A stretch of 64,000 bases of DNA from Ottowia sp. SB7-C50. Lineage in GTDB: Bacteria; Pseudomonadota; Gammaproteobacteria; Burkholderiales; Burkholderiaceae_C. The notes below the pieces were generated by a model. The model had not been told where the DNA came from. It did no database searches and saw only the letters and a program-made list of their open reading frames with translations. Below are positions 1-64,000 of the stretch, in pieces (positions within the stretch are counted from its first letter, which is position 1; the number at the start of each line of letters is the position of its first letter). Both the position numbers and the translations under genes were made by a program. Location: assembly GCF_033110285.1 (NCBI RefSeq), contig NZ_CP136995.1, positions 558,001 through 622,000 of the forward strand, in the 5' to 3' direction.

Positions 1-275
1 GCGGGGGCGTCGAACGTTCGGCCGCGCTGCGCAGCGATACCGAGATTGAAGGCTTCGTGCGCCAGCATGCCGACACCATCTACCACCCGGTGGGCACCTG
101 CCGCATGGGCCATGGCGTGCTGGACGTGGTGGACGACCACCTGCGCGTGCACGGCCTCGAAGGGCTGCGCGTGGTCGACGCGTCGGCCATGCCCGCCATC
201 GTCGGCGGCAACACCAACGCGCCGGTCATCATGATGGCCGAGAAGGCGGCGGCGCTGATGCGCGCGGGCGGCTGA
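1..275 (+). CDS. GMC family oxidoreductase, C-terminal end (partial)
   Basis: This is the last ~90 codons of an FAD-dependent alcohol/choline-dehydrogenase-like enzyme; the start lies outside the window. The visible part has the GMC C-terminal signature: an active-site His in HPVGTCRMG (about positions 81-107), then VDASAMPAIVGGNTNAP and a closing helix ending at the TGA at 273-275. GMC enzymes oxidise an alcohol or polyol with a flavin in the fold completed by this segment. The substrate cannot be told from the tail. It points toward the following minus-strand hemerythrin gene, so the two are convergent. Confidence 0.9.
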   Translation, partial: GGVERSAALRSDTEIEGFVRQHADTIYHPVGTCRMGHGVLDVVDDHLRVHGLEGLRVVDASAMPAIVGGNTNAPVIMMAEKAAALMRAGG

Positions 276-314
276 GGTGCAGTCTCCGCGCAGGCCGCCG
301 TGCCTGCTGCGCCG

Positions 315-842
315 TCAGCGCTTTGCCGGCCGCGCCTCGCGGTGGGCGCGGCGCTGCGCCATTTCGGCGCTGGCGCGGGCCAGCGTGGTCGGGTCGATGC
401 GGGCGCGCGCCTCGGGGTAGGCCAGCGATTCTTCCAGCGTCAGGTGGTCGATGTACAGCTGCTCGAACACTTCCACGCCCTGCGCCAGCGTGTCGCGGTC
501 GAACCACGAATAGCCGCCTGCGGCGGCTTCGAGCGAAGGCTCCAGCTCCAGCCAGTTTTCCTCGATCCAGCCGTGGTCCTGGCGCAGCCGCAGCGTGGTC
601 TGCACCACGTTCGCGTCGGTGCTTTGCAGCAGCGGGGGAAAGACGTGGTGTTCCTCGTCCAGGTGGTGCTGGCGTGCCTCGCGGTTGAACCAGGCGATGG
701 TGCGCTTCAATTCGTCGCGCCCCGCCGCGTCCAGCGAGTCGTCGGCCACCGCGCCGACCAGGCGGCGCAGCGCCACCAGCTGGCGCTGCAGCTCCTGGTG
801 GCTGCGGTCCAGAAAGTCGAACAGGGCGGGGGTGGATGTCAT
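315..842 (-). CDS. hemerythrin (HHE) domain protein
   Basis: A 175-residue soluble protein with the spaced His/Glu pattern of a four-helix HHE/hemerythrin domain: an early DRSHQEL, then HHLDEEHHVFP around residue 60, HGW near 90 and a late DHLTLEE near 137. Family members bind a di-iron centre and carry or sense O2 or NO. No signal peptide or membrane segment is seen, so it is probably cytoplasmic. It lies 89 bp downstream of the response regulator on the same strand, so it could be the last gene of the redox operon. An O2- or NO-binding protein would fit a heme-sensed respiratory system, but this is inference. Confidence 0.8.
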   Translation of the reverse strand: MTSTPALFDFLDRSHQELQRQLVALRRLVGAVADDSLDAAGRDELKRTIAWFNREARQHHLDEEHHVFPPLLQSTDANVVQTTLRLRQDHGWIEENWLELEPSLEAAAGGYSWFDRDTLAQGVEVFEQLYIDHLTLEESLAYPEARARIDPTTLARASAEMAQRRAHREARPAKR

Positions 843-931
843 GGGGTTCTCCAGTCAGGGATCAAATCGGGCTTGCGCGCTTGTTGATATTGCGCATGAA
901 GCTATCAATAACGTAGCAATGGGGCCGGCGC

Positions 932-2290
<1,359 letters not shown>

Positions 2291-2294
<4 letters not shown>

Positions 2295-4246
2295 GCGTGC
2301 TCCCTGAACGGCGCGGGGCGCAGGTGCAGCGTGAAGCGCGCGCCCTCACCCGGCGCGCTGCGCACCGCAATGCGGCCCCCAAAGCGCTCCAGCGCCGCCT
2401 TGCAGATGGCCAAGCCCAGCCCGGTGCCGCGTCCGCCGTCGGCGCGGCGGCTGAAGAAGGGCATGAAGATCAGCGCCTGCTCGTCGGCGGCGATGCCGCA
2501 GCCGGTGTCGGTGATCGACAGTTCATAGCCCGCTGCGTCGGCATCGGCATCGGCCTCGCCGCTGTGGCGGCCTTCGATGTCGATGCGGCCGCCCTGCGGC
2601 ATGGCGTGCAGCGCGTTGTGGATCAGGTTGACCAGCACCTGGCGCAGCTCGGCCTCGTCGGCCAGCACGCGCATGTCGGCCGGCTCGATGCGCACCGCCA
2701 CCTGCACGCCGCGCGCGCGGCATTCTTCGCCCAGCAGCGCCAGCACGTCGTCCAGCGCCGGCATCACGGCCACGGGCTGCAGCGTGGGCGCGGGCGCCTG
2801 GCTCATCTGCAGCAGGCGCTGGGTGGTGGCCACGCAGCGGTCGATTTCGCGGTCGACCAGCTGCAGGTAGTCGATCAGCTCTTCGCGCGGCATCTGGTCG
2901 GCGCGCAGGCCGCGCAGGCTGGCCTGAAGCGCCAGGCGGATTGAGGCGAGCGGGTTGTGGATTTCGTGCGCCACGCCGTTGGCCAGCAGGCCGATGGTGG
3001 ACAGGCGCTGCTCTTGCGAAAAGCGCACCGAGCGGTCCAGCGGCCGCAGCACCTCGACGGTGAGCGTCTCGCCGCTGGCGGTGACCATGGGGGCGGCCTC
3101 GATGTCGACCTCGACCGCGCTGCCGTCGGCGCGCCGCAGCGCCATCATGCTGCGCACGGGCTGCGGCTGGGCCCGCATCTCGGCCACCGGGCAGTTCACC
3201 AGCGTGCTGGGACAGGGCTCGTCCAGGCCGCGGCCGACGCGGTAGCAGCATTGGCCGGTGACGCTGGCCGGCTCGCGCCCCAGCAGCGTGGCATAGGCCT
3301 GGTTGGCCAGCCGCACGCGGTAGTCGGGGCCGATCACCAGCACCGGGTCGGGCACGGCGTCGATCAGCGTCTGCAGGAAGTGGCGCTGCCCGGCCAGTTC
3401 GGCCACCGTGGCCTGCATGCGCCCGGCCATGTGGTCGAAGCCGCGCGCCACGCGGCCCAGTTCGTCCGGGCCGTGCGCGGCGCTGCCCACGCGCGTGGCC
3501 AGGTCGCCGGCGGCCAGCCGGTCGGTGGCGCCGGCCAGCGCGGCCAGCGGCTCGGTCACCTGGCGGCGCAGCGTCAGCCCCATGATGGTGGCAAACAGCG
3601 CCAGCGTGCCCAGGCCCGCGGCGGTCAGCAGCAGGGCCGGGCGGCTGGTGGGGCCGGCCTGGGCCAGCGGCTCGAAGTCGACCAGCAACACGCCGTTGAC
3701 GGGCTTGGCATCGGCCGGGCCGTGGCACTGCGCGCAGCGCGGCTGGTTGAGGATGGGGTAGGCGATCTGCAAGCGCTCGCCCTGCGGCGTGGCCTGCCAG
3801 CCCAGGCGCGGGGCCGGTGGCAGGCAGCCCGCCTGCAGGCACAGGCCCTGCAGGGCTTCGGGCGCCGCGCTGCCCACGGCCCGCGGCTGCGACGCAAAGC
3901 GCACCGCGCCGCCCGGCGCCAGCAGCCGCGCCTGCGCCACGCCGGGCGACTGGCCCAGGCTGGTCAGGATGTCGGCCATGCCCACCAGGTCGCGCTTGAG
4001 CATGGCGTTCTGCAGGCTGGCTTCAAACAGCCGCGCCTCGCGCGTGGCGGCGGCTTCGTGCTGGCGGCGCAGGCTGTCGCGACCGATGGCCAGCGCCAGC
4101 GTGATGAGCAGCAGCGCCGACACCATCAGCGCCACCGCCAGCCCCAGCATCAGGCGCCGCGCCAGCGACGCGTCGAGCCAGCGCGGAACGACGCCCGGCC
4201 GGGGCGCGGCGGGCGCGGGCAGCGGTGAAGTGGCCAGGCCAGTCAT
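2291..4246 (-). CDS. sensor histidine kinase with periplasmic c-type heme motif
   Basis: About 651 residues. Order: TM1 (residues ~32-54), a periplasmic domain of ~150 residues with a CAQCH c-heme motif at ~171-175, TM2 (~205-230), HAMP, a PAS domain with a cysteine cluster (CCY...PCP...NCP), a HisKA domain with H in GVAHEIHNPL, and an HATPase with N box (NLIHNAL) and G boxes. I chose the ATG at 4246, eight bases after the ferredoxin stop; an upstream in-frame start would overlap that gene. Heme-bearing periplasmic kinase domains can sense redox state, NO or O2, and the PAS cysteines could add redox sensing. It should phosphorylate the adjacent sigma-54 regulator. The signal is unknown. Confidence 0.88.
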
Positions 4247-4254
4247 GGAATGGG

Positions 4255-5292
4255 TCAGGTCTGCACGACCCGGTTGGGCCGCTGTCGCGAACCCGGGGCG
4301 CAAGTGGGGCAGACCGGTAACGAGTGTGGATCGCTGCCAGGCCCCGAGAATTGATGAAAGTCAATGTTGCAGCGCGCGCAGCGCAGGCGCCGCGCGGCCC
4401 AGCGCAGCGGCTCGGCGGCGGCGTCGGCCGGGCTGGGCACGCGCGGCGCCGACACCGCTTGTGTGTCGCAGGCGGCGGTGCACAGGCCGCAGCCGGTGCA
4501 TTTTGAGGCATTGAATCCGAACGTTGCGCTGGCGCAGTCAGCGTCTGCAGCTACAAAAATAAGAGCATTCGTCGGGCACAGGCGCACGCAGGCCAGGCAC
4601 AGGGTGCAGCGCTCGCGGGCGATGTCCACGGTCCACACCGGCTGGGGCGCTGCGCCCGATGAACCGGCGCGGCGCGGCGCAGGTGCGCGGGCCAGCTCGT
4701 CTTCGCGGGCGCTGGTCAGCGTGCCGGCTGCCGGACGGGGCGGGGCGCTGGGGCGCGCCAGAAAGCGGCGTCGGCCGGCGTCGACGGGCGCCTCGGGGCG
4801 CGGGCAGTCGGTAGCTGGCGCGATGCGCAGCGCCACCGGCTGCCGCGTGGCCAAGCCGCGCCACTGGCGTTGCCATTCGGCCAGGCCGGCGCCGCGGTCG
4901 CAGGTGCTGCAGGCGCCGGGCACGAAGACGTGTTCGTCCACCCCATGCTGCCGGCTGAAGGCCTGCAGCCACGCGGGCGACAGCGCCAGCAGGCAGCGCG
5001 CGCTGGGCAATCCGGACACGCCGGCGCGCTCGCAGCTCCACCACGCCGCGCGCCGGCCGTCGGCGGTGGTGCGCCAGTGCGGCGCCGGGGCGGGCAGGGA
5101 AAGGGCTTGCGTGGGGCACGCGGCGGTGCACAGCCCGCAGGCGTCACAGCGGTCGGGATCGAAGCCCAGCCCGTCTTCGCCCATGCGCCAGGCCTGGGGC
5201 GGACAGGCGTCCACGCAGGCCTGGCACGCCGCGCCGCGCACGCGCTGGTGCACGCAGCGGTCGGCGTCAATGGACAGCGTGGGCATCGGCAT
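4255..5292 (-). CDS. multi-cluster 4Fe-4S ferredoxin with C-terminal CxxC pairs
   Basis: A 345-residue cysteine-rich protein. Four ferredoxin-like clusters are visible: one near the N-terminus with unusual spacing (RCVHQ...ACQACVDACP), RCDACGLCTAACP, then in the C-terminal half RCTLCLACVRLCP and KCTGCGLCTAACD. Between them is a ~130-residue spacer with further Cys (SCERAG, GACSTCDRG). The tail has RCARC and CPTC pairs that look like a zinc-ribbon or rubredoxin knuckle. No signal peptide is seen. It resembles NapF/NapG-type accessory ferredoxins and could pass electrons during maturation of the molybdoenzyme. ATGs at 5292 and 5286 are both possible. It lies 17 bp after the chaperone gene in the same operon. 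Confidence 0.75.
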   Translation of the reverse strand: MPMPTLSIDADRCVHQRVRGAACQACVDACPPQAWRMGEDGLGFDPDRCDACGLCTAACPTQALSLPAPAPHWRTTADGRRAAWWSCERAGVSGLPSARCLLALSPAWLQAFSRQHGVDEHVFVPGACSTCDRGAGLAEWQRQWRGLATRQPVALRIAPATDCPRPEAPVDAGRRRFLARPSAPPRPAAGTLTSAREDELARAPAPRRAGSSGAAPQPVWTVDIARERCTLCLACVRLCPTNALIFVAADADCASATFGFNASKCTGCGLCTAACDTQAVSAPRVPSPADAAAEPLRWAARRLRCARCNIDFHQFSGPGSDPHSLPVCPTCAPGSRQRPNRVVQT

Positions 5293-5309
5293 GGCTGCCG
5301 ATGATGGCC

Positions 5310-6035
5310 CTAGCCGCTGCAACCACCCGGCCGGGGCGGCTCGGCGGCCACCGCGGGCGGAATGACCGCGACGGCGGGCAGGCGGCGCTGGCATTCCTCG
5401 CAGGCGGCGAGGGTGAGCGCGCCGAGCGCGGCGTAGAACGGGGTGGCGGCACGCTGGCCGACGCGGCGCGCGAAGTCGGGCAGCCAGGCCAGCAGGTGCG
5501 TCTTGAGAAAACGCGCGGCTTCGCGCTGCTCGCCGCGCTCCAGCAGCAGGGCGGTAAATTCGAGCTCGTGCGTGATGTGGTCGTCGGCGCGGGCGCGCCA
5601 GTCGGGCACCTGCATGCCATGGCGACGGTAGAAGTCGCGCACGGCGAAAGTGGGGCCTTGCAGCATCAGGTGGTCGTCGTCGCGCCACACCGATTCGTGC
5701 GGCGACGCGCGCAGCGCATGCGTGAGGTAGATGGCCGCATAGTCGGCCGCCAGGTCGTCGGCGCTGGACGCGGGCAGCGCGCCCTCGGCCGGCGTGCCGT
5801 CGCAGTCGTCGCCGGCCAGTGCGCGCAGTGCGGCGTACATGGCCTGCGCCGCCGGCGTGTCGAGCGTGGCGAGGGTCAGCGTTTCGGGGAAGCCGTTGCC
5901 GAACAGCGCGGCCAGCACGTCGGGGCTGCGCTCTTCGGCGTGCAGCCAGGCCAGCGCCCGCAGGTCCTCGGCGGCCAGCGCCAGCCATTCGGCGGGCGGG
6001 GCCGTGCGTTCAGCCAGGGGCGCGGCGGCGGTCAT
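5310..6035 (-). CDS. TorD/DmsD-type molybdoenzyme chaperone
   Basis: A 241-residue cytoplasmic, mostly helical protein. The central stretch DDHLMLQGPTFAVRDFYRRHGM followed by DDHITHELEF matches the TorD/NarJ family signature (E..D..A.ELEFM). These chaperones bind the Tat signal peptide of a DMSO-reductase-family enzyme, hold it until the molybdenum cofactor is inserted and prevent early export. The start is set by the ATGA overlap with the stop of the iron-sulfur subunit gene (6032-6035), which implies translational coupling. Its client should be the Tat-exported catalytic subunit encoded at 6791-9403. The C-terminal tail is Pro/Gly/Cys-containing and poorly conserved. Confidence 0.85.
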   Translation of the reverse strand: MTAAAPLAERTAPPAEWLALAAEDLRALAWLHAEERSPDVLAALFGNGFPETLTLATLDTPAAQAMYAALRALAGDDCDGTPAEGALPASSADDLAADYAAIYLTHALRASPHESVWRDDDHLMLQGPTFAVRDFYRRHGMQVPDWRARADDHITHELEFTALLLERGEQREAARFLKTHLLAWLPDFARRVGQRAATPFYAALGALTLAACEECQRRLPAVAVIPPAVAAEPPRPGGCSG

Positions 6036-6778
6036 GACGATGCCTTGCCAGCCGGGGCCGCAGGGGTGGCGGGCGCGGCGGCGGGCGCCTCGACCTTGCC
6101 CTTGGGGTGGGCGATGAACACGATCGACGGGTTGGTCAGCTCGGGGTTGGCCATGTGCTGCACCTGGCGCACCGGCTGATCGACGCCCTTGACCATGGCC
6201 TTGGTGTCCCAGGTGCCGGCGCGCAGCTGGTCGATGGGGCCGATGTCGAGCACGCGCATCATGCAGGCCGACACGCAATACGGCTTGCGCCCAGCTTCCA
6301 GCTCGTCGATGCACAGGTTGCACTTCTTGACCGTGTTGTCGGTCGGGTCGTACTGCGGCGCGCCAAACGGGCAGGTGGCTTCGCAGCGGCGGCAGCCGAT
6401 GCACAGCGTGCTGTCGATGTCGACCACGCCGTTGTCGGCGCGCTTCCAGATGGCGCCGGTGGGGCAGGCCGGCAAACAGGCCGGCTCGGCGCAGTGGTTG
6501 CACGACATGTTGACCTTGTAGGCGAACACGTCCGGGAAGCTGCCGCCTTCGATGTACATGACGCGTCGAAAGCGCGGGCCGGGCGGCAGGCCGTTCTTGT
6601 CCTTGCAGGCGATCTCGCAGGCCCGGCAGCCGATGCAATCCATGTTGTTGTGGATGAAGCCCCACTGCTGCTCGGGCTTGACCGGGTTGTAGGTGGTGGC
6701 GTCGCGCGTTTCCTGCGCGTACTTCACGCGCGCCTTGGCGTCCACGCCCAGCTTGTTGATGACTTGTTTTTCAGCCAT
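6032..6778 (-). CDS. DMSO-reductase-type iron-sulfur subunit (DmsB/NrfC-like)
   Basis: A 248-residue protein with the four cysteine clusters of DmsB-type electron-transfer subunits: CIGCRACEIACKDKNG (~residue 48), CNHCAEPACLPACP (~95), CIGCRRCEATCPFG (~128) and a fourth formed by KKCNLC plus YCVSACMM (~152-170). It would carry electrons through four [4Fe-4S] clusters to the molybdenum subunit encoded just upstream. There is no signal peptide, as expected for a subunit exported by piggy-back with a Tat partner. The Ala/Pro-rich C-terminus is a variable tail. The start is 12 bp after the stop of the catalytic subunit gene. Confidence 0.92.
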   Translation of the reverse strand: MAEKQVINKLGVDAKARVKYAQETRDATTYNPVKPEQQWGFIHNNMDCIGCRACEIACKDKNGLPPGPRFRRVMYIEGGSFPDVFAYKVNMSCNHCAEPACLPACPTGAIWKRADNGVVDIDSTLCIGCRRCEATCPFGAPQYDPTDNTVKKCNLCIDELEAGRKPYCVSACMMRVLDIGPIDQLRAGTWDTKAMVKGVDQPVRQVQHMANPELTNPSIVFIAHPKGKVEAPAAAPATPAAPAGKASS

Positions 6779-6790
6779 GTTCTTCTCCCG

Positions 6791-9403
6791 TCACATATCG
6801 CGGCGGAACACCGATGAACGCGCCACGGCCAGGTCGTCCCAGCCGGGGCGGTGCACCAGGTCGGTCTTCTTGATCTGCACCATGGCGTTGTTGTAGGCAA
6901 AGGCGCCGGCGGGGCTGGGGTTGTCCAGCGTCAGGAAGTCGGGGTTACCGGCGCGGTCGACGCCGTTTTTGTCCGGGTCCATCCACGCGCCCTCGAACAG
7001 CACCAGCACGCCGGGCAGCAGGCGCTCGGTCACGTAGGCCGGCACCACGCACTTGCCGCGCTCGTTCCACACCTCCACCGTGTCGCCGGTCTTGATGTCG
7101 AGCTTCTTCGCGTCGCTGGCGTTGATGGTGACTTCCTGCTCATACGTCTCGCGCAGCCACGGGATGTTGTTGAAGATCGAGTGCGTGCGCCAGCGCGGGT
7201 GCGGGCTGATCAGGTGGAACGGGTACTGCTTGGCGATGGGGTGGTTGAGCGACTCAAACGGCTCGATCCACTTGGGTATGTAGGGGATCTCGTAGCCGTA
7301 CTGCGTCTTCGTCCAGTCGGTGATGTCGGCCAGTTGCGTGGCCAGAATTTCGATCTTGCCCGACGGTGTCTCGAACGGCTTGCCCTTGGTGATCTGCTCG
7401 CGGAAGGCGACGTGCGGCTCCGACAGCTTGAACTTGTAGGTGCCGTGCTTCTTGAACTCGTCCCACGACATGGTCACGTGCTGGTGGTGCTGCACGCTGC
7501 CTTCCCACCAGGCCTTGAGGTAGGCCTCGTCGGTGGCGTCGGGGTTCTGGAAGTAGCTGCGGTCGGCGCGCGGGTTGTAGCGCTTGCCCAGGTTTTTGAG
7601 CGATGGGTCCAGCGCTTCGAGCCGGTAGCTGAGTTCGGTGAAGACCTGGAAGTCGGTCTTGCTCTCGCCCAGCGGCTCGATGACTTTCGGGCGATGGATG
7701 TAGTAGTGGCCCTTGTACCAAGGCAGCGCCACGTCGTGGCGCTCAAAGTGGGTGGCAATCGGCAGCAGGTAGTCGGCCCAGATGCCCGAGGGCGTGATGG
7801 TCGAATCCATGCACACCACCAGCTCCAGCTTCTCGATGGCCTGGATTTCCTTGTTGATGTTGGTCAGCTGGTTGAACCAGTCGCTGCCCTGCCAGAAGAT
7901 GCCCTTGATGTTGGGCGGCTGGCCGTCCAGCTTGTCTTCGCGCGGCCACAGGCCCAGTTCTTCGCGCTTGACGTTGGGGTAGTTCAGCACGCAGTGCGCC
8001 CAGCGGTCGGACTTGATGGAGGCCCACCACAGGTTGGCGTTTTCGTCGTAGGGGTAGGCCACGCTCTCGCTGTGCCACGCCTTGCCTACGCCCTCGGCGC
8101 AGCCGCCCAGAATGCCGATGTTGCCCGTCATGGCCTGCAGCGCAGCGGCCATGCGGTTGTACTGCTCGCCATAGCTGGCGCGGCCCGGCGCCCACGACGC
8201 CTTCAGCGCCGCAGGCTTGGTCTTGGCGTACATCTCGGCCAGCTTGATGATGTCTTCGGCCTTCACGCCGCAGATGGCGGCGGCCCACTCGGGCGTCTTG
8301 GGCGTCTTGTCGTAGGTGCCCAGGATGTAGTCCTTGAAGTTTTCCTTGCCCTTGTAGTCGCCCGTGGTGGTGCCCGCATCCATCCCTAAGCAGAACTTGT
8401 TGATGAACTTCTGGTCCTGCAGGTTGTTGGTGAAGATGTGGTGCGCCATGCCGGCCATCATGGCGGCGTCGGTATTGGGCTTGATGGGAATCCACCACGC
8501 GTCGTACACGGCGGCCGAATCGGTGTACTGCGGATCGACCAGCACGAACTTGCAGCCGCGCTGCTTGGCCATGCGCATGTAGTAGAAGGTGTTGCCGCCG
8601 TGGAAGGTGTAGGCCGGGTTCCAGCCCCACATGATGATCAGCTTGCTGTGGGCAAAGGTGTCGTCCTCGTTGCCATCCTGGATGGTGCCGAAGGTCATGC
8701 GGCTGGAGAACGTGGTGCCCTGGTAGCTCGGCACGCTCCATGAGTTGGTGCGGCAGCCGAACATGCCCAGAAAGCGGCCCAGCAGCCCCTCGATCTGGTC
8801 CGACTTGTGCAACACGCCGTAGCTGGCGCCGGCGTAGCTTTGGTCGAGCAGCGCCGTGGGGCCGAAGTCCTTCTTCAGCTGTGTCATCTTCTGGGCGATC
8901 TCGTCCAACGCCTGGTCCCAGCTGATGCGCTTGAACTTGTGCTCGCTGCGCGCACCCACGCGCTTCATGGGGTAGAGCAGCCGCTCGGGCGAATACAGGC
9001 GCGCACGATATGACCGGCCGCGCAAGCAGGCGCGCAGCTGGGGCTCTTCGAACGTGTCCTTGCCGTAGGCGCCATTGGCCTGGTATTCGCCGTTGTCGGT
9101 CGACAGGCGCACGATCACGTCGCCCTTCTTGTGCGCCACCAGCACGTGGCGCGAGCCGCAGTTGTGCGCGCAGGACGTCACCACGGTGGTGAGCTGGTCG
9201 TCGGTGAAATAGGGCTCGTAGGCAAAGGCCTGGGCCTTCTCGGGGGCGATGCCCACGCCCACGCTGACCAGGCCCGCCGCGCCGGCGGTGGCGCCGACGA
9301 TCTTCAGGAAGTCGCGCCGCTTGTAGCCGGCCGAATGCTGGTCGATGGAGTCGTTGACGCTGGGGTAGCGCACGGTTTCGCGGGGCAAGTCATTGCTCTT
9401 CAT
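6791..9403 (-). CDS. DMSO-reductase-family molybdopterin oxidoreductase, catalytic subunit
   Basis: An 870-residue enzyme. The N-terminus has a Tat signal (RRDFLK then a hydrophobic segment ending near AQAFA, ~residues 29-60). A CxxxC motif (CAHNCGSRH, ~78) plus a later Cys (LRACLRGR) is the type-II/III layout for the FS0 cluster. The molybdopterin-binding core includes WSVPSYQGTTFSSR, where a Ser is a candidate molybdenum ligand, MWGWNPAYT and GNIGILGG. The C-terminal dinucleotide-binding domain ends with HRPGWDD. Family members reduce S-oxides, N-oxides or oxyanions in the periplasm. The closest look is DmsA-like, but the substrate cannot be read from sequence. It overlaps the pentaheme cytochrome gene by 4 bp. 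Confidence 0.9.
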   Translation of the reverse strand: MKSNDLPRETVRYPSVNDSIDQHSAGYKRRDFLKIVGATAGAAGLVSVGVGIAPEKAQAFAYEPYFTDDQLTTVVTSCAHNCGSRHVLVAHKKGDVIVRLSTDNGEYQANGAYGKDTFEEPQLRACLRGRSYRARLYSPERLLYPMKRVGARSEHKFKRISWDQALDEIAQKMTQLKKDFGPTALLDQSYAGASYGVLHKSDQIEGLLGRFLGMFGCRTNSWSVPSYQGTTFSSRMTFGTIQDGNEDDTFAHSKLIIMWGWNPAYTFHGGNTFYYMRMAKQRGCKFVLVDPQYTDSAAVYDAWWIPIKPNTDAAMMAGMAHHIFTNNLQDQKFINKFCLGMDAGTTTGDYKGKENFKDYILGTYDKTPKTPEWAAAICGVKAEDIIKLAEMYAKTKPAALKASWAPGRASYGEQYNRMAAALQAMTGNIGILGGCAEGVGKAWHSESVAYPYDENANLWWASIKSDRWAHCVLNYPNVKREELGLWPREDKLDGQPPNIKGIFWQGSDWFNQLTNINKEIQAIEKLELVVCMDSTITPSGIWADYLLPIATHFERHDVALPWYKGHYYIHRPKVIEPLGESKTDFQVFTELSYRLEALDPSLKNLGKRYNPRADRSYFQNPDATDEAYLKAWWEGSVQHHQHVTMSWDEFKKHGTYKFKLSEPHVAFREQITKGKPFETPSGKIEILATQLADITDWTKTQYGYEIPYIPKWIEPFESLNHPIAKQYPFHLISPHPRWRTHSIFNNIPWLRETYEQEVTINASDAKKLDIKTGDTVEVWNERGKCVVPAYVTERLLPGVLVLFEGAWMDPDKNGVDRAGNPDFLTLDNPSPAGAFAYNNAMVQIKKTDLVHRPGWDDLAVARSSVFRRDM

Positions 9404-10272
9404 TTCTTCTCTCCCGACGTCACGGCGGCGGCGATGAAACGCACTTCACTTTCGGTGGGGCGGCTCTTGGCCCAGTCGGGCACTTCAGGCGGCATGCCCG
9501 GCCAGGCATGGCGCGGATACGGGTAGTGCGTGCGGTACCAGGCACGGCCGCCGTGGCAGCCATAGCAGACGTCGCCGTTGGTCTTGCCGGCCTCTTCGAT
9601 GGCCTTGGCGTTCAGGTAGTTGACCTGGTGGCGCGTGGTGCGAATCGCGGCATGGCACAGCAGGCAGTTGTTCTGGAAGGCTTCCTTCGACTGTGACCAC
9701 GGGCCGGGCAGGCCCATCACCTCGAAGTTCATCTTGCCGTGGCACTTGAGGCACGTGGTCTCGGGGTTGACCATCTTGCGCAGCGTCTGGTGACCGAAGT
9801 CGGTGGCGGAACTGCCGGTGGCTTCCTCACGCGGGTCGTTGCCTTCGTGGCAGGTCGTGCAGCGCATGTTCATCAGCTGCTTGGCCATGGCCGTTTCGAG
9901 GTGGCGGCGGTGGAAGGTGTCCTGCTCGCCCTGGTAGGTGGAGGTGACCTGATACCAGGCCTTGGCTTCGCTGGAGGGCACGCCCGCAGGAGACGCCTTG
10001 CGCACCGACGGCTTCAGCACTTCGGCGTGGCACGCCAGGCATTGCTGGTCGGTTGCCTTCTCGATGGCGGGCTTGAAATGGATGGGGTCGTACTTGGCCG
10101 CGTGGTAGCTGACGGGCTTGGCGGTGGCGGGCGCGGCGGCTGCGGGGGCGCTGGGAGAGGGGGCGGCTGCGGTGGTCGCAGGCGCGCTCGAATCCTGGCA
10201 GGCACCCAAGGCCAGTGCCATGGCCGCTGCAGCGCTCAACCGGGAGAGAAATCTGAGCCAGGACGCGTTCAT
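9400..10272 (-). CDS. pentaheme c-type cytochrome lipoprotein
   Basis: A 290-residue exported protein. The start is placed at the ATG at 10272 because it yields a clean signal peptide with a lipobox (ALGAC, Cys at residue ~25), followed by an Ala/Pro/Thr-rich linker. Five CxxCH motifs are visible in order: CLACH, CTTCH, CLKCH, CLLCH and CYGCH, with extra His for axial ligation (FHRRH, TRHQVNY). It would be anchored to a membrane by lipid and move electrons in the periplasm. It is translationally coupled (ATGA overlap) to the molybdoenzyme, so it is probably the enzyme's electron donor or acceptor, in place of the usual DmsC/NrfD membrane subunit. Confidence 0.88.
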   Translation of the reverse strand: MNASWLRFLSRLSAAAAMALALGACQDSSAPATTAAAPSPSAPAAAAPATAKPVSYHAAKYDPIHFKPAIEKATDQQCLACHAEVLKPSVRKASPAGVPSSEAKAWYQVTSTYQGEQDTFHRRHLETAMAKQLMNMRCTTCHEGNDPREEATGSSATDFGHQTLRKMVNPETTCLKCHGKMNFEVMGLPGPWSQSKEAFQNNCLLCHAAIRTTRHQVNYLNAKAIEEAGKTNGDVCYGCHGGRAWYRTHYPYPRHAWPGMPPEVPDWAKSRPTESEVRFIAAAVTSGEKK

Positions 10273-10306
10273 CGCGTGCTCCTGATACAAAAAAACAGCA
10301 ACTTCA

Positions 10307-10340
10307 GAAAAGGCCGGGGCGATTCGTCGAATGCCCCGGC
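10307..10340 (-). terminator. terminator/attenuator between the Met-rich gene and the cytochrome gene
   Basis: The arms GCCGGGGC (10313-10320) and GCCCCGGC (10333-10340) form an 8-bp GC stem, extended inside by ATTC/GAAT. On the minus transcript the stem is followed by CTTTTCTG (A-run on the plus strand at 10308-10311). It lies 48 bp past the stop of the Met-rich gene and 35 bp before the cytochrome start. It would let the first genes be made in excess of the enzyme genes. Confidence 0.65.
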
Positions 10341-10388
10341 AAGGCCGGCCCCGCCTTCGCGAGACCGGCACGGGACCGTACTAAAGGA

Positions 10389-11078
10389 TCACTTGTTGCC
10401 GGACATGCCGCCCATGCCGGACATGCCACTCATGCCTTGCTGGCCAGACATGCCGCTCATGCCCGACATGCCGGACATACCGCTCATGCCAGACATGCCG
10501 CTCATACCCGACATGCCGGACATGCCGCTCATGCCGCTCATGCCCGACATGCCGCTCATGCCTTGCTGGCGAGCGCGCTTCTTCTTGTTGGCCTTTTTCT
10601 TCTTGGCAGCGGCCTTGGCCTTGTTGCCCGACATGCCGGACATACCCGACATGCCCTTCTGGCCCGACATGCCGCTCATGCCCGACATGCCTTTCTGGCC
10701 GGACATACCGCTCATGCCGCTCATGCCGGACATGCCACCCATGCCGCTCATGCCCGACATGCCTTGCTGGCCGGACATACCGCTCATGCCAGACATGCCG
10801 CTCATGCCCGACATGCCCGACATGCCGCCCATGCCAGGGTTCTGCTCGCCGGCGGCGGGCTTGTTGCCGCTCATGCCGCTCATGCCCGACATACCGGACA
10901 TGCCGGACATTCCGCTCATGCCAGACATGCCGGACATACCCGACATGCCCTTTTGACCCGACATGCCGGACATGCCAGACATGCCGCTCATGCCGGATTG
11001 CTGCGCCATGGCGGGCAGGGCGAAGCCGAGAGCGGCAGCCATGACCGACAGACCGAGTGCTTTACGAACCAATTTCAT
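10389..11078 (-). CDS. secreted methionine-rich (Met-Ser-Gly)n repeat protein
   Basis: A 229-residue protein. Residues 1-25 are a Sec signal peptide ending ALPAMA. The mature ~204 residues contain 50 Met in strict three-residue spacing as MSG (three are MGG), in blocks of 2-13 triplets separated by QKG, QQG, NK or short linkers. One Lys/Arg/Ala-rich segment (~residues 152-170) interrupts the array. The mature part has no Cys, His or aromatic residue. Ser codons are mixed (AGC, AGT, TCC, TCG, TCT) and Gly codons vary, which argues for protein-level selection rather than fresh DNA slippage. The AAGGAGAT ribosome site decides the start. No family is recognised. Possible roles are a sacrificial methionine oxidant sink (as for MrpX of Azospira) or Cu(I) binding through MxxM motifs. 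Confidence 0.85.
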   Translation of the reverse strand: MKLVRKALGLSVMAAALGFALPAMAQQSGMSGMSGMSGMSGQKGMSGMSGMSGMSGMSGMSGMSGMSGMSGNKPAAGEQNPGMGGMSGMSGMSGMSGMSGMSGQQGMSGMSGMGGMSGMSGMSGMSGQKGMSGMSGMSGQKGMSGMSGMSGNKAKAAAKKKKANKKKRARQQGMSGMSGMSGMSGMSGMSGMSGMSGMSGMSGMSGMSGMSGQQGMSGMSGMGGMSGNK

Positions 11079-11102
11079 GGAGATCTCCTTCAAACAAGTC
11101 AA

Positions 11103-11241
11103 CTAACCACACGGGGCCTAAGCCCCCTATCTGCCTGCCGGCAGTACCGAAGGCGTCGCGTTGCGCGGCGTCCACGATGGGGGTGAGCCGTTGCGCTGCG
11201 CGACGGCTCGAGAAAACGAAAGGCGAAGACCGGCATCCGCG
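11103..11241. other. spacer between the small secreted protein and the Met-rich gene
   Basis: 139 bp without a gene. It contains a short GC hairpin (GGGGC-CTAA-GCCCC, 11114-11127) and an inverted repeat near 11178-11198, but no T-run that would make either a clear terminator. Confidence 0.4.
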
Positions 11242-11586
11242 TTACTTGGCGGGGGCTGCGGGCGACGCGGCACTGGCCGCAGGCGCTGCGGCGCCGGGCG
11301 CCGAGTGCCAGCCGCGCGGGTCGTACGGCGGGGTCATGCCCGGGCCGCGCATGGGCACCCACCAAGCGCCGGTGGCGACGATGGATTCGACGTTGCCGGG
11401 CGGCGTGCCCTCGATGCCGCGCAGGTCGCGCGCCAGCGTCTCGGGGCTCATCGTCTGCTGCGTGATCTGCGGCGCGTTGTCGGGCCGGCGGTCGGAATGC
11501 AGGCCCGCCACAAAGCCAGGTGCCTGTGCCCAACTGGCGCCTGCGGCGGCGGCCAGTGCCAGGGCGATGAGCGAGATCCGTGTCAT
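11242..11586 (-). CDS. small secreted protein of unknown function
   Basis: A 114-residue protein. A signal peptide (TRISLIALALAAAAGASWAQ) covers residues ~2-21. The mature part begins with APGFVAGLHSDRRPDNAP and has a compact conserved-looking centre (ARDLRGIEGTPPGNVESIV, then GAWWVPMRGPGMTPPYDP) and an Ala/Pro-rich tail. I do not recognise a family. It is the first gene after the sigma-54 promoter (ATG ~27 bp from the predicted start site) and precedes the Met-rich gene on the same strand, so it probably belongs to the same periplasmic redox system. The tryptophan pair and the Met/Pro-rich motif might contact a partner protein, but that is a guess. Confidence 0.7.
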   Translation of the reverse strand: MTRISLIALALAAAAGASWAQAPGFVAGLHSDRRPDNAPQITQQTMSPETLARDLRGIEGTPPGNVESIVATGAWWVPMRGPGMTPPYDPRGWHSAPGAAAPAASAASPAAPAK

Positions 11587-11623
11587 GACTGTTCAGCCAT
11601 ATGCTTATTGATGCGAGTCATGA

Positions 11624-11640
11624 AGCAACTTGCTTGCCAA
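11624..11640 (-). promoter_or_regulatory. sigma-54 (-24/-12) promoter
   Basis: Read on the minus strand this is TTGGCAAGCAAGTTGCT: a GG at -24, a GC at -12, exactly 10 bp between them, and TTGCT matching the TTGCW half. The predicted start near 11613 lies ~27 bp upstream of the ATG at 11586. The operon encodes its own sigma-54 activator with an intact GAFTGA loop, which supports the call. Confidence 0.72.
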
Positions 11641-11714
11641 CCCCGGTGCGCCATCGCAAGTGCTTGACGGAAAAGGTAATTCCGTTTTTGGGGTAGTGAG
11701 CGGCACTGTCAGAT

Positions 11715-11770
11715 TGGCAGGTTGCACGCCCCACCGTCCTGCCAAGTTGACATGTCGAAATGGCAGGTTG
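11715..11770. promoter_or_regulatory. three TGGCAGG sites, probable activator-binding region
   Basis: TGGCAGGTTG occurs at 11715-11724 and 11761-11770, with the inverted core CCTGCCA at 11738-11744. The last two form an inverted repeat. The block lies ~75-145 bp upstream of the -24/-12 promoter, where enhancer sites of NtrC-type activators usually sit. It is the likely binding region for the regulator at 932-2294. Confidence 0.5.
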
Positions 11771-11885
11771 TTGCGACACGGCGCCGCGCGGCGACCTCCT
11801 CGCGGTGCGGCGGGGCGGGTCAGCCGCGCGCCGCACGCGCCGCCCGGTGACGTGGCAGGCCGGCGCGCGGCCCGACGAAAGGCGC

Positions 11886-11931
11886 TTGACGAACGCCCCT
11901 GGCTTGCCAAATAATAAGCATACATATTAAT
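11886..11931 (+). promoter_or_regulatory. promoter and AT-rich operator of the gentisate genes
   Basis: TTGACG at 11886-11891 and AATAAT at 11910-11915 are spaced by 18 bp and resemble a sigma-70 promoter. The following AT-rich imperfect palindrome (about 11911-11931, with AATAAGCATA) overlaps the start point and looks like a MarR-type operator. No matching regulator gene lies next to it. Confidence 0.45.
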
Positions 11932-11985
11932 CACGCCTTGGCGGCAACCGTGCACGCCGCCGCGCGTACTTCAAGGAGACAAGCC

Positions 11986-13059
11986 ATGAACCCCATGGAC
12001 GCCGTCAATTCGCTCGGCCACGCCGAAAGCCTGGGCCGGCTGGAAGACCTGCCGCCGGATTACCTGAAGGCCATCAACGACCTGTCCGTCGCGCCGCTGT
12101 GGCCGCAGTTGCGCGGCCTGCTGCCGCGCGGCAAGCCGGCACGCGCCACGCAGCCCTTCGTGTGGCGCTACCAGGACGTGCGCCCGCACCTGCTGCGCGC
12201 CGGCGAGCTGACGCCCATCGAAAAGGCCGAACGTCGCGTGCTGGTGCTGTGCAACCCCGGCCACGGGCTGGACAGGCTGGTCGCCACGCCCACCATCTAC
12301 GTCGGCCTGCAGCTCATCCTGCCCGGCGAGGTGGCGCCCAACCACCGCCACACGCCGACGGCGGTGCGCTTCGTGATCGAGGGCAACGGCGGCTTCACCA
12401 CCGTGGACGGCGAAAAGTGCCCGATGGAAAAGGGCGACCTGATCCTGACGCCCGCCGGCCTGTGGCACGAGCACGGCCATGAAGGCACCGGCCCCGTGGT
12501 GTGGCTGGACGCGCTGGACCTGCCCATGATCTACGCCATGGAAGCCAGCTACGCCATCGAAGGCCCGTCGCAGACCGTGCGGCCGGACCTGGATGCGTCG
12601 CAGAACAAATACCGCCGCGCCGGCCTGGTGCCTTACGCGTCGCTGGGGCGCGCCTCGCGGCCGCGCTATCCGCAGATCCGCTTTCCGTGGAAGGACGTGC
12701 GCGAGGCGCTGGGCGCGCTGGCCACCGTGACGCCGCGCGACGACGCGGTGCAGCTGGCCTACGTCAACCCCGAGACCGGCGCGCCCTGCCTGCCCACGCT
12801 GGGCTTTTCGGCGCAGCAACTGCGCGCGGGGCAGGACGTGGCGCCGCGCAAGCGCTCGGCCAGCAGCGTGATCCACGTGATCGAAGGGCAGGGCGAATCC
12901 GTCATCGACGGCGTATCGCTGAAATGGCAGGAAGGTGACACACTGGCGATTCCGACGCACGCCGACGTCACGCACCGTGCCACGGGCCGGGACGCCTACC
13001 TGTTCCACGTGGACGACGCGCCGATGCAGCGCGCGCTCGGGTTCTACGAAGACTTTTAA
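11986..13059 (+). CDS. gentisate 1,2-dioxygenase
   Basis: A 357-residue bicupin. The first cupin carries the iron-binding motif [17 protein letters not shown] (~residues 105-122) and HEHGH a little later; the second cupin (residues ~250-345) is degenerate. It opens the ring of gentisate (2,5-dihydroxybenzoate) with O2 and Fe(II) to give maleylpyruvate. The start is the ATG behind AAGGAGA at 11973-11979; an upstream in-frame ATG at 11938 has no ribosome site. It is the first gene of the gentisate operon, followed by a fumarylpyruvate hydrolase and a 3-hydroxybenzoate 6-hydroxylase. Salicylate 1,2-dioxygenase is a related alternative, but the neighbours favour gentisate. Confidence 0.87.
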
Positions 13060-13060
13060 C

Positions 13061-13109
13061 CGCCAACGCTCGCCAACAAAGCGCAAGCAGCTATCAAGAA
13101 AAGAGCAAA
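13061..13109 (+). repeat. copy of the dispersed AGCTAT motif
   Basis: The gap before the hydrolase gene holds AAGCGCAAGCAGCTATCAAG followed by AAAAGAGCAAAGAG, one of more than ten copies of this motif in the window. The final part doubles as the upstream region of the start at 13113. Confidence 0.6.
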
Positions 13110-13112
13110 GAG

Positions 13113-13811
13113 ATGACCCAGTACGTTTTTCCGCCCGCCCCGCAAGCCGCCGTGCCCGTGCGCGGCAGCCAGCAGCAATACGCCGTCACGCGCATCTTCT
13201 GCGTCGGCCGCAACTACGCCGCGCACGCGCGTGAAATGGGCTTCGATCCCGACCGCGAGCCGCCGTTCTACTTCAACAAGACGCCCATCGACCTGGTGCT
13301 GACCGGCGCCACCATTCCGTTTCCGCTCGGCACGCAGAACTACCACTACGAGATGGAACTGGTCATCGCGCTGGGCAAGCCGGCCTTCCGCGTGCCGGTG
13401 GAGCAGGCGCTGGACTGCGTGTGGGGCTACGCCTGCGGGCTGGACATGACGCGGCGCGACCTGCAGATCAAGTCGCGCGAAATGGGCCGGCCGTGGGACT
13501 TCGGCAAGGACTTCGAGAACAGCGCCGTCATCAGCCCGCTGGTGCCGGCCAGCGAAATCGGCCATGTAAAGGCCGGCAACATCCAGCTCAGCGTCAATGG
13601 CACGGTCAAGCAGAACGCCGACCTGAAAGACCTGATCTGGAGCGTGCCCGAGATCGTCTCCAACCTGTCGGAGTACTACCACCTGCAGCCGGGTGACCTG
13701 ATCTACACCGGCACGCCCGAAGGCGTGGGCGCGGTGCAGCCGGGCGACAAGATCACCGGCAAGATCGACGGCGTGGGCGAGATCGCGCTGACGCTGGGGC
13801 AGCCGGAGTAA
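13113..13811 (+). CDS. fumarylpyruvate hydrolase (FAH family)
   Basis: A 232-residue FAH-superfamily enzyme. RIFCVGRNYAAHAREMG (~residue 28) is the family entry motif. The metal-binding acids are in YHYEMELVIAL (~E72, E74) and GYACGLDMTRRD (~D104). Near the C-terminus GDLIYTGTPEGVG is the substrate loop. It would cleave fumarylpyruvate to fumarate and pyruvate, the last step of the gentisate pathway (NagK-like). It is 53 bp after the dioxygenase gene on the same strand. No maleylpyruvate isomerase lies in this cluster, so isomerisation is either encoded elsewhere or bypassed by direct maleylpyruvate hydrolysis. Confidence 0.88.
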   Translation: MTQYVFPPAPQAAVPVRGSQQQYAVTRIFCVGRNYAAHAREMGFDPDREPPFYFNKTPIDLVLTGATIPFPLGTQNYHYEMELVIALGKPAFRVPVEQALDCVWGYACGLDMTRRDLQIKSREMGRPWDFGKDFENSAVISPLVPASEIGHVKAGNIQLSVNGTVKQNADLKDLIWSVPEIVSNLSEYYHLQPGDLIYTGTPEGVGAVQPGDKITGKIDGVGEIALTLGQPE

Positions 13812-13832
13812 GGCCGTCGAACAGCCAAGCAA

Positions 13833-13936
13833 CCGGACGCGAAGGACGCCAAGGTTCCGCGAAGGACGCGAAAAAGACATTCAAGATGAATTCATTTCGC
13901 GACCTTCGCGGGTTTTCGCGTCCTTCGCGTCCGGTA
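13833..13936. repeat. dispersed inverted-repeat element, GCGTCCTTCGCG family, copy 1
   Basis: The outer arms CCGGACGCGAAGGACGC and the complementary GCGTCCTTCGCGTCCGG bound ~100 bp with further internal CGAAGGACGCG units. Related copies are at 22427-22577 and 28115-28321. It fills the gap between the hydrolase and hydroxylase genes and could fold into a long hairpin in mRNA. Confidence 0.8.
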
Positions 13937-13965
13937 TTCGTTGTGGTGGGTCAAATTCGCCTCTG

Positions 13966-14016
13966 ACGCTTGTCCAGTATGCGCAAGCAGCTATCTAAAC
14001 AAGAGCAACTACAGGA
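13966..14016 (+). repeat. copy of the dispersed AGCTAT motif
   Basis: GACGCTTGTCC, then GCGCAAGCAGCTATCTAAAC and AAGAGCAAC, directly before the ribosome site (AGGAGA) of the hydroxylase gene. It has the same layout as the copies at 13061 and 44098. Confidence 0.6.
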
Positions 14017-14022
14017 GACATC

Positions 14023-15240
14023 ATGAGCAAACCACAGCACATGCTGGTGGTCGGCGGCGGCATCGGCGGCCTGGCCGCGGCGCTGGCCCTGGCCAAGCAG
14101 GGCGTGCGCGTCACGCTGCTGGAGCAGGCGGCCGAGATCGGCGAGATCGGCGCCGGCATCCAGCTGGGCCCCAATGCCTTTGCCGCGCTCGACGCGCTGG
14201 GCGTGGGCGAGAACGCCCGCAAGCGCGCCGTGTTCACCGACGAACTGATCATGATGGACGCGGTCGATGCGTCGGTGGTTGGACGCTTTGCGGTCGGCGA
14301 GGCGTTTCGCCAGCGCTTTGGCGGCCCGTATGCGGTGATCCACCGCGCCGACATCCACACCTCCATCCTCGAAGGCGTGCAGCAGTCGAACCTCATCAGC
14401 TTCCAGACCTCAACCAAGGTGGTGAAGATCGAGCAGGACGCGCACGGCGTCACCGCCACCGACCAGAACGGCGCCACCTACACGGCCGACGCCATGGTCG
14501 CCGCCGACGGCGTGCGCTCAGTCGCCCGCGAAACCTTTTTTGGCGATGCACCGCGCGTGTCGGGCCACGTGGTCTACCGCGCCGTGGTGCCGGTGGCCGA
14601 CATGCCGGCCGATCTGCGCGTCAACGCGCCCGTGGTCTGGGCCGGCCCCAACTGCCACCTGGTGCACTACCCGCTGCGCGGCGCCACCGAATACAACCTG
14701 GTCGTCACCTTTCACAGCCGGCACGAAGAAGAATGGAGCGTGACCGACGGCAGCAAGGAAGAAGTGCTGAGCTACTTCCAGGGCATCCACCCGCGCCCCC
14801 GCCAGTTGCTGGAATGCCCCAAGAGCTGGCGCCGCTGGGCCACGGCCGACCGCAATCCCATTCCGCGCTGGACAGTGGGCCGCGTCACCCTGCTGGGCGA
14901 CGCCGCGCACGGCATGCTGCAGTACCTGGCGCAAGGCGCGTGCATGGCCATCGAAGACGCCGTGACGCTGGGCGAGGCGCTGAAGGCGTGCGACATGGAT
15001 GTCGAGCGCGCCTTCCAGCTGTACGAAGAAAGCCGCATCCCGCGCACCGCGCGCGTGGTGCTGTCGGCGCGCGAAATGGGGCGCCTGTACCACGCCCAGG
15101 GCGTGGAGCGCCTGGTGCGCAACCAGCTGTGGGAAGGCCGCACGCCCGAGCGCTTTTACGATGCGCTGGAATGGCTGTACGGCTGGCGCGCCGAGAAGGC
15201 GCTGGCGCAGCCGCGGCAAACCGATGCGCTCATCGTTTGA
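14023..15240 (+). CDS. 3-hydroxybenzoate 6-monooxygenase
   Basis: A 405-residue flavoprotein hydroxylase. The N-terminal FAD-binding Rossmann motif is VVGGGIGGLAAALALA (~residues 9-24), the DG fingerprint is AADGVRSVAR (~165) and the second FAD motif is GRVTLLGDAAHGM (~290). It would use NADH and O2 to convert 3-hydroxybenzoate to gentisate, which feeds the dioxygenase at 11986. A salicylate 5- or 1-hydroxylase role is possible for this family, but the gentisate genes upstream favour the 3-hydroxybenzoate reaction. The Bug receptor downstream may serve uptake of the aromatic acid. Confidence 0.85.
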   Translation: MSKPQHMLVVGGGIGGLAAALALAKQGVRVTLLEQAAEIGEIGAGIQLGPNAFAALDALGVGENARKRAVFTDELIMMDAVDASVVGRFAVGEAFRQRFGGPYAVIHRADIHTSILEGVQQSNLISFQTSTKVVKIEQDAHGVTATDQNGATYTADAMVAADGVRSVARETFFGDAPRVSGHVVYRAVVPVADMPADLRVNAPVVWAGPNCHLVHYPLRGATEYNLVVTFHSRHEEEWSVTDGSKEEVLSYFQGIHPRPRQLLECPKSWRRWATADRNPIPRWTVGRVTLLGDAAHGMLQYLAQGACMAIEDAVTLGEALKACDMDVERAFQLYEESRIPRTARVVLSAREMGRLYHAQGVERLVRNQLWEGRTPERFYDALEWLYGWRAEKALAQPRQTDALIV

Positions 15241-15280
15241 TAGCTGCCGGCGCTTGATTGGCAAGCGCTTCAGGCCATTT
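15237..15280 (-). repeat. copy of the dispersed AGCTAT motif (reverse orientation)
   Basis: On the minus strand this reads CAAGCGCCGGCAGCTATCAA, preceded by an extra AAGCGCTTG. It starts at the stop codon of the hydroxylase gene and occupies most of the gap to the receptor gene. Confidence 0.55.
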
Positions 15281-15343
15281 TCATTCGTATTCAACGCAGC
15301 GCACCTGGGTGTGCTGCGTCACCACTTTCTGGGAAACCACCGC

Positions 15344-16336
15344 ATGACCCGCTTCACCCCACCGCGCCGCACCGCCCTGGCCCTGCTGGCCGCCACCGCC
15401 CTGTGCGCCGCCGCGCCCGCGCTGGCGCAAAGCGACTTCCCGACCAAGCCCGTCAACATCTTCACCCCCTTCCCGCCCGGCAGCGGGCCCGATGCGCTGC
15501 TGCGCGCCATCACCGACAAGCTCAGCACGCTGTGGAAGCAGCCGGTGCTGGTGCAAAACCGCCCCGGCGCCGGCGGCTTCGTCGTGTTCGAGGCCACGCG
15601 CCGCCAGCCGGCCGACGGCTACACGCTGGTACAGCTCGACAGCGAGCAACTGGTCGCGCTGCCGCTGCTCTACAAATCGCGCAACTTCCAGACGCTGCAG
15701 GTGTACGACCCGGTGGCCTCGCTCTACAACACGCCGTTCATCGTCACCGTGCCGGTCAACTCGCCGTGGAAGAGCGTGGGCGACCTGGTCAGCGCCGCCA
15801 AGGCGCAGCCTGGCAAGGTCAACTATGGCTCGTGGGGCATCGGCAGCCCGGGCCACCTGGGCGGCGAGCAGCTGGAGCTGGGCAGCGGCATCGAGATGCA
15901 GCACATTCCGTTCAAGGATTCGGGCCAGATGTTCACCGCGCTGGCCGGCAACGAAATCGCCTGGGCGCTGGGCACCATCCCGTCCAGCCAGGGCGTGTAC
16001 AAGGCGAACAAGGTGCGCTACCTGGGCGTGGCCACCCCCAAGCGCATCCCGCAAATGCCCGACCTGCCCACCGTGGCCGAGGCCGGCGGCCCCAAGGACT
16101 TCGCGCAAAGCTCCTTCGTCGTGCTGGCCGCGCCCAAGGGCATCGCCCCCGCCGTGCGCAGCAAGATCGCGCAGGACGTGGCCAAGGTCATGCAAGATGC
16201 CGACATCAAGGCGCGCATGGACACCTTCGCGTTTGAGTACATCAACTGGTCGCCGGATGAGATCGTGAAGCAGGCACGCGGCAAGGGCCAGATGTACCAG
16301 AAGCTGATCGAGCGCAAGAACATCACGCTGGACTGA
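15344..16336 (+). CDS. Bug/TctC-family tripartite tricarboxylate transporter receptor
   Basis: A 330-residue periplasmic binding protein with a signal peptide ending PALAQ (~residue 26). The family pattern is clear: FPTKPVNIFTPFPPGSGPD near the start, VLVQNRPGAGGFV (~residue 65-78) and a late LPTVAEAG. Receptors of this family bind organic acids and deliver them to TctAB membrane proteins, which are not in this window. Orphan receptors of this kind are very numerous in Burkholderiales. Its place behind the hydroxylase gene suggests an aromatic acid ligand such as 3-hydroxybenzoate. The start was chosen to give the signal peptide. Confidence 0.87.
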   Translation: MTRFTPPRRTALALLAATALCAAAPALAQSDFPTKPVNIFTPFPPGSGPDALLRAITDKLSTLWKQPVLVQNRPGAGGFVVFEATRRQPADGYTLVQLDSEQLVALPLLYKSRNFQTLQVYDPVASLYNTPFIVTVPVNSPWKSVGDLVSAAKAQPGKVNYGSWGIGSPGHLGGEQLELGSGIEMQHIPFKDSGQMFTALAGNEIAWALGTIPSSQGVYKANKVRYLGVATPKRIPQMPDLPTVAEAGGPKDFAQSSFVVLAAPKGIAPAVRSKIAQDVAKVMQDADIKARMDTFAFEYINWSPDEIVKQARGKGQMYQKLIERKNITLD

Positions 16337-16366
16337 CGCCGGTGGGCGGCTCTCTAGAATCGCCCC

Positions 16367-17215
16367 ATGTCCGACCGCCTTGCCGTCCTGCCGCAGTACC
16401 TGCTGCCCAAAACGCTTCTGACCCAGTGGGCCGGCCGCTTTGCCAGCGCCAAGCTGGGCGACGCCACCCACGCCGTCATCCGCCGCTTTGTGGCGCGCTA
16501 CGGCGTCGACATGAGCGAAGCGGCCGACCCGCGCATCGAAAGCTACGCCAGCTTCAACGACTTCTTCACCCGCGCGCTGCGCGAAGGCGCGCGGCCGCTG
16601 GCCGATGCGGACTACGTGTGCCCGGTCGACGGCGCGATCAGCCAGTTCGGCGCCATCGAGCGCGACCAGATCTTCCAGGCCAAGGGTCATGCGTACAGCA
16701 CGCGCGCGCTGCTGGCGGGCGATGCGGCACTGGCGGCCGAATTCGAGAACGGCCAGTTCGCCACCATCTACCTTTCTCCTAAGGACTACCACCGCATCCA
16801 CATGCCCTGCGCCGGCCGCCTGCAGCGAATGGTCTACGTGCCGGGCGATCTGTTCAGCGTCAACCCGACCACCGCGCGCGGCGTGCCTGGCCTGTTCGCG
16901 CGCAACGAGCGCGTGGTCTGCGTGTTCGACACCGCGCGCGGCCCCTTCGTGCTCGTGCTGGTGGGCGCCACCATCGTCGGCAGCATGGCGACCGTGTGGC
17001 ACGGCGTCGTCAACCCGCCGCGCCCGGGCGAGATCAAGCGCTGGGACTACGCGGACAAGCCGGTTGAGTTGGCCAAGGGCGCCGAAATGGGCCGCTTTCT
17101 GCTCGGCTCTACCGTGGTGCTGCTGTGGCCCAAGGGCACGCTCAAGTTCAACCCCGATTGGGCGCCCGGCGGCGCCGTGCGCATGGGGCAGGCGATGGGG
17201 AAGGCGTTGGGTTAG
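16367..17215 (+). CDS. psd: phosphatidylserine decarboxylase proenzyme
   Basis: A 282-residue enzyme that decarboxylates phosphatidylserine to phosphatidylethanolamine at the membrane. The self-cleavage motif FLLGSTVVLL (~residue 243) supplies the Ser that becomes the pyruvoyl group. Upstream signatures are YASFNDFFTRALR (~residue 62-74), VCPVDGAISQFG (~85), SPKDYHRIHMPCAG (~140) and FARNERVVCVF (~175). The length and motif order are those of the bacterial proenzyme. It is 30 bp from the receptor gene but has no functional link to it; being a housekeeping gene it probably marks the end of the aromatic cluster. Confidence 0.93.
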   Translation: MSDRLAVLPQYLLPKTLLTQWAGRFASAKLGDATHAVIRRFVARYGVDMSEAADPRIESYASFNDFFTRALREGARPLADADYVCPVDGAISQFGAIERDQIFQAKGHAYSTRALLAGDAALAAEFENGQFATIYLSPKDYHRIHMPCAGRLQRMVYVPGDLFSVNPTTARGVPGLFARNERVVCVFDTARGPFVLVLVGATIVGSMATVWHGVVNPPRPGEIKRWDYADKPVELAKGAEMGRFLLGSTVVLLWPKGTLKFNPDWAPGGAVRMGQAMGKALG

Positions 17216-17548
17216 TTAAAGAAAATCGAGTGGTTCCACACGTCTGGTGTGCGCAGCCAGCTATCAAAATTGTAGTTATCGCCGTAACCGACGTGAGCGC
17301 ATGAGTTGCCGGTGGTGCTGCCTGCGACTGCCCGGGGCGGGGGCAGTGCGTCCATCGCAACTCGGCCTCTGTGGCATCCATCGCCGCCCAAACTCGCAGC
17401 TGCGCCGCTTGCACCCCGCGCCACAAGCGGCTGCTTGTCTGCGTTGCAGTGATCTCCACGCGCTCGCCCAGCATTGGCGTCGAGACCACTGCATCATCGA
17501 AGACCAAGTTCTTTCATGGCCGCATCGTTGTAACGATTGCGTGAGTAA
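17216..17548. other. non-coding or degenerate stretch after psd
   Basis: No gene is called with confidence. An AGCTATCAAAA motif copy is at about 17260. A minus-strand open frame (17424-17212, 70 codons) ends in a protein-like segment with YGDNYNFDSWLRTPDVWNHS, but it has no ribosome site and its first half looks random. It may be the remnant of a lost gene. Confidence 0.4.
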
Positions 17549-17549
17549 A

Positions 17550-17566
17550 CTAGAGTATTGCTCTAG
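17550..17566. promoter_or_regulatory. TetR-type operator (CTAGAG palindrome)
   Basis: The perfect inverted repeat CTAGAG-TATTG-CTCTAG lies 30 bp before the TetR start at 17596. Its position suggests autoregulation of the TetR/amidohydrolase pair. Confidence 0.6.
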
Positions 17567-17595
17567 AGTGTGGCTCCATTTCCTTCTTCGAGATC

Positions 17596-18201
17596 ATGCC
17601 CTCCGATTCACGCCAGGCCATCCTGGACGCCGCCATTGACGCGTTTGACGCGCGTGGATTCGACCGCGTGTCCATTGCGCAGATACGCGAGGCTGCGGAT
17701 GTGTCGAACGGGAGCTTTTTCCACTTCTTCGCGTCGAAGGAAGCCCTCGCCGCCGCACTATTCATCCAAGCGCTGCACGACTATCACGCGGCGATGACCG
17801 ATGGGCTTGGTCCAGCGCTGTCTGCCGCCGATGGCATTGCGCTTTTGGTTGAGCACCATGTTGACTGGGTGGTTGCATATCGGCGCGAGGCGAGATTTCT
17901 CTTCGAGCAGGTGCGCGCCGACTGGCTGCTCACGATTCGCGACGCGCAGGAAGAGAGCAACGAGTCATTCCGTGTCGCCATAGAGAGCTGGCGTCGGCCC
18001 CTGGTTGACAGCGGTCGGCTCCTGCCAGTGCCAGCGCCTATCTTCGTGGCGCAACTCATCGGCCCGGCTCAGATTTTCTGTCGAGCGTGGTTGTCTGGCC
18101 GCCATTCACAAAGTCCCGCAGAACACGCCGCCTTGCTTGTCGAGTGCGCCTGCCGTGCTTTGCTTCCTACTCCACCCGGTTCAAGAAAGGACTCACGATG
18201 A
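17596..18201 (+). CDS. TetR-family transcriptional regulator
   Basis: A 201-residue repressor. The N-terminal helix-turn-helix is typical: AILDAAIDAFDARGFDRVSI, then IREAADVSNGSFFHFFASKE (~residues 10-50). The C-terminal ligand-binding part is divergent. The stop overlaps the amidohydrolase start (ATGA), so the two are co-transcribed and the amidohydrolase is probably its regulated gene. Base composition is visibly less GC-rich than the flanks, which suggests recent acquisition with its partner. The inducer is unknown. Confidence 0.88.
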   Translation: MPSDSRQAILDAAIDAFDARGFDRVSIAQIREAADVSNGSFFHFFASKEALAAALFIQALHDYHAAMTDGLGPALSAADGIALLVEHHVDWVVAYRREARFLFEQVRADWLLTIRDAQEESNESFRVAIESWRRPLVDSGRLLPVPAPIFVAQLIGPAQIFCRAWLSGRHSQSPAEHAALLVECACRALLPTPPGSRKDSR

Positions 18202-19004
18202 TCATCGACGCATGGGCGCAGCACCCAACCCTACGTCACTCGCAAGACGAAATCTTCGCCTCGCTGCGCCGCTGGACGCGCAGAGAGGTGCCGACGGAAC
18301 CGATCCCGCTATCGGCGACGCTGGCGTCAATGGACGCAGGTGGGGTGGCTCGAAGCTTGATCAGCGCCTGGTATGCACCTCGCAACGTGATGATCTCCAA
18401 TGACGAAGTTGCGGACTTTGTCGCTCAAGCGCCAGAGCGGCTTGTCGGCGTCGGCTCGGTTGATATCAGCAAGCCCATGCAAGCTGTGTACGAGATACGG
18501 CGCTGTGTTCAGGAACTGGGGTTCAAGGCGATCCGTGTATTGCCCTGGCTTTGGGAGGCGCCGCCCACTGACCGCCGTTTCTACCCCGTCTACGTGGCGT
18601 GCTGCGAGCTCGGCGTGCCGTTTTGTACGCAGATCGGGCACACCGGGCCGTTGATGCCGTCCGAAGTCGGGCGCCCGGTCTACCTGGATCGCGTGGCGCT
18701 CGATTTTCCCGAATTGAAGATCGTGGCCGGCCATATCGGATACCCCTGGACCGATGAAGCGATTGCGCTGGTGACCAAGCATGAAAATGTGACCATCGAC
18801 ACCTCGGCATATACGGCAAAACGCTATCCGTCAGCGCTGGTGGAATTCATGCGCGGTCATGGCCGAAGCAAAGTGATGTTTGGCACCAACTACCCGATGA
18901 TCCAGCCTGCTCAGGCGCTTGAAGGGCTGGATGCGCTTGCGCTGGACGACGAGTCCAGGGCTCTGTTTCTGGCTGGAAACGCTAAGCGAGTGTTCAATCT
19001 TTAG
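18198..19004 (+). CDS. amidohydrolase-2-like protein lacking usual metal ligands
   Basis: A 268-residue TIM-barrel protein of the Amidohydrolase_2 (ACMSD-like) family: VGVGSVDI, GFKAIRVLPW, VAGHIGYPW and a terminal FLAGNAKRVF. In typical metal-dependent members the protein opens with DxHxH and has an Asp in the GSDWP-like loop. Here the opening is IDAWAQHP and the loop is GTNYPM, so the HxH pair and the Asp are both absent. It may be a metal-independent decarboxylase or hydrolase, or it may use another site. It is translationally coupled to the TetR gene. The reaction is unknown. Confidence 0.75.
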   Translation: MIIDAWAQHPTLRHSQDEIFASLRRWTRREVPTEPIPLSATLASMDAGGVARSLISAWYAPRNVMISNDEVADFVAQAPERLVGVGSVDISKPMQAVYEIRRCVQELGFKAIRVLPWLWEAPPTDRRFYPVYVACCELGVPFCTQIGHTGPLMPSEVGRPVYLDRVALDFPELKIVAGHIGYPWTDEAIALVTKHENVTIDTSAYTAKRYPSALVEFMRGHGRSKVMFGTNYPMIQPAQALEGLDALALDDESRALFLAGNAKRVFNL

Positions 19005-19111
19005 GAGAGCGTTTCAAGGCTTCTGGGAATGTGCTCGGCCGAATTCGTTGCTCATAACGTGTCAGTTCGCAATTGAGCAAGGCAAGGTACGCGACCACGC
19101 GTTTGCATCAA

Positions 19112-19143
19112 TATTTTTGCCAAGCATCCGCTTGGCAAAAATA
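19112..19143. promoter_or_regulatory. AtuR-type operator, copy 1
   Basis: A perfect 14-bp inverted repeat with a 4-bp spacer: the left arm is TATTTTTGCCAAGC (19112-19125), the right arm its exact complement (19130-19143). It overlaps the promoter of the TetR gene at 19169. Sites with the same CCAAG-N6-CTTGG core are at 38368-38397 and 42789-42818. Confidence 0.8.
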
Positions 19144-19160
19144 AAATCCCTTGCTATGCT
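19132..19160 (+). promoter_or_regulatory. promoter of the TetR (atuR-like) gene
   Basis: TTGGCA (19132-19137) and TATGCT (19155-19160) have 17-bp spacing. The -35 box lies inside the operator, so repressor binding would block it. The start point would fall within a few bases of the ATG at 19169, which implies a leaderless or nearly leaderless mRNA. Confidence 0.55.
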
Positions 19161-19168
19161 GCGCCTCC

Positions 19169-19822
19169 ATGCCCCCCGTCGCATCCATTCCCGACACGCC
19201 GCCGGCCGCGCGGCGCGGCCGTCCGCGCAAGACGGAAGAGGAGCGTGACGAGGGCAACCGCAGGCAGGCGCTGATCGCTGAGGCGGCGCGGCTGTTCCGC
19301 ACCAAGGGCTTTGACGGCACCAGTACGCGCGACATTGCGGCGGCGGCGGGGATGCAGAGCGGGTCGCCGTTCTACTTTTTTCAGAGCAAGCATGCCTTGC
19401 TGCATGCGGTGATGCAGGAAGGCATGGCGCGGGCTGAAGCCAGTCAGGCGGCGGCACTGGATGCGCTGGGCGCACGCGCCTCGGCGCAGGAGCGCCTGCG
19501 CACGCTGGTGCGCCACCACTTCGAAGTGCTGTTGGGCGCGGGCAGTGATTTCATTCCGGTGATGCTTTACGAGTGGCGCTCGCTCGACGCCGCGCAACAG
19601 CAGGAAGTGCGCGCGCTGAAGGACGCGTACGAAGCGACATGGATGCCGGTGCTGCGCGCGCTACACCGCGCCGGGCGGCTGAAGGCGCGGCCGGAGGTGG
19701 CGCGCCTCTTCATCTTTGGCGCGCTCAACTGGGCGGTGCAGTGGTTTTCGGATGGGGGCAAGCTGACGCTGGACGAACTCACGCGCCAGGCGCTGCTGCT
19801 GTTCACGGGGGACGATGCATGA
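19169..19822 (+). CDS. TetR-family regulator of the terpene/branched-acid cluster (AtuR-like)
   Basis: A 217-residue TetR protein. A basic N-terminal arm (RRGRPRKTEEER) precedes the helix-turn-helix GFDGTSTRDIAAAAGMQSGS (~residues 45-65) followed by the FYFFQSKHALLHAV helix. The ATG at 19169 is preferred to a TTG at 19151 because the latter lies upstream of the predicted start point. The gene begins a run of overlapping genes whose content and order resemble the Pseudomonas atu cluster, where the TetR repressor AtuR controls citronellol/geraniol breakdown. The operator found here and at two other promoters is its likely target. The ligand is probably an acyl-CoA or terpenoid intermediate. Confidence 0.82.
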   Translation: MPPVASIPDTPPAARRGRPRKTEEERDEGNRRQALIAEAARLFRTKGFDGTSTRDIAAAAGMQSGSPFYFFQSKHALLHAVMQEGMARAEASQAAALDALGARASAQERLRTLVRHHFEVLLGAGSDFIPVMLYEWRSLDAAQQQEVRALKDAYEATWMPVLRALHRAGRLKARPEVARLFIFGALNWAVQWFSDGGKLTLDELTRQALLLFTGDDA

Positions 19823-20703
19823 GCTACCGCTCGGTGTTTGCGCCGGGCCTGTTCGCGGGGCAGGTGGTGGTGGTGACGGGCGGCGGCTCCGGCATTGGGC
19901 GCTGCACGGCGCACGAGCTGGCGGCGCTGGGCGCGCGCGTGGTGCTGGTGGGTCGCAACGCCGACAAGCTGCGCGCGGTGCAGAACGAAATCGCCGCCGA
20001 CGGTGGTCTGGTCGGCCACGCGGTGTGCGACATCCGGCAGGAGGATGCGGTGCGGCAGGCCGTGGCCGACGTGCTGGCGCAGCACGGCGCGATCGACGCG
20101 CTGGTGAACAACGCGGGCGGCCAGTACATCACGCCGGCCGAAAAGATCAGCGCCAAGGGCTGGCAGGCGGTGATCGACACCAACCTGACCGGCGGCTTCT
20201 TGATGGCGCGCGAGTGCTTCACGCAGTGCATGGCCGCGCGCGGCGGCGCCATCGTCAACATGGTGGCCGACATCTGGGGCAGCATGCCGGGCATGGCGCA
20301 CAGCGGTGCGGCGCGCGCGGGCATGGTCAGCCTGACCGAGACCACTGCGCTGGAATGGGCGCGCCACGGCGTGCGCGTGAACGCGGTGGCGCCGGGCTAC
20401 ATCGCCTCCAGCGGCATGGACCATTACTCGCCCGAGGCCGGTCCCATGCTGCGCGAGATGGCGCACACGGTGCCGGCCGGCCGCTTTGGCAACGAGGCCG
20501 AGGTGTCGGCCGCCATCGTCTATCTGCTCAGCCCGGCGGCCAGCTTCGTCAGCGGCACGGTGCTGCGCGTGGACGGCGCGCGCCCGCAGGTGCGCATGGG
20601 TTGGGGCCATGCGGCGGCGCCGGCCGATGTGCGTCAGCGCCCGGCGGTGCGGCCGTTTGATGGCTTTCCGCTGTACCAGAGGCCGAAGGTGTTTCAGCCA
20701 TGA
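19819..20703 (+). CDS. short-chain dehydrogenase/reductase (AtuB/AtuG or enoyl-CoA reductase type)
   Basis: A 294-residue SDR with the N-terminal NAD(P) motif TGGGSGIG (~residue 20) and NNAGG (~residue 98). The usual YxxxK catalytic pair is replaced by HSGAARAG (~residue 158), a pattern I associate with peroxisomal trans-2-enoyl-CoA-reductase-like SDRs, so this may reduce an enoyl-CoA double bond rather than an alcohol. The start is set by the ATGA overlap with the TetR gene. In the atu scheme SDRs sit beside the carboxylase genes and are thought to act on alcohols or CoA intermediates. The exact step is open. Confidence 0.8.
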   Translation: MSYRSVFAPGLFAGQVVVVTGGGSGIGRCTAHELAALGARVVLVGRNADKLRAVQNEIAADGGLVGHAVCDIRQEDAVRQAVADVLAQHGAIDALVNNAGGQYITPAEKISAKGWQAVIDTNLTGGFLMARECFTQCMAARGGAIVNMVADIWGSMPGMAHSGAARAGMVSLTETTALEWARHGVRVNAVAPGYIASSGMDHYSPEAGPMLREMAHTVPAGRFGNEAEVSAAIVYLLSPAASFVSGTVLRVDGARPQVRMGWGHAAAPADVRQRPAVRPFDGFPLYQRPKVFQP

Positions 20704-20763
20704 CGCCGTTACCTTGGTCATTCCCGCGCGGGCGGGCTTATTCACGGCGAGCGGGGTGTACGC

Positions 20764-22408
20764 ATGACGCGGTTTGAATCCAGCTTCAACGCCGAGTCCG
20801 ACGCCGCGCGCGCCCGGCGCGAAGCCATGTTGGCGCGCATCGATGCGTGGCGCGCGTTGGAGCAACGCGCCGCCGACGCGTCGGCCAAAGCCAAGCCGCA
20901 GTTCGATAAGCGCGGCCAGCTGCTGCCGCGCGAGCGCGTGGCGCTGTTGCTGGATGCCGGCGCGCCGTGGCTGCCGCTGTGCTCCCTCGCCGGCTTCATG
21001 CAGGACACGAAAGACCCGACCAAGTCGGTGCCCGGTGGCGGCATGATTGCCGGCATCGGCTTCATCAGCGGTGTGCGCTGCATGGTGGTGGCGAGCGACG
21101 CGGGCATCGAAGCCGGTGCCATCCAGGCCATGGGGTTGGAAAAGATGCTGCGCGTGCAAGAGATTGCGCTGCAGAACAAGCTGCCCTTTATCCACCTGGT
21201 CGAAAGCGCGGGCGCCAACCTGATGCGCTACCGCGTCGAAGGCTTTGTGCACGGCGGCAGCCTGTTCCGCAACCTGGCGCGCTTGTCGGCGGCGGGGCTG
21301 CCTGTGATCACGGTGCAGCACGGATCGGGCACGGCGGGCGGGGCGTACATGCCGGGCCTGTCGGACATCGTGATCATGGTACGCGGCCGCTCGCGTGCCT
21401 TTCTGGCCGGGCCGCCGCTGCTGTTGGCGGCCACGGGTGAGGTGGCGACGGAAGAAGAGCTGGGCGGCGCCGAGATGCACACCAGCGTGTCGGGGCTGGG
21501 GGAATATCTGGCGGAGGATGACCGGCAGGCGCTGGGGATTGCGCGCCGTGTGATTGAAAATCTCTCTGAATCAAACGACCGGTTCCCGCAGGACAGGCGG
21601 GCAGAAGGCGCTTCTAAAAATATAGCGCATACCTCGACGTTCGATGCCGATCACCTGCTCTCCCTGTTGCCCGCGCACCACCGCGAACCGGTGGACATGC
21701 GCGAGGTGATGGCGCGCTTGGTCGATGGCGCTGAGTTGCTCGAATTCAAGGCCGCTTACGGCGGCGCCACCGTGTGCGCACAGGTCCGCATCGGCGGCCA
21801 CGCGGTGGGCCTGATCAGCAATAACGGCCCCATCGACGTGCCCGGCGCCAACAAGGCCACGCACTTCATCCAGTGGATGTGCCAGTTGGGCCACCCGATC
21901 ATTTATTTGCAGAACACCACCGGATACATGGTCGGCAAGGACGCCGAGAAGGGGGGGCATGATCAAGCACGGCAGCAAGATGATCCAGGCGGTGACCAAC
22001 GCCACCGTGCCGCAGATCACCATCCAGTGCGGCGCCAGCTTTGGCGCGGGCAACTACGGCATGTGCGGGCGCGGTTTTGCGCCGCGCTTTCTGTTCAGCT
22101 GGCCGGGCGCCAGGACGGCCGTGATGGGCGGCGAGCAGGCCGCGCGCACCATGCAGATCGTGACCGAGGCCGCGCTGGCGCGCAAAGGCATTGCGCCAGA
22201 TGCTGAGCAGTCGCAAAAGCAATTCGACCAGATCGTCGCCATGTTCGAGGCGCAAGCCGATGCGTTCTATACGAGCGGCCTGCTGCTGGACGACGGCGTG
22301 ATCGACCCGCGCGACACGCGGGCGGTGCTGGCCTTTTGTCTGGACACGATTGCCGAAGGCGCGGCACGCGAGCTGAGGCCGATGCAGTTTGGTGTGGCGC
22401 GGATGTGA
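20764..22408 (+). CDS. atuC: acyl-CoA carboxylase carboxyltransferase subunit (geranyl-CoA carboxylase type), frameshifted as given
   Basis: The beta subunit of a biotin-dependent acyl-CoA carboxylase. The frame is open from 20764 but breaks at a G7 run (21951-21957). Dropping one G joins it to the second frame and gives ~547 residues. Signatures: GGGMIAGIGFISGVRCMVVASD (first half CoA site), SGTAGGAYMPGLSDIVIMVRGR, AGPPLLLAATGEVATEEELGGAEMH (~residues 220-240), NNGPIDVPGANKATHFIQ and, after the break, CGASFGAGNYGMCGRGFAPRF. GLSD with VRGR and a GEVAT segment looks closer to AtuC than to methylcrotonyl-CoA LiuB as I recall them. It pairs with the biotin subunit at 24956. Confidence 0.82.
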
Positions 22409-22426
22409 GCGTTTCAACAGCCGGAC

Positions 22427-22577
22427 GCGAAGGGCGCAAAGATGACGCGAAGGACGCGAAAAATTCAAAAAGCTTTTGAGCGCGAAACGGCGCGGCTCGC
22501 CTACTAACAGGCCACACAAAGGGATTTGTGACTTCTTTCGCGTCCTTCGCGAATCCTTCGTGCCCTTCGCGTCCGGA
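22427..22577. repeat. dispersed inverted-repeat element, GCGTCCTTCGCG family, copy 2
   Basis: The outer arms CCGGACGCGAAGGGCGC and CGCCCTTCGCGTCCGG-like sequences flank ~150 bp. It fills the gap between the carboxyltransferase and acyl-CoA dehydrogenase genes. Confidence 0.75.
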
Positions 22578-22607
22578 TGTTCAGTTTTTCTGAGGAGATA
22601 ACAAACC

Positions 22608-23786
22608 ATGCAATTCACCCACGAACACGAACAAATCCGCGACACGCTCAAGCGCTACATCGACGAGCACATCAACCCCTACGTCGATGAGTGGGAAGCG
22701 GCCGAAATCTTTCCGGCGCACGAAGTGTTCAAAGGGCTGGGCAAGCTCGGCCTGCTGGGCCTGACCAAGCCGGAAGAATTCGGCGGCATGGGGCTGGACT
22801 ATTCGTACAGCGTGCTGATGGCCGAGACGCTGGGCCATATTCACTGCGGCGGCGTGCCGATGGCGATTGGCGTGCAGACGGACATGTGCACGCCGGCGCT
22901 GGCGCGCTATGGCAGCGATGAATTGCGCCGGCAGTTTCTGGCGCCCGCGATTGCCGGCGACATGGTGGGCTGCATCGGCGTGAGCGAGCCCGGCGCGGGC
23001 AGTGACGTGGCTGGAATCAAGTCGGTGGCCCGCAAGGACGGCGACGACTACGTCATCAGCGGCCAGAAGATGTGGATCACCAACAGCCTGCAGGCCGACT
23101 GGATGTGCATGCTGGTCAACACAGGCGAAGGCCCGGTGCACAAGAACAAGAGCCTGATCATGGTGCCGATGCGCGACGGGCCGAACGGCCAGCTGACCAA
23201 GGGCATCGAGATAGCCGGCAAGATCAAGAAGATCGGCATGAATTCGTCCGACACGGGCCTCATCTACTTCGACGAAGTGCGCGTGCCGCAGCGCTACCTT
23301 ATCGGGCAGGAAGGCGCGGGCTTCGTCTACCAGATGCAGCAGTTTCAGGAAGAGCGACTGTGGGGCGCGGCCAGTTCCATCGTGGCATTTGACAACGCCA
23401 TTGAGTGGACAGTCGAGTGGGCGCAGCAGCGCAAGATGTTCGGCGCCACGCTGGCCGATCAGCAGTGGGTGCAGTTCAAGCTGGCCGAGGTCAAGACCGA
23501 GGTGGAATGCCTGCGCTCGCTGATCTACCAGGCCTGCGAGAAATACGTGGCCGGGCAAGACGTGCTGGAAATGGCCAGCATGGCCAAGCTGAAAGCCGGC
23601 CGCTTGGGCCGCCTGGTGCCCGACACCTGCATGCAGTTCTGGGGCGGCATGGGCTACACGTGGGAAAACAAGGTGGCGCGCATGTACCGCGACACGCGCC
23701 TGGCGGGCATTGCGGGCGGGGCGGACGAGGTGATGCTGGGCATCATCGCCAAGACGATGGGTGTTGCGAAGCGGCCGGAAAAATGA
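22608..23786 (+). CDS. atuD: acyl-CoA dehydrogenase (citronellyl-CoA dehydrogenase type)
   Basis: A 392-residue FAD acyl-CoA dehydrogenase. CIGVSEPGAGSDVAGI (~residues 125-140) and KMWITN (~157) form the FAD/substrate loops; QQRKMFGATLADQQWVQFKL (~residue 280) and a late QFWGGMGYTWE/YRDTRLAGIAGGADEVM carry the catalytic-base region. Family members introduce the 2,3-double bond into branched acyl-CoAs. Its place between the carboxyltransferase and the atuE-like hydratase matches AtuD, which oxidises citronellyl-CoA to geranyl-CoA. Isovaleryl-CoA dehydrogenase is the main alternative. A ribosome site GAGGAG precedes the ATG. Confidence 0.8.
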   Translation: MQFTHEHEQIRDTLKRYIDEHINPYVDEWEAAEIFPAHEVFKGLGKLGLLGLTKPEEFGGMGLDYSYSVLMAETLGHIHCGGVPMAIGVQTDMCTPALARYGSDELRRQFLAPAIAGDMVGCIGVSEPGAGSDVAGIKSVARKDGDDYVISGQKMWITNSLQADWMCMLVNTGEGPVHKNKSLIMVPMRDGPNGQLTKGIEIAGKIKKIGMNSSDTGLIYFDEVRVPQRYLIGQEGAGFVYQMQQFQEERLWGAASSIVAFDNAIEWTVEWAQQRKMFGATLADQQWVQFKLAEVKTEVECLRSLIYQACEKYVAGQDVLEMASMAKLKAGRLGRLVPDTCMQFWGGMGYTWENKVARMYRDTRLAGIAGGADEVMLGIIAKTMGVAKRPEK

Positions 23787-23792
23787 AAAAGC

Positions 23793-23980
23793 ACCCCCCT
23801 GAGTCGCTTCGCGCCTTCCCCCTCTGCTTCGCGAGGGGGACAACGCCAGTGCCCGGCGCAGGTCCGGGCACGGCGTTCGCTTGCATGGCCTGCTCCGCGG
23901 CCTTTGGACATGTTTCTCCCTCTCCCGTTGGCGGGAGAGAGCCTGCCCCGGACGCGATCCGGGGGTTGGGGTGAGGGCAA
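23793..23980. repeat. dispersed repeat: GGCC/CTGCTCCGCGG element joined to a CTCTCCCGC palindrome
   Basis: The first part (23793-23906) has CCCCCTGAGTCGCTTCGCGCC, then GGGGGACAACGCC, and ends GCATGGCCTGCTCCGCGGCC. The second (23914-23978) is TTTCTCCCTCTCCCGTTGGC with its complement and GGTTGGGGTGAGGGC. Related copies of the first part are at 36176-36297 (reverse), 49500-49603 and 62362-62463. The second ends a few bases before the start codon at 23984. Confidence 0.8.
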
Positions 23981-23983
23981 GTC

Positions 23984-24959
23984 ATGGCTCAAGCGCTGCT
24001 GATCGACCGCCAGCCACTGGGCACTGGCTGGGCCGAGTTCTGGACCCTGAACGCACCAGCCACGCGCAACGCGCTGACTGACGAGATGGTGTCGGCCCTG
24101 CGCGCGGCCTGCGAGCGCGTGCGCACCGACGCGGCGCTGCGCGTGATCGTGCTGCGTGGCGCCGGCGGGCATTTTTGTGCCGGCGGCAGCTTGGGCGGCT
24201 TCGTCAGCGCCATCGGGCGGCCGCATGGCGAGGGGATTGATCCGCTGATTGCCGTCAACCGCGAATTCGGGCGCCTGCTGCAAGCGCTGTGCGACTTGCC
24301 CCAGGTGTTGATCGCCGCCGTGCAGGGTTCGGCCATGGGGGGGCGGCGTGGGGCTGGTGTGCTGCGCAGACTACGTGCTGGCCGCACCCGATGCGCAGTT
24401 CGCCACGCCCGAGGTCACGCTGGGCATCGTGCCGGCGCAGATCGCGCCGTTTGTGGTGCGGCGACTCGGGGACGCGCGGGCACGTGATTGGTTGTTGAGT
24501 GGTGCGCGTTGGAGCGCGGCCGAGGCGTTGTCGGCGGGGTTGGTGAACGCGGTTGCGGGCGGTGGTCTTACTCCCTCGCCCCTCTGGGGAGAGGGCAGGG
24601 GTGAGGGGTCAGCGGCGTCGGCTGAATCACCGCCGTCACACCCTCACCCCAACCCTCTCCCGCAAGCGGGAGAGGAGGCAAAAGCCACACACGCGGCGGA
24701 CGCGGTCGATGCCGCGCTGCATGCTGCTGTGCTTCAAAAACTGAAGCAACTCGCGCAGGCTGCACCCGGGGCGGTGGCTCAAACCAAGCAACTTCTAGCC
24801 GCCATCGCCGCCAATCAACCCTTGGGCGCCGTGCTGGATGACGCTGCCCTGCACTTTGCCCAAGCACTGCGTGGACCAGAAGCGGCACAGGGCCTGAAAG
24901 CCTTTGCCGCGCGCCAGCCGGCGCCGTGGGCGCAATCGCCGCAAGACAGCACGCCATGA
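23984..24959 (+). CDS. atuE: enoyl-CoA hydratase (AtuE-like), frameshifted and carrying an in-frame repeat insertion
   Basis: A crotonase-family hydratase. The first frame ends shortly after GSAMGG at a G7 run (24337-24343). Removing one G gives GSAMGGGVGLVCCADYVLA, the normal oxyanion-hole and substrate loop, and leads into the second frame to the TGA at 24957-24959. The corrected product is ~324 residues, longer than the usual 260-280. The excess is a ~36-residue Gly/Pro/His-rich segment (SPLWGEGRGEG..., HPHPNPLPQAGEE) encoded by a palindromic repeat at 24571-24677. In the atu pathway this enzyme hydrates isohexenylglutaconyl-CoA. Whether the insertion is tolerated is unknown. The stop overlaps the next start (ATGA). 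Confidence 0.75.
24571..24677. repeat. palindromic repeat inserted inside the atuE-like coding sequence
   Basis: Two units face each other: CTCGCCCCTCTGGGGAGAGG with GCAGGGGTGAGGGG, and CCCTCACCCC with AACCCTCTCCCGCAAGCGGG. The same units occur between genes at 23914-23978, 49632-49672 and 51516-51552. Here the length keeps the reading frame open. Confidence 0.85.
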
Positions 24960-26932
24960 AAAGAATCCTGATCGCCAACCGCGGCGAGATTGCCCGCCGC
25001 ATCATCGCCACCGCGCGTCGCATGGGCATCGAGACCGTGGCGGTGTATTCCGAGCCCGACGCGCAGGCGCTGCACGTGCGCGAGGCCACGGTGGCCTTTG
25101 CGCTGGGCGGCCGCACCTCGGCCGAAAGCTATCTGCGCGTGGATCGCTTGCTTGAGGCCGCGCGCGCCACCGGCGCCGACGCGGTGCACCCTGGCTATGG
25201 TTTTTTAAGCGAAGACCCCGCCTTCGCCCAGGCCGTGCAAGACGCCGGCCTCGCCTGGATCGGCCCGCCGCCCGCCGCCATCCGCGCGCTGGGCAGCAAG
25301 TCGGCTGCCAAGGCGCTGGCGGCGCAGCACGGCGTGCCTTGCCTGCCGGGTTACGCGGGCGATGACCAGAGCGAGGCGCGTTTTGCGGATGAAGCGGCGC
25401 GCATCGGCTACCCCGTGATGGTCAAAGCCGTGGCGGGCGGCGGTGGGCGCGGCATGCGGCTGGTTGCCGATGCCGCGCAGTTGCCGGCGGCGCTCGCCAG
25501 TGCGCGGTCCGAAGCGCTGGCGGGCTTTGGCAATGGCGACTTGCTGATCGAACGCGCGCTGCTGCACCCGCGCCACGTCGAGGTGCAGGTGTTTGCCGAC
25601 GCGCACGGCCACGTCATCCACATGGGCGAGCGCGATTGCTCGGTCCAGCGGCGGCACCAGAAGATCATCGAAGAAGCGCCCAGCCCGGCTGTGGATGCCG
25701 CGCTGCGCGAGTGCATGGGCGCGTGCGCGGTGGCGCTGGCGCGCGCGGCGGGTTATGTGGGCGCGGGGACGGTGGAGTTTCTTCTGGACGGTCGTGATTT
25801 CTTTTTGATGGAAATGAACACGCGCCTGCAAGTCGAGCACCCTGTGACCGAGGCGCTGACGGGGCTCGATCTGGTCGAGTGGCAGATCCGCACGGCGCGG
25901 GGCGAGCCGTTGCCGCTGACGCAAGATCAGGTGCAGTTCAACGGCCACGCCATCGAAGTGCGCCTGTGCGCCGAAGACGAGCAGTTTCATCCGCACACCG
26001 GCCGCGTGCGCCACTTCACACAGCCGCCCGCTGCCGCCTTCACGGCGGCGCCGCTGCGTTTTGATCACGCACTGACCGTGGGTGCGGAAGTCTCGCCCTA
26101 CTACGACGCCATGCTCGGCAAACTGATCGCACACGCCGACACGCGCGAGGCGGCCATCGACCAATTGACCGCCGCGCTGCGGCAGTTGGAAGTGCTGGGC
26201 CTGCCCACCAACCGCGCCTTTCTGATCGAATGCCTGCAACACCCGCGCTTTCGCGCAGGCCAGGCGCTGATCTCTTTCTTGACCACCGATGCCGATGGCC
26301 TGCGCGCCGAGTTGCACGCGCGCGAACGGCTTCTGCACGAGCGTTTTGGCGCACTGTGCGTGCTGGGCGACACCGCTTCGGCGCTGCCGTGCCCCTTCCC
26401 CGCGCCGCGCCGCTTGCGCCATCGTGGCGATGACCGCGGCGTGTCGATCCACGCCCTGGGCGACGGCCAATGGCAGGTGCGCGGCGACGATGGCGAATGC
26501 AGCACCTTGCAACGGCAGGCGCTGGCCGATGGCGCCGCCTGGGTCACCACCGGCCACAGCGCGCGCCGCGTGGCGGCCGTGTCAGCTCCCACCGCCAATG
26601 CGCCGCAACGCTGGCACATGCAGGCCGAGGGCGTTGATTGGTGGGTCGATGATGTGTCTTTTGAGCCGCTTGTCCAGGCAAACAAAGCGCAGGCAGCTAC
26701 TGAATTAAGAGCGCCATTCAACGGCAAAGTGTTGAAGATCGCCGTGCAACCCGGTCAGTCGGTGGCGGCGGGCGATGCGGCGCTGGTCATCGAGTCGATG
26801 AAGCTGGAGCACAGCCTGGCACCGCGCGCCGATGGCGTGGTGGCCGAGGTGCTGGTCAGCGAGGGCCAGCAGGTCGCGCCTGGCCAGTTGCTGCTGCGCT
26901 TTGCGGCGCCGGTCAAGGAAGCGGCGGCATGA
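24956..26932 (+). CDS. atuF: acyl-CoA carboxylase biotin-carboxylase/biotin-carrier subunit (AtuF-like)
   Basis: A 658-residue alpha subunit. The biotin carboxylase domain starts KRILIANRGEIARRI, has GYGFLSEDPAFA (~residue 80), the ATP-grasp loop AVAGGGGRGMRLV (~160) and EMNTRLQVEHPVTEAL (~285). The C-terminal biotin carrier domain ends with VIESMKLEHSL, whose Lys (~residue 622) is biotinylated. It carboxylates biotin with ATP and bicarbonate for the carboxyltransferase at 20764; the pair would act on geranyl-CoA or a similar 3-methyl-enoyl-CoA. A copy of the dispersed AGCTAT motif lies in frame at about 26670-26712, in the linker before the carrier domain. Overlaps of 4 bp join it to both neighbours. 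Confidence 0.87.
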   Translation: MKRILIANRGEIARRIIATARRMGIETVAVYSEPDAQALHVREATVAFALGGRTSAESYLRVDRLLEAARATGADAVHPGYGFLSEDPAFAQAVQDAGLAWIGPPPAAIRALGSKSAAKALAAQHGVPCLPGYAGDDQSEARFADEAARIGYPVMVKAVAGGGGRGMRLVADAAQLPAALASARSEALAGFGNGDLLIERALLHPRHVEVQVFADAHGHVIHMGERDCSVQRRHQKIIEEAPSPAVDAALRECMGACAVALARAAGYVGAGTVEFLLDGRDFFLMEMNTRLQVEHPVTEALTGLDLVEWQIRTARGEPLPLTQDQVQFNGHAIEVRLCAEDEQFHPHTGRVRHFTQPPAAAFTAAPLRFDHALTVGAEVSPYYDAMLGKLIAHADTREAAIDQLTAALRQLEVLGLPTNRAFLIECLQHPRFRAGQALISFLTTDADGLRAELHARERLLHERFGALCVLGDTASALPCPFPAPRRLRHRGDDRGVSIHALGDGQWQVRGDDGECSTLQRQALADGAAWVTTGHSARRVAAVSAPTANAPQRWHMQAEGVDWWVDDVSFEPLVQANKAQAATELRAPFNGKVLKIAVQPGQSVAAGDAALVIESMKLEHSLAPRADGVVAEVLVSEGQQVAPGQLLLRFAAPVKEAAA

Positions 26933-28087
26933 TGACCGCCGACGAGTTGCGCGAGGCACGCGACGCGCTGAGCGCCACGGTCGAGCGCTTTGCCCGCAGC
27001 GAAATCGCGCCGCACGTCACCGCCTGGGACGCGGCGGGTGAATTCCCGCGCGTGCTGTACCGCCGCGCGGCCGAACTGGGTTTGCTGGGCCTGGGCTACC
27101 CGGAGGAATACGGCGGCACACCCGCGCCGCATGCGCTGCGGCTGCCGATGTGGGTCAACCTGTGCCGCTACGGCGGCAGCGGCGGCGTGCTGGCCAGCCT
27201 GCTGTCGCACAACATCGGCCTGCCGCCGGTGGCGGCGTTGGGCAGTGAGGCCATCAAGCGCGAAGTGATCCCGCCTGTGCTGGCGGGTGAGCGAATCGCG
27301 GCGCTGGCGATCACGGAGCCGGGTGGCGGTTCGGACGTGGCTGCGCTTGCTACCCGCGCAAGGCGTGACGGCAATGACTACGTGGTCGACGGAGAGAAGA
27401 TTTTCATCACCTCGGGCATGCGCGCCGACTGGATCACGGTGGCGGTGCGCACGGGTGATGGCAAGGGCGCGAAGGACATCTCGCTGCTGCTTGTGCCTGG
27501 CGACAGCCCCGGCCTGAGCCGCACCCGACTCGACAAGATGGGCTGGCAATGCTCCGACACCGCACAGCTGCGCTTCGATGGCGTGCGCGTGCCGGCGCGC
27601 TATCTGCTGGGCGAAGAAGGCACAGGCTTCAAGGCCATCATGAGCAATTTCAATGGCGAGCGCTTTGGCATCGCTGCCGCCGCGCTGGGTTTTTCCATGG
27701 CCTGCTACGACGAGGCGCTGGCCTGGGCGCAGCAGCGCAAGACTTTCGGCAGCCCGCTGGTCGGCCACCAGGTCGTGCGCCACAAGCTCATCGACATGCA
27801 GCAGCGTATCCGCTCCACGGCCGCATGGCTGGAACAAGTCGCCGCACGTGCCGACGCGGGCGATACCGGCGCCGATTGGGTGGGTGAGGTCTGCGTGCTG
27901 AAGAACCACGCCACGCAGACGATGCAGTTCTGCGCCGACGCTGGCGTGCAGATTCTGGGCGGCATGGGCTACATGCGCGGCACGGTGTGCGAGCGCATCT
28001 ACCGCGAAGTCAAGGTGCTGACGATTGGCGGCGGCACCGAGGAAATCATGAAAGACCTCGCGGCACGGCAGTGGGGGGGTTGTGTGA
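26929..28087 (+). CDS. acyl-CoA dehydrogenase, second copy, frameshifted at the end as given
   Basis: A ~385-residue acyl-CoA dehydrogenase: ALAITEPGGGSDVAAL (~residue 121), KIFITSGMRADWI (~157), QQRKTFGSPLVGHQVVRHKL (~267) and ILGGMGYMRGTVCERIYREV, then IGGGTEEIM near the C-terminus. As written the frame runs through intergenic repeats to 28347. Removing one G from the G7 run at 28073-28079 gives a normal end (QWGVV) with TGA at 28085-28087, so the extension is an artefact. The start overlaps the AtuF-like stop. It may share work with the first dehydrogenase or act on the shortened branched acyl-CoA. Confidence 0.82.
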
Positions 28088-28114
28088 AGCCTGCGCAGAC
28101 CCACCTCCGAACAG

Positions 28115-28321
28115 CCGGGCGCGAAGGGTGCGCGAAGGACGCAAAAGGAAAAACCAGATGTGGTGGGCTGATCTTTAGGTATGCACCGCGCCTCGCATCC
28201 GTCGTTCCCGCGCAGGCGGGAATCCATGTCGCCAACCGGCGCTGCGCGGATGATGTGACCGTGGATTCCCGCCTGCGCGGGAATGACGAAGAATTGTTTT
28301 CGCGTCCTTCGCGTCCGGTTG
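28115..28321. repeat. composite nested repeat (GCGTCCTTCGCG family copy 3 with a GGCGGGAAT palindrome inside)
   Basis: The outer part matches the elements at 13833 and 22427 (GGGCGCGAAGGGTGCGCG at the left, CGCGTCCTTCGCGTCCGG at the right). Inside, 28201-28288 is a second inverted repeat whose arms are GTCGTTCCCGCGCAGGCGGG and the near-complement ending GGGAATGACG. This is the common GTCATTCCCGC-type repeat, also seen in part at 20714 and 59266-59330. Confidence 0.82.
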
Positions 28322-28370
28322 TTTTGGTCTTTTGCGACCGACCATAGACCGTTGAACCAGGAACCCACCC

Positions 28371-29252
28371 ATGTCCGACAAAGCCATCATTACCTGTTCC
28401 ATCACTGGCGTGCTGACCGACCCGGCGCAGCACCATGTGCCCGTGACGCCTGAGCAACTGGCGGCCGAGGCGCGGCGCGCTTACGACGCGGGCGCGTCGG
28501 TGGTCCACGTGCACTTTCGTCAGCAGACCCCCGGCAAGGGCCATCTGCCCTCGTGGGACCCGGCGGTGGCAAAGGCCTGTGTGGACGCCATGCGCGCCGC
28601 CTGTCCGGGCCTCATCATCAACCAGACCACCGGCGTGGTGGGGCCGGACTACCAAGGCCCACTGGATTGCCTGCGCGCCACCCGGCCCGAGATGGCGGCC
28701 TGCAATGCCGGCTCACTGAACTACCTGAAGACGCGCAGCGACGGCACCTGGGCCTGGCCGCCGATGCTGTTCGACAACCAGCCGGCGAAGGTGAAGGACT
28801 TTCTCGACGTGATGGCGGAGACTGACACGCTGCCCGAGTTCGAGTGCTTTGACGTCGGCATCGTGCGCTGCGTGGAGATGTACGTGCAGACGGGTATGTA
28901 CGCTGGCTTGCCGGAGTACAACTTCGTCATGGGCGTCGAATCCGGCATGCCCGCCGATGCCGACTTGCTGCCGATCCTCCTCAGGCTGAAGATCAAGGAC
29001 GCGCCCTGGCAAACCACGCTGATCGGCCGCAGCGAGATCTGGCCGGTGCACCGCCGAACGGCTGAGTTGGGCGGGCATTTGCGCAGCGGGTTGGAGGACA
29101 CTTTCTACCTGCCGGATGGCACCAAGGTCACGTCGAACGCCCCATTGATCGAGCAGTTGGCGAGCTATGCGCGCGAGACGGGGCGCGACGTCGCGTCGCC
29201 CGCCGAGGCGCGCGAAATGCTCGGCCTGCAGGCCCAGGATGCTATTAAATAG
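28371..29252 (+). CDS. beta-keto acid cleavage enzyme (BKACE, DUF849 family)
   Basis: A 293-residue TIM-barrel enzyme. CSITGV at the start, the zinc-binding HVHFR (~residues 46-50), INQTTG (~83), a Glu/Ser-containing MGVESGMPAD (~188) and HLRSGLEDTFYLPDG near the C-terminus are the BKACE layout. Family members condense a beta-keto acid with acetyl-CoA and release acetoacetate and a shortened acyl-CoA. In this cluster it could cleave a beta-keto acid formed from the branched or terpenoid chain, or come from a carnitine-like pathway. It follows a repeat-filled gap but lies on the same strand as the atu-like genes. Substrate class unknown. Confidence 0.83.
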   Translation: MSDKAIITCSITGVLTDPAQHHVPVTPEQLAAEARRAYDAGASVVHVHFRQQTPGKGHLPSWDPAVAKACVDAMRAACPGLIINQTTGVVGPDYQGPLDCLRATRPEMAACNAGSLNYLKTRSDGTWAWPPMLFDNQPAKVKDFLDVMAETDTLPEFECFDVGIVRCVEMYVQTGMYAGLPEYNFVMGVESGMPADADLLPILLRLKIKDAPWQTTLIGRSEIWPVHRRTAELGGHLRSGLEDTFYLPDGTKVTSNAPLIEQLASYARETGRDVASPAEAREMLGLQAQDAIK

Positions 29253-29290
29253 ATAGCTTCTGACGCTGATCTGGAAAGCGCCAGCACCGG
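29243..29290 (-). repeat. copy of the dispersed AGCTAT motif (reverse orientation)
   Basis: On the minus strand this reads GGAAAGCG-like sequence only in part, then GAAGCTATCTATTTAATAGC. It overlaps the last codons of the BKACE gene. Confidence 0.45.
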
Positions 29291-29322
29291 TTTTTTATTG
29301 TGATGCTTCAGGAGGTGACGGC

Positions 29323-30228
29323 ATGAACGCACAGTTCGATTTTCGTGATCGCCACGTCGTCGTGTTTGGCGGCACCACGGGCATCAACCTGGGCATTGCA
29401 CAGGCCTTTGCCGCCACGGGTGCGCGCGTCAGTGTGGCCAGCCGCAAACCGGTCAACGTGGATGCGGCGGTGCCGACGCTGGGCGCGCACGGCTTCGGCG
29501 TGGTGGCCGACGTGCGCGATGACGCCAGCGTGTCTGCTGCGCTGGCGGCTTGCGTGGCGCGGCATGGGCCCATCGACGTGCTGGTGTCAGGTGCGGCGGG
29601 CAACTTTCTGGCGGACGTGAACAGCATGTCGTCCAACGCCTTCAAGGTGGTGGTCGACATTGACCTGGTGGGCAGCTTTCATGTGGCGCGGCGTGCGTTC
29701 GAGCATTTGCGCAAGCCGGGCGCCAGCGTCATCTTCATCACCGCGCCGCAATCGACGGTGCCCATGCCGTATCAGGCCCATGTGTGCGCGGCCAAGGCGG
29801 GGGTCGACCAGTTTGCCCGCGTGCTGGCCATCGAGTGGGGCGCGGCGGGCGTGCGCGTCAACGCCATCTCGCCCGGCCCCATCGAAGGCACCGAAGGCAT
29901 GAAGCGCCTGGCGCCGCAAGGCGAGGCCGGCGACCAGATGGTGCGCGACATGGTGCCGCTGGCCCGCATGGGCACGCCCAACGACATCGCGCAGCTGGCG
30001 ATGTTCCTGGGCTCGGATGCGGCCAGCTACATCTCGGGCACTGTCATTGCCTGCGACGGCGGCGCGCAAAGCCAATTGACGCCGATGATCGTCGCCGCGG
30101 CGCGCGGGCATGTCGCGCTGAAGGCAGAAAAAAGCCGCCCGGAGGCGGCTTGGCAGGTCGGGGCCGCGTCAGCGGCCCGAGCCGGTTACTTGAGGTACTC
30201 GGACACAACCTTCCACTTGCCGTCCTGA
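29323..30228 (+). CDS. short-chain dehydrogenase, 2,4-dienoyl-CoA-reductase-like
   Basis: A 301-residue SDR. The nucleotide motif is GGTTGINLGIA (~residue 16) and SGAAGNF (~residue 90) replaces NNAG. The catalytic region reads PYQAHVCAAKAGVD with Lys but no Tyr four residues before it, as in dienoyl-CoA reductases, and is followed by AIEWGAAGVRVNAISPGPI. It could reduce dienoyl-CoA intermediates of unsaturated or terpenoid chains. The last ~35 codons run through the terminator and the end of the convergent receptor gene (43-bp overlap), so the true C-terminus may once have been shorter. Confidence 0.82.
   Translation: MNAQFDFRDRHVVVFGGTTGINLGIAQAFAATGARVSVASRKPVNVDAAVPTLGAHGFGVVADVRDDASVSAALAACVARHGPIDVLVSGAAGNFLADVNSMSSNAFKVVVDIDLVGSFHVARRAFEHLRKPGASVIFITAPQSTVPMPYQAHVCAAKAGVDQFARVLAIEWGAAGVRVNAISPGPIEGTEGMKRLAPQGEAGDQMVRDMVPLARMGTPNDIAQLAMFLGSDAASYISGTVIACDGGAQSQLTPMIVAAARGHVALKAEKSRPEAAWQVGAASAARAGYLRYSDTTFHLPS
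30128..30151 (-). terminator. rho-independent terminator of the Liv-type operon
   Basis: The stem AAGCCGCC/GGCGGCTT (30132-30139 and 30144-30151) has a 4-base loop and, on the minus transcript, is followed by six U (A-run 30128-30133). It lies 35 bp after the stop of the receptor gene at 30186 and inside the C-terminal codons of the convergent SDR. Confidence 0.85.
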
Positions 30229-31349
30229 ATCTGCGACATGCGTGACGTATCGCTGCCCAGGCGCTTGGTGGCGGTGAACGTCTGCGGCGCGCCGCCGAAG
30301 ATGTCGCTCGGGATCGTGATGCTGTCCATCGACTTGATGAAGCTGTCGGTGGTCAGGTTGGGGCCGGCCTTCTGGGCAGCCTGGATGAAGGCATCGATGA
30401 CGCTGTAACCATAGACCGAGAACACCGTCGGGTCGTCGTTGAACTTGGTCTTGTACTTGTTGGCCCAGAAACGGATCGGCTGCGAGGCCTCGTCCAGGTA
30501 CGGGTTCTGCACCGTCATCATGGCGTACAGGCCGTCCATGGGCTTGCCGCCCAGCTTGTGGATGAGGTCGGTGTAGGCGGCGCTTGACCCGAGGAAGGTG
30601 GGGTTGAAGCCGGTCTTGCGCGATTCGCCGATGGTGCCGATGGTCTCGCGGATGATGGTGCCCAGCACGACGAAGTCGCAGCCTGCCGACTTCATGCGCG
30701 CCACCTGCGACGAAAAGTCGGTCGCGGCGCGCTTGAAGCTGGTCTTTTCGGCCAGATCAACGCCGATGCTCTTCAGGCCGGCTTCGGCGCCGCGCAGCAC
30801 TTCCAGACCGAACTCGTCGTCCTGGTAGATGGCACAGGCCTTCTTGGCGCCCTTTTCCTTGTAGAGCTTGGGCGCGCCCAGGCGCACCTGGTCGTAGTAG
30901 GTGGCGGCAAACGAATACTTGAGGCGGTTGTGCGGCTCGTACATCTCGCGCGCAGCCGTCACTGGGAAGAAGCTGATGACGTTCTTGTCGAACAGCACCG
31001 GGAACGTCGCCACGTTCTGCGCCGTGCCGATGTGGCCGACCATGGCGAAGATCTTGTCCTGGTTGACCAGCTTTTGCGCGGCCAGCACGGCGCGCTTGGG
31101 GTCGTAGCCCGAGTCCTCGAACTTCAGGTTGATCTTGCGGCCGTTGATGCCGCCCTGCTCGTTGATCTCGTCCACGCGCAGTTGCATGCCCATACGCAGC
31201 TGCTTGCCGAAGCCGGCCAGCGGGCCGGACAAGTCCTGAATCGAGCCGAGCGTGATCTGGTCCTTGCTGATGCCCTGCGACTGGGCCCAGGCCAGCCCTG
31301 GGACCAACAGGGCAGCAGCGACGAGCTTGGTGATCATTGGCAACTTCAT
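30186..31349 (-). CDS. branched-chain-type ABC transporter substrate-binding protein, paralogue 1
   Basis: A 387-residue periplasmic binding protein (LivJ/LivK family) with a signal peptide ending GLAWAQ (~residue 23). The lobe motif GSIQDLSGPLAGFGKQLRMG (~35-54), EDSGYDPKRAV and QDDEFGLEVLRGAEAG are typical of receptors for amino acids, amides or aromatic/branched acids. It is highly similar along its length to the next gene, so the two are a tandem duplication. It is the last gene of the minus-strand operon that also encodes two permeases, two ATPases and an acyl-CoA ligase, which suggests a carboxylic acid ligand. Confidence 0.9.
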   Translation of the reverse strand: MKLPMITKLVAAALLVPGLAWAQSQGISKDQITLGSIQDLSGPLAGFGKQLRMGMQLRVDEINEQGGINGRKINLKFEDSGYDPKRAVLAAQKLVNQDKIFAMVGHIGTAQNVATFPVLFDKNVISFFPVTAAREMYEPHNRLKYSFAATYYDQVRLGAPKLYKEKGAKKACAIYQDDEFGLEVLRGAEAGLKSIGVDLAEKTSFKRAATDFSSQVARMKSAGCDFVVLGTIIRETIGTIGESRKTGFNPTFLGSSAAYTDLIHKLGGKPMDGLYAMMTVQNPYLDEASQPIRFWANKYKTKFNDDPTVFSVYGYSVIDAFIQAAQKAGPNLTTDSFIKSMDSITIPSDIFGGAPQTFTATKRLGSDTSRMSQIQDGKWKVVSEYLK

Positions 31350-31394
31350 TGAAACGGTCTCCTTTGAACTGAAGGGGGATCGAAAAAAGCGGAA

Positions 31395-32558
31395 TCAGGG
31401 TTTGATGTATTCGGACACGACTTTCCAGCGGCCGTCCTGGATTTGCGACAGACGCGACGTGCCGTTGCCCAGTCGCTTGGTCGGGCTGTAGCTCAGGGCC
31501 GGGCCACCGAACATGTCGGGCTGCGTCGACATCGAGTCCATGGTCTTGATGAAGCTGTCGGTGGTCAGTTGGGGCCCAGTTTTTTGTGCCGCCTGCACGA
31601 ACAGATCCAACAGCGTGTAGCCATAGGCCGAGAAAACGGTGGGGTCTTCGTTGAACTTCGTCTTGTACTTGTTGGCCCAGAAGCGCAGGGGTTGCGACGC
31701 TTCGTCGGTGTAGGGGTTCTGCTGCGTCATGGTGGCGTACAGCCCATCCATGGCCTTGCCGCCGAGCTTGTGGATCAGGTCGGTGTAGGCCGCGGCCGAA
31801 CCAAGGAACACCGGGTTGAAGCCCGTCTTGCGCGATTCGCCAATGGTGCCGATGGTTTCGCGGATCACGGTGCCCAGCACCACCAGGTCGCAGCCACTGG
31901 CCTTCATCTTGGCGACTTGCGACGAGAAGTCGGTCGCCGCGCGTTTGAAGCTGGTCTTTTCGGCCAGCGTACCGCCCAATTCCTTCATGCCGGCTTCGGC
32001 CCCGCGAAGCACTTCCAGGCCGAATTCGTCGTCCTGATAAATCGCGCAGACCTTCTTGGCATTCTTCTCCTTCACCAGGCGCGGTAGCACCGTGTGCATC
32101 TGGTCATAGTAGGAGCTGAGCATGGCGTACTTCAGGCGATGCACCGGCTCGTACATCTCGCGCGCGGCCGTCAGCGGCATGAAGTTGATGACGTTCTTGT
32201 CGAACTGCACCGGAAACGACGCCACGTTGCCCGCCGTGCCCAGGTGTCCCGCCATCAGGAAGATCTTGTCCTGGTTGACCAGCTTCTGCGCCGCCAGCAC
32301 GGCGCGCTTGGGGTCGTAGCCAGAGTCCTCGATCTTGAGCACTACCTTGCGGCCATGGATGCCGCCTTGCTCGTTCACCTCGTCGATGCGCAGCTGCATG
32401 CCGGCGCGCGCCTGCTTGCCGTAGCCGGCCAGCGGCCCCGACAAGTCCTGGATGCTGCCCAGCACGATTTCATTTTTGCTGACACCCTGCTGCGCCATCG
32501 CGCTGGCGGCGGCCAGCACAAGGCTCAAGGTGAGGGCGGTGCGTGCGCCTGCGATCAT
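31395..32558 (-). CDS. branched-chain-type ABC transporter substrate-binding protein, paralogue 2
   Basis: A 387-residue protein from the ATG at 32558, chosen because it yields a signal peptide (TALTLSLVLAAASAMAQ); the in-frame upstream region has no ribosome site. It shares nearly all motifs with paralogue 1 (GSIQDLSGPLAGYGKQARAG, EDSGYDPKRAVLAAQKLVNQ) and differs mainly in surface loops and the C-terminal region. Two receptors for one membrane complex would broaden the ligand range. It is 45 bp upstream of paralogue 1 and behind the acyl-CoA ligase gene in the same operon. Confidence 0.9.
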   Translation of the reverse strand: MIAGARTALTLSLVLAAASAMAQQGVSKNEIVLGSIQDLSGPLAGYGKQARAGMQLRIDEVNEQGGIHGRKVVLKIEDSGYDPKRAVLAAQKLVNQDKIFLMAGHLGTAGNVASFPVQFDKNVINFMPLTAAREMYEPVHRLKYAMLSSYYDQMHTVLPRLVKEKNAKKVCAIYQDDEFGLEVLRGAEAGMKELGGTLAEKTSFKRAATDFSSQVAKMKASGCDLVVLGTVIRETIGTIGESRKTGFNPVFLGSAAAYTDLIHKLGGKAMDGLYATMTQQNPYTDEASQPLRFWANKYKTKFNEDPTVFSAYGYTLLDLFVQAAQKTGPQLTTDSFIKTMDSMSTQPDMFGGPALSYSPTKRLGNGTSRLSQIQDGRWKVVSEYIKP

Positions 32559-32670
32559 GGAAAGTCTCCCGGGTGAAACGCCACTGTGGGCTTCGAGCCA
32601 GATTGTGGGGCGCGGGTTCAAACCGTCGCCTCTGTGATTACCCTGATGCCGCCCGCACGTGCCGGTGCGT

Positions 32671-34527
32671 TCACCGGTACATCGCCTCGATCTGCGGCGC
32701 GTACTTGGTCTGCACCAGCTTGCGCTTGAGCTTCATGGTGGGCGTCAGCTCCTCGTCTTCGGCCGTCAGCTGGGTGTCGAGCAGGAAGAACTTCTTGATC
32801 TGCTCGACGCGCGCGAACTTCTTGTTCACCTCGTCGATCACGCCCTGGATCAGCGCCTGCACCTCGGGCGCGCGCGTCAGGCTGGCGTAGTTCGAGAAAG
32901 GCACGTCGTGGTCCTGAGCGTACTTTTCGACGTTTTCCTGGTCGATCATGATGATGACCGTCAGGTACGGCAGCTTGTCGCCGATGACCACCGCATCGGT
33001 GATGTACGGGCTGAACTTGAGCTCGTTTTCCAGCTCGCTCGGCGTCACGTTCTTGCCGCCGGCCGTGATGATGATGTCCTTCATGCGGTCGGTGATGCGG
33101 AAGAAGCCATCGCCATCCACCGTGCCCACGTCGCCCGTGCGCAGCCAACCATCGGGGGTGAAGGTCTCGGCGGTTTTTTCGGGCAGGTTCAGGTAGCCGG
33201 CGAACACGTTCGGGCCCTTCACCTGGATTTCGCCCGTCTCGGGGTCAAGCCGCACCTGGTTGAAATCGGCCGCCGGGCCAATGCTGCCGGGCTTGATGCG
33301 ATCCGCCGGCACACCAGTGGAGGCGCCGCAGGTTTCCGTCATGCCCCACACCTCGAGCATGGGCAGGCCCAGTGCCAGGTACCACTTGACCAGCTCGGGC
33401 GAAATGGGCGCCGCGCCGGTCACGAGAAAGCGTGCGCGGTGGATGCCGATGAGCTTGCGCACGTTGTTCAGCGCCAGCCAGCGCGCCACGGTGAACCTGG
33501 CCTTCAGGCTGGCCGGCACGGGCTGACCCGCCAGCACGCGCTCGGCAATCTGCTGGCCCACGCCAATGCCCCAGGCGTACACGGCCTGCTGCAGGCGCGT
33601 GCCTTCCTTCAGCGCGATGGCGACGCCGGAGTAGAACTTCTCCCACACGCGCGGCACGGCCGTGAACACGGTGGGCGCGATCTCGCGCACGTTCTCGGGC
33701 ACGGTGTCGGGGTTCTCTACAAAGTTGAGCTTGGCCCCCGTGTAGAGCGAGAAATACTCGCCGCCCATGCGTTCGGCAATGTGGCACAGCGGCAGAAAGC
33801 ACATGCATTCATCCGCGTCGGTGCGCGAAATCAGCGTGTTGTAGCCGCGCACGCTGTAGGTCAGGCCCGCGTGCGTGTGCATGGCCCCCTTCGGCTTGCC
33901 CGTGGTGCCGGACGTGTAGACCAGGATCGCCAGGTCTTCAGGTTTGATGGCCGCCGAGCGGCGCTGCAGTTCATCCGGGTGCGCGGCGTTGTACTGCCGG
34001 CCCAGCTCGCGCAGCGCATCCAGGCTGATGACGTCGGCCTCCTTCAGGTCGCGCAGGCCTTCCATGTCGAAGACGACGATCTTGCGCAGCAGCGGCAACT
34101 GGTCGCGCACTTCCAGCGCCTTGTCGAGCTGCTCGTCGTCCTCGACGAACAGCACGCTGGTGCGCGAGTCCTCGCACAGGTAGTGCACCTGCGCTGGCGC
34201 GTCGGTGGGGTAGATGCCGTTCGACACACCGCCGCACGCCAGCACGGCCAGGTCGGCCAGCACCCATTCCAGGACGGTGTTGGACAGGATGGACGACGTG
34301 TCGCCCGGCGCAAAGCCCAGGCTCATCAGGCCGCCGGCGATTTCGCGCACCGCGTCGGCCACCTGGTTCCAGGTCCAACTGCGCCAGATGCCGAAGTGCT
34401 TCTCGCGCAGCCACACGTTGGGCCCGCGCTGTGCCACGGCGTTCCAAAACATGGCCGGAATGGTGTCGCCGTCGAGCACGCTGGCCGGCTGCGGCTGGAT
34501 GTGTGAAAGATCCCAAAGATTGCTCAT
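32671..34527 (-). CDS. long-chain-type acyl-CoA ligase (AMP-forming)
   Basis: A 618-residue ANL-superfamily ligase. The P-loop is VYTSGTTGKPKGAMHTHAG (~residues 212-230), an adenine-binding stretch is EVWGMTETCG (~residue 390), the hinge DGWLRTGDVG (~462) and RMKDIIITAGGKNVTP (~480); the C-terminus has the acylation Lys region. The type with a long N-terminal domain (FadD15/eukaryotic-like) activates medium or long-chain acids with ATP and CoA. It lies inside the Liv-type operon, 3 bp behind the LivF-like gene, so it probably activates the acid brought in by that transporter. Confidence 0.9.
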   Translation of the reverse strand: MSNLWDLSHIQPQPASVLDGDTIPAMFWNAVAQRGPNVWLREKHFGIWRSWTWNQVADAVREIAGGLMSLGFAPGDTSSILSNTVLEWVLADLAVLACGGVSNGIYPTDAPAQVHYLCEDSRTSVLFVEDDEQLDKALEVRDQLPLLRKIVVFDMEGLRDLKEADVISLDALRELGRQYNAAHPDELQRRSAAIKPEDLAILVYTSGTTGKPKGAMHTHAGLTYSVRGYNTLISRTDADECMCFLPLCHIAERMGGEYFSLYTGAKLNFVENPDTVPENVREIAPTVFTAVPRVWEKFYSGVAIALKEGTRLQQAVYAWGIGVGQQIAERVLAGQPVPASLKARFTVARWLALNNVRKLIGIHRARFLVTGAAPISPELVKWYLALGLPMLEVWGMTETCGASTGVPADRIKPGSIGPAADFNQVRLDPETGEIQVKGPNVFAGYLNLPEKTAETFTPDGWLRTGDVGTVDGDGFFRITDRMKDIIITAGGKNVTPSELENELKFSPYITDAVVIGDKLPYLTVIIMIDQENVEKYAQDHDVPFSNYASLTRAPEVQALIQGVIDEVNKKFARVEQIKKFFLLDTQLTAEDEELTPTMKLKRKLVQTKYAPQIEAMYR

Positions 34528-34530
34528 GCC

Positions 34531-35349
34531 TTATCTCCAGGTTTTCTTCTTCTTCCAGCGCCGTTCGCCGCGCACCCCGGTTTCGGCCATGCCCAGGTAG
34601 AACTCCTTGATGTCTTCCTTTTCGCGCAGCCGCTCGCAGGTGTCTTCCATCACGATGCGGCCGTTTTCCAGCACATAGCCGTAGTCGGCGGCGTTGAGCG
34701 CCATGTTGGCGTTCTGCTCCACCAGCAAAATCGTGGTGCCGCGCTCGCGGTTGATGCGCACCACGATCTCGAAGATTTCCTTGGTGAGCTTTGGGGACAG
34801 GCCCAGGCTGGGCTCGTCCAGCAAAATCAAATCCGGGTTGGCCATCAGCGCCCGGCTGATGGCCAGCATCTGCTGCTGACCGCCGGAGAGCAGGCCGGCG
34901 TCCTGCGCCGCACGTTCTTTCAGGATGGGGAAGTAGCCAAACACCTGTTCCATGTCGCGCGCCACGCCGTCGCGGTCTTGGCGCGTGTAGGCGCCCATCA
35001 CCAGGTTGTCGCGCACGGACAGCAGCGGAAACACCTCGCGCCCCTCGGGCACGTGGCTCAGCCCCTGCTGCACGATGAAGGCCGGGTCGCGCGCCGTGAT
35101 GTCGGCGCCCTTGAACTCGACCGAGCCCTTGCGTGGGTCGATGATGCCGGAGATGGTCTTGAGGATGGTGCTCTTGCCCGCGCCGTTGCTGCCCAGCACG
35201 GTGGCGATCTGCCCGCGCTCCACCTGCAGGCTGACGCCGCGGATCGCCTTGATGGGGCCGTAGGCGCTTTCCACGTTGAGCAGCTTCAACATGGGTTGTA
35301 CCGTTGCTGTATCGGCGCCGGCAGCTACAGAAATCATAGTTGCCGTCAT
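34531..35349 (-). CDS. livF: Liv-type ABC transporter ATPase (LivF family)
   Basis: A 272-residue ATP-binding protein: Walker A GSNGAGKST (~residue 53), signature LLSGGQQQMLAISRAL (~155), Walker B LILLDEPSLGLSP (~175) and the H-loop in TTILLVEQNANMAL (~208). LivF proteins pair with LivG to drive uptake through LivHM. The C-terminus has an unusual basic tail (RRWKKKKTWR). It overlaps livG by 4 bp and is followed by the acyl-CoA ligase gene. The start at 35349 gives a ~19-residue N-terminal extension before the conserved MLKLLNVE; an internal ATG there is possible. Confidence 0.9.
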   Translation of the reverse strand: MTATMISVAAGADTATVQPMLKLLNVESAYGPIKAIRGVSLQVERGQIATVLGSNGAGKSTILKTISGIIDPRKGSVEFKGADITARDPAFIVQQGLSHVPEGREVFPLLSVRDNLVMGAYTRQDRDGVARDMEQVFGYFPILKERAAQDAGLLSGGQQQMLAISRALMANPDLILLDEPSLGLSPKLTKEIFEIVVRINRERGTTILLVEQNANMALNAADYGYVLENGRIVMEDTCERLREKEDIKEFYLGMAETGVRGERRWKKKKTWR

Positions 35350-36161
35350 GCCGGCGTCCTCCGCAGCGAGGCCACGTCGTCGATGGAGCCCAGGTAGGCC
35401 TCGATCACCGCCGCATCGCTTTGCACTTCGCGCGGCGTGCCGGTGGCCAGCACCTGGCCCTGGTTCATGGCCACCACGCGATCCGACACGCGCGAGACCA
35501 GCGTCATGTCGTGCTCCACCATCAGCACCGTCACGCCCAGCTCGTGCACGATGTCCTGGATCCAGAACGCCATGTCGCCCGTTTCTTCCACGTTCAGGCC
35601 CGACGAGGGCTCATCCAGCAGCAGCAACTGCGGCTCGGCGCACAGGGCGCGCGCCAGTTCCACCACCTTGCGCACGCCATAGGGCAACCCGGCCACCATG
35701 GAATCGCGGTAGTGCTGCAAGTCGAGCAGGTCGATCACGCGCTCGACGCGCTCGCGCGCCTGCACCTCGGCCGCGCGCGTGGCGGGGGTGAAGAACAGCT
35801 CGCTCCAGAAGCCGGTCTGGCGGTGCGTGTGGCGCCCAATCAGCAGGTTGTGCAGCACGGTGGCGTGCTCGAACAGCTCGATGTTCTGGAACGTGCGCGC
35901 AATCCCCAAGCCCGCCACGCGGTGCGGCGGCTGGTCGGTGAGCTTGACTGTGCCGTGGGGGCCGGCGTAGTCGATCTGCCCGCTGGTGGGCGTGTAGATG
36001 CGGCTGATCAGGTTGAACACCGTCGTCTTGCCAGCGCCGTTGGGGCCGATCAGCGTGAACACCTCGCCGCGCCGCACGTCGAAGCTGACGTCGTTGACTG
36101 CCAGCACGCCGCCAAAGCGCACGCTGAGGTTGCGCGCGGACAGAAGCACATCGCCCGTCAT
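35346..36161 (-). CDS. livG: Liv-type ABC transporter ATPase (LivG family)
   Basis: A 271-residue ATP-binding protein: Walker [10 protein letters not shown] (~residue 38), [12 protein letters not shown] (Q-loop, ~85), signature [15 protein letters not shown] (~158), Walker [13 protein letters not shown] (~175) and the H-loop in [13 protein letters not shown]. LivG types have the longer helical domain seen here (HTHRQTGFW...). The ATG at 36161 is the natural start because the upstream open frame only extends into a repeat. It forms the second ATPase of the uptake system, coupled to livF by a 4-bp overlap. Confidence 0.9.
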
Positions 36162-36175
36162 GCGGCCACTCCACC

Positions 36176-36297
36176 AAACAGCCCGCAGGGCGAGGCGGCC
36201 GCGGAGCAGGCCATGCCAGTGACCGCCGTGGCCGGACCTGTGCCGGCCACCAGCGGTGTCCCCCCTTGGGGGGAAGGCGCGAAGCGACTCAGGGGGG
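36176..36297. repeat. dispersed CTGCTCCGCGGCC element, reverse copy
   Basis: GGCCGCGGAGCAGGCCATGCC at the left and CCCCTTGGGGGGAAGGCGCG with GCGACTCAGGGGGGG at the right are the reverse of the element at 23793-23906. It separates the LivM and LivG genes. Confidence 0.8.
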
Positions 36298-36298
36298 G

Positions 36299-37375
36299 TC
36301 ATTTCAGTCTGTCCGATTTTTGAAAGGACTTCTGCCGCTTGAACATGCCCTTGCGGTAGAACGGGAACAGCTGCAGCCAAGTGCGGATCTTCAACCAGCG
36401 GCCGTACAGGCCCATCGGCTCGAACAGCACGAAGAGGATCAGCACTGCGCCGTAGACCACCGCCTGCAGGCCGGGCGCCTGGCCGATGGCGGCGGGCAGG
36501 TAGTCCTTGACGATGGCGATGATCTGCGGCATGGCGATGAGGAAAGCCGCACCCAGGAAGGCGCCATGCACCGACCCCAGGCCGCCGATGACCACCAGCA
36601 ACAACAGGTCGATCGACTGGATGATGCTGAACTGGTCGGGCGAGAGGAACTGCAGCTTGTGCGCATACAGCGCGCCGCCCAGCCCCGCCAGCGCGGCCGA
36701 CAGCGCAAACGACAGCGTCTTGTAGCGCGCCAGGTGAATGCCCATGCTTTGCGCCGAAATTTCGGAATCGCGGATCGCCACGAAGGCCCGGCCGGTGGAC
36801 GAGCGCAGCAGGTTGAGCACGCCCAGCGTCACCAGCACCGCGGTGACCAGGCAGACGAAATAGAAGCCTTCGCTGGAATCGACCTTCCAGCCAAAAATTT
36901 CGGGCGCCTTGACGTGCATGCCCGCGTTGCCGCCGGTGAGCTTTTCCCAGCGGGCGAAGACTTCTTCGACGATGAAGCCGAACGACAGCGTGGCGATGCC
37001 CAGGTAGATGCCCTTCAGGCGCAGCGCCGGCAGCCCCACCACGATGCCGACCGACGCCGCCAGCCCGGCCGCGCACAGCATGGCGATGGGAAACGGCAAG
37101 CCCAGGTTGGTCAATACGCCTTGCGTGTAGGCGCCCACGCCCAGAAAGGCCGCGTGGCCCATCGAGAACTGCCCCGTGAAACCCGCCAGTAGCATCAGCC
37201 CCAGGCCGACGATGCCGTAGATCAGCACGAAGGTAAGCTGCGCCAGCCAGTATTCCGGGAAGATCCAGGGCGCGGCCAGCAACAGCGCGAGCAGCGCGGT
37301 GTACCAGAAGACCTGGCCGCCGTGCTTGGCCAGGCGGATGTCCTGATCGTAATCGGTCTTGAAGATGAAGCGCAT
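36299..37375 (-). CDS. livM: Liv-type ABC transporter permease (LivM family)
   Basis: A 358-residue inner-membrane protein with about ten hydrophobic segments and the family core GFTGQFSMGHAAFLGVGAYT (~residues 65-84) plus GGLGSVHGAFLGAAFL (~268). It forms the translocation path with LivH. It begins 3 bp behind livH. The C-terminal Lys-rich tail (KKGMFKRQKSFQK) faces the cytoplasm. The G7 run just after its stop is intergenic, so no frameshift is implied here. Confidence 0.92.
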   Translation of the reverse strand: MRFIFKTDYDQDIRLAKHGGQVFWYTALLALLLAAPWIFPEYWLAQLTFVLIYGIVGLGLMLLAGFTGQFSMGHAAFLGVGAYTQGVLTNLGLPFPIAMLCAAGLAASVGIVVGLPALRLKGIYLGIATLSFGFIVEEVFARWEKLTGGNAGMHVKAPEIFGWKVDSSEGFYFVCLVTAVLVTLGVLNLLRSSTGRAFVAIRDSEISAQSMGIHLARYKTLSFALSAALAGLGGALYAHKLQFLSPDQFSIIQSIDLLLLVVIGGLGSVHGAFLGAAFLIAMPQIIAIVKDYLPAAIGQAPGLQAVVYGAVLILFVLFEPMGLYGRWLKIRTWLQLFPFYRKGMFKRQKSFQKSDRLK

Positions 37376-37378
37376 CGT

Positions 37379-38254
37379 TCAGACCTTCTTGCGCAGTTTT
37401 TCGCCAAACAGGCCGTTCGGCTTGACCATCAGCATGATGAGCACCACCACGTAGGCGGCAATGTCCTTGAAGCCCTCTGGCAGGTAAAAGCCCGACAAGG
37501 ATTCAACAATGCCGATGATCAGCCCGCCCACGATGGCGCCCGGCAGGCTGCCGAAGCCGCCCACCACCGCGGCGGGAAAGGCCTTCAACCCGATGAAGCC
37601 CATGTTGGCGTGCACGAAGGTAATGGGCGCCAGCAGCAGACCGGCAATGGCCGCCACCGCCGCCGCCAGCCCCCACACCAGGCCGTTCAGCCGCTTGACC
37701 GGAATGCCCATGTAATACGCCGCCAGCTGGTTTTGCGACGACGCCTGCATGGCGATGCCCAGCTTGCTGTACTTGAACATGGCGTACAGGCCCAGGCACA
37801 GCAGCGCGGTGACGGCGATGATCACCACCTGCTCGGCGCTCAGCACCAGGCCGGCCAGGTTCCAGGTCACGTCCTTGTAGGGCACCGGCAGCGTGTGCGT
37901 TTCGGTACCGATGCCGGGAATCATGGTGATCAGGCCGCGCCCCACATAGCCCAGGCCAATGGTCAGCATGACGATGGAAAACGCCGGCTGGCCCAGGATG
38001 GGGCGGATCACCACGCGCTCGGTCACCACGCCCACCAGCGCCATGGCGGCGATGCTGGCGATCACCGTCAGCCAGAACGGAAAGCCCAGCATCGTCAGGC
38101 CCGCCAGGCCGCAGAACGCGCCCAGCATCATCAGCTCGCCCTGGGCAAAGCTGACGGTTTCGGTGGCCTTGTAGATCAGCACGAAGCCCAGCGCGATCAG
38201 GCCGTAAATACAGCCCTGCGCAATGCCGCTGATCACCAACTGCAGAAACTGCAT
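37379..38254 (-). CDS. livH: Liv-type ABC transporter permease (LivH family)
   Basis: A 291-residue membrane protein, eight or so hydrophobic segments, with SFAQGELMMLGAF (~residue 34-46) and FGSLPGAIVGGLIIGIVESL (~230) as in LivH. First gene of the minus-strand operon livH-livM-livG-livF-ligase-two receptors. The promoter region is shared with the divergent hydratase at 38447 and contains an AtuR-type operator 114 bp upstream of the livH start, which suggests the transporter is under the same control as the degradation genes. Confidence 0.92.
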   Translation of the reverse strand: MQFLQLVISGIAQGCIYGLIALGFVLIYKATETVSFAQGELMMLGAFCGLAGLTMLGFPFWLTVIASIAAMALVGVVTERVVIRPILGQPAFSIVMLTIGLGYVGRGLITMIPGIGTETHTLPVPYKDVTWNLAGLVLSAEQVVIIAVTALLCLGLYAMFKYSKLGIAMQASSQNQLAAYYMGIPVKRLNGLVWGLAAAVAAIAGLLLAPITFVHANMGFIGLKAFPAAVVGGFGSLPGAIVGGLIIGIVESLSGFYLPEGFKDIAAYVVVLIMLMVKPNGLFGEKLRKKV

Positions 38255-38367
38255 TTGACTCCTGTGGTTTCAGTCCTGTCGGAATTCGGCGCAACTGTAG
38301 TGGCCGCAAGCCCGCAGTGAGCTAGTGCAAACCCTGTGACAAGTCGCCAACGCGTCTATTGTGCTGA

Positions 38368-38405
38368 ATTTTCACCAAGCAATCACTTGGTAAAAATCCT
38401 ATACT
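38368..38405 (+). promoter_or_regulatory. AtuR-type operator copy 2 with -10 box
   Basis: ATTTT-C-ACCAAG, six bases, CTTGGT-A-AAAAT (38368-38397): outer and inner arms are complementary with one mismatched pair between them. TATACT (38400-38405) sits 17.5 bp from the palindrome centre, exactly as at 42821-42826. It lies between the divergent livH and hydratase genes. Confidence 0.75.
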
Positions 38406-38446
38406 GGCCGCGACGAGTGGCAGGCTCGACCTGGAGGGGACCGGTC

Positions 38447-39292
38447 ATGGACGAAAAGACAGTGCGGGTGGACAAGGACGGCCCCGTCACCGTGATCACG
38501 CTGGACCGGCCCGACGTGCGCAACGCCGTCGATGCTGCCACGGCGCGCGCGCTGCATGCCGCCTTCGTGGCCTTCGAGCACGACGCCGACGCGCGGGTGG
38601 CGGTGTTCCACGGGGCGCACGGTCACTTCTGCGCCGGGTGGGACCTGAAATCCGGCGCCCGCATGGCCGGCGAAGCGGATCGCCATGTGCGCCAGCTGCT
38701 GGCCGACCTGGACTACCCACCGCAAGCGCCCGAGCCGCGCGGCCCCATGGGCCCGTCGCGCCTGCTGCTCACCAAGCCGGTGATTGCCGCCGTCAGCGGC
38801 GCGGCCGTGGCCGGCGGCATGGAACTGGCGCTGTGGTGCGACCTGAGGGTGATGGAGGCAGACGCCTACTTCGGCGTCTATTGCCGCCGCTTCGGCGTGC
38901 CGCTGATCGACGGCGGCACCGTGCGCCTGCCGCGCCTCATCGGCCAGAGCCGCGCGCTGGACCTGATCCTGACCGGGCGCCGCGTCGATGCCGACGAGTC
39001 GCTGGCCATGGGCCTGGCCAACCGCGTCGTGCCCACCGGCGACGCACGCCCTGCCGCCGTCGCCCTGGCACACCAGATCGCCGCCTTTCCGCAGGCGACG
39101 ATGCGCGCCGACCGCATGAGCGCCCTCACCCAGTGGGACTGGCCGCTGGCCGAAGCCATGCAGCGCGAATGGGCGCAGGGCCGTGAATGCCTGGCCGACG
39201 CGCTGGCCGGGGCGGCGCGGTTTGCGGGTGGGGAAGGGCGGCACGGCACAGGGCTCGGCCGCGATCCATCAGACGCTGCGCCATGCGCGTGA
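38447..39292 (+). CDS. enoyl-CoA hydratase/isomerase (crotonase family)
   Basis: A 281-residue crotonase. VITLDRPDVRNAVD near the start, the oxyanion-hole segments HFCAGWDLKSGARM (~residue 60-73) and AVSGAAVAGGMELALWCDL (~residues 110-128), and CRRFGVPLIDGGTVRLPRLIG with a probable catalytic Asp (~150). The start at 38447 is behind GGAGGGG; the open frame continues upstream but only into the operator. It is the first gene downstream of the AtuR-type operator and would act in beta-oxidation of the unsaturated or branched chain. The exact double-bond substrate is unknown. Confidence 0.85.
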   Translation: MDEKTVRVDKDGPVTVITLDRPDVRNAVDAATARALHAAFVAFEHDADARVAVFHGAHGHFCAGWDLKSGARMAGEADRHVRQLLADLDYPPQAPEPRGPMGPSRLLLTKPVIAAVSGAAVAGGMELALWCDLRVMEADAYFGVYCRRFGVPLIDGGTVRLPRLIGQSRALDLILTGRRVDADESLAMGLANRVVPTGDARPAAVALAHQIAAFPQATMRADRMSALTQWDWPLAEAMQREWAQGRECLADALAGAARFAGGEGRHGTGLGRDPSDAAPCA

Positions 39293-39453
39293 GTGCGCGC
39301 CCCGAGCGGGGCGATGCCGGACGAGGGCGCTTCGGCGCCTGCGTTGGCTGTGGGCCCAGGATTGTTGGACACCATTCGGCGTGGGGCACAATCCGTCAAT
39401 CCACGCTGACAAACTGCAGTCGCTCCTGCATCACAGATTTTCCGCTTGCCTTC
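39293..39453. other. gap between hydratase and MarR genes
   Basis: 161 bp. It has a small GC hairpin (CGCCCC-GAGC-GGGGCG, 39299-39314) without a T-run, and a CCGTCAAT sequence at about 39392-39399 that resembles a half of the operator at 39913. No gene is seen. Confidence 0.4.
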
Positions 39454-39888
39454 ATGAGTCCGCGCCCGCCCCAACTCCGCCAACTGCTGATGGCCCGTTT
39501 CGACTGGATGGAAGCGCGGGTCATGGAAAACGCCGTGCGCGAGGGTTACGGCGGCGTGACCACGGCGATGAACCGCATGTTCGCGCACCTGCATGGCAAG
39601 CCGATGGGTTTGTCTGAACTGGCGCGAGTTCTGTCCGTGTCGCGCCAGGCGGTGCACCAGCTAGCCAATGACGCGGCGGCCATGGGGCTGGTGGAGTTTG
39701 TTCCGTCCGAGCGCGACGGTCGTGTCAAGCTCCTGCGCTTCACCGAGAAGGGGTGGGTCATGGTGGAGCAGGCTCTGCGCGCGTTTGAGCGCATCGAGCA
39801 GGAGCTGGTCGAGACGCTGGGCCCCGAAGACGTAGCGGCGCTGCGGCGCATCCTGGCCAAGCCCTGGTCGGCCGACGAGCGGGCCTGA
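39454..39888 (+). CDS. MarR-family transcriptional regulator
   Basis: A 144-residue winged-helix protein. The recognition helix region is MGLSELARVLSVSRQAVHQL (~residues 51-70) and the wing is VEFVPSERDGRVKLLRFTEKG (~80-100). MarR proteins repress and are released by small phenolic or CoA ligands. The start ATG at 39454 follows a short leader. A long perfect palindrome lies 24 bp downstream of its stop, in front of the acyl-CoA synthetase gene, so that gene and the receptor behind it are likely targets. Confidence 0.87.
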   Translation: MSPRPPQLRQLLMARFDWMEARVMENAVREGYGGVTTAMNRMFAHLHGKPMGLSELARVLSVSRQAVHQLANDAAAMGLVEFVPSERDGRVKLLRFTEKGWVMVEQALRAFERIEQELVETLGPEDVAALRRILAKPWSADERA

Positions 39889-39912
39889 TCTCAAGGGAAA
39901 ACCCCAGCGAAA

Positions 39913-39938
39913 AATTCGTCAATCTCAATTGACGAATT
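39913..39938. promoter_or_regulatory. MarR-type operator before the acyl-CoA synthetase gene
   Basis: A perfect 11-bp inverted repeat, AATTCGTCAAT and its complement ATTGACGAATT, with a 4-bp spacer (CTCA). It lies 84 bp upstream of the synthetase start. The adjacent MarR protein is the obvious candidate binder. Confidence 0.78.
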
Positions 39939-40021
39939 AGGCGAAGCTTCGAACAATCCTTCCTGTCATCCCGGCCTGCCGCAATCGCGCGCATGGCCGC
40001 AAGGGCGTTGGAGGTCTGTCC

Positions 40022-41710
40022 ATGTCATCGTCATTCGAGGTGCTGCGGCGCGAGCGCGCGGGGCGGCCGGTGCCGCGCACCATGATGGATGCGCCGCTGC
40101 GTGTGACCGACGTGATGCGCCGGGCGGAGCTGCTGTTCCCCGGTGTCGAGGTGGTGAGCCGCCATGGCCCCGGGGACGTGCGGCGCTCCAACTACCGCGC
40201 TGTCGCGCGCGAAGCGCTCGCCCTGGCGGGCGCGTTGAAGGGCTTTGGCATCACGCCCGGCCAGCGCGTGGCCACGCTCATGTGGAACCACGCCGCCCAT
40301 CTGGCGGCGTACTACGCCGTTCCCGCGATCGGCGCGGTCTTGCACCCGCTCAATCCCCGTCTGATGCCCGAGGAGCTGGCGTACATCGTGGCAGACGCTG
40401 GCGATGTCGCGCTGCTGGTAGACGACGACCTGCTGCCGCTGTGGCGGCAGGTCGCCGAGCATGTCAGTCTGGATCACGTCATCGTTCATCCGCTTGGTGC
40501 GCCGGCGCCAGCCGCCGAATCTGCGCCGGGAGCCGGCCATCGCCTGTGGGCCGAGACTCTGGCGGATGCCACGCCGTTGCCCGGCTGGCCGGAGGATGCA
40601 TTCGACGAACGCGATCCCGTGTCGATCTGCTACACCTCGGGCACCACAGGGCGCCCCAAGGGCGTGGTGTATTCGCACCGGTCGATACTGCTGCACGGAC
40701 TCGGGGCGGCAACGCCGGACGCGCTCAACCTGTCGGGCCGCGACACCGTGATGGCGCTTGCGCCGATGTTCCATGCCAACGCCTGGTCTATGCCGCACAC
40801 CTCGGCCATGCTGGGGCAGAAGCAGGTGTTCACTGGCCCGCGAGCCACACCGGCCGAAATCATGGATCTGTTCGTCAATGAGCAGGCCAATGTGTCGCTG
40901 GGTGTGCCGACCTTCTGGAGTGATGTGCTGAACGTGATCGACCAGCACCCCGGTCGCTGGAGGTTTCCGGCCGGCACGCGCATCTATTGCGGCGGTTCCG
41001 CACCGCCGCCCGAGATGTTTCGCCGCTTTGACCGGCTCGGTGTGCACCTGCAGACCGGCTGGGGCATGACCGAAACCTCGCCGATGGGCAGCCAGACCTG
41101 GGTGCGGCCGGAATACCGCGATCTCACGGGCGAGGCGCTGATTCACCTGCGCGTGTCCAACGGGCTGCCGCTGCCCTTTATCGAGATGCGCCACGTCGAC
41201 GAGAGTGGCGCGGTGCAGCCGCACGACGGCGTGGCCATGGGCGAGTTACAGGTGCGGGGGCCGTGGGTGACCAGCGCCTATATTGGCCACCCGCAGCCCA
41301 TTTCAGCCACCACGGCCGACGGCTGGATGAAGACGGGCGACATCGTGGTGTTTCAGCCCGACGGCTACATGCGCCTGGTGGACAGGTTGAAAGACCTGGT
41401 CAAGTCCGGCGGCGAATGGATCAGTTCCGTGGACATGGAGAAGGCCCTGTGTGACCACCCGGCCGTGGCTGAAGCGGCCGTGATCGCCGTACCTGACGAG
41501 CGCTGGAGCGAGCGGCCGCTGGCGCTGCTCGTGCTCAAGCCCGGAAACAGCCATGTGAGCGCCAGTGACATCCAGGACCACCTGCGTCCGCGCTTTGCCA
41601 AATGGATGGTGCCCGATCACATCGAATTTGTGACCGAACTGCCCCGCACGTCGGTCGGCAAGCTGAACAAGCTTGCGCTTCGGCGCCAGTACACCGATTC
41701 CGCGCGTTGA
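40022..41710 (+). CDS. fatty-acyl-CoA synthetase (AMP-forming, medium-chain type)
   Basis: A 562-residue ANL ligase. P-loop SICYTSGTTGRPKGVVYSHRS (~residues 200-220; core SGTTGRPKG), GWGMTETSPMG (~345), the hinge DGWMKTGDIVVFQPDGYMRLVDR (core GWMKTGDI, ~435) and the catalytic-Lys region LPRTSVGKLNK (~545) are all intact. It activates a carboxylic acid to its CoA thioester and resembles AlkK-like medium-chain enzymes. It probably forms an operon with the Bug receptor 45 bp downstream, which would supply the acid. A MarR-type operator precedes it. Confidence 0.9.
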   Translation: MSSSFEVLRRERAGRPVPRTMMDAPLRVTDVMRRAELLFPGVEVVSRHGPGDVRRSNYRAVAREALALAGALKGFGITPGQRVATLMWNHAAHLAAYYAVPAIGAVLHPLNPRLMPEELAYIVADAGDVALLVDDDLLPLWRQVAEHVSLDHVIVHPLGAPAPAAESAPGAGHRLWAETLADATPLPGWPEDAFDERDPVSICYTSGTTGRPKGVVYSHRSILLHGLGAATPDALNLSGRDTVMALAPMFHANAWSMPHTSAMLGQKQVFTGPRATPAEIMDLFVNEQANVSLGVPTFWSDVLNVIDQHPGRWRFPAGTRIYCGGSAPPPEMFRRFDRLGVHLQTGWGMTETSPMGSQTWVRPEYRDLTGEALIHLRVSNGLPLPFIEMRHVDESGAVQPHDGVAMGELQVRGPWVTSAYIGHPQPISATTADGWMKTGDIVVFQPDGYMRLVDRLKDLVKSGGEWISSVDMEKALCDHPAVAEAAVIAVPDERWSERPLALLVLKPGNSHVSASDIQDHLRPRFAKWMVPDHIEFVTELPRTSVGKLNKLALRRQYTDSAR

Positions 41711-41755
41711 TCGCTGCCAACCGCGTCCCGCTTCACACAACCTGGAGAAGAGACC

Positions 41756-42742
41756 ATGCACAGCCACATTCCTCGTCGACGCTTCTGTGGCCTGCTGGCC
41801 GTCGCGGCGCTGGGCGCTACCAGCGCCGTCATCGCCGCACCGCTGGAGCAAGCGCGCATCCTGTGCGGCTTTCCAGCCGGTAGCACCATCGACGTGGTGG
41901 CGCGCCGCGTGGCCGACAAGCTGGCCGCGGCGGGCTACGCCAAGTCGGTGGTCGTGGACAACCGCACCGGCGCCGGCGGCCAGTTGGCCGTCAGTGCGAC
42001 CAAGGGCCAGGCGGCCGATGGCAGCGTGATCCTCATCACGCCCATGTCGATTCTCGGCATCTACCCCCACACCTACAAGAAGCTGCCCTACGACGCCGCG
42101 ACCGACCTGACGCCCGTGGCCAATGGCGTCAGCTTCGACTATGGCTTTGCAGTCGGACCGGCCGTGCCGGACAGCGTCAAGACCATCCCCGAATTCATGG
42201 CCTGGGCCAAGGCCAATCCCAGCAAGGCCAGCGTAGGTTCGCCTGCACCGGGGTCGACGCTGCACTTCTCGGCACTGACGCTGGGGCGGGCCTCGGGCGT
42301 TGACCTTACGCACATTGGCTTTCGCGGATCGCAGGCCGGCATTCAGGACTTGCTGGGCGCGCAACTGCCGGCCATGTCCAGCCCGCTCGGCGAGTTCTTG
42401 CGCCACGCGCCGGCCGGCAAGCTGCGCATCCTCGGCACGTCGGGGGCCAAGCGCAGTCGCTTCACGCCCCAGGTGCCCACGTACGCCGAGCAGGGCTACA
42501 AGGACATGACCTACAGCGAATGGTATGGCTTCTTCGTGCCCGCCAAAGCCAGCGCCGAGACAGTCAATCGCCTGAATGCGGCATTGCGCGAGGCGCTGAA
42601 AGCGCCCGATGTGATCGAGGCGCTTCATGGCTTCGGCCTGGAGCCCACGCCCAGTTCACCCGCCGAACTGGGGGCGCTGTTGAAGGCCGATACCGACCGC
42701 TGGGCGCCCATCGTCAAGTCGATCGGCTTCACCGCAGACTGA
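41756..42742 (+). CDS. Bug/TctC-family receptor, second copy
   Basis: A 328-residue periplasmic binding protein. A signal peptide with RRRFCGLLAVAALGATSAV runs to ~residue 27. The family core is RILCGFPAGSTIDVVARRVA (~residues 33-52), VVVDNRTGAGGQLAV (~67) and QVPTYAEQGY (~240). The basic Arg run just before the hydrophobic core may make it a Tat substrate, but a clean twin-arginine motif is not certain. It follows the acyl-CoA synthetase gene, so the ligand is probably the acid that enzyme activates. No TctA or TctB gene is nearby. Confidence 0.87.
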   Translation: MHSHIPRRRFCGLLAVAALGATSAVIAAPLEQARILCGFPAGSTIDVVARRVADKLAAAGYAKSVVVDNRTGAGGQLAVSATKGQAADGSVILITPMSILGIYPHTYKKLPYDAATDLTPVANGVSFDYGFAVGPAVPDSVKTIPEFMAWAKANPSKASVGSPAPGSTLHFSALTLGRASGVDLTHIGFRGSQAGIQDLLGAQLPAMSSPLGEFLRHAPAGKLRILGTSGAKRSRFTPQVPTYAEQGYKDMTYSEWYGFFVPAKASAETVNRLNAALREALKAPDVIEALHGFGLEPTPSSPAELGALLKADTDRWAPIVKSIGFTAD

Positions 42743-42788
42743 CGCACCGCAGTCCCCCCTCCTGTCCCCTGGCGGACATTCATACTGC

Positions 42789-42826
42789 ATTTTCACCAAG
42801 CACCCACTTGGTGAAATATCTATACT
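42789..42826 (+). promoter_or_regulatory. AtuR-type operator copy 3 with -10 box
   Basis: TTTCACCAAG and its exact complement CTTGGTGAAA flank a 6-bp spacer (42791-42816). TATACT (42821-42826) is at the same distance from the centre as in copy 2. It controls the thiolase/FadB-like pair. Confidence 0.78.
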
Positions 42827-42877
42827 GGGCGTCGCGGAGCGCGTGCGCTGTCGCGCCACGACCAAGGAGTGATTTTC

Positions 42878-44083
42878 ATGACCGAAGCCTATGTTTTCGA
42901 CGCCGTGCGCACGCCGCGCGGCAAGGGCAAGAAGGACGGCAGCCTACATGAGGTCAAGCCCGTCGATCTGCTGGCCGGCACGCTCACCGCACTCCAGAGT
43001 CGTCACGATTTCGACACCGCCAGCGTCGATGACGTGGTGATGGGCGTGGTCTCGCCCATCGGTGAGCAGGGTTCCGTCATCGCCAAGGTGGCGGCACTGA
43101 AAGCAGGCTGGGACTGGCAGTGCGCGGGCGTGCAGCTGAACCGCTTCTGCGCCTCAGGCCTGGAAGCGGTCAACATGGCGGCGCAGAAGGTGCGCAGCGG
43201 CTGGGAAGACCTGGTCGTGGCCGGCGGCGTGGAGAGCATGAGCCGCGTGCCGATTGGCTCCGACGGTGGCGCGTGGGCGCAAGATCCGGCGACCAACAGC
43301 GCGACCGACTTCGTGCCGCAAGGCGTGGGGGCCGATTTGATCGCCACGCTGGAAGGCTTCTCGCGCGAGGACGTGGACCAATTTGCCGTCACATCGCAGC
43401 AGCGCGCGGCTGCAGCGCGTGAGGCGGGGTATTTCAAAGGCTCGGTGGTGCCAGTGACCGACTTCCTGGGCCAGACGATTCTGGAAGAAGACGAGTTCAT
43501 CAAGCCGCGCACCACGGTCGAGGCGCTGGCGGGGCTGCGGCCGTCGTTCGAGCAACTGGGGGCGATGGGCTTTGATGCGGTGGCCATTAGCCGCTACCCG
43601 CAGGTCGAGCGCATCCACCACGTGCACCACGCCGGCAATTCGTCGGGCATCGTGGATGGCGCGGCGGCGGTGCTGATCGGCAACGAAACGGCCATCAAGA
43701 CCCACGGCTTCAAGCCGCGTGCGCGCATCGTGGCCACGGCGCTGTCGGGCGCCGACCCGACCATCATGCTCACCGGCCCCATGCCGGCCACGCGCAAGGC
43801 ACTGGCGAAGGCGGGGCTGAAGATCGAGGACATTGACCTGTTTGAAGTGAACGAAGCCTTCGCCGCCGTGCCGATGAAGTTCATGAAGGAGTTCGGCGTG
43901 CCGCACGAGAAGGTCAACGTGAATGGCGGCGCCATTGCCCTGGGCCACCCGCTGGGCGCCACGGGCGCCATGATCCTCGGCACGCTGATTGACGAGCTGC
44001 ACCGCCGCAACCTGCGCTATGGCCTGGCCACGCTGTGCGTGGGCGGTGGCATGGGCATTGCCACCATCGTGGAGCGGGTTTAA
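42878..44083 (+). CDS. acetyl-CoA C-acyltransferase (thiolase)
   Basis: A 401-residue thiolase. The acylated Cys is in [14 protein letters not shown] (~residue 90), the His motif is [18 protein letters not shown] (~residue 352), and the second Cys is in LCVGGGMG (~387). It cleaves 3-ketoacyl-CoA to acetyl-CoA and a shortened acyl-CoA. The length and motifs are those of the FadA/FadI-like group. The start is behind CAAGGAG. It is followed after 60 bp by the multifunctional FadB-like gene, making a standard beta-oxidation pair. Confidence 0.93.
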
Positions 44084-44097
44084 AGGAAATCAGCCTC

Positions 44098-44141
44098 CAG
44101 CGCTTGATGGTCAAGCGCAGGCAGCTATCAAATTCATAGAG
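44098..44141 (+). repeat. copy of the dispersed AGCTAT motif
   Basis: CAGCGCTTGATGGTC, then AAGCGCAGGCAGCTATCAAA and TTCATAGAGCC, immediately before the ATG at 44144. It is the fullest copy in the window. Confidence 0.65.
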
Positions 44142-44143
44142 CC

Positions 44144-46303
44144 ATGAAACTCAAGACCCTGCGCTACGACCTGGCCGATGGCATCGCCACCCTCACGTTC
44201 GACGAAGAAAACTCGCCCGTCAACACCATGTGCCTGCAATGGCAAGACGATTTGCAGACCGTGACGGATCAGGCGGTAAAGGACAAGGACGCCATCCGCG
44301 GCATCGTGCTCGCCTCTGCCAAGAAAACCTTCTTTGCCGGCGCCGACCTGAAGGGCGTGATGCGCATGACGCTGGCCGACGCGCCCAGGGTGTTTGCCGA
44401 AATCGAGCGCATCAAGAAGGCCTTCCGCACGCTGGAAACGCTGGGCAAGCCGGTGGTCAGCTGTCTCAACGGCTCGGCGCTGGGCGGCGGGTGGGAACTG
44501 GCGCTGGTCGGCCACCACCGCATCGCCGTCAATGACCCCAAGATCCAGTTTGGTCTGCCCGAAGTGACCATCGGCCTGCTGCCGGGCGGTGGCGGCGTGA
44601 CCAAGATGACGCGCCTGCTCGGCCTGATGGGCGCGCAACCTTACGTGCTGGAAAGCAAGCTGTTCAACCCCGCCGAGGCGCAGCAGATGGGCGTGGTGCA
44701 CGAACTGGTCGAAAGCGCCGACCAGTTGCTGCCGCGCGCGAAGGCGTGGATTGAGTCGGTACAAGGCGACGCGGAAGCGGCCACGCACCCGTGGGACCGC
44801 AAGGATTACAAGATGCCCGGCGGCACGCCGAGCAACCCCAAGATCGCTGGCGGCCTGGTCGTGGCGCCCGCCATGCTCAAGACCAAGACGCGTGGCCTCT
44901 ATCCCGCGCCGCACGCCACGCTGGCGGCGATGGTGGAAGGCGCGCAGGTCGATTTCGACACCGCCATGCGCATCGAAAGCCGCTACCTCGCCAGCCTGAT
45001 GACCAGCCCGGTGGCGAAGAACATGATCAACACGTTCTTCTTCAACCTGAACGCGATCAAGAGCGGGCAGTCGCGGCCACGCGATGTGCCGAAGTACAAG
45101 CCGCAGAAGGTAGGCGTGCTGGGCGCCGGCATGATGGGCGCCGGCATCGCCTATGCGCAGGCGAGCCGCGGCATCGCCACGGTGCTCAAGGACGTGTCGC
45201 TCGAAAAAGCAGAGCAAGGCAAGGCCTACAGCCAGAAGATCACGCAGTCGCGCGTCGACAAGGGCCGCCTGAACCCGCACGACCAGACCGCGCTGCTCGG
45301 TCGCATCACGCCCACCGCCACCGCTGCCGACCTCAAAGGCTGTGATCTGATCATCGAAGCCGTGTTCGAGAACCGCGACTTGAAAGCGCAGGTGACGAAA
45401 GAGGCTGAAGCCATGCTGGCCGAAGGCGGCTTCTTCGCCAGCAACACCAGCACGCTGCCCATCAGCGGCCTGGCGCAGGCATCCGCCAAACCCGAGAAGT
45501 TCGTCGGCATCCACTTCTTCAGCCCGGTCGACAAGATGAAGCTGGTCGAGATCATCCGGGGCCAGCAGACGGACGACGAAACCGTGGCGCGAGCCTTCGA
45601 CTACGTGCTGGCGCTGGGCAAGCTGCCCATCGTCGTCAACGACTCGCGTGGCTTCTACACCAGCCGCACCTTCGGCACCTACGTGATGGAAGGCGCGGCC
45701 ATGCTGGGCGAAGGCATTCCCGCCGCCGTGATCGAAAACGCCGCCGTGCAAGCCGGCCTGCCGGTCGGCCCGTTGGCGGTGTTGGACGAAACGGCGCTAT
45801 CACTTTCGGTGCACGTGCTCGACCAGACACGGGCCGATTTCCGGGCTGAAGGTAAGACCTACGACGCTACGCCCGGCGAGTTGCTGGTCGAGCGCATGGT
45901 GAAGGAATTGAAGCGCAATGGTCGCGCGGCGGGCGGGGGCTTTTACGACTACCCCAAGGGTGAGAAGAAGCACCTGTGGCCCGAGCTGAAAGCGCTGTTC
46001 GAAAAGCCCGGCGTGCAATGGAACGTGCAGGACATCCAGGACCGCCTGCTCTACCGCCAGTCGGTGGAAACCGCGCGCTGCCTGGCCGAAGGCGTGCTCA
46101 CCAGCGTGCACGACGCCAACATTGGCAGCATCTTCGGCATCGGCTTTCCGGGCTGGACCGGCGGCGCCATGCAGTTCATCTACGGCCAGGGCATCGAGCA
46201 GTTCGCGCAGCGCTGCGCCGAACTGGCGGCAAAGTATGGCGATGGGTTCAGGCTCACCGACGAGGTGAAGGCGGCAATACGCAAGTTTGAGCCGCAGTAC
46301 TGA
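44144..46303 (+). CDS. multifunctional enoyl-CoA hydratase/3-hydroxyacyl-CoA dehydrogenase (FadB/FadJ-like)
   Basis: A 719-residue two-domain enzyme. The N-terminal crotonase domain has FAGADLKGVMRM (~65) and LNGSALGGGWELAL (~108). The NAD-binding domain starts VGVLGAGMMGAGIAYAQASR (~residue 322-341), has HFFSPVDKMKLVEI (~460) and a C-terminal helical domain ending GDGFRLTDEV. It hydrates trans-2-enoyl-CoA and oxidises the L-3-hydroxyacyl-CoA. With the thiolase upstream it completes a beta-oxidation cycle, probably under the AtuR-type operator at 42789. Confidence 0.93.
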   Translation: MKLKTLRYDLADGIATLTFDEENSPVNTMCLQWQDDLQTVTDQAVKDKDAIRGIVLASAKKTFFAGADLKGVMRMTLADAPRVFAEIERIKKAFRTLETLGKPVVSCLNGSALGGGWELALVGHHRIAVNDPKIQFGLPEVTIGLLPGGGGVTKMTRLLGLMGAQPYVLESKLFNPAEAQQMGVVHELVESADQLLPRAKAWIESVQGDAEAATHPWDRKDYKMPGGTPSNPKIAGGLVVAPAMLKTKTRGLYPAPHATLAAMVEGAQVDFDTAMRIESRYLASLMTSPVAKNMINTFFFNLNAIKSGQSRPRDVPKYKPQKVGVLGAGMMGAGIAYAQASRGIATVLKDVSLEKAEQGKAYSQKITQSRVDKGRLNPHDQTALLGRITPTATAADLKGCDLIIEAVFENRDLKAQVTKEAEAMLAEGGFFASNTSTLPISGLAQASAKPEKFVGIHFFSPVDKMKLVEIIRGQQTDDETVARAFDYVLALGKLPIVVNDSRGFYTSRTFGTYVMEGAAMLGEGIPAAVIENAAVQAGLPVGPLAVLDETALSLSVHVLDQTRADFRAEGKTYDATPGELLVERMVKELKRNGRAAGGGFYDYPKGEKKHLWPELKALFEKPGVQWNVQDIQDRLLYRQSVETARCLAEGVLTSVHDANIGSIFGIGFPGWTGGAMQFIYGQGIEQFAQRCAELAAKYGDGFRLTDEVKAAIRKFEPQY

Positions 46304-46342
46304 GCCGCGGCCCTGTGGACTGAGGCCTGCAACCAGCGCAGC

Positions 46343-47830
46343 CTACTGAAACGCCACCTCCGCAAAACTCCGCAGCTTGCGGCTGTGCAGCCGGTCCAGC
46401 CCGTTTTCGCGCAGGCGTTCGATGGCGCGGATGCCGATCTTCAGGTGCTGGTTGACGCGCTCGCGGTAGAAATGGTTGGCCATGCCGGGCAGCTTGATCT
46501 CGCCGTGCAGCGGCTTGTCGGACACGCACAGCAGCGTGCCGTAGGGCACCCGAAAGCGAAAGCCGTTGGCGGCAATGGTCGCGCTTTCCATGTCGAGCGC
46601 CACGGCGCGCGATTGCGAGAAGCGGCGTTGCGGCGCGCCGGCGCCCAGCAGTTCCCAGTTGCGGTTGTCGGTGGTGGCGACGGTGCCGGTGCGCAGCACG
46701 CGCTTCAACTCGGCGCCGCGCAACTGGGTCACATCGGCCACCGCTTCCTGCAAGGCGATCTGCACCTCGGCCAGCGCGGGCACGGGGATCCACAGCGGCA
46801 GGTCTTCGTCCAGCACGTGGTCTTCGCGCACATAGCCGTGGGCCAGCACGTAGTCGCCCAGCTGCTGGCTGCCGCGCAGGCCGGCGCAGTGGCCGACCAT
46901 GATCCAGGCGTGCGGGCGCAGCACGGCGATGTGGTCGGTGATGGTCTTGGCGTTGGCCGGCCCGACGCCGATGTTGACGAAACTGATGCCGCTGCGATCC
47001 GGCCGCACCAGGTGGTACGCGGGCATTTGCGGCAGGCGCGGCGGCGGCGTGCCGCCTTCATCGTTCAAATCAGAGCCCGCACGCCGCGTGAGCACGTTGC
47101 CCGGTTGCACGAAGGCGCTGTAGTCGCTGTCGGCGTTCTGCATCTCCATCTGACCGAGCGCGATGAACTCGTCGATGTAGAACTGGTAGTTGGTGAACAG
47201 GATGAAGTTCTGGAAGTGCTCGGGCGATGTGCCGGTGTAGTGGCGCAGCCGGTGCAGCGAATAGTCGACGCGCGGCGCGGTGAACAACGCCAGCGGCTCG
47301 GGCTCGCCGGGGCGGATGTCGTGGGTGCCGTTGGCGATGCGGTCGTCCATGGCCGTCAGGTCGGGCAGATCGAACACCTCGGACAGACGCTGGCGCTGCG
47401 CGGCGCTCAACGATCCTTCGAAGTGTTCGTCTTCGGCCAGCGCAAAGGGCAGCGGTATGGGCTTGCTGCTGGTGCCCACTTCCAGCGTGGCGCCGTGGTT
47501 GGCCAGCAGCAGGCGGAACTGCTCCAGGTAATAGTCGGCAAACAGGTCGGGCGCTGTCAGCGTGGTTTCGTACTGGCCGGCGTGCGACACAAATCCGTAG
47601 GCCAGCCGCGTGTCGGGATGGCGGCTGTACGGCACCTGCAGGCGCACAAAGGGATAGAAGGCGCGCACGCGGGTCAGCCGGCCATCGGGCTCGGCCGGGC
47701 CCGCAATGTAGGCGGCCAGCGCATCGCGCAGATGCGCGCAGCCGCTGTCGTGAATGCGGCGCACCTGCGCCAGCGCGGCGTCGGCGTCGGTAAAGGGGGC
47801 GGGCGGTATGAACGAGGGCAGCGAGATCAT
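46343..47830 (-). CDS. amn: AMP nucleosidase
   Basis: A 495-residue enzyme that hydrolyses AMP to adenine and ribose 5-phosphate. The C-terminal nucleoside-phosphorylase-like domain has NIGVGPANAKTITDHI (~residue 305), MVGHCAGLRGSQQLGDYVL and the late LDMESATIAANG with catalytic-type acid residues (~425). The N-terminal domain is the Amn-specific regulatory part. The ATG at 47830 is preferred because upstream codons run into the intergenic region with an AGCTAT-like motif. It converges with the fadB-like gene at 46303 and shows no link to the catabolic genes. Confidence 0.9.
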   Translation of the reverse strand: MISLPSFIPPAPFTDADAALAQVRRIHDSGCAHLRDALAAYIAGPAEPDGRLTRVRAFYPFVRLQVPYSRHPDTRLAYGFVSHAGQYETTLTAPDLFADYYLEQFRLLLANHGATLEVGTSSKPIPLPFALAEDEHFEGSLSAAQRQRLSEVFDLPDLTAMDDRIANGTHDIRPGEPEPLALFTAPRVDYSLHRLRHYTGTSPEHFQNFILFTNYQFYIDEFIALGQMEMQNADSDYSAFVQPGNVLTRRAGSDLNDEGGTPPPRLPQMPAYHLVRPDRSGISFVNIGVGPANAKTITDHIAVLRPHAWIMVGHCAGLRGSQQLGDYVLAHGYVREDHVLDEDLPLWIPVPALAEVQIALQEAVADVTQLRGAELKRVLRTGTVATTDNRNWELLGAGAPQRRFSQSRAVALDMESATIAANGFRFRVPYGTLLCVSDKPLHGEIKLPGMANHFYRERVNQHLKIGIRAIERLRENGLDRLHSRKLRSFAEVAFQ

Positions 47831-47948
47831 GTGAGCCCATTGTCCACGCTGCATGCCACGCTGGCGTGACAGACGGGGCCGTGTGCCGGGTGAGGCAGCG
47901 ACCCCGGGCTTGATGGTCGTCTTGCGCTCGTCATTATTCGATATGGCG

Positions 47949-48908
47949 CTATAAAAATCGAAGTGACATCTTGCCGGCCTGCCAGGCCAGCGTCGCCGCC
48001 AGCGCCAGTCCATGCAGGTTGGCCGCCGCGATGGTCAGCGCGATGGCTGGCCGCAGGCGTGCGGGCGTCGCGGCATGGCGCCACAGCAGCACCGCCGCGG
48101 CCAGCGACAGCGGCAGGGACAGCAGTCCCCACAGCGCCACGCCCGGCACGACCCGCCACCCGACGCTCAGCGCCAGCCAGCCATGCGCCAGCAGCGCCAG
48201 CCCCGCATACAGCAGCGCCGTGCCGCTCGGTCCCAGGCGCACCGCCAGCGTGCGCTTGCCCACGCGCGCATCGGCGCGCGCATCGGGCACGCCGTTGATC
48301 AGCAGGATGCAGGCCACCAACAGGGCGAGGCTGAAACCCAGCGATGCCGCCGCGACCGAGAACCGGTGGCGTTGCACGTAGTCGGCCCCCAGCACCACGC
48401 CCCACCAGGCCGCGGCCACCGCCAGTTCGCCCAGGCCGCGCGACATCAGCTTGAGCGGCGGCGCCGAATAGGCCCACGCGATGAACAGGCCCGCCGCACC
48501 CAGTAGCAGCAAGCCGCTGCCGGCGCGCGACGCCAGCCACAGGCCGGCCGGTATCAGCGCCAGCAGCAGCAGCGCGGCCCAGCGACCGGTGTCGCGCTCG
48601 CTCACCACGCCTTGCTGGATCAGGCGCGCGCCGCCGGTGAAGGGGTACAGGCCGCTGTCATTGGCCGCGTCGGCGCCGTTGCGCGAGTCGTGGTAGTCGT
48701 TGAGCACGTTGGCGCCCGCATGGGTCACGCACGCCAGCAGCACCGTGGCCACGGCCGCCGCCACGTTTACCCCACCGCCTACCACCGCCGCATGGGCAAT
48801 GCCCAGCAGGCAGGCCGCGAGCGTGATCGTCAGGAAGGCCGGACGCGTCATGCGCCAGTGCAGCGCGGCCTGCTGGCGCCAGGTGGCCGGGGCGGTTGAA
48901 GTGGGCAT
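47949..48908 (-). CDS. UbiA-family prenyltransferase (MenA-like)
   Basis: A 319-residue membrane protein with ~8-9 hydrophobic helices. The first Asp-rich motif is NVLNDYHDSRNGAD (~residue 67-80) and the second is GVPDARADARVGKRTLAVRLG (core DARADARVGK, ~residue 190), which bind prenyl diphosphate through Mg2+. The pattern fits 1,4-dihydroxy-2-naphthoate octaprenyltransferase-like enzymes, but the organism may not make menaquinone, so the aromatic acceptor is uncertain. The start at 48908 is the first ATG before the conserved helices. It lies divergent from the YbaN-like gene. Confidence 0.82.
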   Translation of the reverse strand: MPTSTAPATWRQQAALHWRMTRPAFLTITLAACLLGIAHAAVVGGGVNVAAAVATVLLACVTHAGANVLNDYHDSRNGADAANDSGLYPFTGGARLIQQGVVSERDTGRWAALLLLALIPAGLWLASRAGSGLLLLGAAGLFIAWAYSAPPLKLMSRGLGELAVAAAWWGVVLGADYVQRHRFSVAAASLGFSLALLVACILLINGVPDARADARVGKRTLAVRLGPSGTALLYAGLALLAHGWLALSVGWRVVPGVALWGLLSLPLSLAAAVLLWRHAATPARLRPAIALTIAAANLHGLALAATLAWQAGKMSLRFL

Positions 48909-49014
48909 GCCCGCATTGTGTCTGCGCCGCGGCGGTGCGCCTCGGCCGGGCGCTGGCGCCCGCTTGGCACGCCGTCCTACGGCGCGCTGCGGGCGCGGCG
49001 GTATGATCATTGTC

Positions 49015-49055
49015 AATTGATAATGCTATTAAATTAATAGCTGCATGCGCAATAT
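49015..49055 (-). repeat. copy of the dispersed AGCTAT motif (reverse orientation)
   Basis: The plus strand reads CAATTGATAATGCTATTAAA, then TTAATAGCTGCATGCGC. It lies just upstream of the YbaN-like gene and may carry promoter functions. Confidence 0.5.
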
Positions 49056-49076
49056 CTAACAGCGGCCGGAGCCGAT

Positions 49077-49499
49077 TTGACCCAGAACCCCACCCCCCGG
49101 CCCGTGCCTTCGCCCGAGCGCGTGATGCTGCGCCGGCGCCTGGCCGTGGTGCTGTGGCGCGCCGTGGCCGTGGTGGCGATGGCGCTGGGTCTGCTGGGCG
49201 TGGTGCTGCCGGTGATGCCGACGGTGCCCTTCCTCATCGTGGCCGCGTGGGCCGCCAGCAAGGGCTGGCCGGCGTTCGAGATCTGGCTGCTCAACCACCG
49301 CCTGTTCGGCCCGCCCATCGTGCAATGGCGCGAACGCGGCGCCGTGCCGCGCCGCGCGAAATGGCTCAGCACGGTGATGATGGCGTGCAGTGGCATTGGC
49401 ATGCAGTTCTTTCCCGCCATTCCGCTGTGGCTGCGCATTGCCGTTCCGCTGGTGATGCTGGCGGTGGCGGTCTGGTTGTGGATGCGACCGGACACTTGA
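49077..49499 (+). CDS. YbaN/DUF454 family inner-membrane protein
   Basis: A 140-residue membrane protein. The DUF454 core is LGVVLPVMPTVPFLIVAAWA (~residues 40-59) followed by RLFGPPIVQWRERGAVPRRAK (core GPPIVQWRERG) and two more hydrophobic helices near the C-terminus. The start used is a TTG at 49077 behind CCGGAG; the next ATG at 49125 would remove a charged N-terminal arm but keep all helices. The function of the family is unknown. Confidence 0.8.
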   Translation: MTQNPTPRPVPSPERVMLRRRLAVVLWRAVAVVAMALGLLGVVLPVMPTVPFLIVAAWAASKGWPAFEIWLLNHRLFGPPIVQWRERGAVPRRAKWLSTVMMACSGIGMQFFPAIPLWLRIAVPLVMLAVAVWLWMRPDT

Positions 49500-49672
49500 T
49501 CCCCCTGTGCCGCCTACGGCGGCTTCCCCCGGAGGGGGACAACGCTGGCGCTCGGGGGGACCCCGAGCGCGGCGTTACCGCATGGCCTGCTCCGCGGCCC
49601 CTTCTGGGCTTGCTGCGCAGCCCGATTGCACGCTCTCCCGCGTGCGGGAGAGGGCAGGGGTGAGGGTCAGCA
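49500..49672. repeat. dispersed CTGCTCCGCGGCC element plus CTCTCCCGC palindrome
   Basis: CCCCGGAGGGGGACAACGC, a GCTCGGGG/CCCCGAGC palindrome and GCATGGCCTGCTCCGCGGCC (to ~49603) repeat the element at 23793. The stretch 49632-49672 is the GCTCTCCCGCGTGCGGGAGA palindrome with GGGGTGAGGG. The whole gap to the ABC exporter gene is repeat sequence. Confidence 0.82.
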
Positions 49673-49711
49673 ACGCCTCATGCATCATGGCGTTTTGAAT
49701 GCCCGCGATCC

Positions 49712-51503
49712 ATGCCTGAGCCCGCCCCCCGCCTCGCCGCCAGAAGCCCCCGCGCGCTGAGCGGCCTGCTGCCTTTCCTGCGACCGTATCGCGGCCGCAT
49801 CGTGCTGGCGCTGTTATTCTTGGTCGGCGCGGCGGGCGCCATGTTGGCCTTACCGCTCGCGCTGCGCGGCTTGATCGACGGTGGCTTGGTCGGGGCTGAC
49901 CCTGGCGCGCGCGTGATGGCGTTGCGCGAGCATTTCCTGGCGCTGTTCGGCGTGGGGGGTGGCGCTGGGCGTGTTCTCGGCGCTGCGCTTTTACATGGTG
50001 AGCTGGCTCGGCGAGCGCGTGACCGCCGACTTGCGCAACGCGGTGTACGCGCACGTGGTGCGGCAAAGCCCCGAATTTTTCGAGACCACGCAAGCCGGCG
50101 AGGTGCTGAGCCGCCTGACCACCGATACCACGCTGGTGCAGACGGTGGTGGGCTCATCGCTCAGCATGGGGCTGCGTAACATGGTGATGGGCGTTGGCGC
50201 GCTGGCGATGCTGGTGGTCACCAACCCGCGCGTGATGCTGCCCGTGCTGGGCATGTTGGCGCTGATCGTCGTGCCCAGCGTGTACTTTGGCCGCCGCGTG
50301 CGCAAGCTCAGCCGCGCCAGCCAGGACCGCGTGGCCGACGCCAGCGCCATCGCCGCCGAGGTGCTGAACGCCATACCCGTGGTGCAGAGCTACACGCAGC
50401 AGCGGCGCGAGGCGGCGCGCTTTGACGCGGCGACGGAGCGCGCCTTCGACACCGCCGTGCGGCGCACGCGCGTGCGCTCGGTGCTGGTCGCCTTCATCAT
50501 CAGCGCCACGTTTGGCGCGCTGCTGTGGGGCCTGTACCAGGGCACGCAGGCCGTGCTGCGCGGGCAGATCACCGCCGGCCATCTGGGGCAGACCGTGATG
50601 TACGTGATCGTGCTGGTCAGCTCCGTCGCGGTGCTGTCGGAGGTGTACGGCGAGGTGCTGCGTGCCGCCGGCGCCACCGAGCGCTTGATGGAACTGCTGC
50701 ACGCGCGCTCCCCGGTCGATGAACCGGCGCACCCGGTGGCACTGCCCGCTGCGCAGGGCGGCTCATCGGTGCGCTTCGAGCACGTCACTTTCCACTACCC
50801 CTCGCGCCCGGCGCAGTCGGCGCTGCGCGATTTTTCGCTCGATGTGCGGCCCGGCGAAACCGTGGCGCTGGTCGGCCCCAGCGGCGCCGGCAAGAGCACG
50901 GTGCTGCAACTGCTGCTGCGCTTCTACGATGCCCAACAGGGCACCGTGAGCGTCGATGGCGTGCCGGTCAATGCCGTGCCGCTGGACGCATTGCGCGCGC
51001 GCATCGGCATCGTGCCGCAGGACAGCACGGTGTTCTCGGCCTCGGCGATGGACAACATCCGCTACGGTCGCCCCGACGCGAGCGACGACGCGGTCTACGC
51101 CGCCGCCCGCGCGGCGTTTGCCGACGACTTCATCCGCGCCCTGCCCGAAGGCTACGCCACCCACCTGGGCGAGCGCGGCGTGCGCCTGTCGGGCGGGCAA
51201 CGCCAGCGCATCAGCATTGCGCGCGCGATGCTGAAGAACCCGCCGCTGCTGCTGCTGGACGAAGCCACCAGCGCGCTCGACGCCGAAAGCGAGCGCATGG
51301 TGCAGGCCGCGCTGGAAGCGGCGATGCAGGGCCGCACGACGATCGTCATCGCGCACCGGCTGGCGACGGTGCTGCGGGCGGATCGGATCGTGGTGATGGA
51401 AGGCGGTCGCATCGTGGATGCGGGCACGCATGCGGAGCTGGTGGCGCGGGGTGGTTTGTATGGGCGGTTGGCGGCGATGCAGTTTGGGATGGACACTGAG
51501 TGA
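49712..51503 (+). CDS. MsbA-type ABC exporter (fused membrane and ATPase domains), frameshifted as given
   Basis: A ~596-residue half-transporter once one G is removed from the G6 run at 49954-49959; without this the frame breaks in the membrane domain. The N-terminal half has about six membrane helices ([20 protein letters not shown] at the start). The ATPase has Walker [10 protein letters not shown] (~residue 390), signature [16 protein letters not shown] (~495), Walker [13 protein letters not shown] and the H-loop in [12 protein letters not shown]. Exporters of this type move lipids or drugs out of the cytoplasm. The substrate is unknown. It lies between two repeat blocks, alone on its strand. 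Confidence 0.87.
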
Positions 51504-51515
51504 GGTGTTTGCCTC

Positions 51516-51552
51516 CTTCTCCCTCTGGGAGAGGGTTGGGGTGAGGGTCCAC
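51516..51552. repeat. CTCTCCCGC-type palindromic unit
   Basis: TTCTCCCTCTGGGAGAGGG followed by TTGGGGTGAGGGTCC. Same family as 23914-23978 and 49632-49672. It lies just after the ABC exporter stop. Confidence 0.75.
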
Positions 51553-51589
51553 CGCTTTGAGTAAATCCTGGACCTTTGCAAAATAGCGG

Positions 51590-51960
51590 CGCGGGTGGGT
51601 TCAGCGCTGTCGGCCGGGATGTGCGCCCGGCGGCGCAGTCACTTTCTTTTGCTTCGCCAAAAGAAAGTAACCAAAGAAAAGGCGACCCCGCTGGCCGTGT
51701 CCCTCCGCTTCGCTGCGGGCAACCTGCGATGCTCGGTCGCGGGGCGGCGCTGCGGAACTCGCTGCGCGGCTACGCCGCTTCGCTCAAACAGCCGCAGCAA
51801 GTCAGAGCACGAAGCGCGGCATGCTCCGCTGCCGCGCCCGCCCCACGCCCTGCGCTTCTCGGCACGGCCAGAGGGGATGTGCAGCCCATTCGGGCCATCG
51901 CTTCACTCGGCCCTTTCCGCGCGGCCCGTCCAGGCGCGACGCGCATTCAGGCTTGCCGCG
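51590..51960. repeat. long dispersed repeat with an 11-bp hairpin, copy 1
   Basis: A ~370-bp element that starts near GCGCTGTCGGCCGGGATGTG, contains the perfect hairpin ACTTTCTTTTG / CAAAAGAAAGT (51641-51668, 6-base loop) and ends in GCTTCTCGGCACGGCCAGAG and flanking sequence. A second copy with scattered changes is at 62537-62890. It has open frames but with different lengths in the two copies and no ribosome sites, so I do not call genes in it. Confidence 0.82.
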
Positions 51961-51979
51961 CACCCGGCGGCATCATCAA

Positions 51980-54900
51980 CTACATACTCCGCCGATACTG
52001 CCCGCCAACTTCAAACAGCGCATTCGTGATCTGGCCCAGCGAGCACACGCGCACCGCGTCCATCAGCACCGCGAACACGTTGCCGTTGTCGATGACGGTC
52101 TGCTGCAGTCGCTTCAACATGGCCGGCGCTTCGGCGGCGTGGCGAGTGTGGAAGTCGTTCAGGCGCTTGAGTTGCGACTGCTTCTCGTCCTCGGTCGAGC
52201 GCGCCAGTTCCAGGCTCTCCAGCACCTCGTCGCCCTTGGGGTTGCGGAAGGTGTTGACGCCGATGATGGGGTATTCGCCGGTGTGCTTGAGCATCTCGTA
52301 GTGCATGCTCTCTTCCTGGATCTTGCTGCGCTGGTAACCCGTTTCCATGGCGCCCAGCACGCCGCCCCGCTCGCTGATGCGCTCGAATTCGGATAACACG
52401 GCTTCTTCCACCAGTTCGGTCAGCTCCTCGATCACGAACGCACCCTGGTTCGGGTTCTCGTTCTTGGCCAGGCCCCATTCGCGGTTGATGATGAGCTGGA
52501 TCGCCATCGCGCGGCGCACGCTGTCTTCGGTCGGCGTGGTGATGGCCTCGTCAAACGCGTTGGTGTGCAGGCTGTTGCAGTTGTCGTAGATGGCGATCAG
52601 CGCTTGCAGCGTGGTGCGGATGTCGTTGAACTGGATCTCTTGCGCGTGCAGGCTGCGGCCGCTGGTCTGGATGTGGTACTTGAGCTTCTGGGACCGTTCG
52701 TTGGCGCCGTATTTCTCCTTCATCGCCACGGCCCAGATGCGGCGCGCCACGCGGCCCATCACGGTGTATTCCGGATCCATGCCGTTGCTGAAGAAATAGC
52801 TCAGGTTGGGCGCGAAGTCGTCGATGTGCATGCCGCGCGCCAGGTACGCCTCGACCAGCGTGAAACCGTTGCTCAAAGTGAAGGCGAGCTGGCTGATCGG
52901 GTTGGCACCCGCCTCGGCGATGTGGTAGCCACTGATCGACACGCTATAGAAATTGCGCACGTTGTGGTGCACAAAGTATTCGGCGATGTCGCCCATCACC
53001 TTGAGCGAAAACTCGGTCGAGAAGATGCAGGTGTTCTGGCCCTGGTCTTCTTTCAGGATGTCGGCCTGCACCGTGCCGCGCACGTTGGCCAGCGTCCATT
53101 CGCGGATCTTCTCTGCTTCAGTGTCGGTGGGCTCGCGGCTGTTGTCGGCCTGGAACTTTTCCAGTTGCTGGTCGATGGCCGCGTTCATGAACATGGCCAG
53201 GATCGACGGCGCGGGGCCGTTGATGGTCATGCTGACGCTGGTGGTCGGGTTGCACAGATCGAAGCCTGAATACAGCACCTTCAGGTCGTCCAGCGTGGCG
53301 ATGCTGACGCCCGAGTTGCCCACCTTGCCGTAAATGTCGGGCCTCGGGTCGGGGTCGTTGCCGTACAGCGTGACGGAATCGAAGGCCGTGGACAGCCGCT
53401 TGGCCGCCATGCCTTCGCTCACCAACTTGAAGCGGCGGTTGGTGCGGAAGGCGTCGCCTTCGCCGGCGAACATGCGCGTGGGGTCTTCGCCCTCGCGTTT
53501 GAAGGCAAAGGTGCCGGCGGTGTAGGGATAGCTGCCAGGCACGTTGTCGAGCATCAGCCACTTGACGATCTCGCCGTGGTCCTCGAACTGCGGCAGCACG
53601 ACCTTGCGGATCGTGGTGCCCGACAGAGACTTGGTGGTGAGTGCGGTGCGGATTTCCTTGTCGCGGATTCTCACCACATATTCGTCGCCCGAATACGCCT
53701 GCTGCATCGCGGGCCATTGCTCGATCAGCTTGGCGGCGTCGCGGTCGATGTCGGCCGCGCGTTTGTCGGCCAGCGCCAGCACCGTGGCGCGGGCGCCGTG
53801 CTCGCCGGTCTTCTTCGGGTCGTCCTCTTGCAGCATGCGCGCGGTTTCGCGCAACTGCTGCACGGCGCGCACGCGGCGTGCCTGCTCGCGCACGCGGCGC
53901 TTGTAGCCGCGCACGGTGTCGCTGATCTCCGCCAGATAGCGCGTGCGCGCGGCGGGCACGATGGGCGTCTGGTTGGTGCTGTGGCGCACGTTGACGGGCG
54001 GAAGGCGGCCTTCTCTCAAAGGCAGGCCGAGCGCGCCCAGGCGGCCTTTCAGTGCCTGGTACAGCGCCGTGACGCCATCGTCGTTGAAGCGCGCGGCCTG
54101 GGTGCCGAACACGGGCATTTCCTCGGGCCGCTTGCTGAAGGCTTCCTTGTTGCGCTGCACCTGCTTGGCGACGTCGCGCAGCGCATCGAGCGCGCCCTTG
54201 CGATCAAACTTGTTGATGGCGATAAATTCGGCAAAGTCCAGCATGTCGATTTTTTCGAGCTGGCTGGCCGCGCCATATTCGGGCGTCATCACGTACATCG
54301 GCACATCGACGTGCGGCACGATGGCGGCGTCGCCCTGGCCGATGCCGGAGGTCTCGACGATGATGAGGTCGAACCCGGCCGCCTTGCACGCCGCGATCAC
54401 ATCGGGCAACGCCGGGCTGATCTCGCTGCCCGTGTCGCGCGTGGCGAGCGAGCGCATGTAGACGCGCGCCCCCGAATCTTGAGCGGCAGCTTGGCCGGCC
54501 GCCTTGGGCCACGGCGAAATCGCGTTCATGCGAATGCGGTCGCCCAGCAGCGCGCCGCCCGACTTGCGCCGGCTTGGGTCGATGCTGATGACGGCCACGC
54601 GCAGGCTGTCGTCCTGATCCAGCCGCAGGCGGCGGATCAGTTCGTCCGTCAGGCTCGACTTGCCCGCGCCGCCGGTGCCGGTGATGCCGACCACCGGTAT
54701 CTTTTTGGTAGCTGCCTGCGCACGTACGGCGCCGACCAGCGCCTCGTCGGCCTTCTCATTCTCCAGCGCCGTGATGAGCTGCGCCAGCGCGCGCCACGCG
54801 GCGCCGCTGTGGCCCTGGATCGCCTCGATGTCCGTCGGCGCGTAGCTGGACAAATCCTTGTCGCAGCGCATCACCATCTCGCCGATCATCCCTTGCAGGC

Positions 54901-55312
54901 CCATGCGCTGGCCGTCTTCGGGGCTGTAGATGCGGCCCACGCCGTAGTCGTGCAGCTCGCGGATTTCAGCCGGCACGATGACACCGCCGCCGCCGCCGAA
55001 CACCTGCACATGCGCGCCGCCGCGCTCGCGCAGCAGGTCAACCATGTACTTGAAGTATTCGACGTGCCCGCCCTGGTAGCTGCTGATGGCGATGCCCTGC
55101 GCGTCTTCCTGCAGGGCGGCGGTCACCACTTCGTCCACGCTGCGGTTGTGGCCCAGGTGGATCACTTCGGCGCCCATGCCCTGCAGGATGCGGCGCATGA
55201 TGTTGATGGCCGCGTCGTGTCCGTCGAACAGCGACGCGGCGGTGACGAAGCGCACCTTGTTCGTGGGGCGGTACTCGGACAGCGCCTTGAATTCGGCGGA
55301 CAGGTCGGTCAT
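51980..55312 (-). CDS. icmF: fused isobutyryl-CoA-type mutase (IcmF)
   Basis: A 1110-residue fusion. Residues ~17-160 are a B12-binding domain (DGHDAAIN, then [11 protein letters not shown] and FGGGGGVI). Residues ~205-400 are a MeaI-type GTPase chaperone (Walker [13 protein letters not shown] at ~210; SIDPSRR). The rest is the TIM-barrel mutase with [20 protein letters not shown] and [20 protein letters not shown]. IcmF interconverts isobutyryl-CoA and n-butyryl-CoA or related branched acyl-CoAs with adenosylcobalamin, and the GTPase part loads or protects the cofactor. It follows the PPK2 gene by 54 bp on the same strand. It fits the branched-acid metabolism of this window. Confidence 0.9.
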
Positions 55313-55366
55313 GGGTTGTCTCCTGTTTTGATAGCGGTATGCGTAGGTGGAATGCGGGAAGCGGGC

Positions 55367-56200
55367 TTATTTGACGATCAAGCCCTTGAGCGCGGGGTTG
55401 TCGGGCGGGTAGCGCAGCTTGAGCGACTGCAGCTTGTCTCGCACCAGCGTGGCGATCATCAGGTTGCGGTGGGTCTTGCTGTCGGCCGGCACCACGGTCC
55501 AGGGCGCCCATTCGGTGCTGGTGGCGCGCAGCGCGTCCTCGTAGGCGCGCTGGTAGTCGGGCCACTGCTTGCGCACGTCCAGGTCGCCCATGCTGAACTT
55601 CCAGTGCTTGGTCGGGTCGTCAATGCGTTCCTGCAGGCGCTGGCGCTGCTCGTCTTCGCTGATGTGCAGCATGAACTTCAGGATGACCGTGCCGGTCTCG
55701 GTCAGCATGCGCTCGAAGTCGTTGATCTGGCGGTAGCGCTGCGCTGTCACTTTCCTGTCGATCCAGCCGTTGACTACCGGCACCAGCACGTCTTCGTAGT
55801 GGCTGCGGTTGTGGATCATGAATTCGCCCGCGGCCGGCGTTTCCTGGTGGATGCGCCACAGGTAGTCGTGGCTGCGCTCGAGCTCGGTCGGCGCCTTCCA
55901 GCCCACGGCGCGCACGCCCAGCGGGCTGGTTTCCTTGAACACGGCGCGGATGGTGCCGTCCTTGCCGGCGGTGTCGGTGCCCTGCAGCAGCACCAGCAGC
56001 TTGAAGCGCTTGTCGGCCCAGAAGATGTCCTGCAACGCGTCGATCTCGCGCGCCAGTTCGGCCACGCGCGCCTTGTCGGCGGCCTTGTCGCCGCTGGCAT
56101 ACGGTTTGGCGCCGGGGTCGCAATCTTTCAGGGCAAAACCGTTGCCACCGACCGGCACTTGCCAGCGGTCGGGTTTCCTGGAGCCGTTCGTCTTTGCCAT
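55367..56200 (-). CDS. polyphosphate kinase 2 family protein
   Basis: A 277-residue PPK2-type kinase: Walker A LQGTDTAGKDGTIRAVF (~residues 72-88), FMIHNRSHYEDVLVPVV (~128) and the lid and Walker B region KFMLHISEDEQRQRLQERI (~172). PPK2 enzymes use polyphosphate to phosphorylate ADP, GDP, AMP or GMP. Here it precedes icmF; since IcmF contains a GTPase, nucleotide supply is a possible link, but unproven. The subclass (ADP or AMP preference) cannot be read with certainty. A palindrome with a TTGACG box lies just upstream (56215-56243). Confidence 0.9.
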   Translation of the reverse strand: MAKTNGSRKPDRWQVPVGGNGFALKDCDPGAKPYASGDKAADKARVAELAREIDALQDIFWADKRFKLLVLLQGTDTAGKDGTIRAVFKETSPLGVRAVGWKAPTELERSHDYLWRIHQETPAAGEFMIHNRSHYEDVLVPVVNGWIDRKVTAQRYRQINDFERMLTETGTVILKFMLHISEDEQRQRLQERIDDPTKHWKFSMGDLDVRKQWPDYQRAYEDALRATSTEWAPWTVVPADSKTHRNLMIATLVRDKLQSLKLRYPPDNPALKGLIVK

Positions 56201-56214
56201 GCAGTCGCCTGAGG

Positions 56215-56243
56215 TTGACGTTTACGTAAACGTAAGATTATGC
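56215..56243. promoter_or_regulatory. 16-bp perfect palindrome, MerR/LiuR-like operator
   Basis: ACGTTTACGTAAACGT (56218-56233) is a perfect palindrome. On the plus strand it follows TTGACG (56215-56220), with TTATGC 17 bp further, a promoter-like layout, although no plus-strand gene follows. It is 16 bp upstream of the PPK2 start. ACGT-type palindromes of this kind are typical of regulators of branched-chain acyl-CoA genes in Proteobacteria. Confidence 0.55.
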
Positions 56244-56254
56244 GGGCTGGGCAG

Positions 56255-56284
56255 AAAAAAGGCCAGCCGCTCGCGCGGCCGGCC
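56255..56284 (-). terminator. rho-independent terminator of the TRAP operon
   Basis: The stem GGCCGGCCGC / GCGGCTGGCC (one G-U pair) has a 4-base loop and six U on the minus transcript (A-run 56255-56260). It lies 28 bp after the stop of the large permease gene. Confidence 0.85.
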
Positions 56285-56311
56285 ATCACAGGCGCGGACA
56301 ACGCGCGAGGT

Positions 56312-58559
56312 CTATTTGTACAGGATTTGCGGCAGCCACAGGCCGATCTGCGGGAACAGATACAGCAGCACGATGGCCAGGATCTGGATGCCCATGAACG
56401 GCATCATGCCCAGGAAGATCTGGTTCAGCGTCACGTGCTTGGGCGCCACGCCCTTCAGGTAGAACGCGCTCATCGCCACCGGCGGGCTGAGGAAGGCGGT
56501 CTGCAGGTTCAGCGCCACCAGCAGGCCGAAGAACAGCGGGTCGACACCGAAGTTGTCCAGCAGCGGCACGAAGATCGGCATGAAGATGACGATGATCTCG
56601 GTCCATTCCAGCGGCCAGCCCAGGATGAAGATGATCACCTGGGTCAGGATCAGGAACTGGGTCTTGGTCAGGTTCAGGCTCAGCACCCACTGCTCGACCA
56701 GCTCCTGCCCGCCCAGCAGCGCGAACGCCGCCGAGAAGATGGCCGAGCCGACGAACAGCCAGCACACCATGGCGCTGGTCTTGGCCGTCAGGTACACGCT
56801 TTCCTTCACCTCGCCCTGCAGCCCCGACTGGCGATAGCCCACCACGCACCACACGCCGATGCCCGCCACGGCCAGCCAGCCCAGCCACGGCGGCACGGCC
56901 GAGCCGCTGGATTCGCCCCGCGTCACCAGGAACCACGTGATTGCCACCAGCGCCGGCAGCCACAGCAGCAGCCACAGCGCCAGCGTGGCGCCCACGCGCT
57001 GCTTGTGCTTGCCGACCAGCGCGTAGATGCAGGCCAGCACGTAGCCGCCGAAGGCGCCCACCGCCGCCGCCTCGGTCGGCGTGGCCAGCCCGAACACGAT
57101 GGAGCCCAGCACCGCCATGATGAGGATCATGAGCGGGAAGAAGCTGGCCAGCAGCAGCTTGAAGATCTCCAGCCGGTTGAAGTTGAGCACCGCGTAGTAG
57201 CCCAGCAGGGCCAGCGCGCCCAGCCCCAGGCCGATCCAGTAGCCCATCGGTGCGCCGCGCGGTGTGTCGGCGCCGCCCTTGACGGCCGAGGCGGCCGCGC
57301 CGCTGGCGGGTGCGCCGGCGGCGGCAGGGGGCTCTGCCAGACCGCTGGACGGGGCGGTCGATTCACTGGCCGCCGCCCCGGGCGGCTCGCTCAGGCCGCT
57401 ACCGCTGGCGGCGCCTTCCGGCTCGTCCGCGCTGGCGGGTGGCTCGGCCAGGCCGCCGGCGGCGGGTGGCGCGTCGTCGCCCGGTGGTTCCGCCAGGCCG
57501 GTGCTGGCGGGTGCAGCGGTGTCGCCGCTGCCGGGGGGGCTCGGCCAGCCCGCCGCCGCTGGACGTCGCCGCGCCGGAGCCCATCTGCTCCAGGCCGACG
57601 GGTACCTCGTCAACCGGCTTTTCTGCCGTCACCAGCCCGTAGCTCCACAGCGCCATGGCCGCAAACAGCAGCGCCGGCACCAGTGCCACCCACAGTTGCT
57701 TGCGCAGATAGGCGCGGTCGGCCACCGGCTCGCCGCGCCGCAGCGCGCGCAGCAGGAAGCCGAGTGCGCCTTCTTCATTGCGCGCACCCGCGTTCTGCAG
57801 CGGCGCTGGCAGCGTCACACGGCGCTCTTCGGCGCTGAGCGGCGGCGCCCACGCGGGCTTGAGCTTGGCGACGATGATCACGTACACCACATACAGCCCG
57901 GCCAGCATGATGCCGGGGAAGAAGGCGCCGGCATACAGCTGCACCACCGACACCCCGGCCGTGGCGCCGTACACGATCAGCAGCACCGACGGCGGAATCA
58001 GGATGCCCAGGCACCCGCCCGCCGTGATGGCGCCCGCCGACAGCGGCACGCTGTAGCCCGCGCGCAGCATGGCCGGCAGCGCCAGCAGGCCCATCAGCGT
58101 GACCACCGCGCCGACGATGCCGGTGGCGGTGGCGAAGATCGCGCAGGTCACCAGCGTGGCCACCGCCAGCGAGCCCGGCACTCGAGCCATCGACAGGTGC
58201 AGGCTTTGAAACAGCTTCTGGATCAGGTTGGCGCGTTCGACCAGGTAACCCATAAAGACGAACAGCGGAATGGCGATCAGCACGTCGTTGCCCATCACCT
58301 TGAAGGCCGACTGCACCATCAGGTCCAGCGTGCGGTGCCAGTCGCGGTCGTACGCCAGCCAGGTGAACAGCATGCCCATGCCCATCAGCGTGAACGCGGT
58401 GGGAAAGCCCAGCATGATGGCCACCACCACCAGCGACAGCATCAGCAGCCCGATGTGGCCCTGGGTGATCTTCTCGACGCTGACCAGCATGCCCAGCGCG
58501 GCGGCAATGATCAGCCCCATCAGGATGAAGCCGAACCACAGTTCCTTGCGCAGCTTCAT
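56312..58559 (-). CDS. TRAP transporter large permease with GLAEPP repeats, frameshifted as given
   Basis: A ~748-residue DctM-type permease once one G is removed from the G7 run at 57533-57539. About six or more helices precede residue ~320 (with IPLFVFMGYLVERANLI and GILIPPSVLLIVYGATAG, the family signatures). Then comes a ~110-residue Gly/Ala/Pro/Glu-rich insert with GLAEPP four times and GLSEPP once, then more helices (LATPTEAAAVGAFGGYVLAC, PPVAMSAFYLKGVAP). The usual DctM is ~430 residues; long forms occur in the mannitol/chloroaromatic subgroup. The insert should lie in a loop between the two halves. Coupled to the small permease gene by a 4-bp overlap. Confidence 0.83.
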
Positions 58560-59179
58560 GGCCGGCCCTCCTGTTGCGCCACCACGTACTTGTCCAGCGC
58601 CTCGATGTCCTCGTCCTTCACGTGCACCATCTCCTTGAGCTTGTCCACGTCCACTTCTTCCACGTCCTCGTCGCGCGCCGGCCAGGCGCCGGTCTGCAGG
58701 CAGATGACGCAGCGGATGATCTCGACGACGCCCTGCAGCAGCAGCGTGGCGCCGACAAAGGGGATGACGAACTTGAACGGGTACACCGGCAGCGGGTCGG
58801 CGTTGAAGGTCTGCTCGCGAATCGCCAGCGACTCCTGCGCATAGCCCCAGCCGGCCCACGTCAGCGCGACGATGCCCGGCAGAAAGAACACCAGGTACAG
58901 CAGCAGGTCGATGGCGGCCTGCGTGCGCGGCCGAAAGAAGCCGTACAGCACATCGCCGCGCACGTGGCCGTTCTTCGACAGCGTGTAGGCGCCAGCGGTC
59001 ATGAACAGCGTGCCGTACAGCATGATCTGCGCGTCCAGCATCCAGGCGTGCGGCTTGTTCATGACGTAGCGTGAAAACACTTCCCAGCTGATCAGCAGCG
59101 TGAGGCCCACGATGGCCCAGGCAAAGACCTTGCCGATCCACGTGGACAGCCGATCAACGGCGAGCAACAGGTTCTGCAT
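58556..59179 (-). CDS. TRAP transporter small permease (DctQ family)
   Basis: A 207-residue membrane protein with four hydrophobic segments and the DctQ pattern WEVFSRYVMNKPHAWMLDAQ (~residue 29-48), GHVRGDVLYGFFRPRTQAAI. The C-terminus is an acidic, soluble tail (DEDVEEVDVDKLKEMVHVKDED). The start at 59179 is preferred over an upstream open frame rich in Arg, because it sits just before the first helix. It stabilises the large permease and links it to the binding protein encoded at 59531. Confidence 0.87.
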   Translation of the reverse strand: MQNLLLAVDRLSTWIGKVFAWAIVGLTLLISWEVFSRYVMNKPHAWMLDAQIMLYGTLFMTAGAYTLSKNGHVRGDVLYGFFRPRTQAAIDLLLYLVFFLPGIVALTWAGWGYAQESLAIREQTFNADPLPVYPFKFVIPFVGATLLLQGVVEIIRCVICLQTGAWPARDEDVEEVDVDKLKEMVHVKDEDIEALDKYVVAQQEGRP

Positions 59180-59265
59180 GACAGGCAACTCCCGACGTGC
59201 CGCGGCGCGGCGTCGTCTTGTCGTTATGGTTTTGAAGGCAAACGACTTGAAAACATCCGTCCTTG

Positions 59266-59330
59266 ACACACAGGCGGGAATCCAGGGCCGTACCCACAGG
59301 TCGGATGGATTGCTGGCTGGGCGGGAATGA
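59266..59330. repeat. partial GGCGGGAAT-type inverted repeat
   Basis: ACACAGGCGGGAATCCAGGG and, 30 bp later, CTGGGCGGGAATGACGAACG. These are two ends of the dispersed repeat seen at 28201-28288. It lies in the gap between the TRAP binding-protein and small-permease genes. Confidence 0.6.
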
Positions 59331-59462
59331 CGAACGAGAAAAGCATTTCCAGGCGGATTGCTTTCGGATGACTTTAGCGTTGTTTCGGTGCCGAGCGCGC
59401 TAAACGACTGCGCGGATAGCTACTATAAACATAGCAAAGCGCAATCCGTTTCCACACAGCAA

Positions 59463-59482
59463 GGGCGCCCTCGCGGGCGCCC
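59463..59482 (-). terminator. hairpin between the TRAP binding protein and permease genes
   Basis: GGGCGCCC-TCGC-GGGCGCCC, an 8-bp perfect stem, lies ~50 bp after the binding-protein stop, with only a weak T tail. It could partly terminate or stabilise the mRNA, giving more binding protein than permease. The rest of the 351-bp gap holds the repeat at 59266 and an AGCTAT-like sequence near 59418. Confidence 0.5.
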
Positions 59483-59530
59483 CGGCCATGATGGGCGCGG
59501 CGGGCCCGCAGGTGCCCGCCCGCACCCGCA

Positions 59531-60643
59531 TCAGCTCTTCTTGCCGCTGAAGTAGTGGTTGTAGGCCATCTTCAGATCGACCGAGTAGTCGTTCTGCCAC
59601 TGGCCGGCGCGCTCGGCAAACGCCTTCTGCGAATCCAGCACCTTCTTGAACAGCGGGTTCTCGGCGGACTTCTTGGCGATGGTCTTGTCCCATGCGGCCA
59701 GCTGCGCGCGCAGGATCGCGTCGGGCGTCTTGTAGAACTTCACGCCGGCCTTCTTCAGCTCGATGTAGTCCTTGGAGTTGCGGTCGATCGCCTTCCAGCT
59801 CATGTCGGCGCTGGCGGCCTGCACGGCGTAGTCGATGATCGAGCGCAATTCCTGCGGCAGCGCCTTGTACTTGGGGCCGTTGAACAGGATCTCGAACTGC
59901 TCGCCGCTTTGGTGGAAGCTTTGCAACATGCAGTTCTTGGCCACGTCGGCAAAGCCCAGCACGCGGTCGGATGACGCATTGTTGAACTCGGCCGCGTCGA
60001 TCAGGCCGCGGTCCAGCGCGGGCACGATCTCGCCGCCCGGCAGCGGGTTCACCGCCACGCCCATGTCGGTGAACACGTCCACCGCCAGCCCGACGGTGCG
60101 GAACTTCAGGCCCTTCATGTCGGCGACCTTCGACACCGGCTTCTTGAACCAGCCCAGCGGCTGCGTGGGCATGGGGCCGTACAGGTAGGTCACCACGTCC
60201 ATGTTCAGGCTCTTGTAGATTTCTTCCACCAGCGCCTTGCCGCCGCCGTAGTGGTGCCAGGCCAGCACCATGTTCGGGTCCATGCCGTAGGCCGGGCCCG
60301 AGCCCCACAAGGCCAGCGCGCTATTTTTTCCGTAGTGGTAGGCGATCACGCCGTGCCCGCCGTCGAGCGTGCCCTTGCTCACCGCCTCCAGCAGCTGGAA
60401 CGCCGGCACCACCGCACCGGCAGGCAGCACCTCGATCTTCAGGCGCGCGCCGGCCATGTCGTTCACCTTCTTGGCGAAGTCCTGCGCGTACTCATGGAAG
60501 ATGTCCTTGGCCGGCCAGGTGCTCTGGAAGCGCAGCGACGTGGTCTGCGCCTTGGACACCATGGGCGCGGACATTGCGCCGGCCGCCACGGCGGCGCCTT
60601 TCAGCAGGTTGCGGCGGCGGGGGGAAGCGGGTCGTTGGGCCAT
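59531..60643 (-). CDS. TRAP transporter substrate-binding protein (DctP family)
   Basis: A 370-residue periplasmic receptor with a Tat-like signal (SPRRRNLLKGAAVAAGAM, ~residues 7-24). The family features are FQSTWPAKDIFHEYAQDFAK (~40-60), a central helix with GLKFRTVGLAVDVFTDMGV (~175) and EFNNASSDRVLGFADVAKN (~230). DctP-type receptors deliver organic acids to the permease pair downstream. The start ATG at 60643 was chosen for the signal peptide. The G6 run within codons 7-10 is intact and in frame here. Ligand unknown; the subfamily often binds keto acids or mannitol/chloroaromatic-type compounds. Confidence 0.88.
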   Translation of the reverse strand: MAQRPASPRRRNLLKGAAVAAGAMSAPMVSKAQTTSLRFQSTWPAKDIFHEYAQDFAKKVNDMAGARLKIEVLPAGAVVPAFQLLEAVSKGTLDGGHGVIAYHYGKNSALALWGSGPAYGMDPNMVLAWHHYGGGKALVEEIYKSLNMDVVTYLYGPMPTQPLGWFKKPVSKVADMKGLKFRTVGLAVDVFTDMGVAVNPLPGGEIVPALDRGLIDAAEFNNASSDRVLGFADVAKNCMLQSFHQSGEQFEILFNGPKYKALPQELRSIIDYAVQAASADMSWKAIDRNSKDYIELKKAGVKFYKTPDAILRAQLAAWDKTIAKKSAENPLFKKVLDSQKAFAERAGQWQNDYSVDLKMAYNHYFSGKKS

Positions 60644-60866
60644 GTCGATGTCTCCTCTGTTGGCGTGACGAAAAACCTGTCCATCTTGGGTGACTGCGGC
60701 AAGAGTCAGCAGGGGGGTTTGTACTAATCTGGGCAGGGTACCCTCCAAAAATCCAGCCGCAGTGGCGGCCGGCATACGGCGGCGATGCATTTCGCATGGC
60801 CGTCAGCGACACCGCGCACCGACGCGGTACGATTGCCACACTGGTCAAGGTTTGAGGAGCCCCGGT

Positions 60867-61112
60867 ATGAGTTACGTCCTGGATGACGCCCACAAGCGCG
60901 GTTTGTGCGCCCGTCTGGCGCGGGTGGAAGGTCAGTTGCGAGGCCTGCAGAAGCTGCTGCAGGCCGACACCGACCCTGAAAAAACGGCGCAGCAGATGGC
61001 GGCTGCGCGCAAGGCGCTGGACAAGGCGTTCTTCGCCTTCGTCACCACGCTGATCGCCGAAGGCCAGTTTTCCGCGTCCGAAGTCTCCGAGCTGCTGATC
61101 CGCTTCGCCTGA
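60867..61112 (+). CDS. CsoR/FrmR-like small protein lacking the usual sensing residues
   Basis: An 81-residue helical protein. ARLARVEGQLRGLQKLLQAD (~residues 15-34) and AAARKALDKAF (~45-55) match the CsoR/RcnR/FrmR fold. By hand alignment with CsoR the sensing triad (Cys-His-Cys) is replaced by Pro, Leu and Gly, and the only Cys is in the N-terminal helix (CAR, residue 14). It lies 27 bp before the persulfide dioxygenase-rhodanese gene, where a CstR-type persulfide sensor is often found. It may use another signal or be a non-sensing relative. A GAGGAG ribosome site sets the start. Confidence 0.65.
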   Translation: MSYVLDDAHKRGLCARLARVEGQLRGLQKLLQADTDPEKTAQQMAAARKALDKAFFAFVTTLIAEGQFSASEVSELLIRFA

Positions 61113-61139
61113 GGGCGGGCGCCGCGCATACTTGGGGTC

Positions 61140-62357
61140 ATGAACCCCACCCAGCTTTTCGATCCCGCCTCCAGCACGTACACCTACATCCTGTTCGATG
61201 AAGACTCGCGCGAGGCTGTCATCATCGACCCGGTGGACGAGCAGATCGAGCGCGACCTGGCCACGCTGGAGCGGCTGAACCTGCGCCTGCTGTGGGCGCT
61301 GGAAACGCACGCCCACGCCGACCACATCACCAGCGCGGCCCGGCTGGCCGAACTGACCGGTGCCCGCACCGCCGCGCCCGCCGGCTGCGACATCGGCACT
61401 GCCGCCGTGCAGCTGAAGGGCGGCGACACGCTGCGCTTTGGTCGCGAGCAGCTGCGCGTGCTGCCCACGCCCGGCCACACGGCGGGCAGCGTCAGCTATT
61501 ACTGGCAGCGCGCGCCGCATCCGCACGACGCCCCGACCGGCGAAGCGGCCCCGGTGCCGCTGGGCCATCAGATGCGCCCCGACCAGCGCCACGACGACCG
61601 CCATGTGTTCACCGGCGACACGCTGCTCATCCAGGGCTGCGGTCGCACCGATTTCCAGTCCGGCGACGCGGGCGCGCTGTACGACAGCATCACCGGCCAG
61701 CTGTTCACGCTGCCCGACACCACCATCGTCTGGCCGGGGCACGACTACCACGAGCGCACGCAGTCGACCATCGGTGTCGAGAAGGCCACCAATCCGCGAT
61801 TGGCGGGCCGCTCGCGCAGCGAGTTCATCGCCTTCATGGACGCGCTGGCGCTGCCCCGGCCACGCCGCATGGACGAAGCCGTGCCGGCCAACCAGCGCTC
61901 CGGCCTGCGGCAGGACGCGACTGCCGAGACGGTATTGGCGGCGCCCGAGGGCGCGGTGAAACCCGCCGATGGCTATGCGGGCGACATTTCGCCCCAGACG
62001 GCGCACGACTGGTGGCAGGGCGGCAAGGCGGTGCTGGTCGACGTGCGCACCGACGCCGAGCGCGAATGGGTCGGCTTTGTGCCGGGCGCGACGGCGGTGG
62101 CCTGGAAGCAGTGGCCGGGCATGGCGCTGAACCCCGATTTCGACGCGGGCATCGTCCGCGCACTGGCAGAAGGGCTGCCGCTGCTGATGCTGTGCCGCAG
62201 CGGGGTGCGCTCGATGGCCGCCGCGCGCCGCGCGACCGAACTGGGGGCGAGCGCGTACAACGTGCTGGGCGGGTTCGAGGGCGATCCTGATGAGCATGCG
62301 CACCGAGGGCACAAGAACGGGTGGCGACATGCGGGGTTGCCGTGGCGGCAGAATTGA
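61140..62357 (+). CDS. persulfide dioxygenase-rhodanese fusion (MBL fold)
   Basis: A 405-residue fusion. The N-terminal metallo-beta-lactamase domain has THAHADHIT (~residue 57-65), PTPGHTAGSVSYYW (~110), FTGDTLLIQGCGRTDFQSGD (~157) and PGHDYHERTQST, as in ETHE1-type persulfide dioxygenases. The C-terminal rhodanese domain (~285-380) has VDVRTDAEREWVG and the catalytic Cys in MLCRSGVRS (~348). ETHE1 oxidises glutathione persulfide to sulfite, and the rhodanese part transfers sulfane sulfur, so the fusion detoxifies sulfide products. An insert of ~30 residues (APHPHDAPTGEAAPVPLG) interrupts the first domain. Confidence 0.88.
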   Translation: MNPTQLFDPASSTYTYILFDEDSREAVIIDPVDEQIERDLATLERLNLRLLWALETHAHADHITSAARLAELTGARTAAPAGCDIGTAAVQLKGGDTLRFGREQLRVLPTPGHTAGSVSYYWQRAPHPHDAPTGEAAPVPLGHQMRPDQRHDDRHVFTGDTLLIQGCGRTDFQSGDAGALYDSITGQLFTLPDTTIVWPGHDYHERTQSTIGVEKATNPRLAGRSRSEFIAFMDALALPRPRRMDEAVPANQRSGLRQDATAETVLAAPEGAVKPADGYAGDISPQTAHDWWQGGKAVLVDVRTDAEREWVGFVPGATAVAWKQWPGMALNPDFDAGIVRALAEGLPLLMLCRSGVRSMAAARRATELGASAYNVLGGFEGDPDEHAHRGHKNGWRHAGLPWRQN

Positions 62358-62361
62358 CGCT

Positions 62362-62463
62362 CCCCCTGTGGCGCTGACGCGCCTTCCCCCAGCGGGGGAC
62401 AACGCTGGTGGTCGGGGGGGACCCCGACCACGGCGTTCTGGCATGGCCTGCTCCGCGGCCTTT
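62362..62463. repeat. dispersed CTGCTCCGCGGCC element, copy 4
   Basis: CTTCCCCCAGCGGGGGACAAC, a GTCGGGG/CCCCGAC palindrome and GGCATGGCCTGCTCCGCGGCC match the copies at 23793, 36176 (reverse) and 49500. The G7 run at about 62414 is intergenic. Confidence 0.8.
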
Positions 62464-62536
62464 CGAGTGTATGAAGGGTCTGGTGTTGGGCGGGCACAAG
62501 TGACCGCCCAACAGCTTTGATTGCCGCACCCCACCG

Positions 62537-62890
62537 GATTGAGCGCTGTCGGCCGGGATGTGCGCCCGGCGGCGCAGTCACTTTCTTTTGTTTCGCCAAA
62601 AGAAAGTAACCAAAGTTCGCGCAGCGGGGTGCGCTCACTTCGCGCAGCGAAGTTATGCGAACACAAAACCGACCCCACTGGCCGTGTCCGTTCGCTGCGC
62701 TGCGGGCAGCCTGCGATGCTCGGGCATGGGGCGGCGCTGCGGAACTCGCTTTGTTCGCTTCGCTCTCGCCGCTCAGACATCCGCATCGAGTCAGAGCACG
62801 AAGCGCATGCTTCGCTGCGCCCACCCCACGCCCTGCGCTTCTCGGCACGGCCAGAGGGGAGTTGACCCCGCTCGGGCCGTCCCTGCGCTC
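62537..62890. repeat. long dispersed repeat with an 11-bp hairpin, copy 2
   Basis: The same start (GCGCTGTCGGCCGGGATGTG), hairpin ACTTTCTTTTG / CAAAAGAAAGT at 62580-62607, and the end GCTTCTCGGCACGGCCAGAG as the copy at 51590. The middle differs by an ~50-bp segment rich in TTCGCGCAGCG units. Confidence 0.82.
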
Positions 62891-62912
62891 GGCCTTGGGT
62901 TGCGGTTGGGGC

Positions 62913-64000
62913 TTATCCGTGCGCCATCGGCGGCGGCACGGCCAGCCAATCGGCGATCGCGCCTTCATACGCCGCCGCCAAGCGCAGCACGCCAGCGTCG
63001 TCCTGCGGCCTGCCGATGAGCTGCATGCCCATGGGCAGGCCGGCTTCGTTGAAGCCGACCGGCACGCTGATGCAGGGCAGGCCGGCGAAGGTGGCGTAGA
63101 TCACCACTTCCATCCAGCGGTGGTAGGTGTCCATGGTGCGGCCAGCGATGGTGCGGGGCCAGCGCTCGGCAGCGTCGAAGGGCCACACCTGCGCGGTGGG
63201 CAGCGCCAGAAAGTCGTGTTGCCCGAACAGCCTCAGCATGCTCTGGTGGAACTGCGTGCGCACCACGCTGGCGGCCAGGAACTGGTTGGCCGTGCAGCCT
63301 TCGGCCTGGTCGTATTCCCACACGGCTTCGGGCTTGATCCGGGCGCGGTTGCCCGGCTGCAGAAAAAGCGGCGCGATGCGCGAAGCGACCAGCACGCGGC
63401 GCCACACCAGCCAGGCGTCCCACACGCGCGCCGGGGGCATGCCCAGACGCGCGGGCGCGACGGGGCAGCCCAGGCGTTCGAGCCGGCCCAGGCCGCGCTG
63501 GCAGGCGTCAAGGATGCCGTCCTCCATCGGCAGGTAGCCGTCCAGATCGCCGAGCCAGCCGATGCGCTGTGATTTCAGGTCGAAATGGCCGTCTGCGCTG
63601 GCTGTATCTGTATTTGTAGCTATCGAAAGAGGAGCATTGTCCGACGCGCCGGCCTGCGTGCCCAGCAGCCGCGCCACGTCGCGCACGCTGCGGCCCATGG
63701 GGCCCTCGGTAGCCAGCTGGCTGACCCAGACGTCCTGTGCGGGCCACATCGGCACGCGGCCCTGGCTGGGGCGAAAGCCGAAGATGTTGTTCCACGCCGC
63801 CGGGTTGCGCAGGCTGCCCATGAAGTCCGATCCGTCGGCCACCGGCAGCAGCCGCAGCGCCAGCGCCACCGCCGCGCCGCCGCTGGAGCCGCCCGCCGAG
63901 CGCGTGCGGTCGTAGGCGTTGCGCGTGGTGCCGAAGACGTCGTTGAAGGTGTGCGAGCCCAGGCCGAATTCGGGCACGTTGGTCTTGCCGATGAAGATGC
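62913..64000 (-). CDS. amidase (amidase signature family), partial
   Basis: The last ~360 residues of an amidase; its N-terminus lies beyond the window. The catalytic serines are in AGGSSGGAAVAL (near 63890) and DGSDFMGSLRNPAAW (~63820), and GKTNVPEFGLGSHTFN, which precedes them in this family, reaches the window edge. The catalytic Lys is expected further upstream. It ends LRLAAAYEGAIADWL...PPMAHG with TAA at 62913. It hydrolyses amide bonds; substrate unknown. An AGCTAT-motif-like stretch lies in frame at ~63598-63640. Confidence 0.88.
   Translation of the reverse strand, partial: IFIGKTNVPEFGLGSHTFNDVFGTTRNAYDRTRSAGGSSGGAAVALALRLLPVADGSDFMGSLRNPAAWNNIFGFRPSQGRVPMWPAQDVWVSQLATEGPMGRSVRDVARLLGTQAGASDNAPLSIATNTDTASADGHFDLKSQRIGWLGDLDGYLPMEDGILDACQRGLGRLERLGCPVAPARLGMPPARVWDAWLVWRRVLVASRIAPLFLQPGNRARIKPEAVWEYDQAEGCTANQFLAASVVRTQFHQSMLRLFGQHDFLALPTAQVWPFDAAERWPRTIAGRTMDTYHRWMEVVIYATFAGLPCISVPVGFNEAGLPMGMQLIGRPQDDAGVLRLAAAYEGAIADWLAVPPPMAHG

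Follow-up and report, generated by a model that had tools for sequence, protein, structure and literature searches.

The secreted methionine-triplet protein encoded in the window (the whole stretch of 64,000 nucleotides from Ottowia sp. SB7-C50 that was analysed) is a member of a conserved set of M-x-G triplet proteins linked to a cytochrome-coupled subfamily of DmsA-like molybdoenzymes that has its own two-component regulator genes. From comparisons of the sequences and their genomic setting, we tentatively propose that the gene cluster may be a periplasmic module for methionine oxidation and repair, a rechargeable methionine shield that would be restored by the enzyme; this is the reading we favour, with reservations.

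The methionine-triplet protein and its gene cluster

The triplet open reading frame (ORF) comprises 229 residues, with AAGGAG, a good ribosome-binding site, shortly 5′ of the ATG, and its signal peptide was judged by eye to end with ALPAMA, ahead of QQ. The mature protein contains 62 Gly, 48 Ser and 50 Met (25% of its 204 residues), and all 50 Met are part of M-S-G or M-G-G triplets, to which three QKG and three QQG steps are added. Pro accounts for 2 of the 204 residues, and there is no C, D, F, H, I, L, T, V, W or Y in the mature protein. A previous, sequence-only reading of this DNA had described a signal peptide and a mature protein of about 204 residues with 50 Met, one at each third residue, and with no Cys, His or aromatic residue, and the ORF and its composition bear this out. 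That reading had also claimed that the repeat is kept at the protein level, for which the codons speak: the 50 triplets use seven middle-position codons, three Gly codons and 11 distinct 9-mers while M-x-G stays constant, and the DNA of the array has diverged, its TRF rows having 63-81% matches. The pN/pS of 0.55 from a crude pairwise count adds little weight because switches between the AGY and TCN codons of Ser were scored as non-synonymous. Among 18 triplet ORFs including that of the window, the spacing from Met to Met is exactly three residues 806 times and six residues, the next commonest value, 77 times. The middle residue in the 18 proteins is mostly Ser (506) or Gly (207), followed by Arg, Asn, Tyr, Glu and Gln, and the arrays differ widely in length. 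The sole Pfam match of the window's protein is Collagen (PF01391, 86.8 bits, cut-off 27.2), which arises because Gly occupies each third place, as in Gly-X-Y, and which may be purely compositional; a collagen adhesin identity was rejected, the Pfam and NCBIfam matches being judged compositional.

The genes of the cluster all lie on the same strand (Table 1). The gene for c4, a small predicted periplasmic protein, and the triplet gene are followed by those for a pentaheme cytochrome, the DmsA-like molybdoenzyme with an FeS subunit, a TorD-like chaperone and a ferredoxin; a histidine kinase with CxxCH and an NtrC-type regulator complete the set. The earlier claim that the triplet gene lies in an operon with an S/N-oxide-type molybdoenzyme is supported by this common strand and by the recurrence of the genes in other genomes. 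The c4 protein has no match in NCBIfam or Pfam; an alignment of 11 rows has 15 invariant columns, and AlphaFold gave a poor model (mean pLDDT 57.5, pTM 0.30). The invariant positions of this family, which is located near the molybdoenzyme, read G, RP, AP, GxW and GM..YDxR. Sigma-54-like sites scoring at least 9 occur near c4 in 7 of 18 loci, where random windows of these loci lead one to expect 1.18; no site of that score lies near c4 in the remaining 11.

Table 1. Features of the methionine-triplet cluster in the window
Feature	Coordinates	Strand	Remarks
Sigma-54-type promoter-like site TGGCAAGCAAGTTGCT	11624..11639	-	just upstream of c4; agrees with the consensus at 10 of 11 positions
c4, small predicted periplasmic protein, 114 aa	11242..11586	-	upstream of the triplet gene; cluster-conserved, 17/30 stretches
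Met-triplet protein gene	10389..11078	-	signal peptide, then 204 mature residues: M-S-G array, QKG/QQG steps, one Lys-rich break
Pentaheme c-type cytochrome	9400..10272	-	five CxxCH; lipoprotein-like signal LALGAC (by eye)
DmsA-like periplasmic molybdoenzyme, 870 aa	6791..9403	-	Tat motif RRDFLK
DmsB-like ferredoxin-type FeS subunit	6032..6778	-	TIGR02951 194 bits, cut-off 214; Fer4 domains
TorD/NarJ-type chaperone	5310..6035	-	PF02613 80 bits, cut-off 22
Ferredoxin-like multi-[4Fe-4S] protein	4255..5292	-	cluster-conserved
Histidine kinase, CxxCH in sensor region	2291..4246	-	domain matches and motif
NtrC-type response regulator	855..2294	-	receiver PF00072 and sigma-54 activator PF00158, GAFTGA

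The CxxCH in the sensor region is present in 13 of the 15 members of the kinase cluster (c6) that have at least 400 residues, and its conservation suggests a haem c sensor. The kinases keep a single CxxCH in the sensor part, within NP..N...C..CHG. GAFTGA is found in 9 of the 11 members of the regulator cluster (c7) that have at least 300 residues. In the frame of the window's regulator, Pfam identifies no C-terminal DNA-binding domain, and this may be due to a frame change in the sequence.

Conservation of the cluster in other genomes

Whole-genome searches with the molybdoenzyme covered a family draw of 250, an order draw of 349 and a class draw of 321 genomes. Matches at E ≤1e-100 were present in 5 of the 250 family genomes, and at E ≤1e-150 in 9 of the 349 order genomes and 15 of the 321 class genomes, the window's genome being counted in both of the latter. 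One of the five family genomes (G126) was rejected as a cluster member, its enzyme being a DmsA with 70% identity to that of E. coli, and the cluster set, with this genome left out, comprises 26 genomes and 27 loci. The ORFs around the enzyme were clustered over 30 stretches, which include G126 as a control and the second halves of two split loci. The FeS subunit recurs in 25 of these, the cytochrome in 23, the chaperone (c3) in 20 (a count made with the window's own ORF masked by an overlapping one), c4 and the ferredoxin in 17 each, the kinase in 14 and the regulator in 13, the last two counts possibly taking in a few relatives from outside the cluster.

In 22 of 26 testable loci, a Met-triplet ORF is found upstream of the cytochrome gene or, in loci with no cytochrome gene at that place, upstream of the enzyme gene; the 22 include five that are cut by a contig end (G886, G750, G596, G812 and G764), and the locus of G718, which is cut off, falls outside the 26. 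The neighbourhood is thus conserved in relatives, a point on which the sequence-only reading had staked its proposal. In the remaining four testable loci (G432, G315, G710 and the second copy of G620) no triplet ORF was found upstream of the enzyme, so the enzyme need not be accompanied by a triplet gene; G710 and the second copy of G620 also lack a cytochrome gene ahead of the enzyme. The usual gene order is c4, triplet gene, cytochrome, and four loci (L180, L181, L182 and L187) have the order triplet gene, c4, cytochrome. A short GYFKITPQGQIFFYP-type motif is repeated within three triplet proteins (L188, L194 and L196). The same stretches encode another predicted periplasmic repeat protein, c9 (L188:5757-6635, L194:5707-6531, L196:4844-5683), in which a motif resembling RGWxVxxDxxGxLLLYP recurs several times; this motif is similar to the one inside their triplet proteins.

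A complete annotated cluster is carried by the conjugative plasmid pEJ01 of Rhodobacter xanthinilyticus, where the triplet protein (WP_198037905.1) is annotated as 'hypothetical protein', the chaperone counterpart as TorD family and the regulator as sigma-54 dependent. The pentaheme cytochrome of this cluster has an extra N-terminal cytochrome c domain, and six CxxCH are found in one more locus. The extra N-terminal part, with one more CxxCH, was seen in L315 (NZ_CP017782.1, 6394-7866), where Pfam assigns it to Cytochrom_C, and in L191.

The methionine sulfoxide reductase MsrP scores above its cut-off in 18 of the 26 cluster genomes and in 18 of 24 genomes without the cluster. Because MsrP is equally common with and without it, the cluster is not a simple replacement for MsrP, and that candidate role was discarded.

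The molybdoenzyme subfamily

Nine members of the molybdoenzyme subfamily were compared and share 68-87% identity with one another and 34-37% with E. coli DmsA and YnfE; the enzyme of G015 is 94% identical to that of the window. On the NCBIfam model dmsA_ynfE (TIGR02166) the window's enzyme reaches 599 bits, below the cut-off of 777.7, and it scores 224 bits on the type II model and 43 bits on the arsenite-oxidase-type model. Matches to PF00384 (154 bits) and PF01568 (77 bits) place it in the DMSO-reductase family in the wide sense, and its best solved relatives are the Rhodobacter DMSO reductases 1eu1 (241 bits) and 1dms (226 bits), which are distant. By alignment, a conserved Ser in VPSY corresponds to the GDYSS segment of DmsA, within which a Ser is, we take it, the Mo ligand; the first FeS motif, also by alignment, reads CxxxCG.RH...C, with His replacing the third Cys of DmsA. 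Because identity to DmsA and YnfE is only 34-37%, it is quite possible, judging from the sequence, that the substrate of the enzyme would be something other than Met sulfoxide.

If so, the substrate might be iodate, chlorate, selenate or some similar oxyanion or oxide, and the role of the triplet protein would be limited to scavenging reactive intermediates made in the periplasm, for example hypohalous acid; its repair, if any, would fall to MsrP. We consider this unlikely, although precedents exist: MrpX and YedYZ accompany perchlorate reductase in this way (PMC10746228, PMC4623255), and in Shewanella the reduction of iodate reportedly depends on an essential DMSO-reductase operon (PMC11302344). 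The presence of MsrP in 18 of the 26 cluster genomes is in keeping with such scavenging. However, the scores on the type II and arsenite-oxidase-type models are far lower than that on dmsA_ynfE, and neither cytochrome c peroxidase nor chlorite dismutase was recognised, by reading of the clusters rather than by model search, among the ORF clusters c0-c9 that are common to at least three stretches.

Genome-wide coupling of the MSG pattern with the enzyme

The class and order draws were scanned with a DNA pattern for three M-x-G triplets, the first and third of which had Ser-type codons. Among the class genomes it matched 14 of the 15 that have the enzyme and 2 of the 306 that lack it (Fisher 1.7e-21), and among the order genomes 8 of the 9 that have it and 4 of the 340 that lack it (Fisher 8.8e-13); with the window's genome removed the figures are 13 of 14 (p 3.2e-20) and 7 of 8 (p 2.3e-11), all of these p-values being too strong because the genomes are related. 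The association between enzyme and MSG pattern is plain. In some genomes, for example G710, G764, G718 and G432, the matching pattern is on a contig other than that of the enzyme. The two genomes that have the enzyme and no pattern are G620, which has M-R-G and M-Y-G triplets, and G315, which has no triplet ORF near the enzyme. Among the six with the pattern and no enzyme, G859 encodes a true triplet protein and is of the same genus as a cluster genome, and the matches of G252 and G219 are multicopper oxidases by Pfam; those of G833, G266 and G410 were rejected as triplet proteins since, by eye, they look like chance frames. The first DNA pattern used had matched 26 of the 250 family genomes, of which G015, G063, G233, G115, G235 and G219 were examined.

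A reverse scan of species genomes, which used the DNA pattern alone (six M-x-G triplets), returned at least 118 stretches, and by eye GroEL-like MGG tails dominate the matches listed. Among these listed matches, 14 of the 25 stretches with at least four MSG in the best frame hold other parts of the cluster. The carriers listed are Rhodobacterales, Marimonas arenosa, Hyphomicrobium, another member of the Hyphomicrobiales, Thiodiazotropha, a Lamellibrachia endosymbiont, Chromatiaceae, other Gammaproteobacteria and Accumulibacter; within the same listed matches, a Phyllobacteriaceae MAG has c4 only and three of the gammaproteobacterial stretches have the kinase and c4 only. The remaining 11 of the 25 listed comprise four that run off the end of the sequence (L056, L121, L128 and L126, the last being likely a chance frame), two multicopper oxidases (L066 and L075), an MSG-tailed PQQ dehydrogenase (L072), an MSG-tailed cytochrome c (L055), a triplet protein of Sedimenticola with no cluster in the available stretch (L125) and two other proteins (L090 and L122).

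MSG arrays on other envelope proteins

At least 5 of the 26 cluster genomes have MSG arrays on unrelated envelope proteins. G491 has MSG tails on a cbb3-type cytochrome c and on a periplasmic binding protein, G432 and G462 have them on HlyD/CusB-type adaptors, one of which weakly matches CusB_dom_1 (32 bits), and G710 has one on an EF-hand protein. In the window's genome (G000), a helix-hairpin-helix (ComEA-like) protein ends in an MSG tail (L009:4392-4943, minus strand), and the matches of this protein in four relatives end before the tail. The same genome has an MSG linker between an H+-pyrophosphatase and an OmpA domain, both by Pfam (L010:2385-5102, plus strand; G000:C1:2322384-2325101), and the fusion is present with no MSG array in three congeners, which leaves the window's genome alone among those compared. 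The idea that array DNA was copied into either place from the triplet gene is not supported, the longest common strings not being clearly above those obtained with shuffled triplet order (the observed length was reached in 19 of 300 shuffles for the helix-hairpin-helix tail and in 258 of 300 for the pyrophosphatase linker). The tail of this genome's own GroEL-type protein, which Pfam assigns to the chaperonin family, matches the same DNA pattern.

In public protein matches the array accompanies cytochrome c, NapC-type, DsrE and OmpA domains, part of these domain names being presumed by us from the accession numbers, and one match (P0087) bears the name Cu(I)/Ag(I) efflux fusion protein. MSG tails on NapC-type quinol dehydrogenases exist in the public proteins P0003, P0038 and P0067. 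An MSG-tailed NapC-type quinol dehydrogenase was rejected as the general electron donor, its tail being unmatched in the cluster genomes: a search with P0003 found matches in 18 of the 26, and among the matches listed none of the 29 NapC-region rows passes query residue 218, the thirtieth row being the array of the helix-hairpin-helix protein in G000. A PQQ dehydrogenase of Paracoccus sanguinis (L072:2663-4819) has a long MSG tail. Inserts of M-T/S/A-G are found in four Pfam-confirmed multicopper oxidases (L066, L075, L265 and L266), which occur without the cluster and form another recurrent place for Met triplets.

The M-S-G array could conceivably be a 'methionine tail' that is portable and of general use in the bacterial envelope. 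Such tails would act as redox buffers that can be recharged on unrelated proteins, and they would be tolerated and useful mainly where a dedicated cytochrome-linked Met-sulfoxide reductase is present, the oxidised ones even serving as a protein-bound electron acceptor. The stand-alone triplet protein, the cbb3-type cytochrome c, the HlyD-type adaptors, the periplasmic binding protein, the helix-hairpin-helix protein and the H+-pyrophosphatase/OmpA linker would all be instances of it. We offer this as speculation and doubt that it is correct.

The same distribution might instead be that of a scaffold or docking polymer, in which a Met-lined chain with Gly at every third residue (polyproline-II-like, collagen-like or phase-separating) would hold the cytochrome, the molybdoenzyme and other envelope proteins together, Met serving for packing and not for oxidation. 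The strict three-residue register in which both Gly and Met are kept, the match to the Collagen profile and the arrays on cytochromes and other envelope proteins are what such a chain would lead one to expect. Several of the array-bearing proteins, however, have no known tie to this electron chain (the helix-hairpin-helix protein, the H+-pyrophosphatase/OmpA linker, the HlyD-type adaptors, the periplasmic binding protein and the EF-hand protein), Pro is scarce by comparison with collagens (2 of 204 residues), and the pyrophosphatase linkers of three congeners manage without an array, and we hold a scaffold to be quite unlikely.

The multicopper oxidases and adaptors bear on another explanation, that successive M-x-x-M motifs buffer Cu(I) or Ag(I) by binding soft metal ions, the cluster being a metal-handling unit. 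Met-rich copper proteins are well known, M-x-x-M runs along the entire triplet protein, and besides the M-x-G inserts of the four oxidases there are the tail-bearing HlyD/CusB-type adaptors of G432 and G462 and the name given to P0087. We nevertheless judge metal buffering very improbable, as reading of the clusters c0-c9 common to at least three stretches revealed no copper gene, the window's protein has neither His nor Cys, and the enzyme linked to it is a molybdoenzyme.

Least probable to us is that the array is a low-complexity sequence with no selected function, spread by repeat slippage. Arrays do come and go, as the pyrophosphatase linker with MSG in G000 and not in three congeners illustrates, the helix-hairpin-helix matches in four relatives stop short of the tail, and array lengths vary widely. 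Against slippage stand the operon place of the triplet gene, which is kept across named Alpha-, Beta- and Gammaproteobacteria, the strong genome-wide coupling with the enzyme, and the constancy of M-x-G while the codons vary.

A proposed cycle of methionine oxidation and repair

In the oxidation-and-repair cycle that we favour, the dense and presumably exposed, flexible Met residues of the array would be converted to Met sulfoxide by oxidants reaching the envelope, and the Tat-exported molybdoenzyme with its FeS subunit would reduce the sulfoxides on the array. Electrons would be fed to the molybdoenzyme by the pentaheme cytochrome in place of the quinol anchor DmsC; this substitution is suggested because no DmsC-like gene recurs, by reading of the clusters, among c0-c9 common to at least three of the 30 stretches. 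The CxxCH-bearing kinase and the NtrC-type regulator would switch the cluster on, probably with sigma-54, and the MSG tails on other envelope proteins of cluster genomes might be served by the same enzyme.

In favour of the cycle are the place of the triplet ORF in 22 of the 26 testable loci, the genome-wide coupling of the MSG pattern with the enzyme, the 14 of 25 listed stretches of the reverse scan that hold other cluster parts and the presence of the complete cluster on a conjugative plasmid. The enzyme itself is nearest to DMSO and S/N-oxide reductases and has a Tat motif and a conserved Ser aligned with the presumed Mo-ligand segment of DmsA. According to one study (PMC7402097), DmsA- and DorA-type enzymes reduce free Met sulfoxide and DorA also reduces the protein-bound form; at 3 mM, DorA acts on the peptide QWGAGM(O)QAEED about three times as fast as on TTPGYM(O)EEWNK. 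By analogy, Gly before Met, as in the faster peptide, is what the triplets would offer. DmsA, however, is reported to reduce only the R-sulfoxide, which might put half the sulfoxides of a chemically oxidised array beyond reach. Also against the cycle, four loci have no triplet ORF and MsrP is no rarer in cluster genomes, and the extra cytochrome c domain or sixth CxxCH would fit an enzyme working in the oxidative direction as well.

No description of M-S-G repeat proteins, of the spread of MSG tails or of the cluster was found in the open-licence PMC literature searched. If the proposed cycle is correct, the strategy of a Met sink plus repair, as in MrpX/YedY1, would have been invented a second time from unrelated parts and would have spread over Alpha-, Beta- and Gammaproteobacteria, at least once via a conjugative plasmid. 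The named carriers include Rhodobacterales, Accumulibacter, Thiodiazotropha and the Lamellibrachia symbiont, of which the last two are presumably sulfur-oxidising symbionts of animals. An uncharacterised family of DmsA-like enzymes would gain a candidate substrate supplied by its own operon, and protein Met as a reversible redox store would become directly testable, the near-pure repeat also being an unusually clean substrate on which to model the chemistry of Met oxidation.

Comparison with known systems

The C-terminal GGM tail of GroEL resembles the array in its Gly-Met triplets and in the DNA pattern that they share. Unlike the triplet protein it is short, has MGG and not MSG, and belongs to an unrelated, cytoplasmic protein. 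In Bacillus cereus, Met residues of exoproteins were proposed to be an antioxidant recycled by MsrAB (PMC5526929); there too Met of secreted proteins would be recycled by a reductase, but MsrAB is thiol-dependent and the accessible text of that paper mentions no triplet protein (PMC5526929).

The DmsEFABGH system of Shewanella likewise joins DmsAB to a multiheme cytochrome, and the cytochrome of the window has a weak match to the DmsE model (31 bits, against a cut-off of 192). The Shewanella system is one of a decaheme cytochrome and an outer-membrane porin, and we know of no triplet protein in it. DorA of Rhodobacter sphaeroides is, like the window's enzyme, a periplasmic member of the DMSO-reductase family, and it was shown to reduce Met sulfoxide in proteins (PMC7402097). 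The window's enzyme is, however, distant in sequence from the Rhodobacter DMSO reductases. To our knowledge, DorA has no FeS cluster and no dedicated gene for a Met-rich substrate. With DmsABC and YnfEF of E. coli the cluster has in common the enzyme family, the FeS partner, a TorD/NarJ-type chaperone, Tat export and a conserved Ser aligned with the presumed Mo-ligand segment; it differs in the 34-37% identity of the enzyme, in the His that stands for the third Cys of the first FeS motif, in having a pentaheme cytochrome and no recurring DmsC-like gene, and in the addition of the triplet protein and c4.

The nearest parallels are MrpX of Azospira suillum, a proposed sacrificial oxidant sink beside YedYZ, a Mo-dependent Met-sulfoxide reductase (PMC8315932, PMC4623255), and BcrX, which is described as homologous to the Azospira protein, has MXKDX repeats and is encoded with MsrQP-type genes under the control of an ECF sigma factor (PMC8315932). 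An operon of this kind, with a Met-rich MXKDX protein and MsrQP-type genes, contributes to HOCl resistance (PMC8315932). The comparison with MrpX and YedY1 made in the sequence-only reading holds as an analogy, in that the gene for a small Met-rich repeat protein lies next to that for a Mo enzyme, and fails for the repeat and for the reductase family. MrpX and BcrX have the MXKDX repeat, whereas the window's protein has M-S/G-G triplets, no Asp and hence no MXKDX. Their partners are MsrP, of the sulfite-oxidase family, and MsrQ, in contrast to the DMSO-reductase-family enzyme, FeS subunit and pentaheme cytochrome found here; MsrPQ is not co-encoded with the triplet gene, the only MsrP match of the genome being at G000:C1:2975328-2976278, outside the window. 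Control by an ECF sigma factor likewise contrasts with the two-component, sigma-54-type regulator of the present cluster. The principle of a Met sink plus repair is already known from MrpX/YedY1, and the repeat, the enzyme branch, the electron supply and the regulation are all different here.
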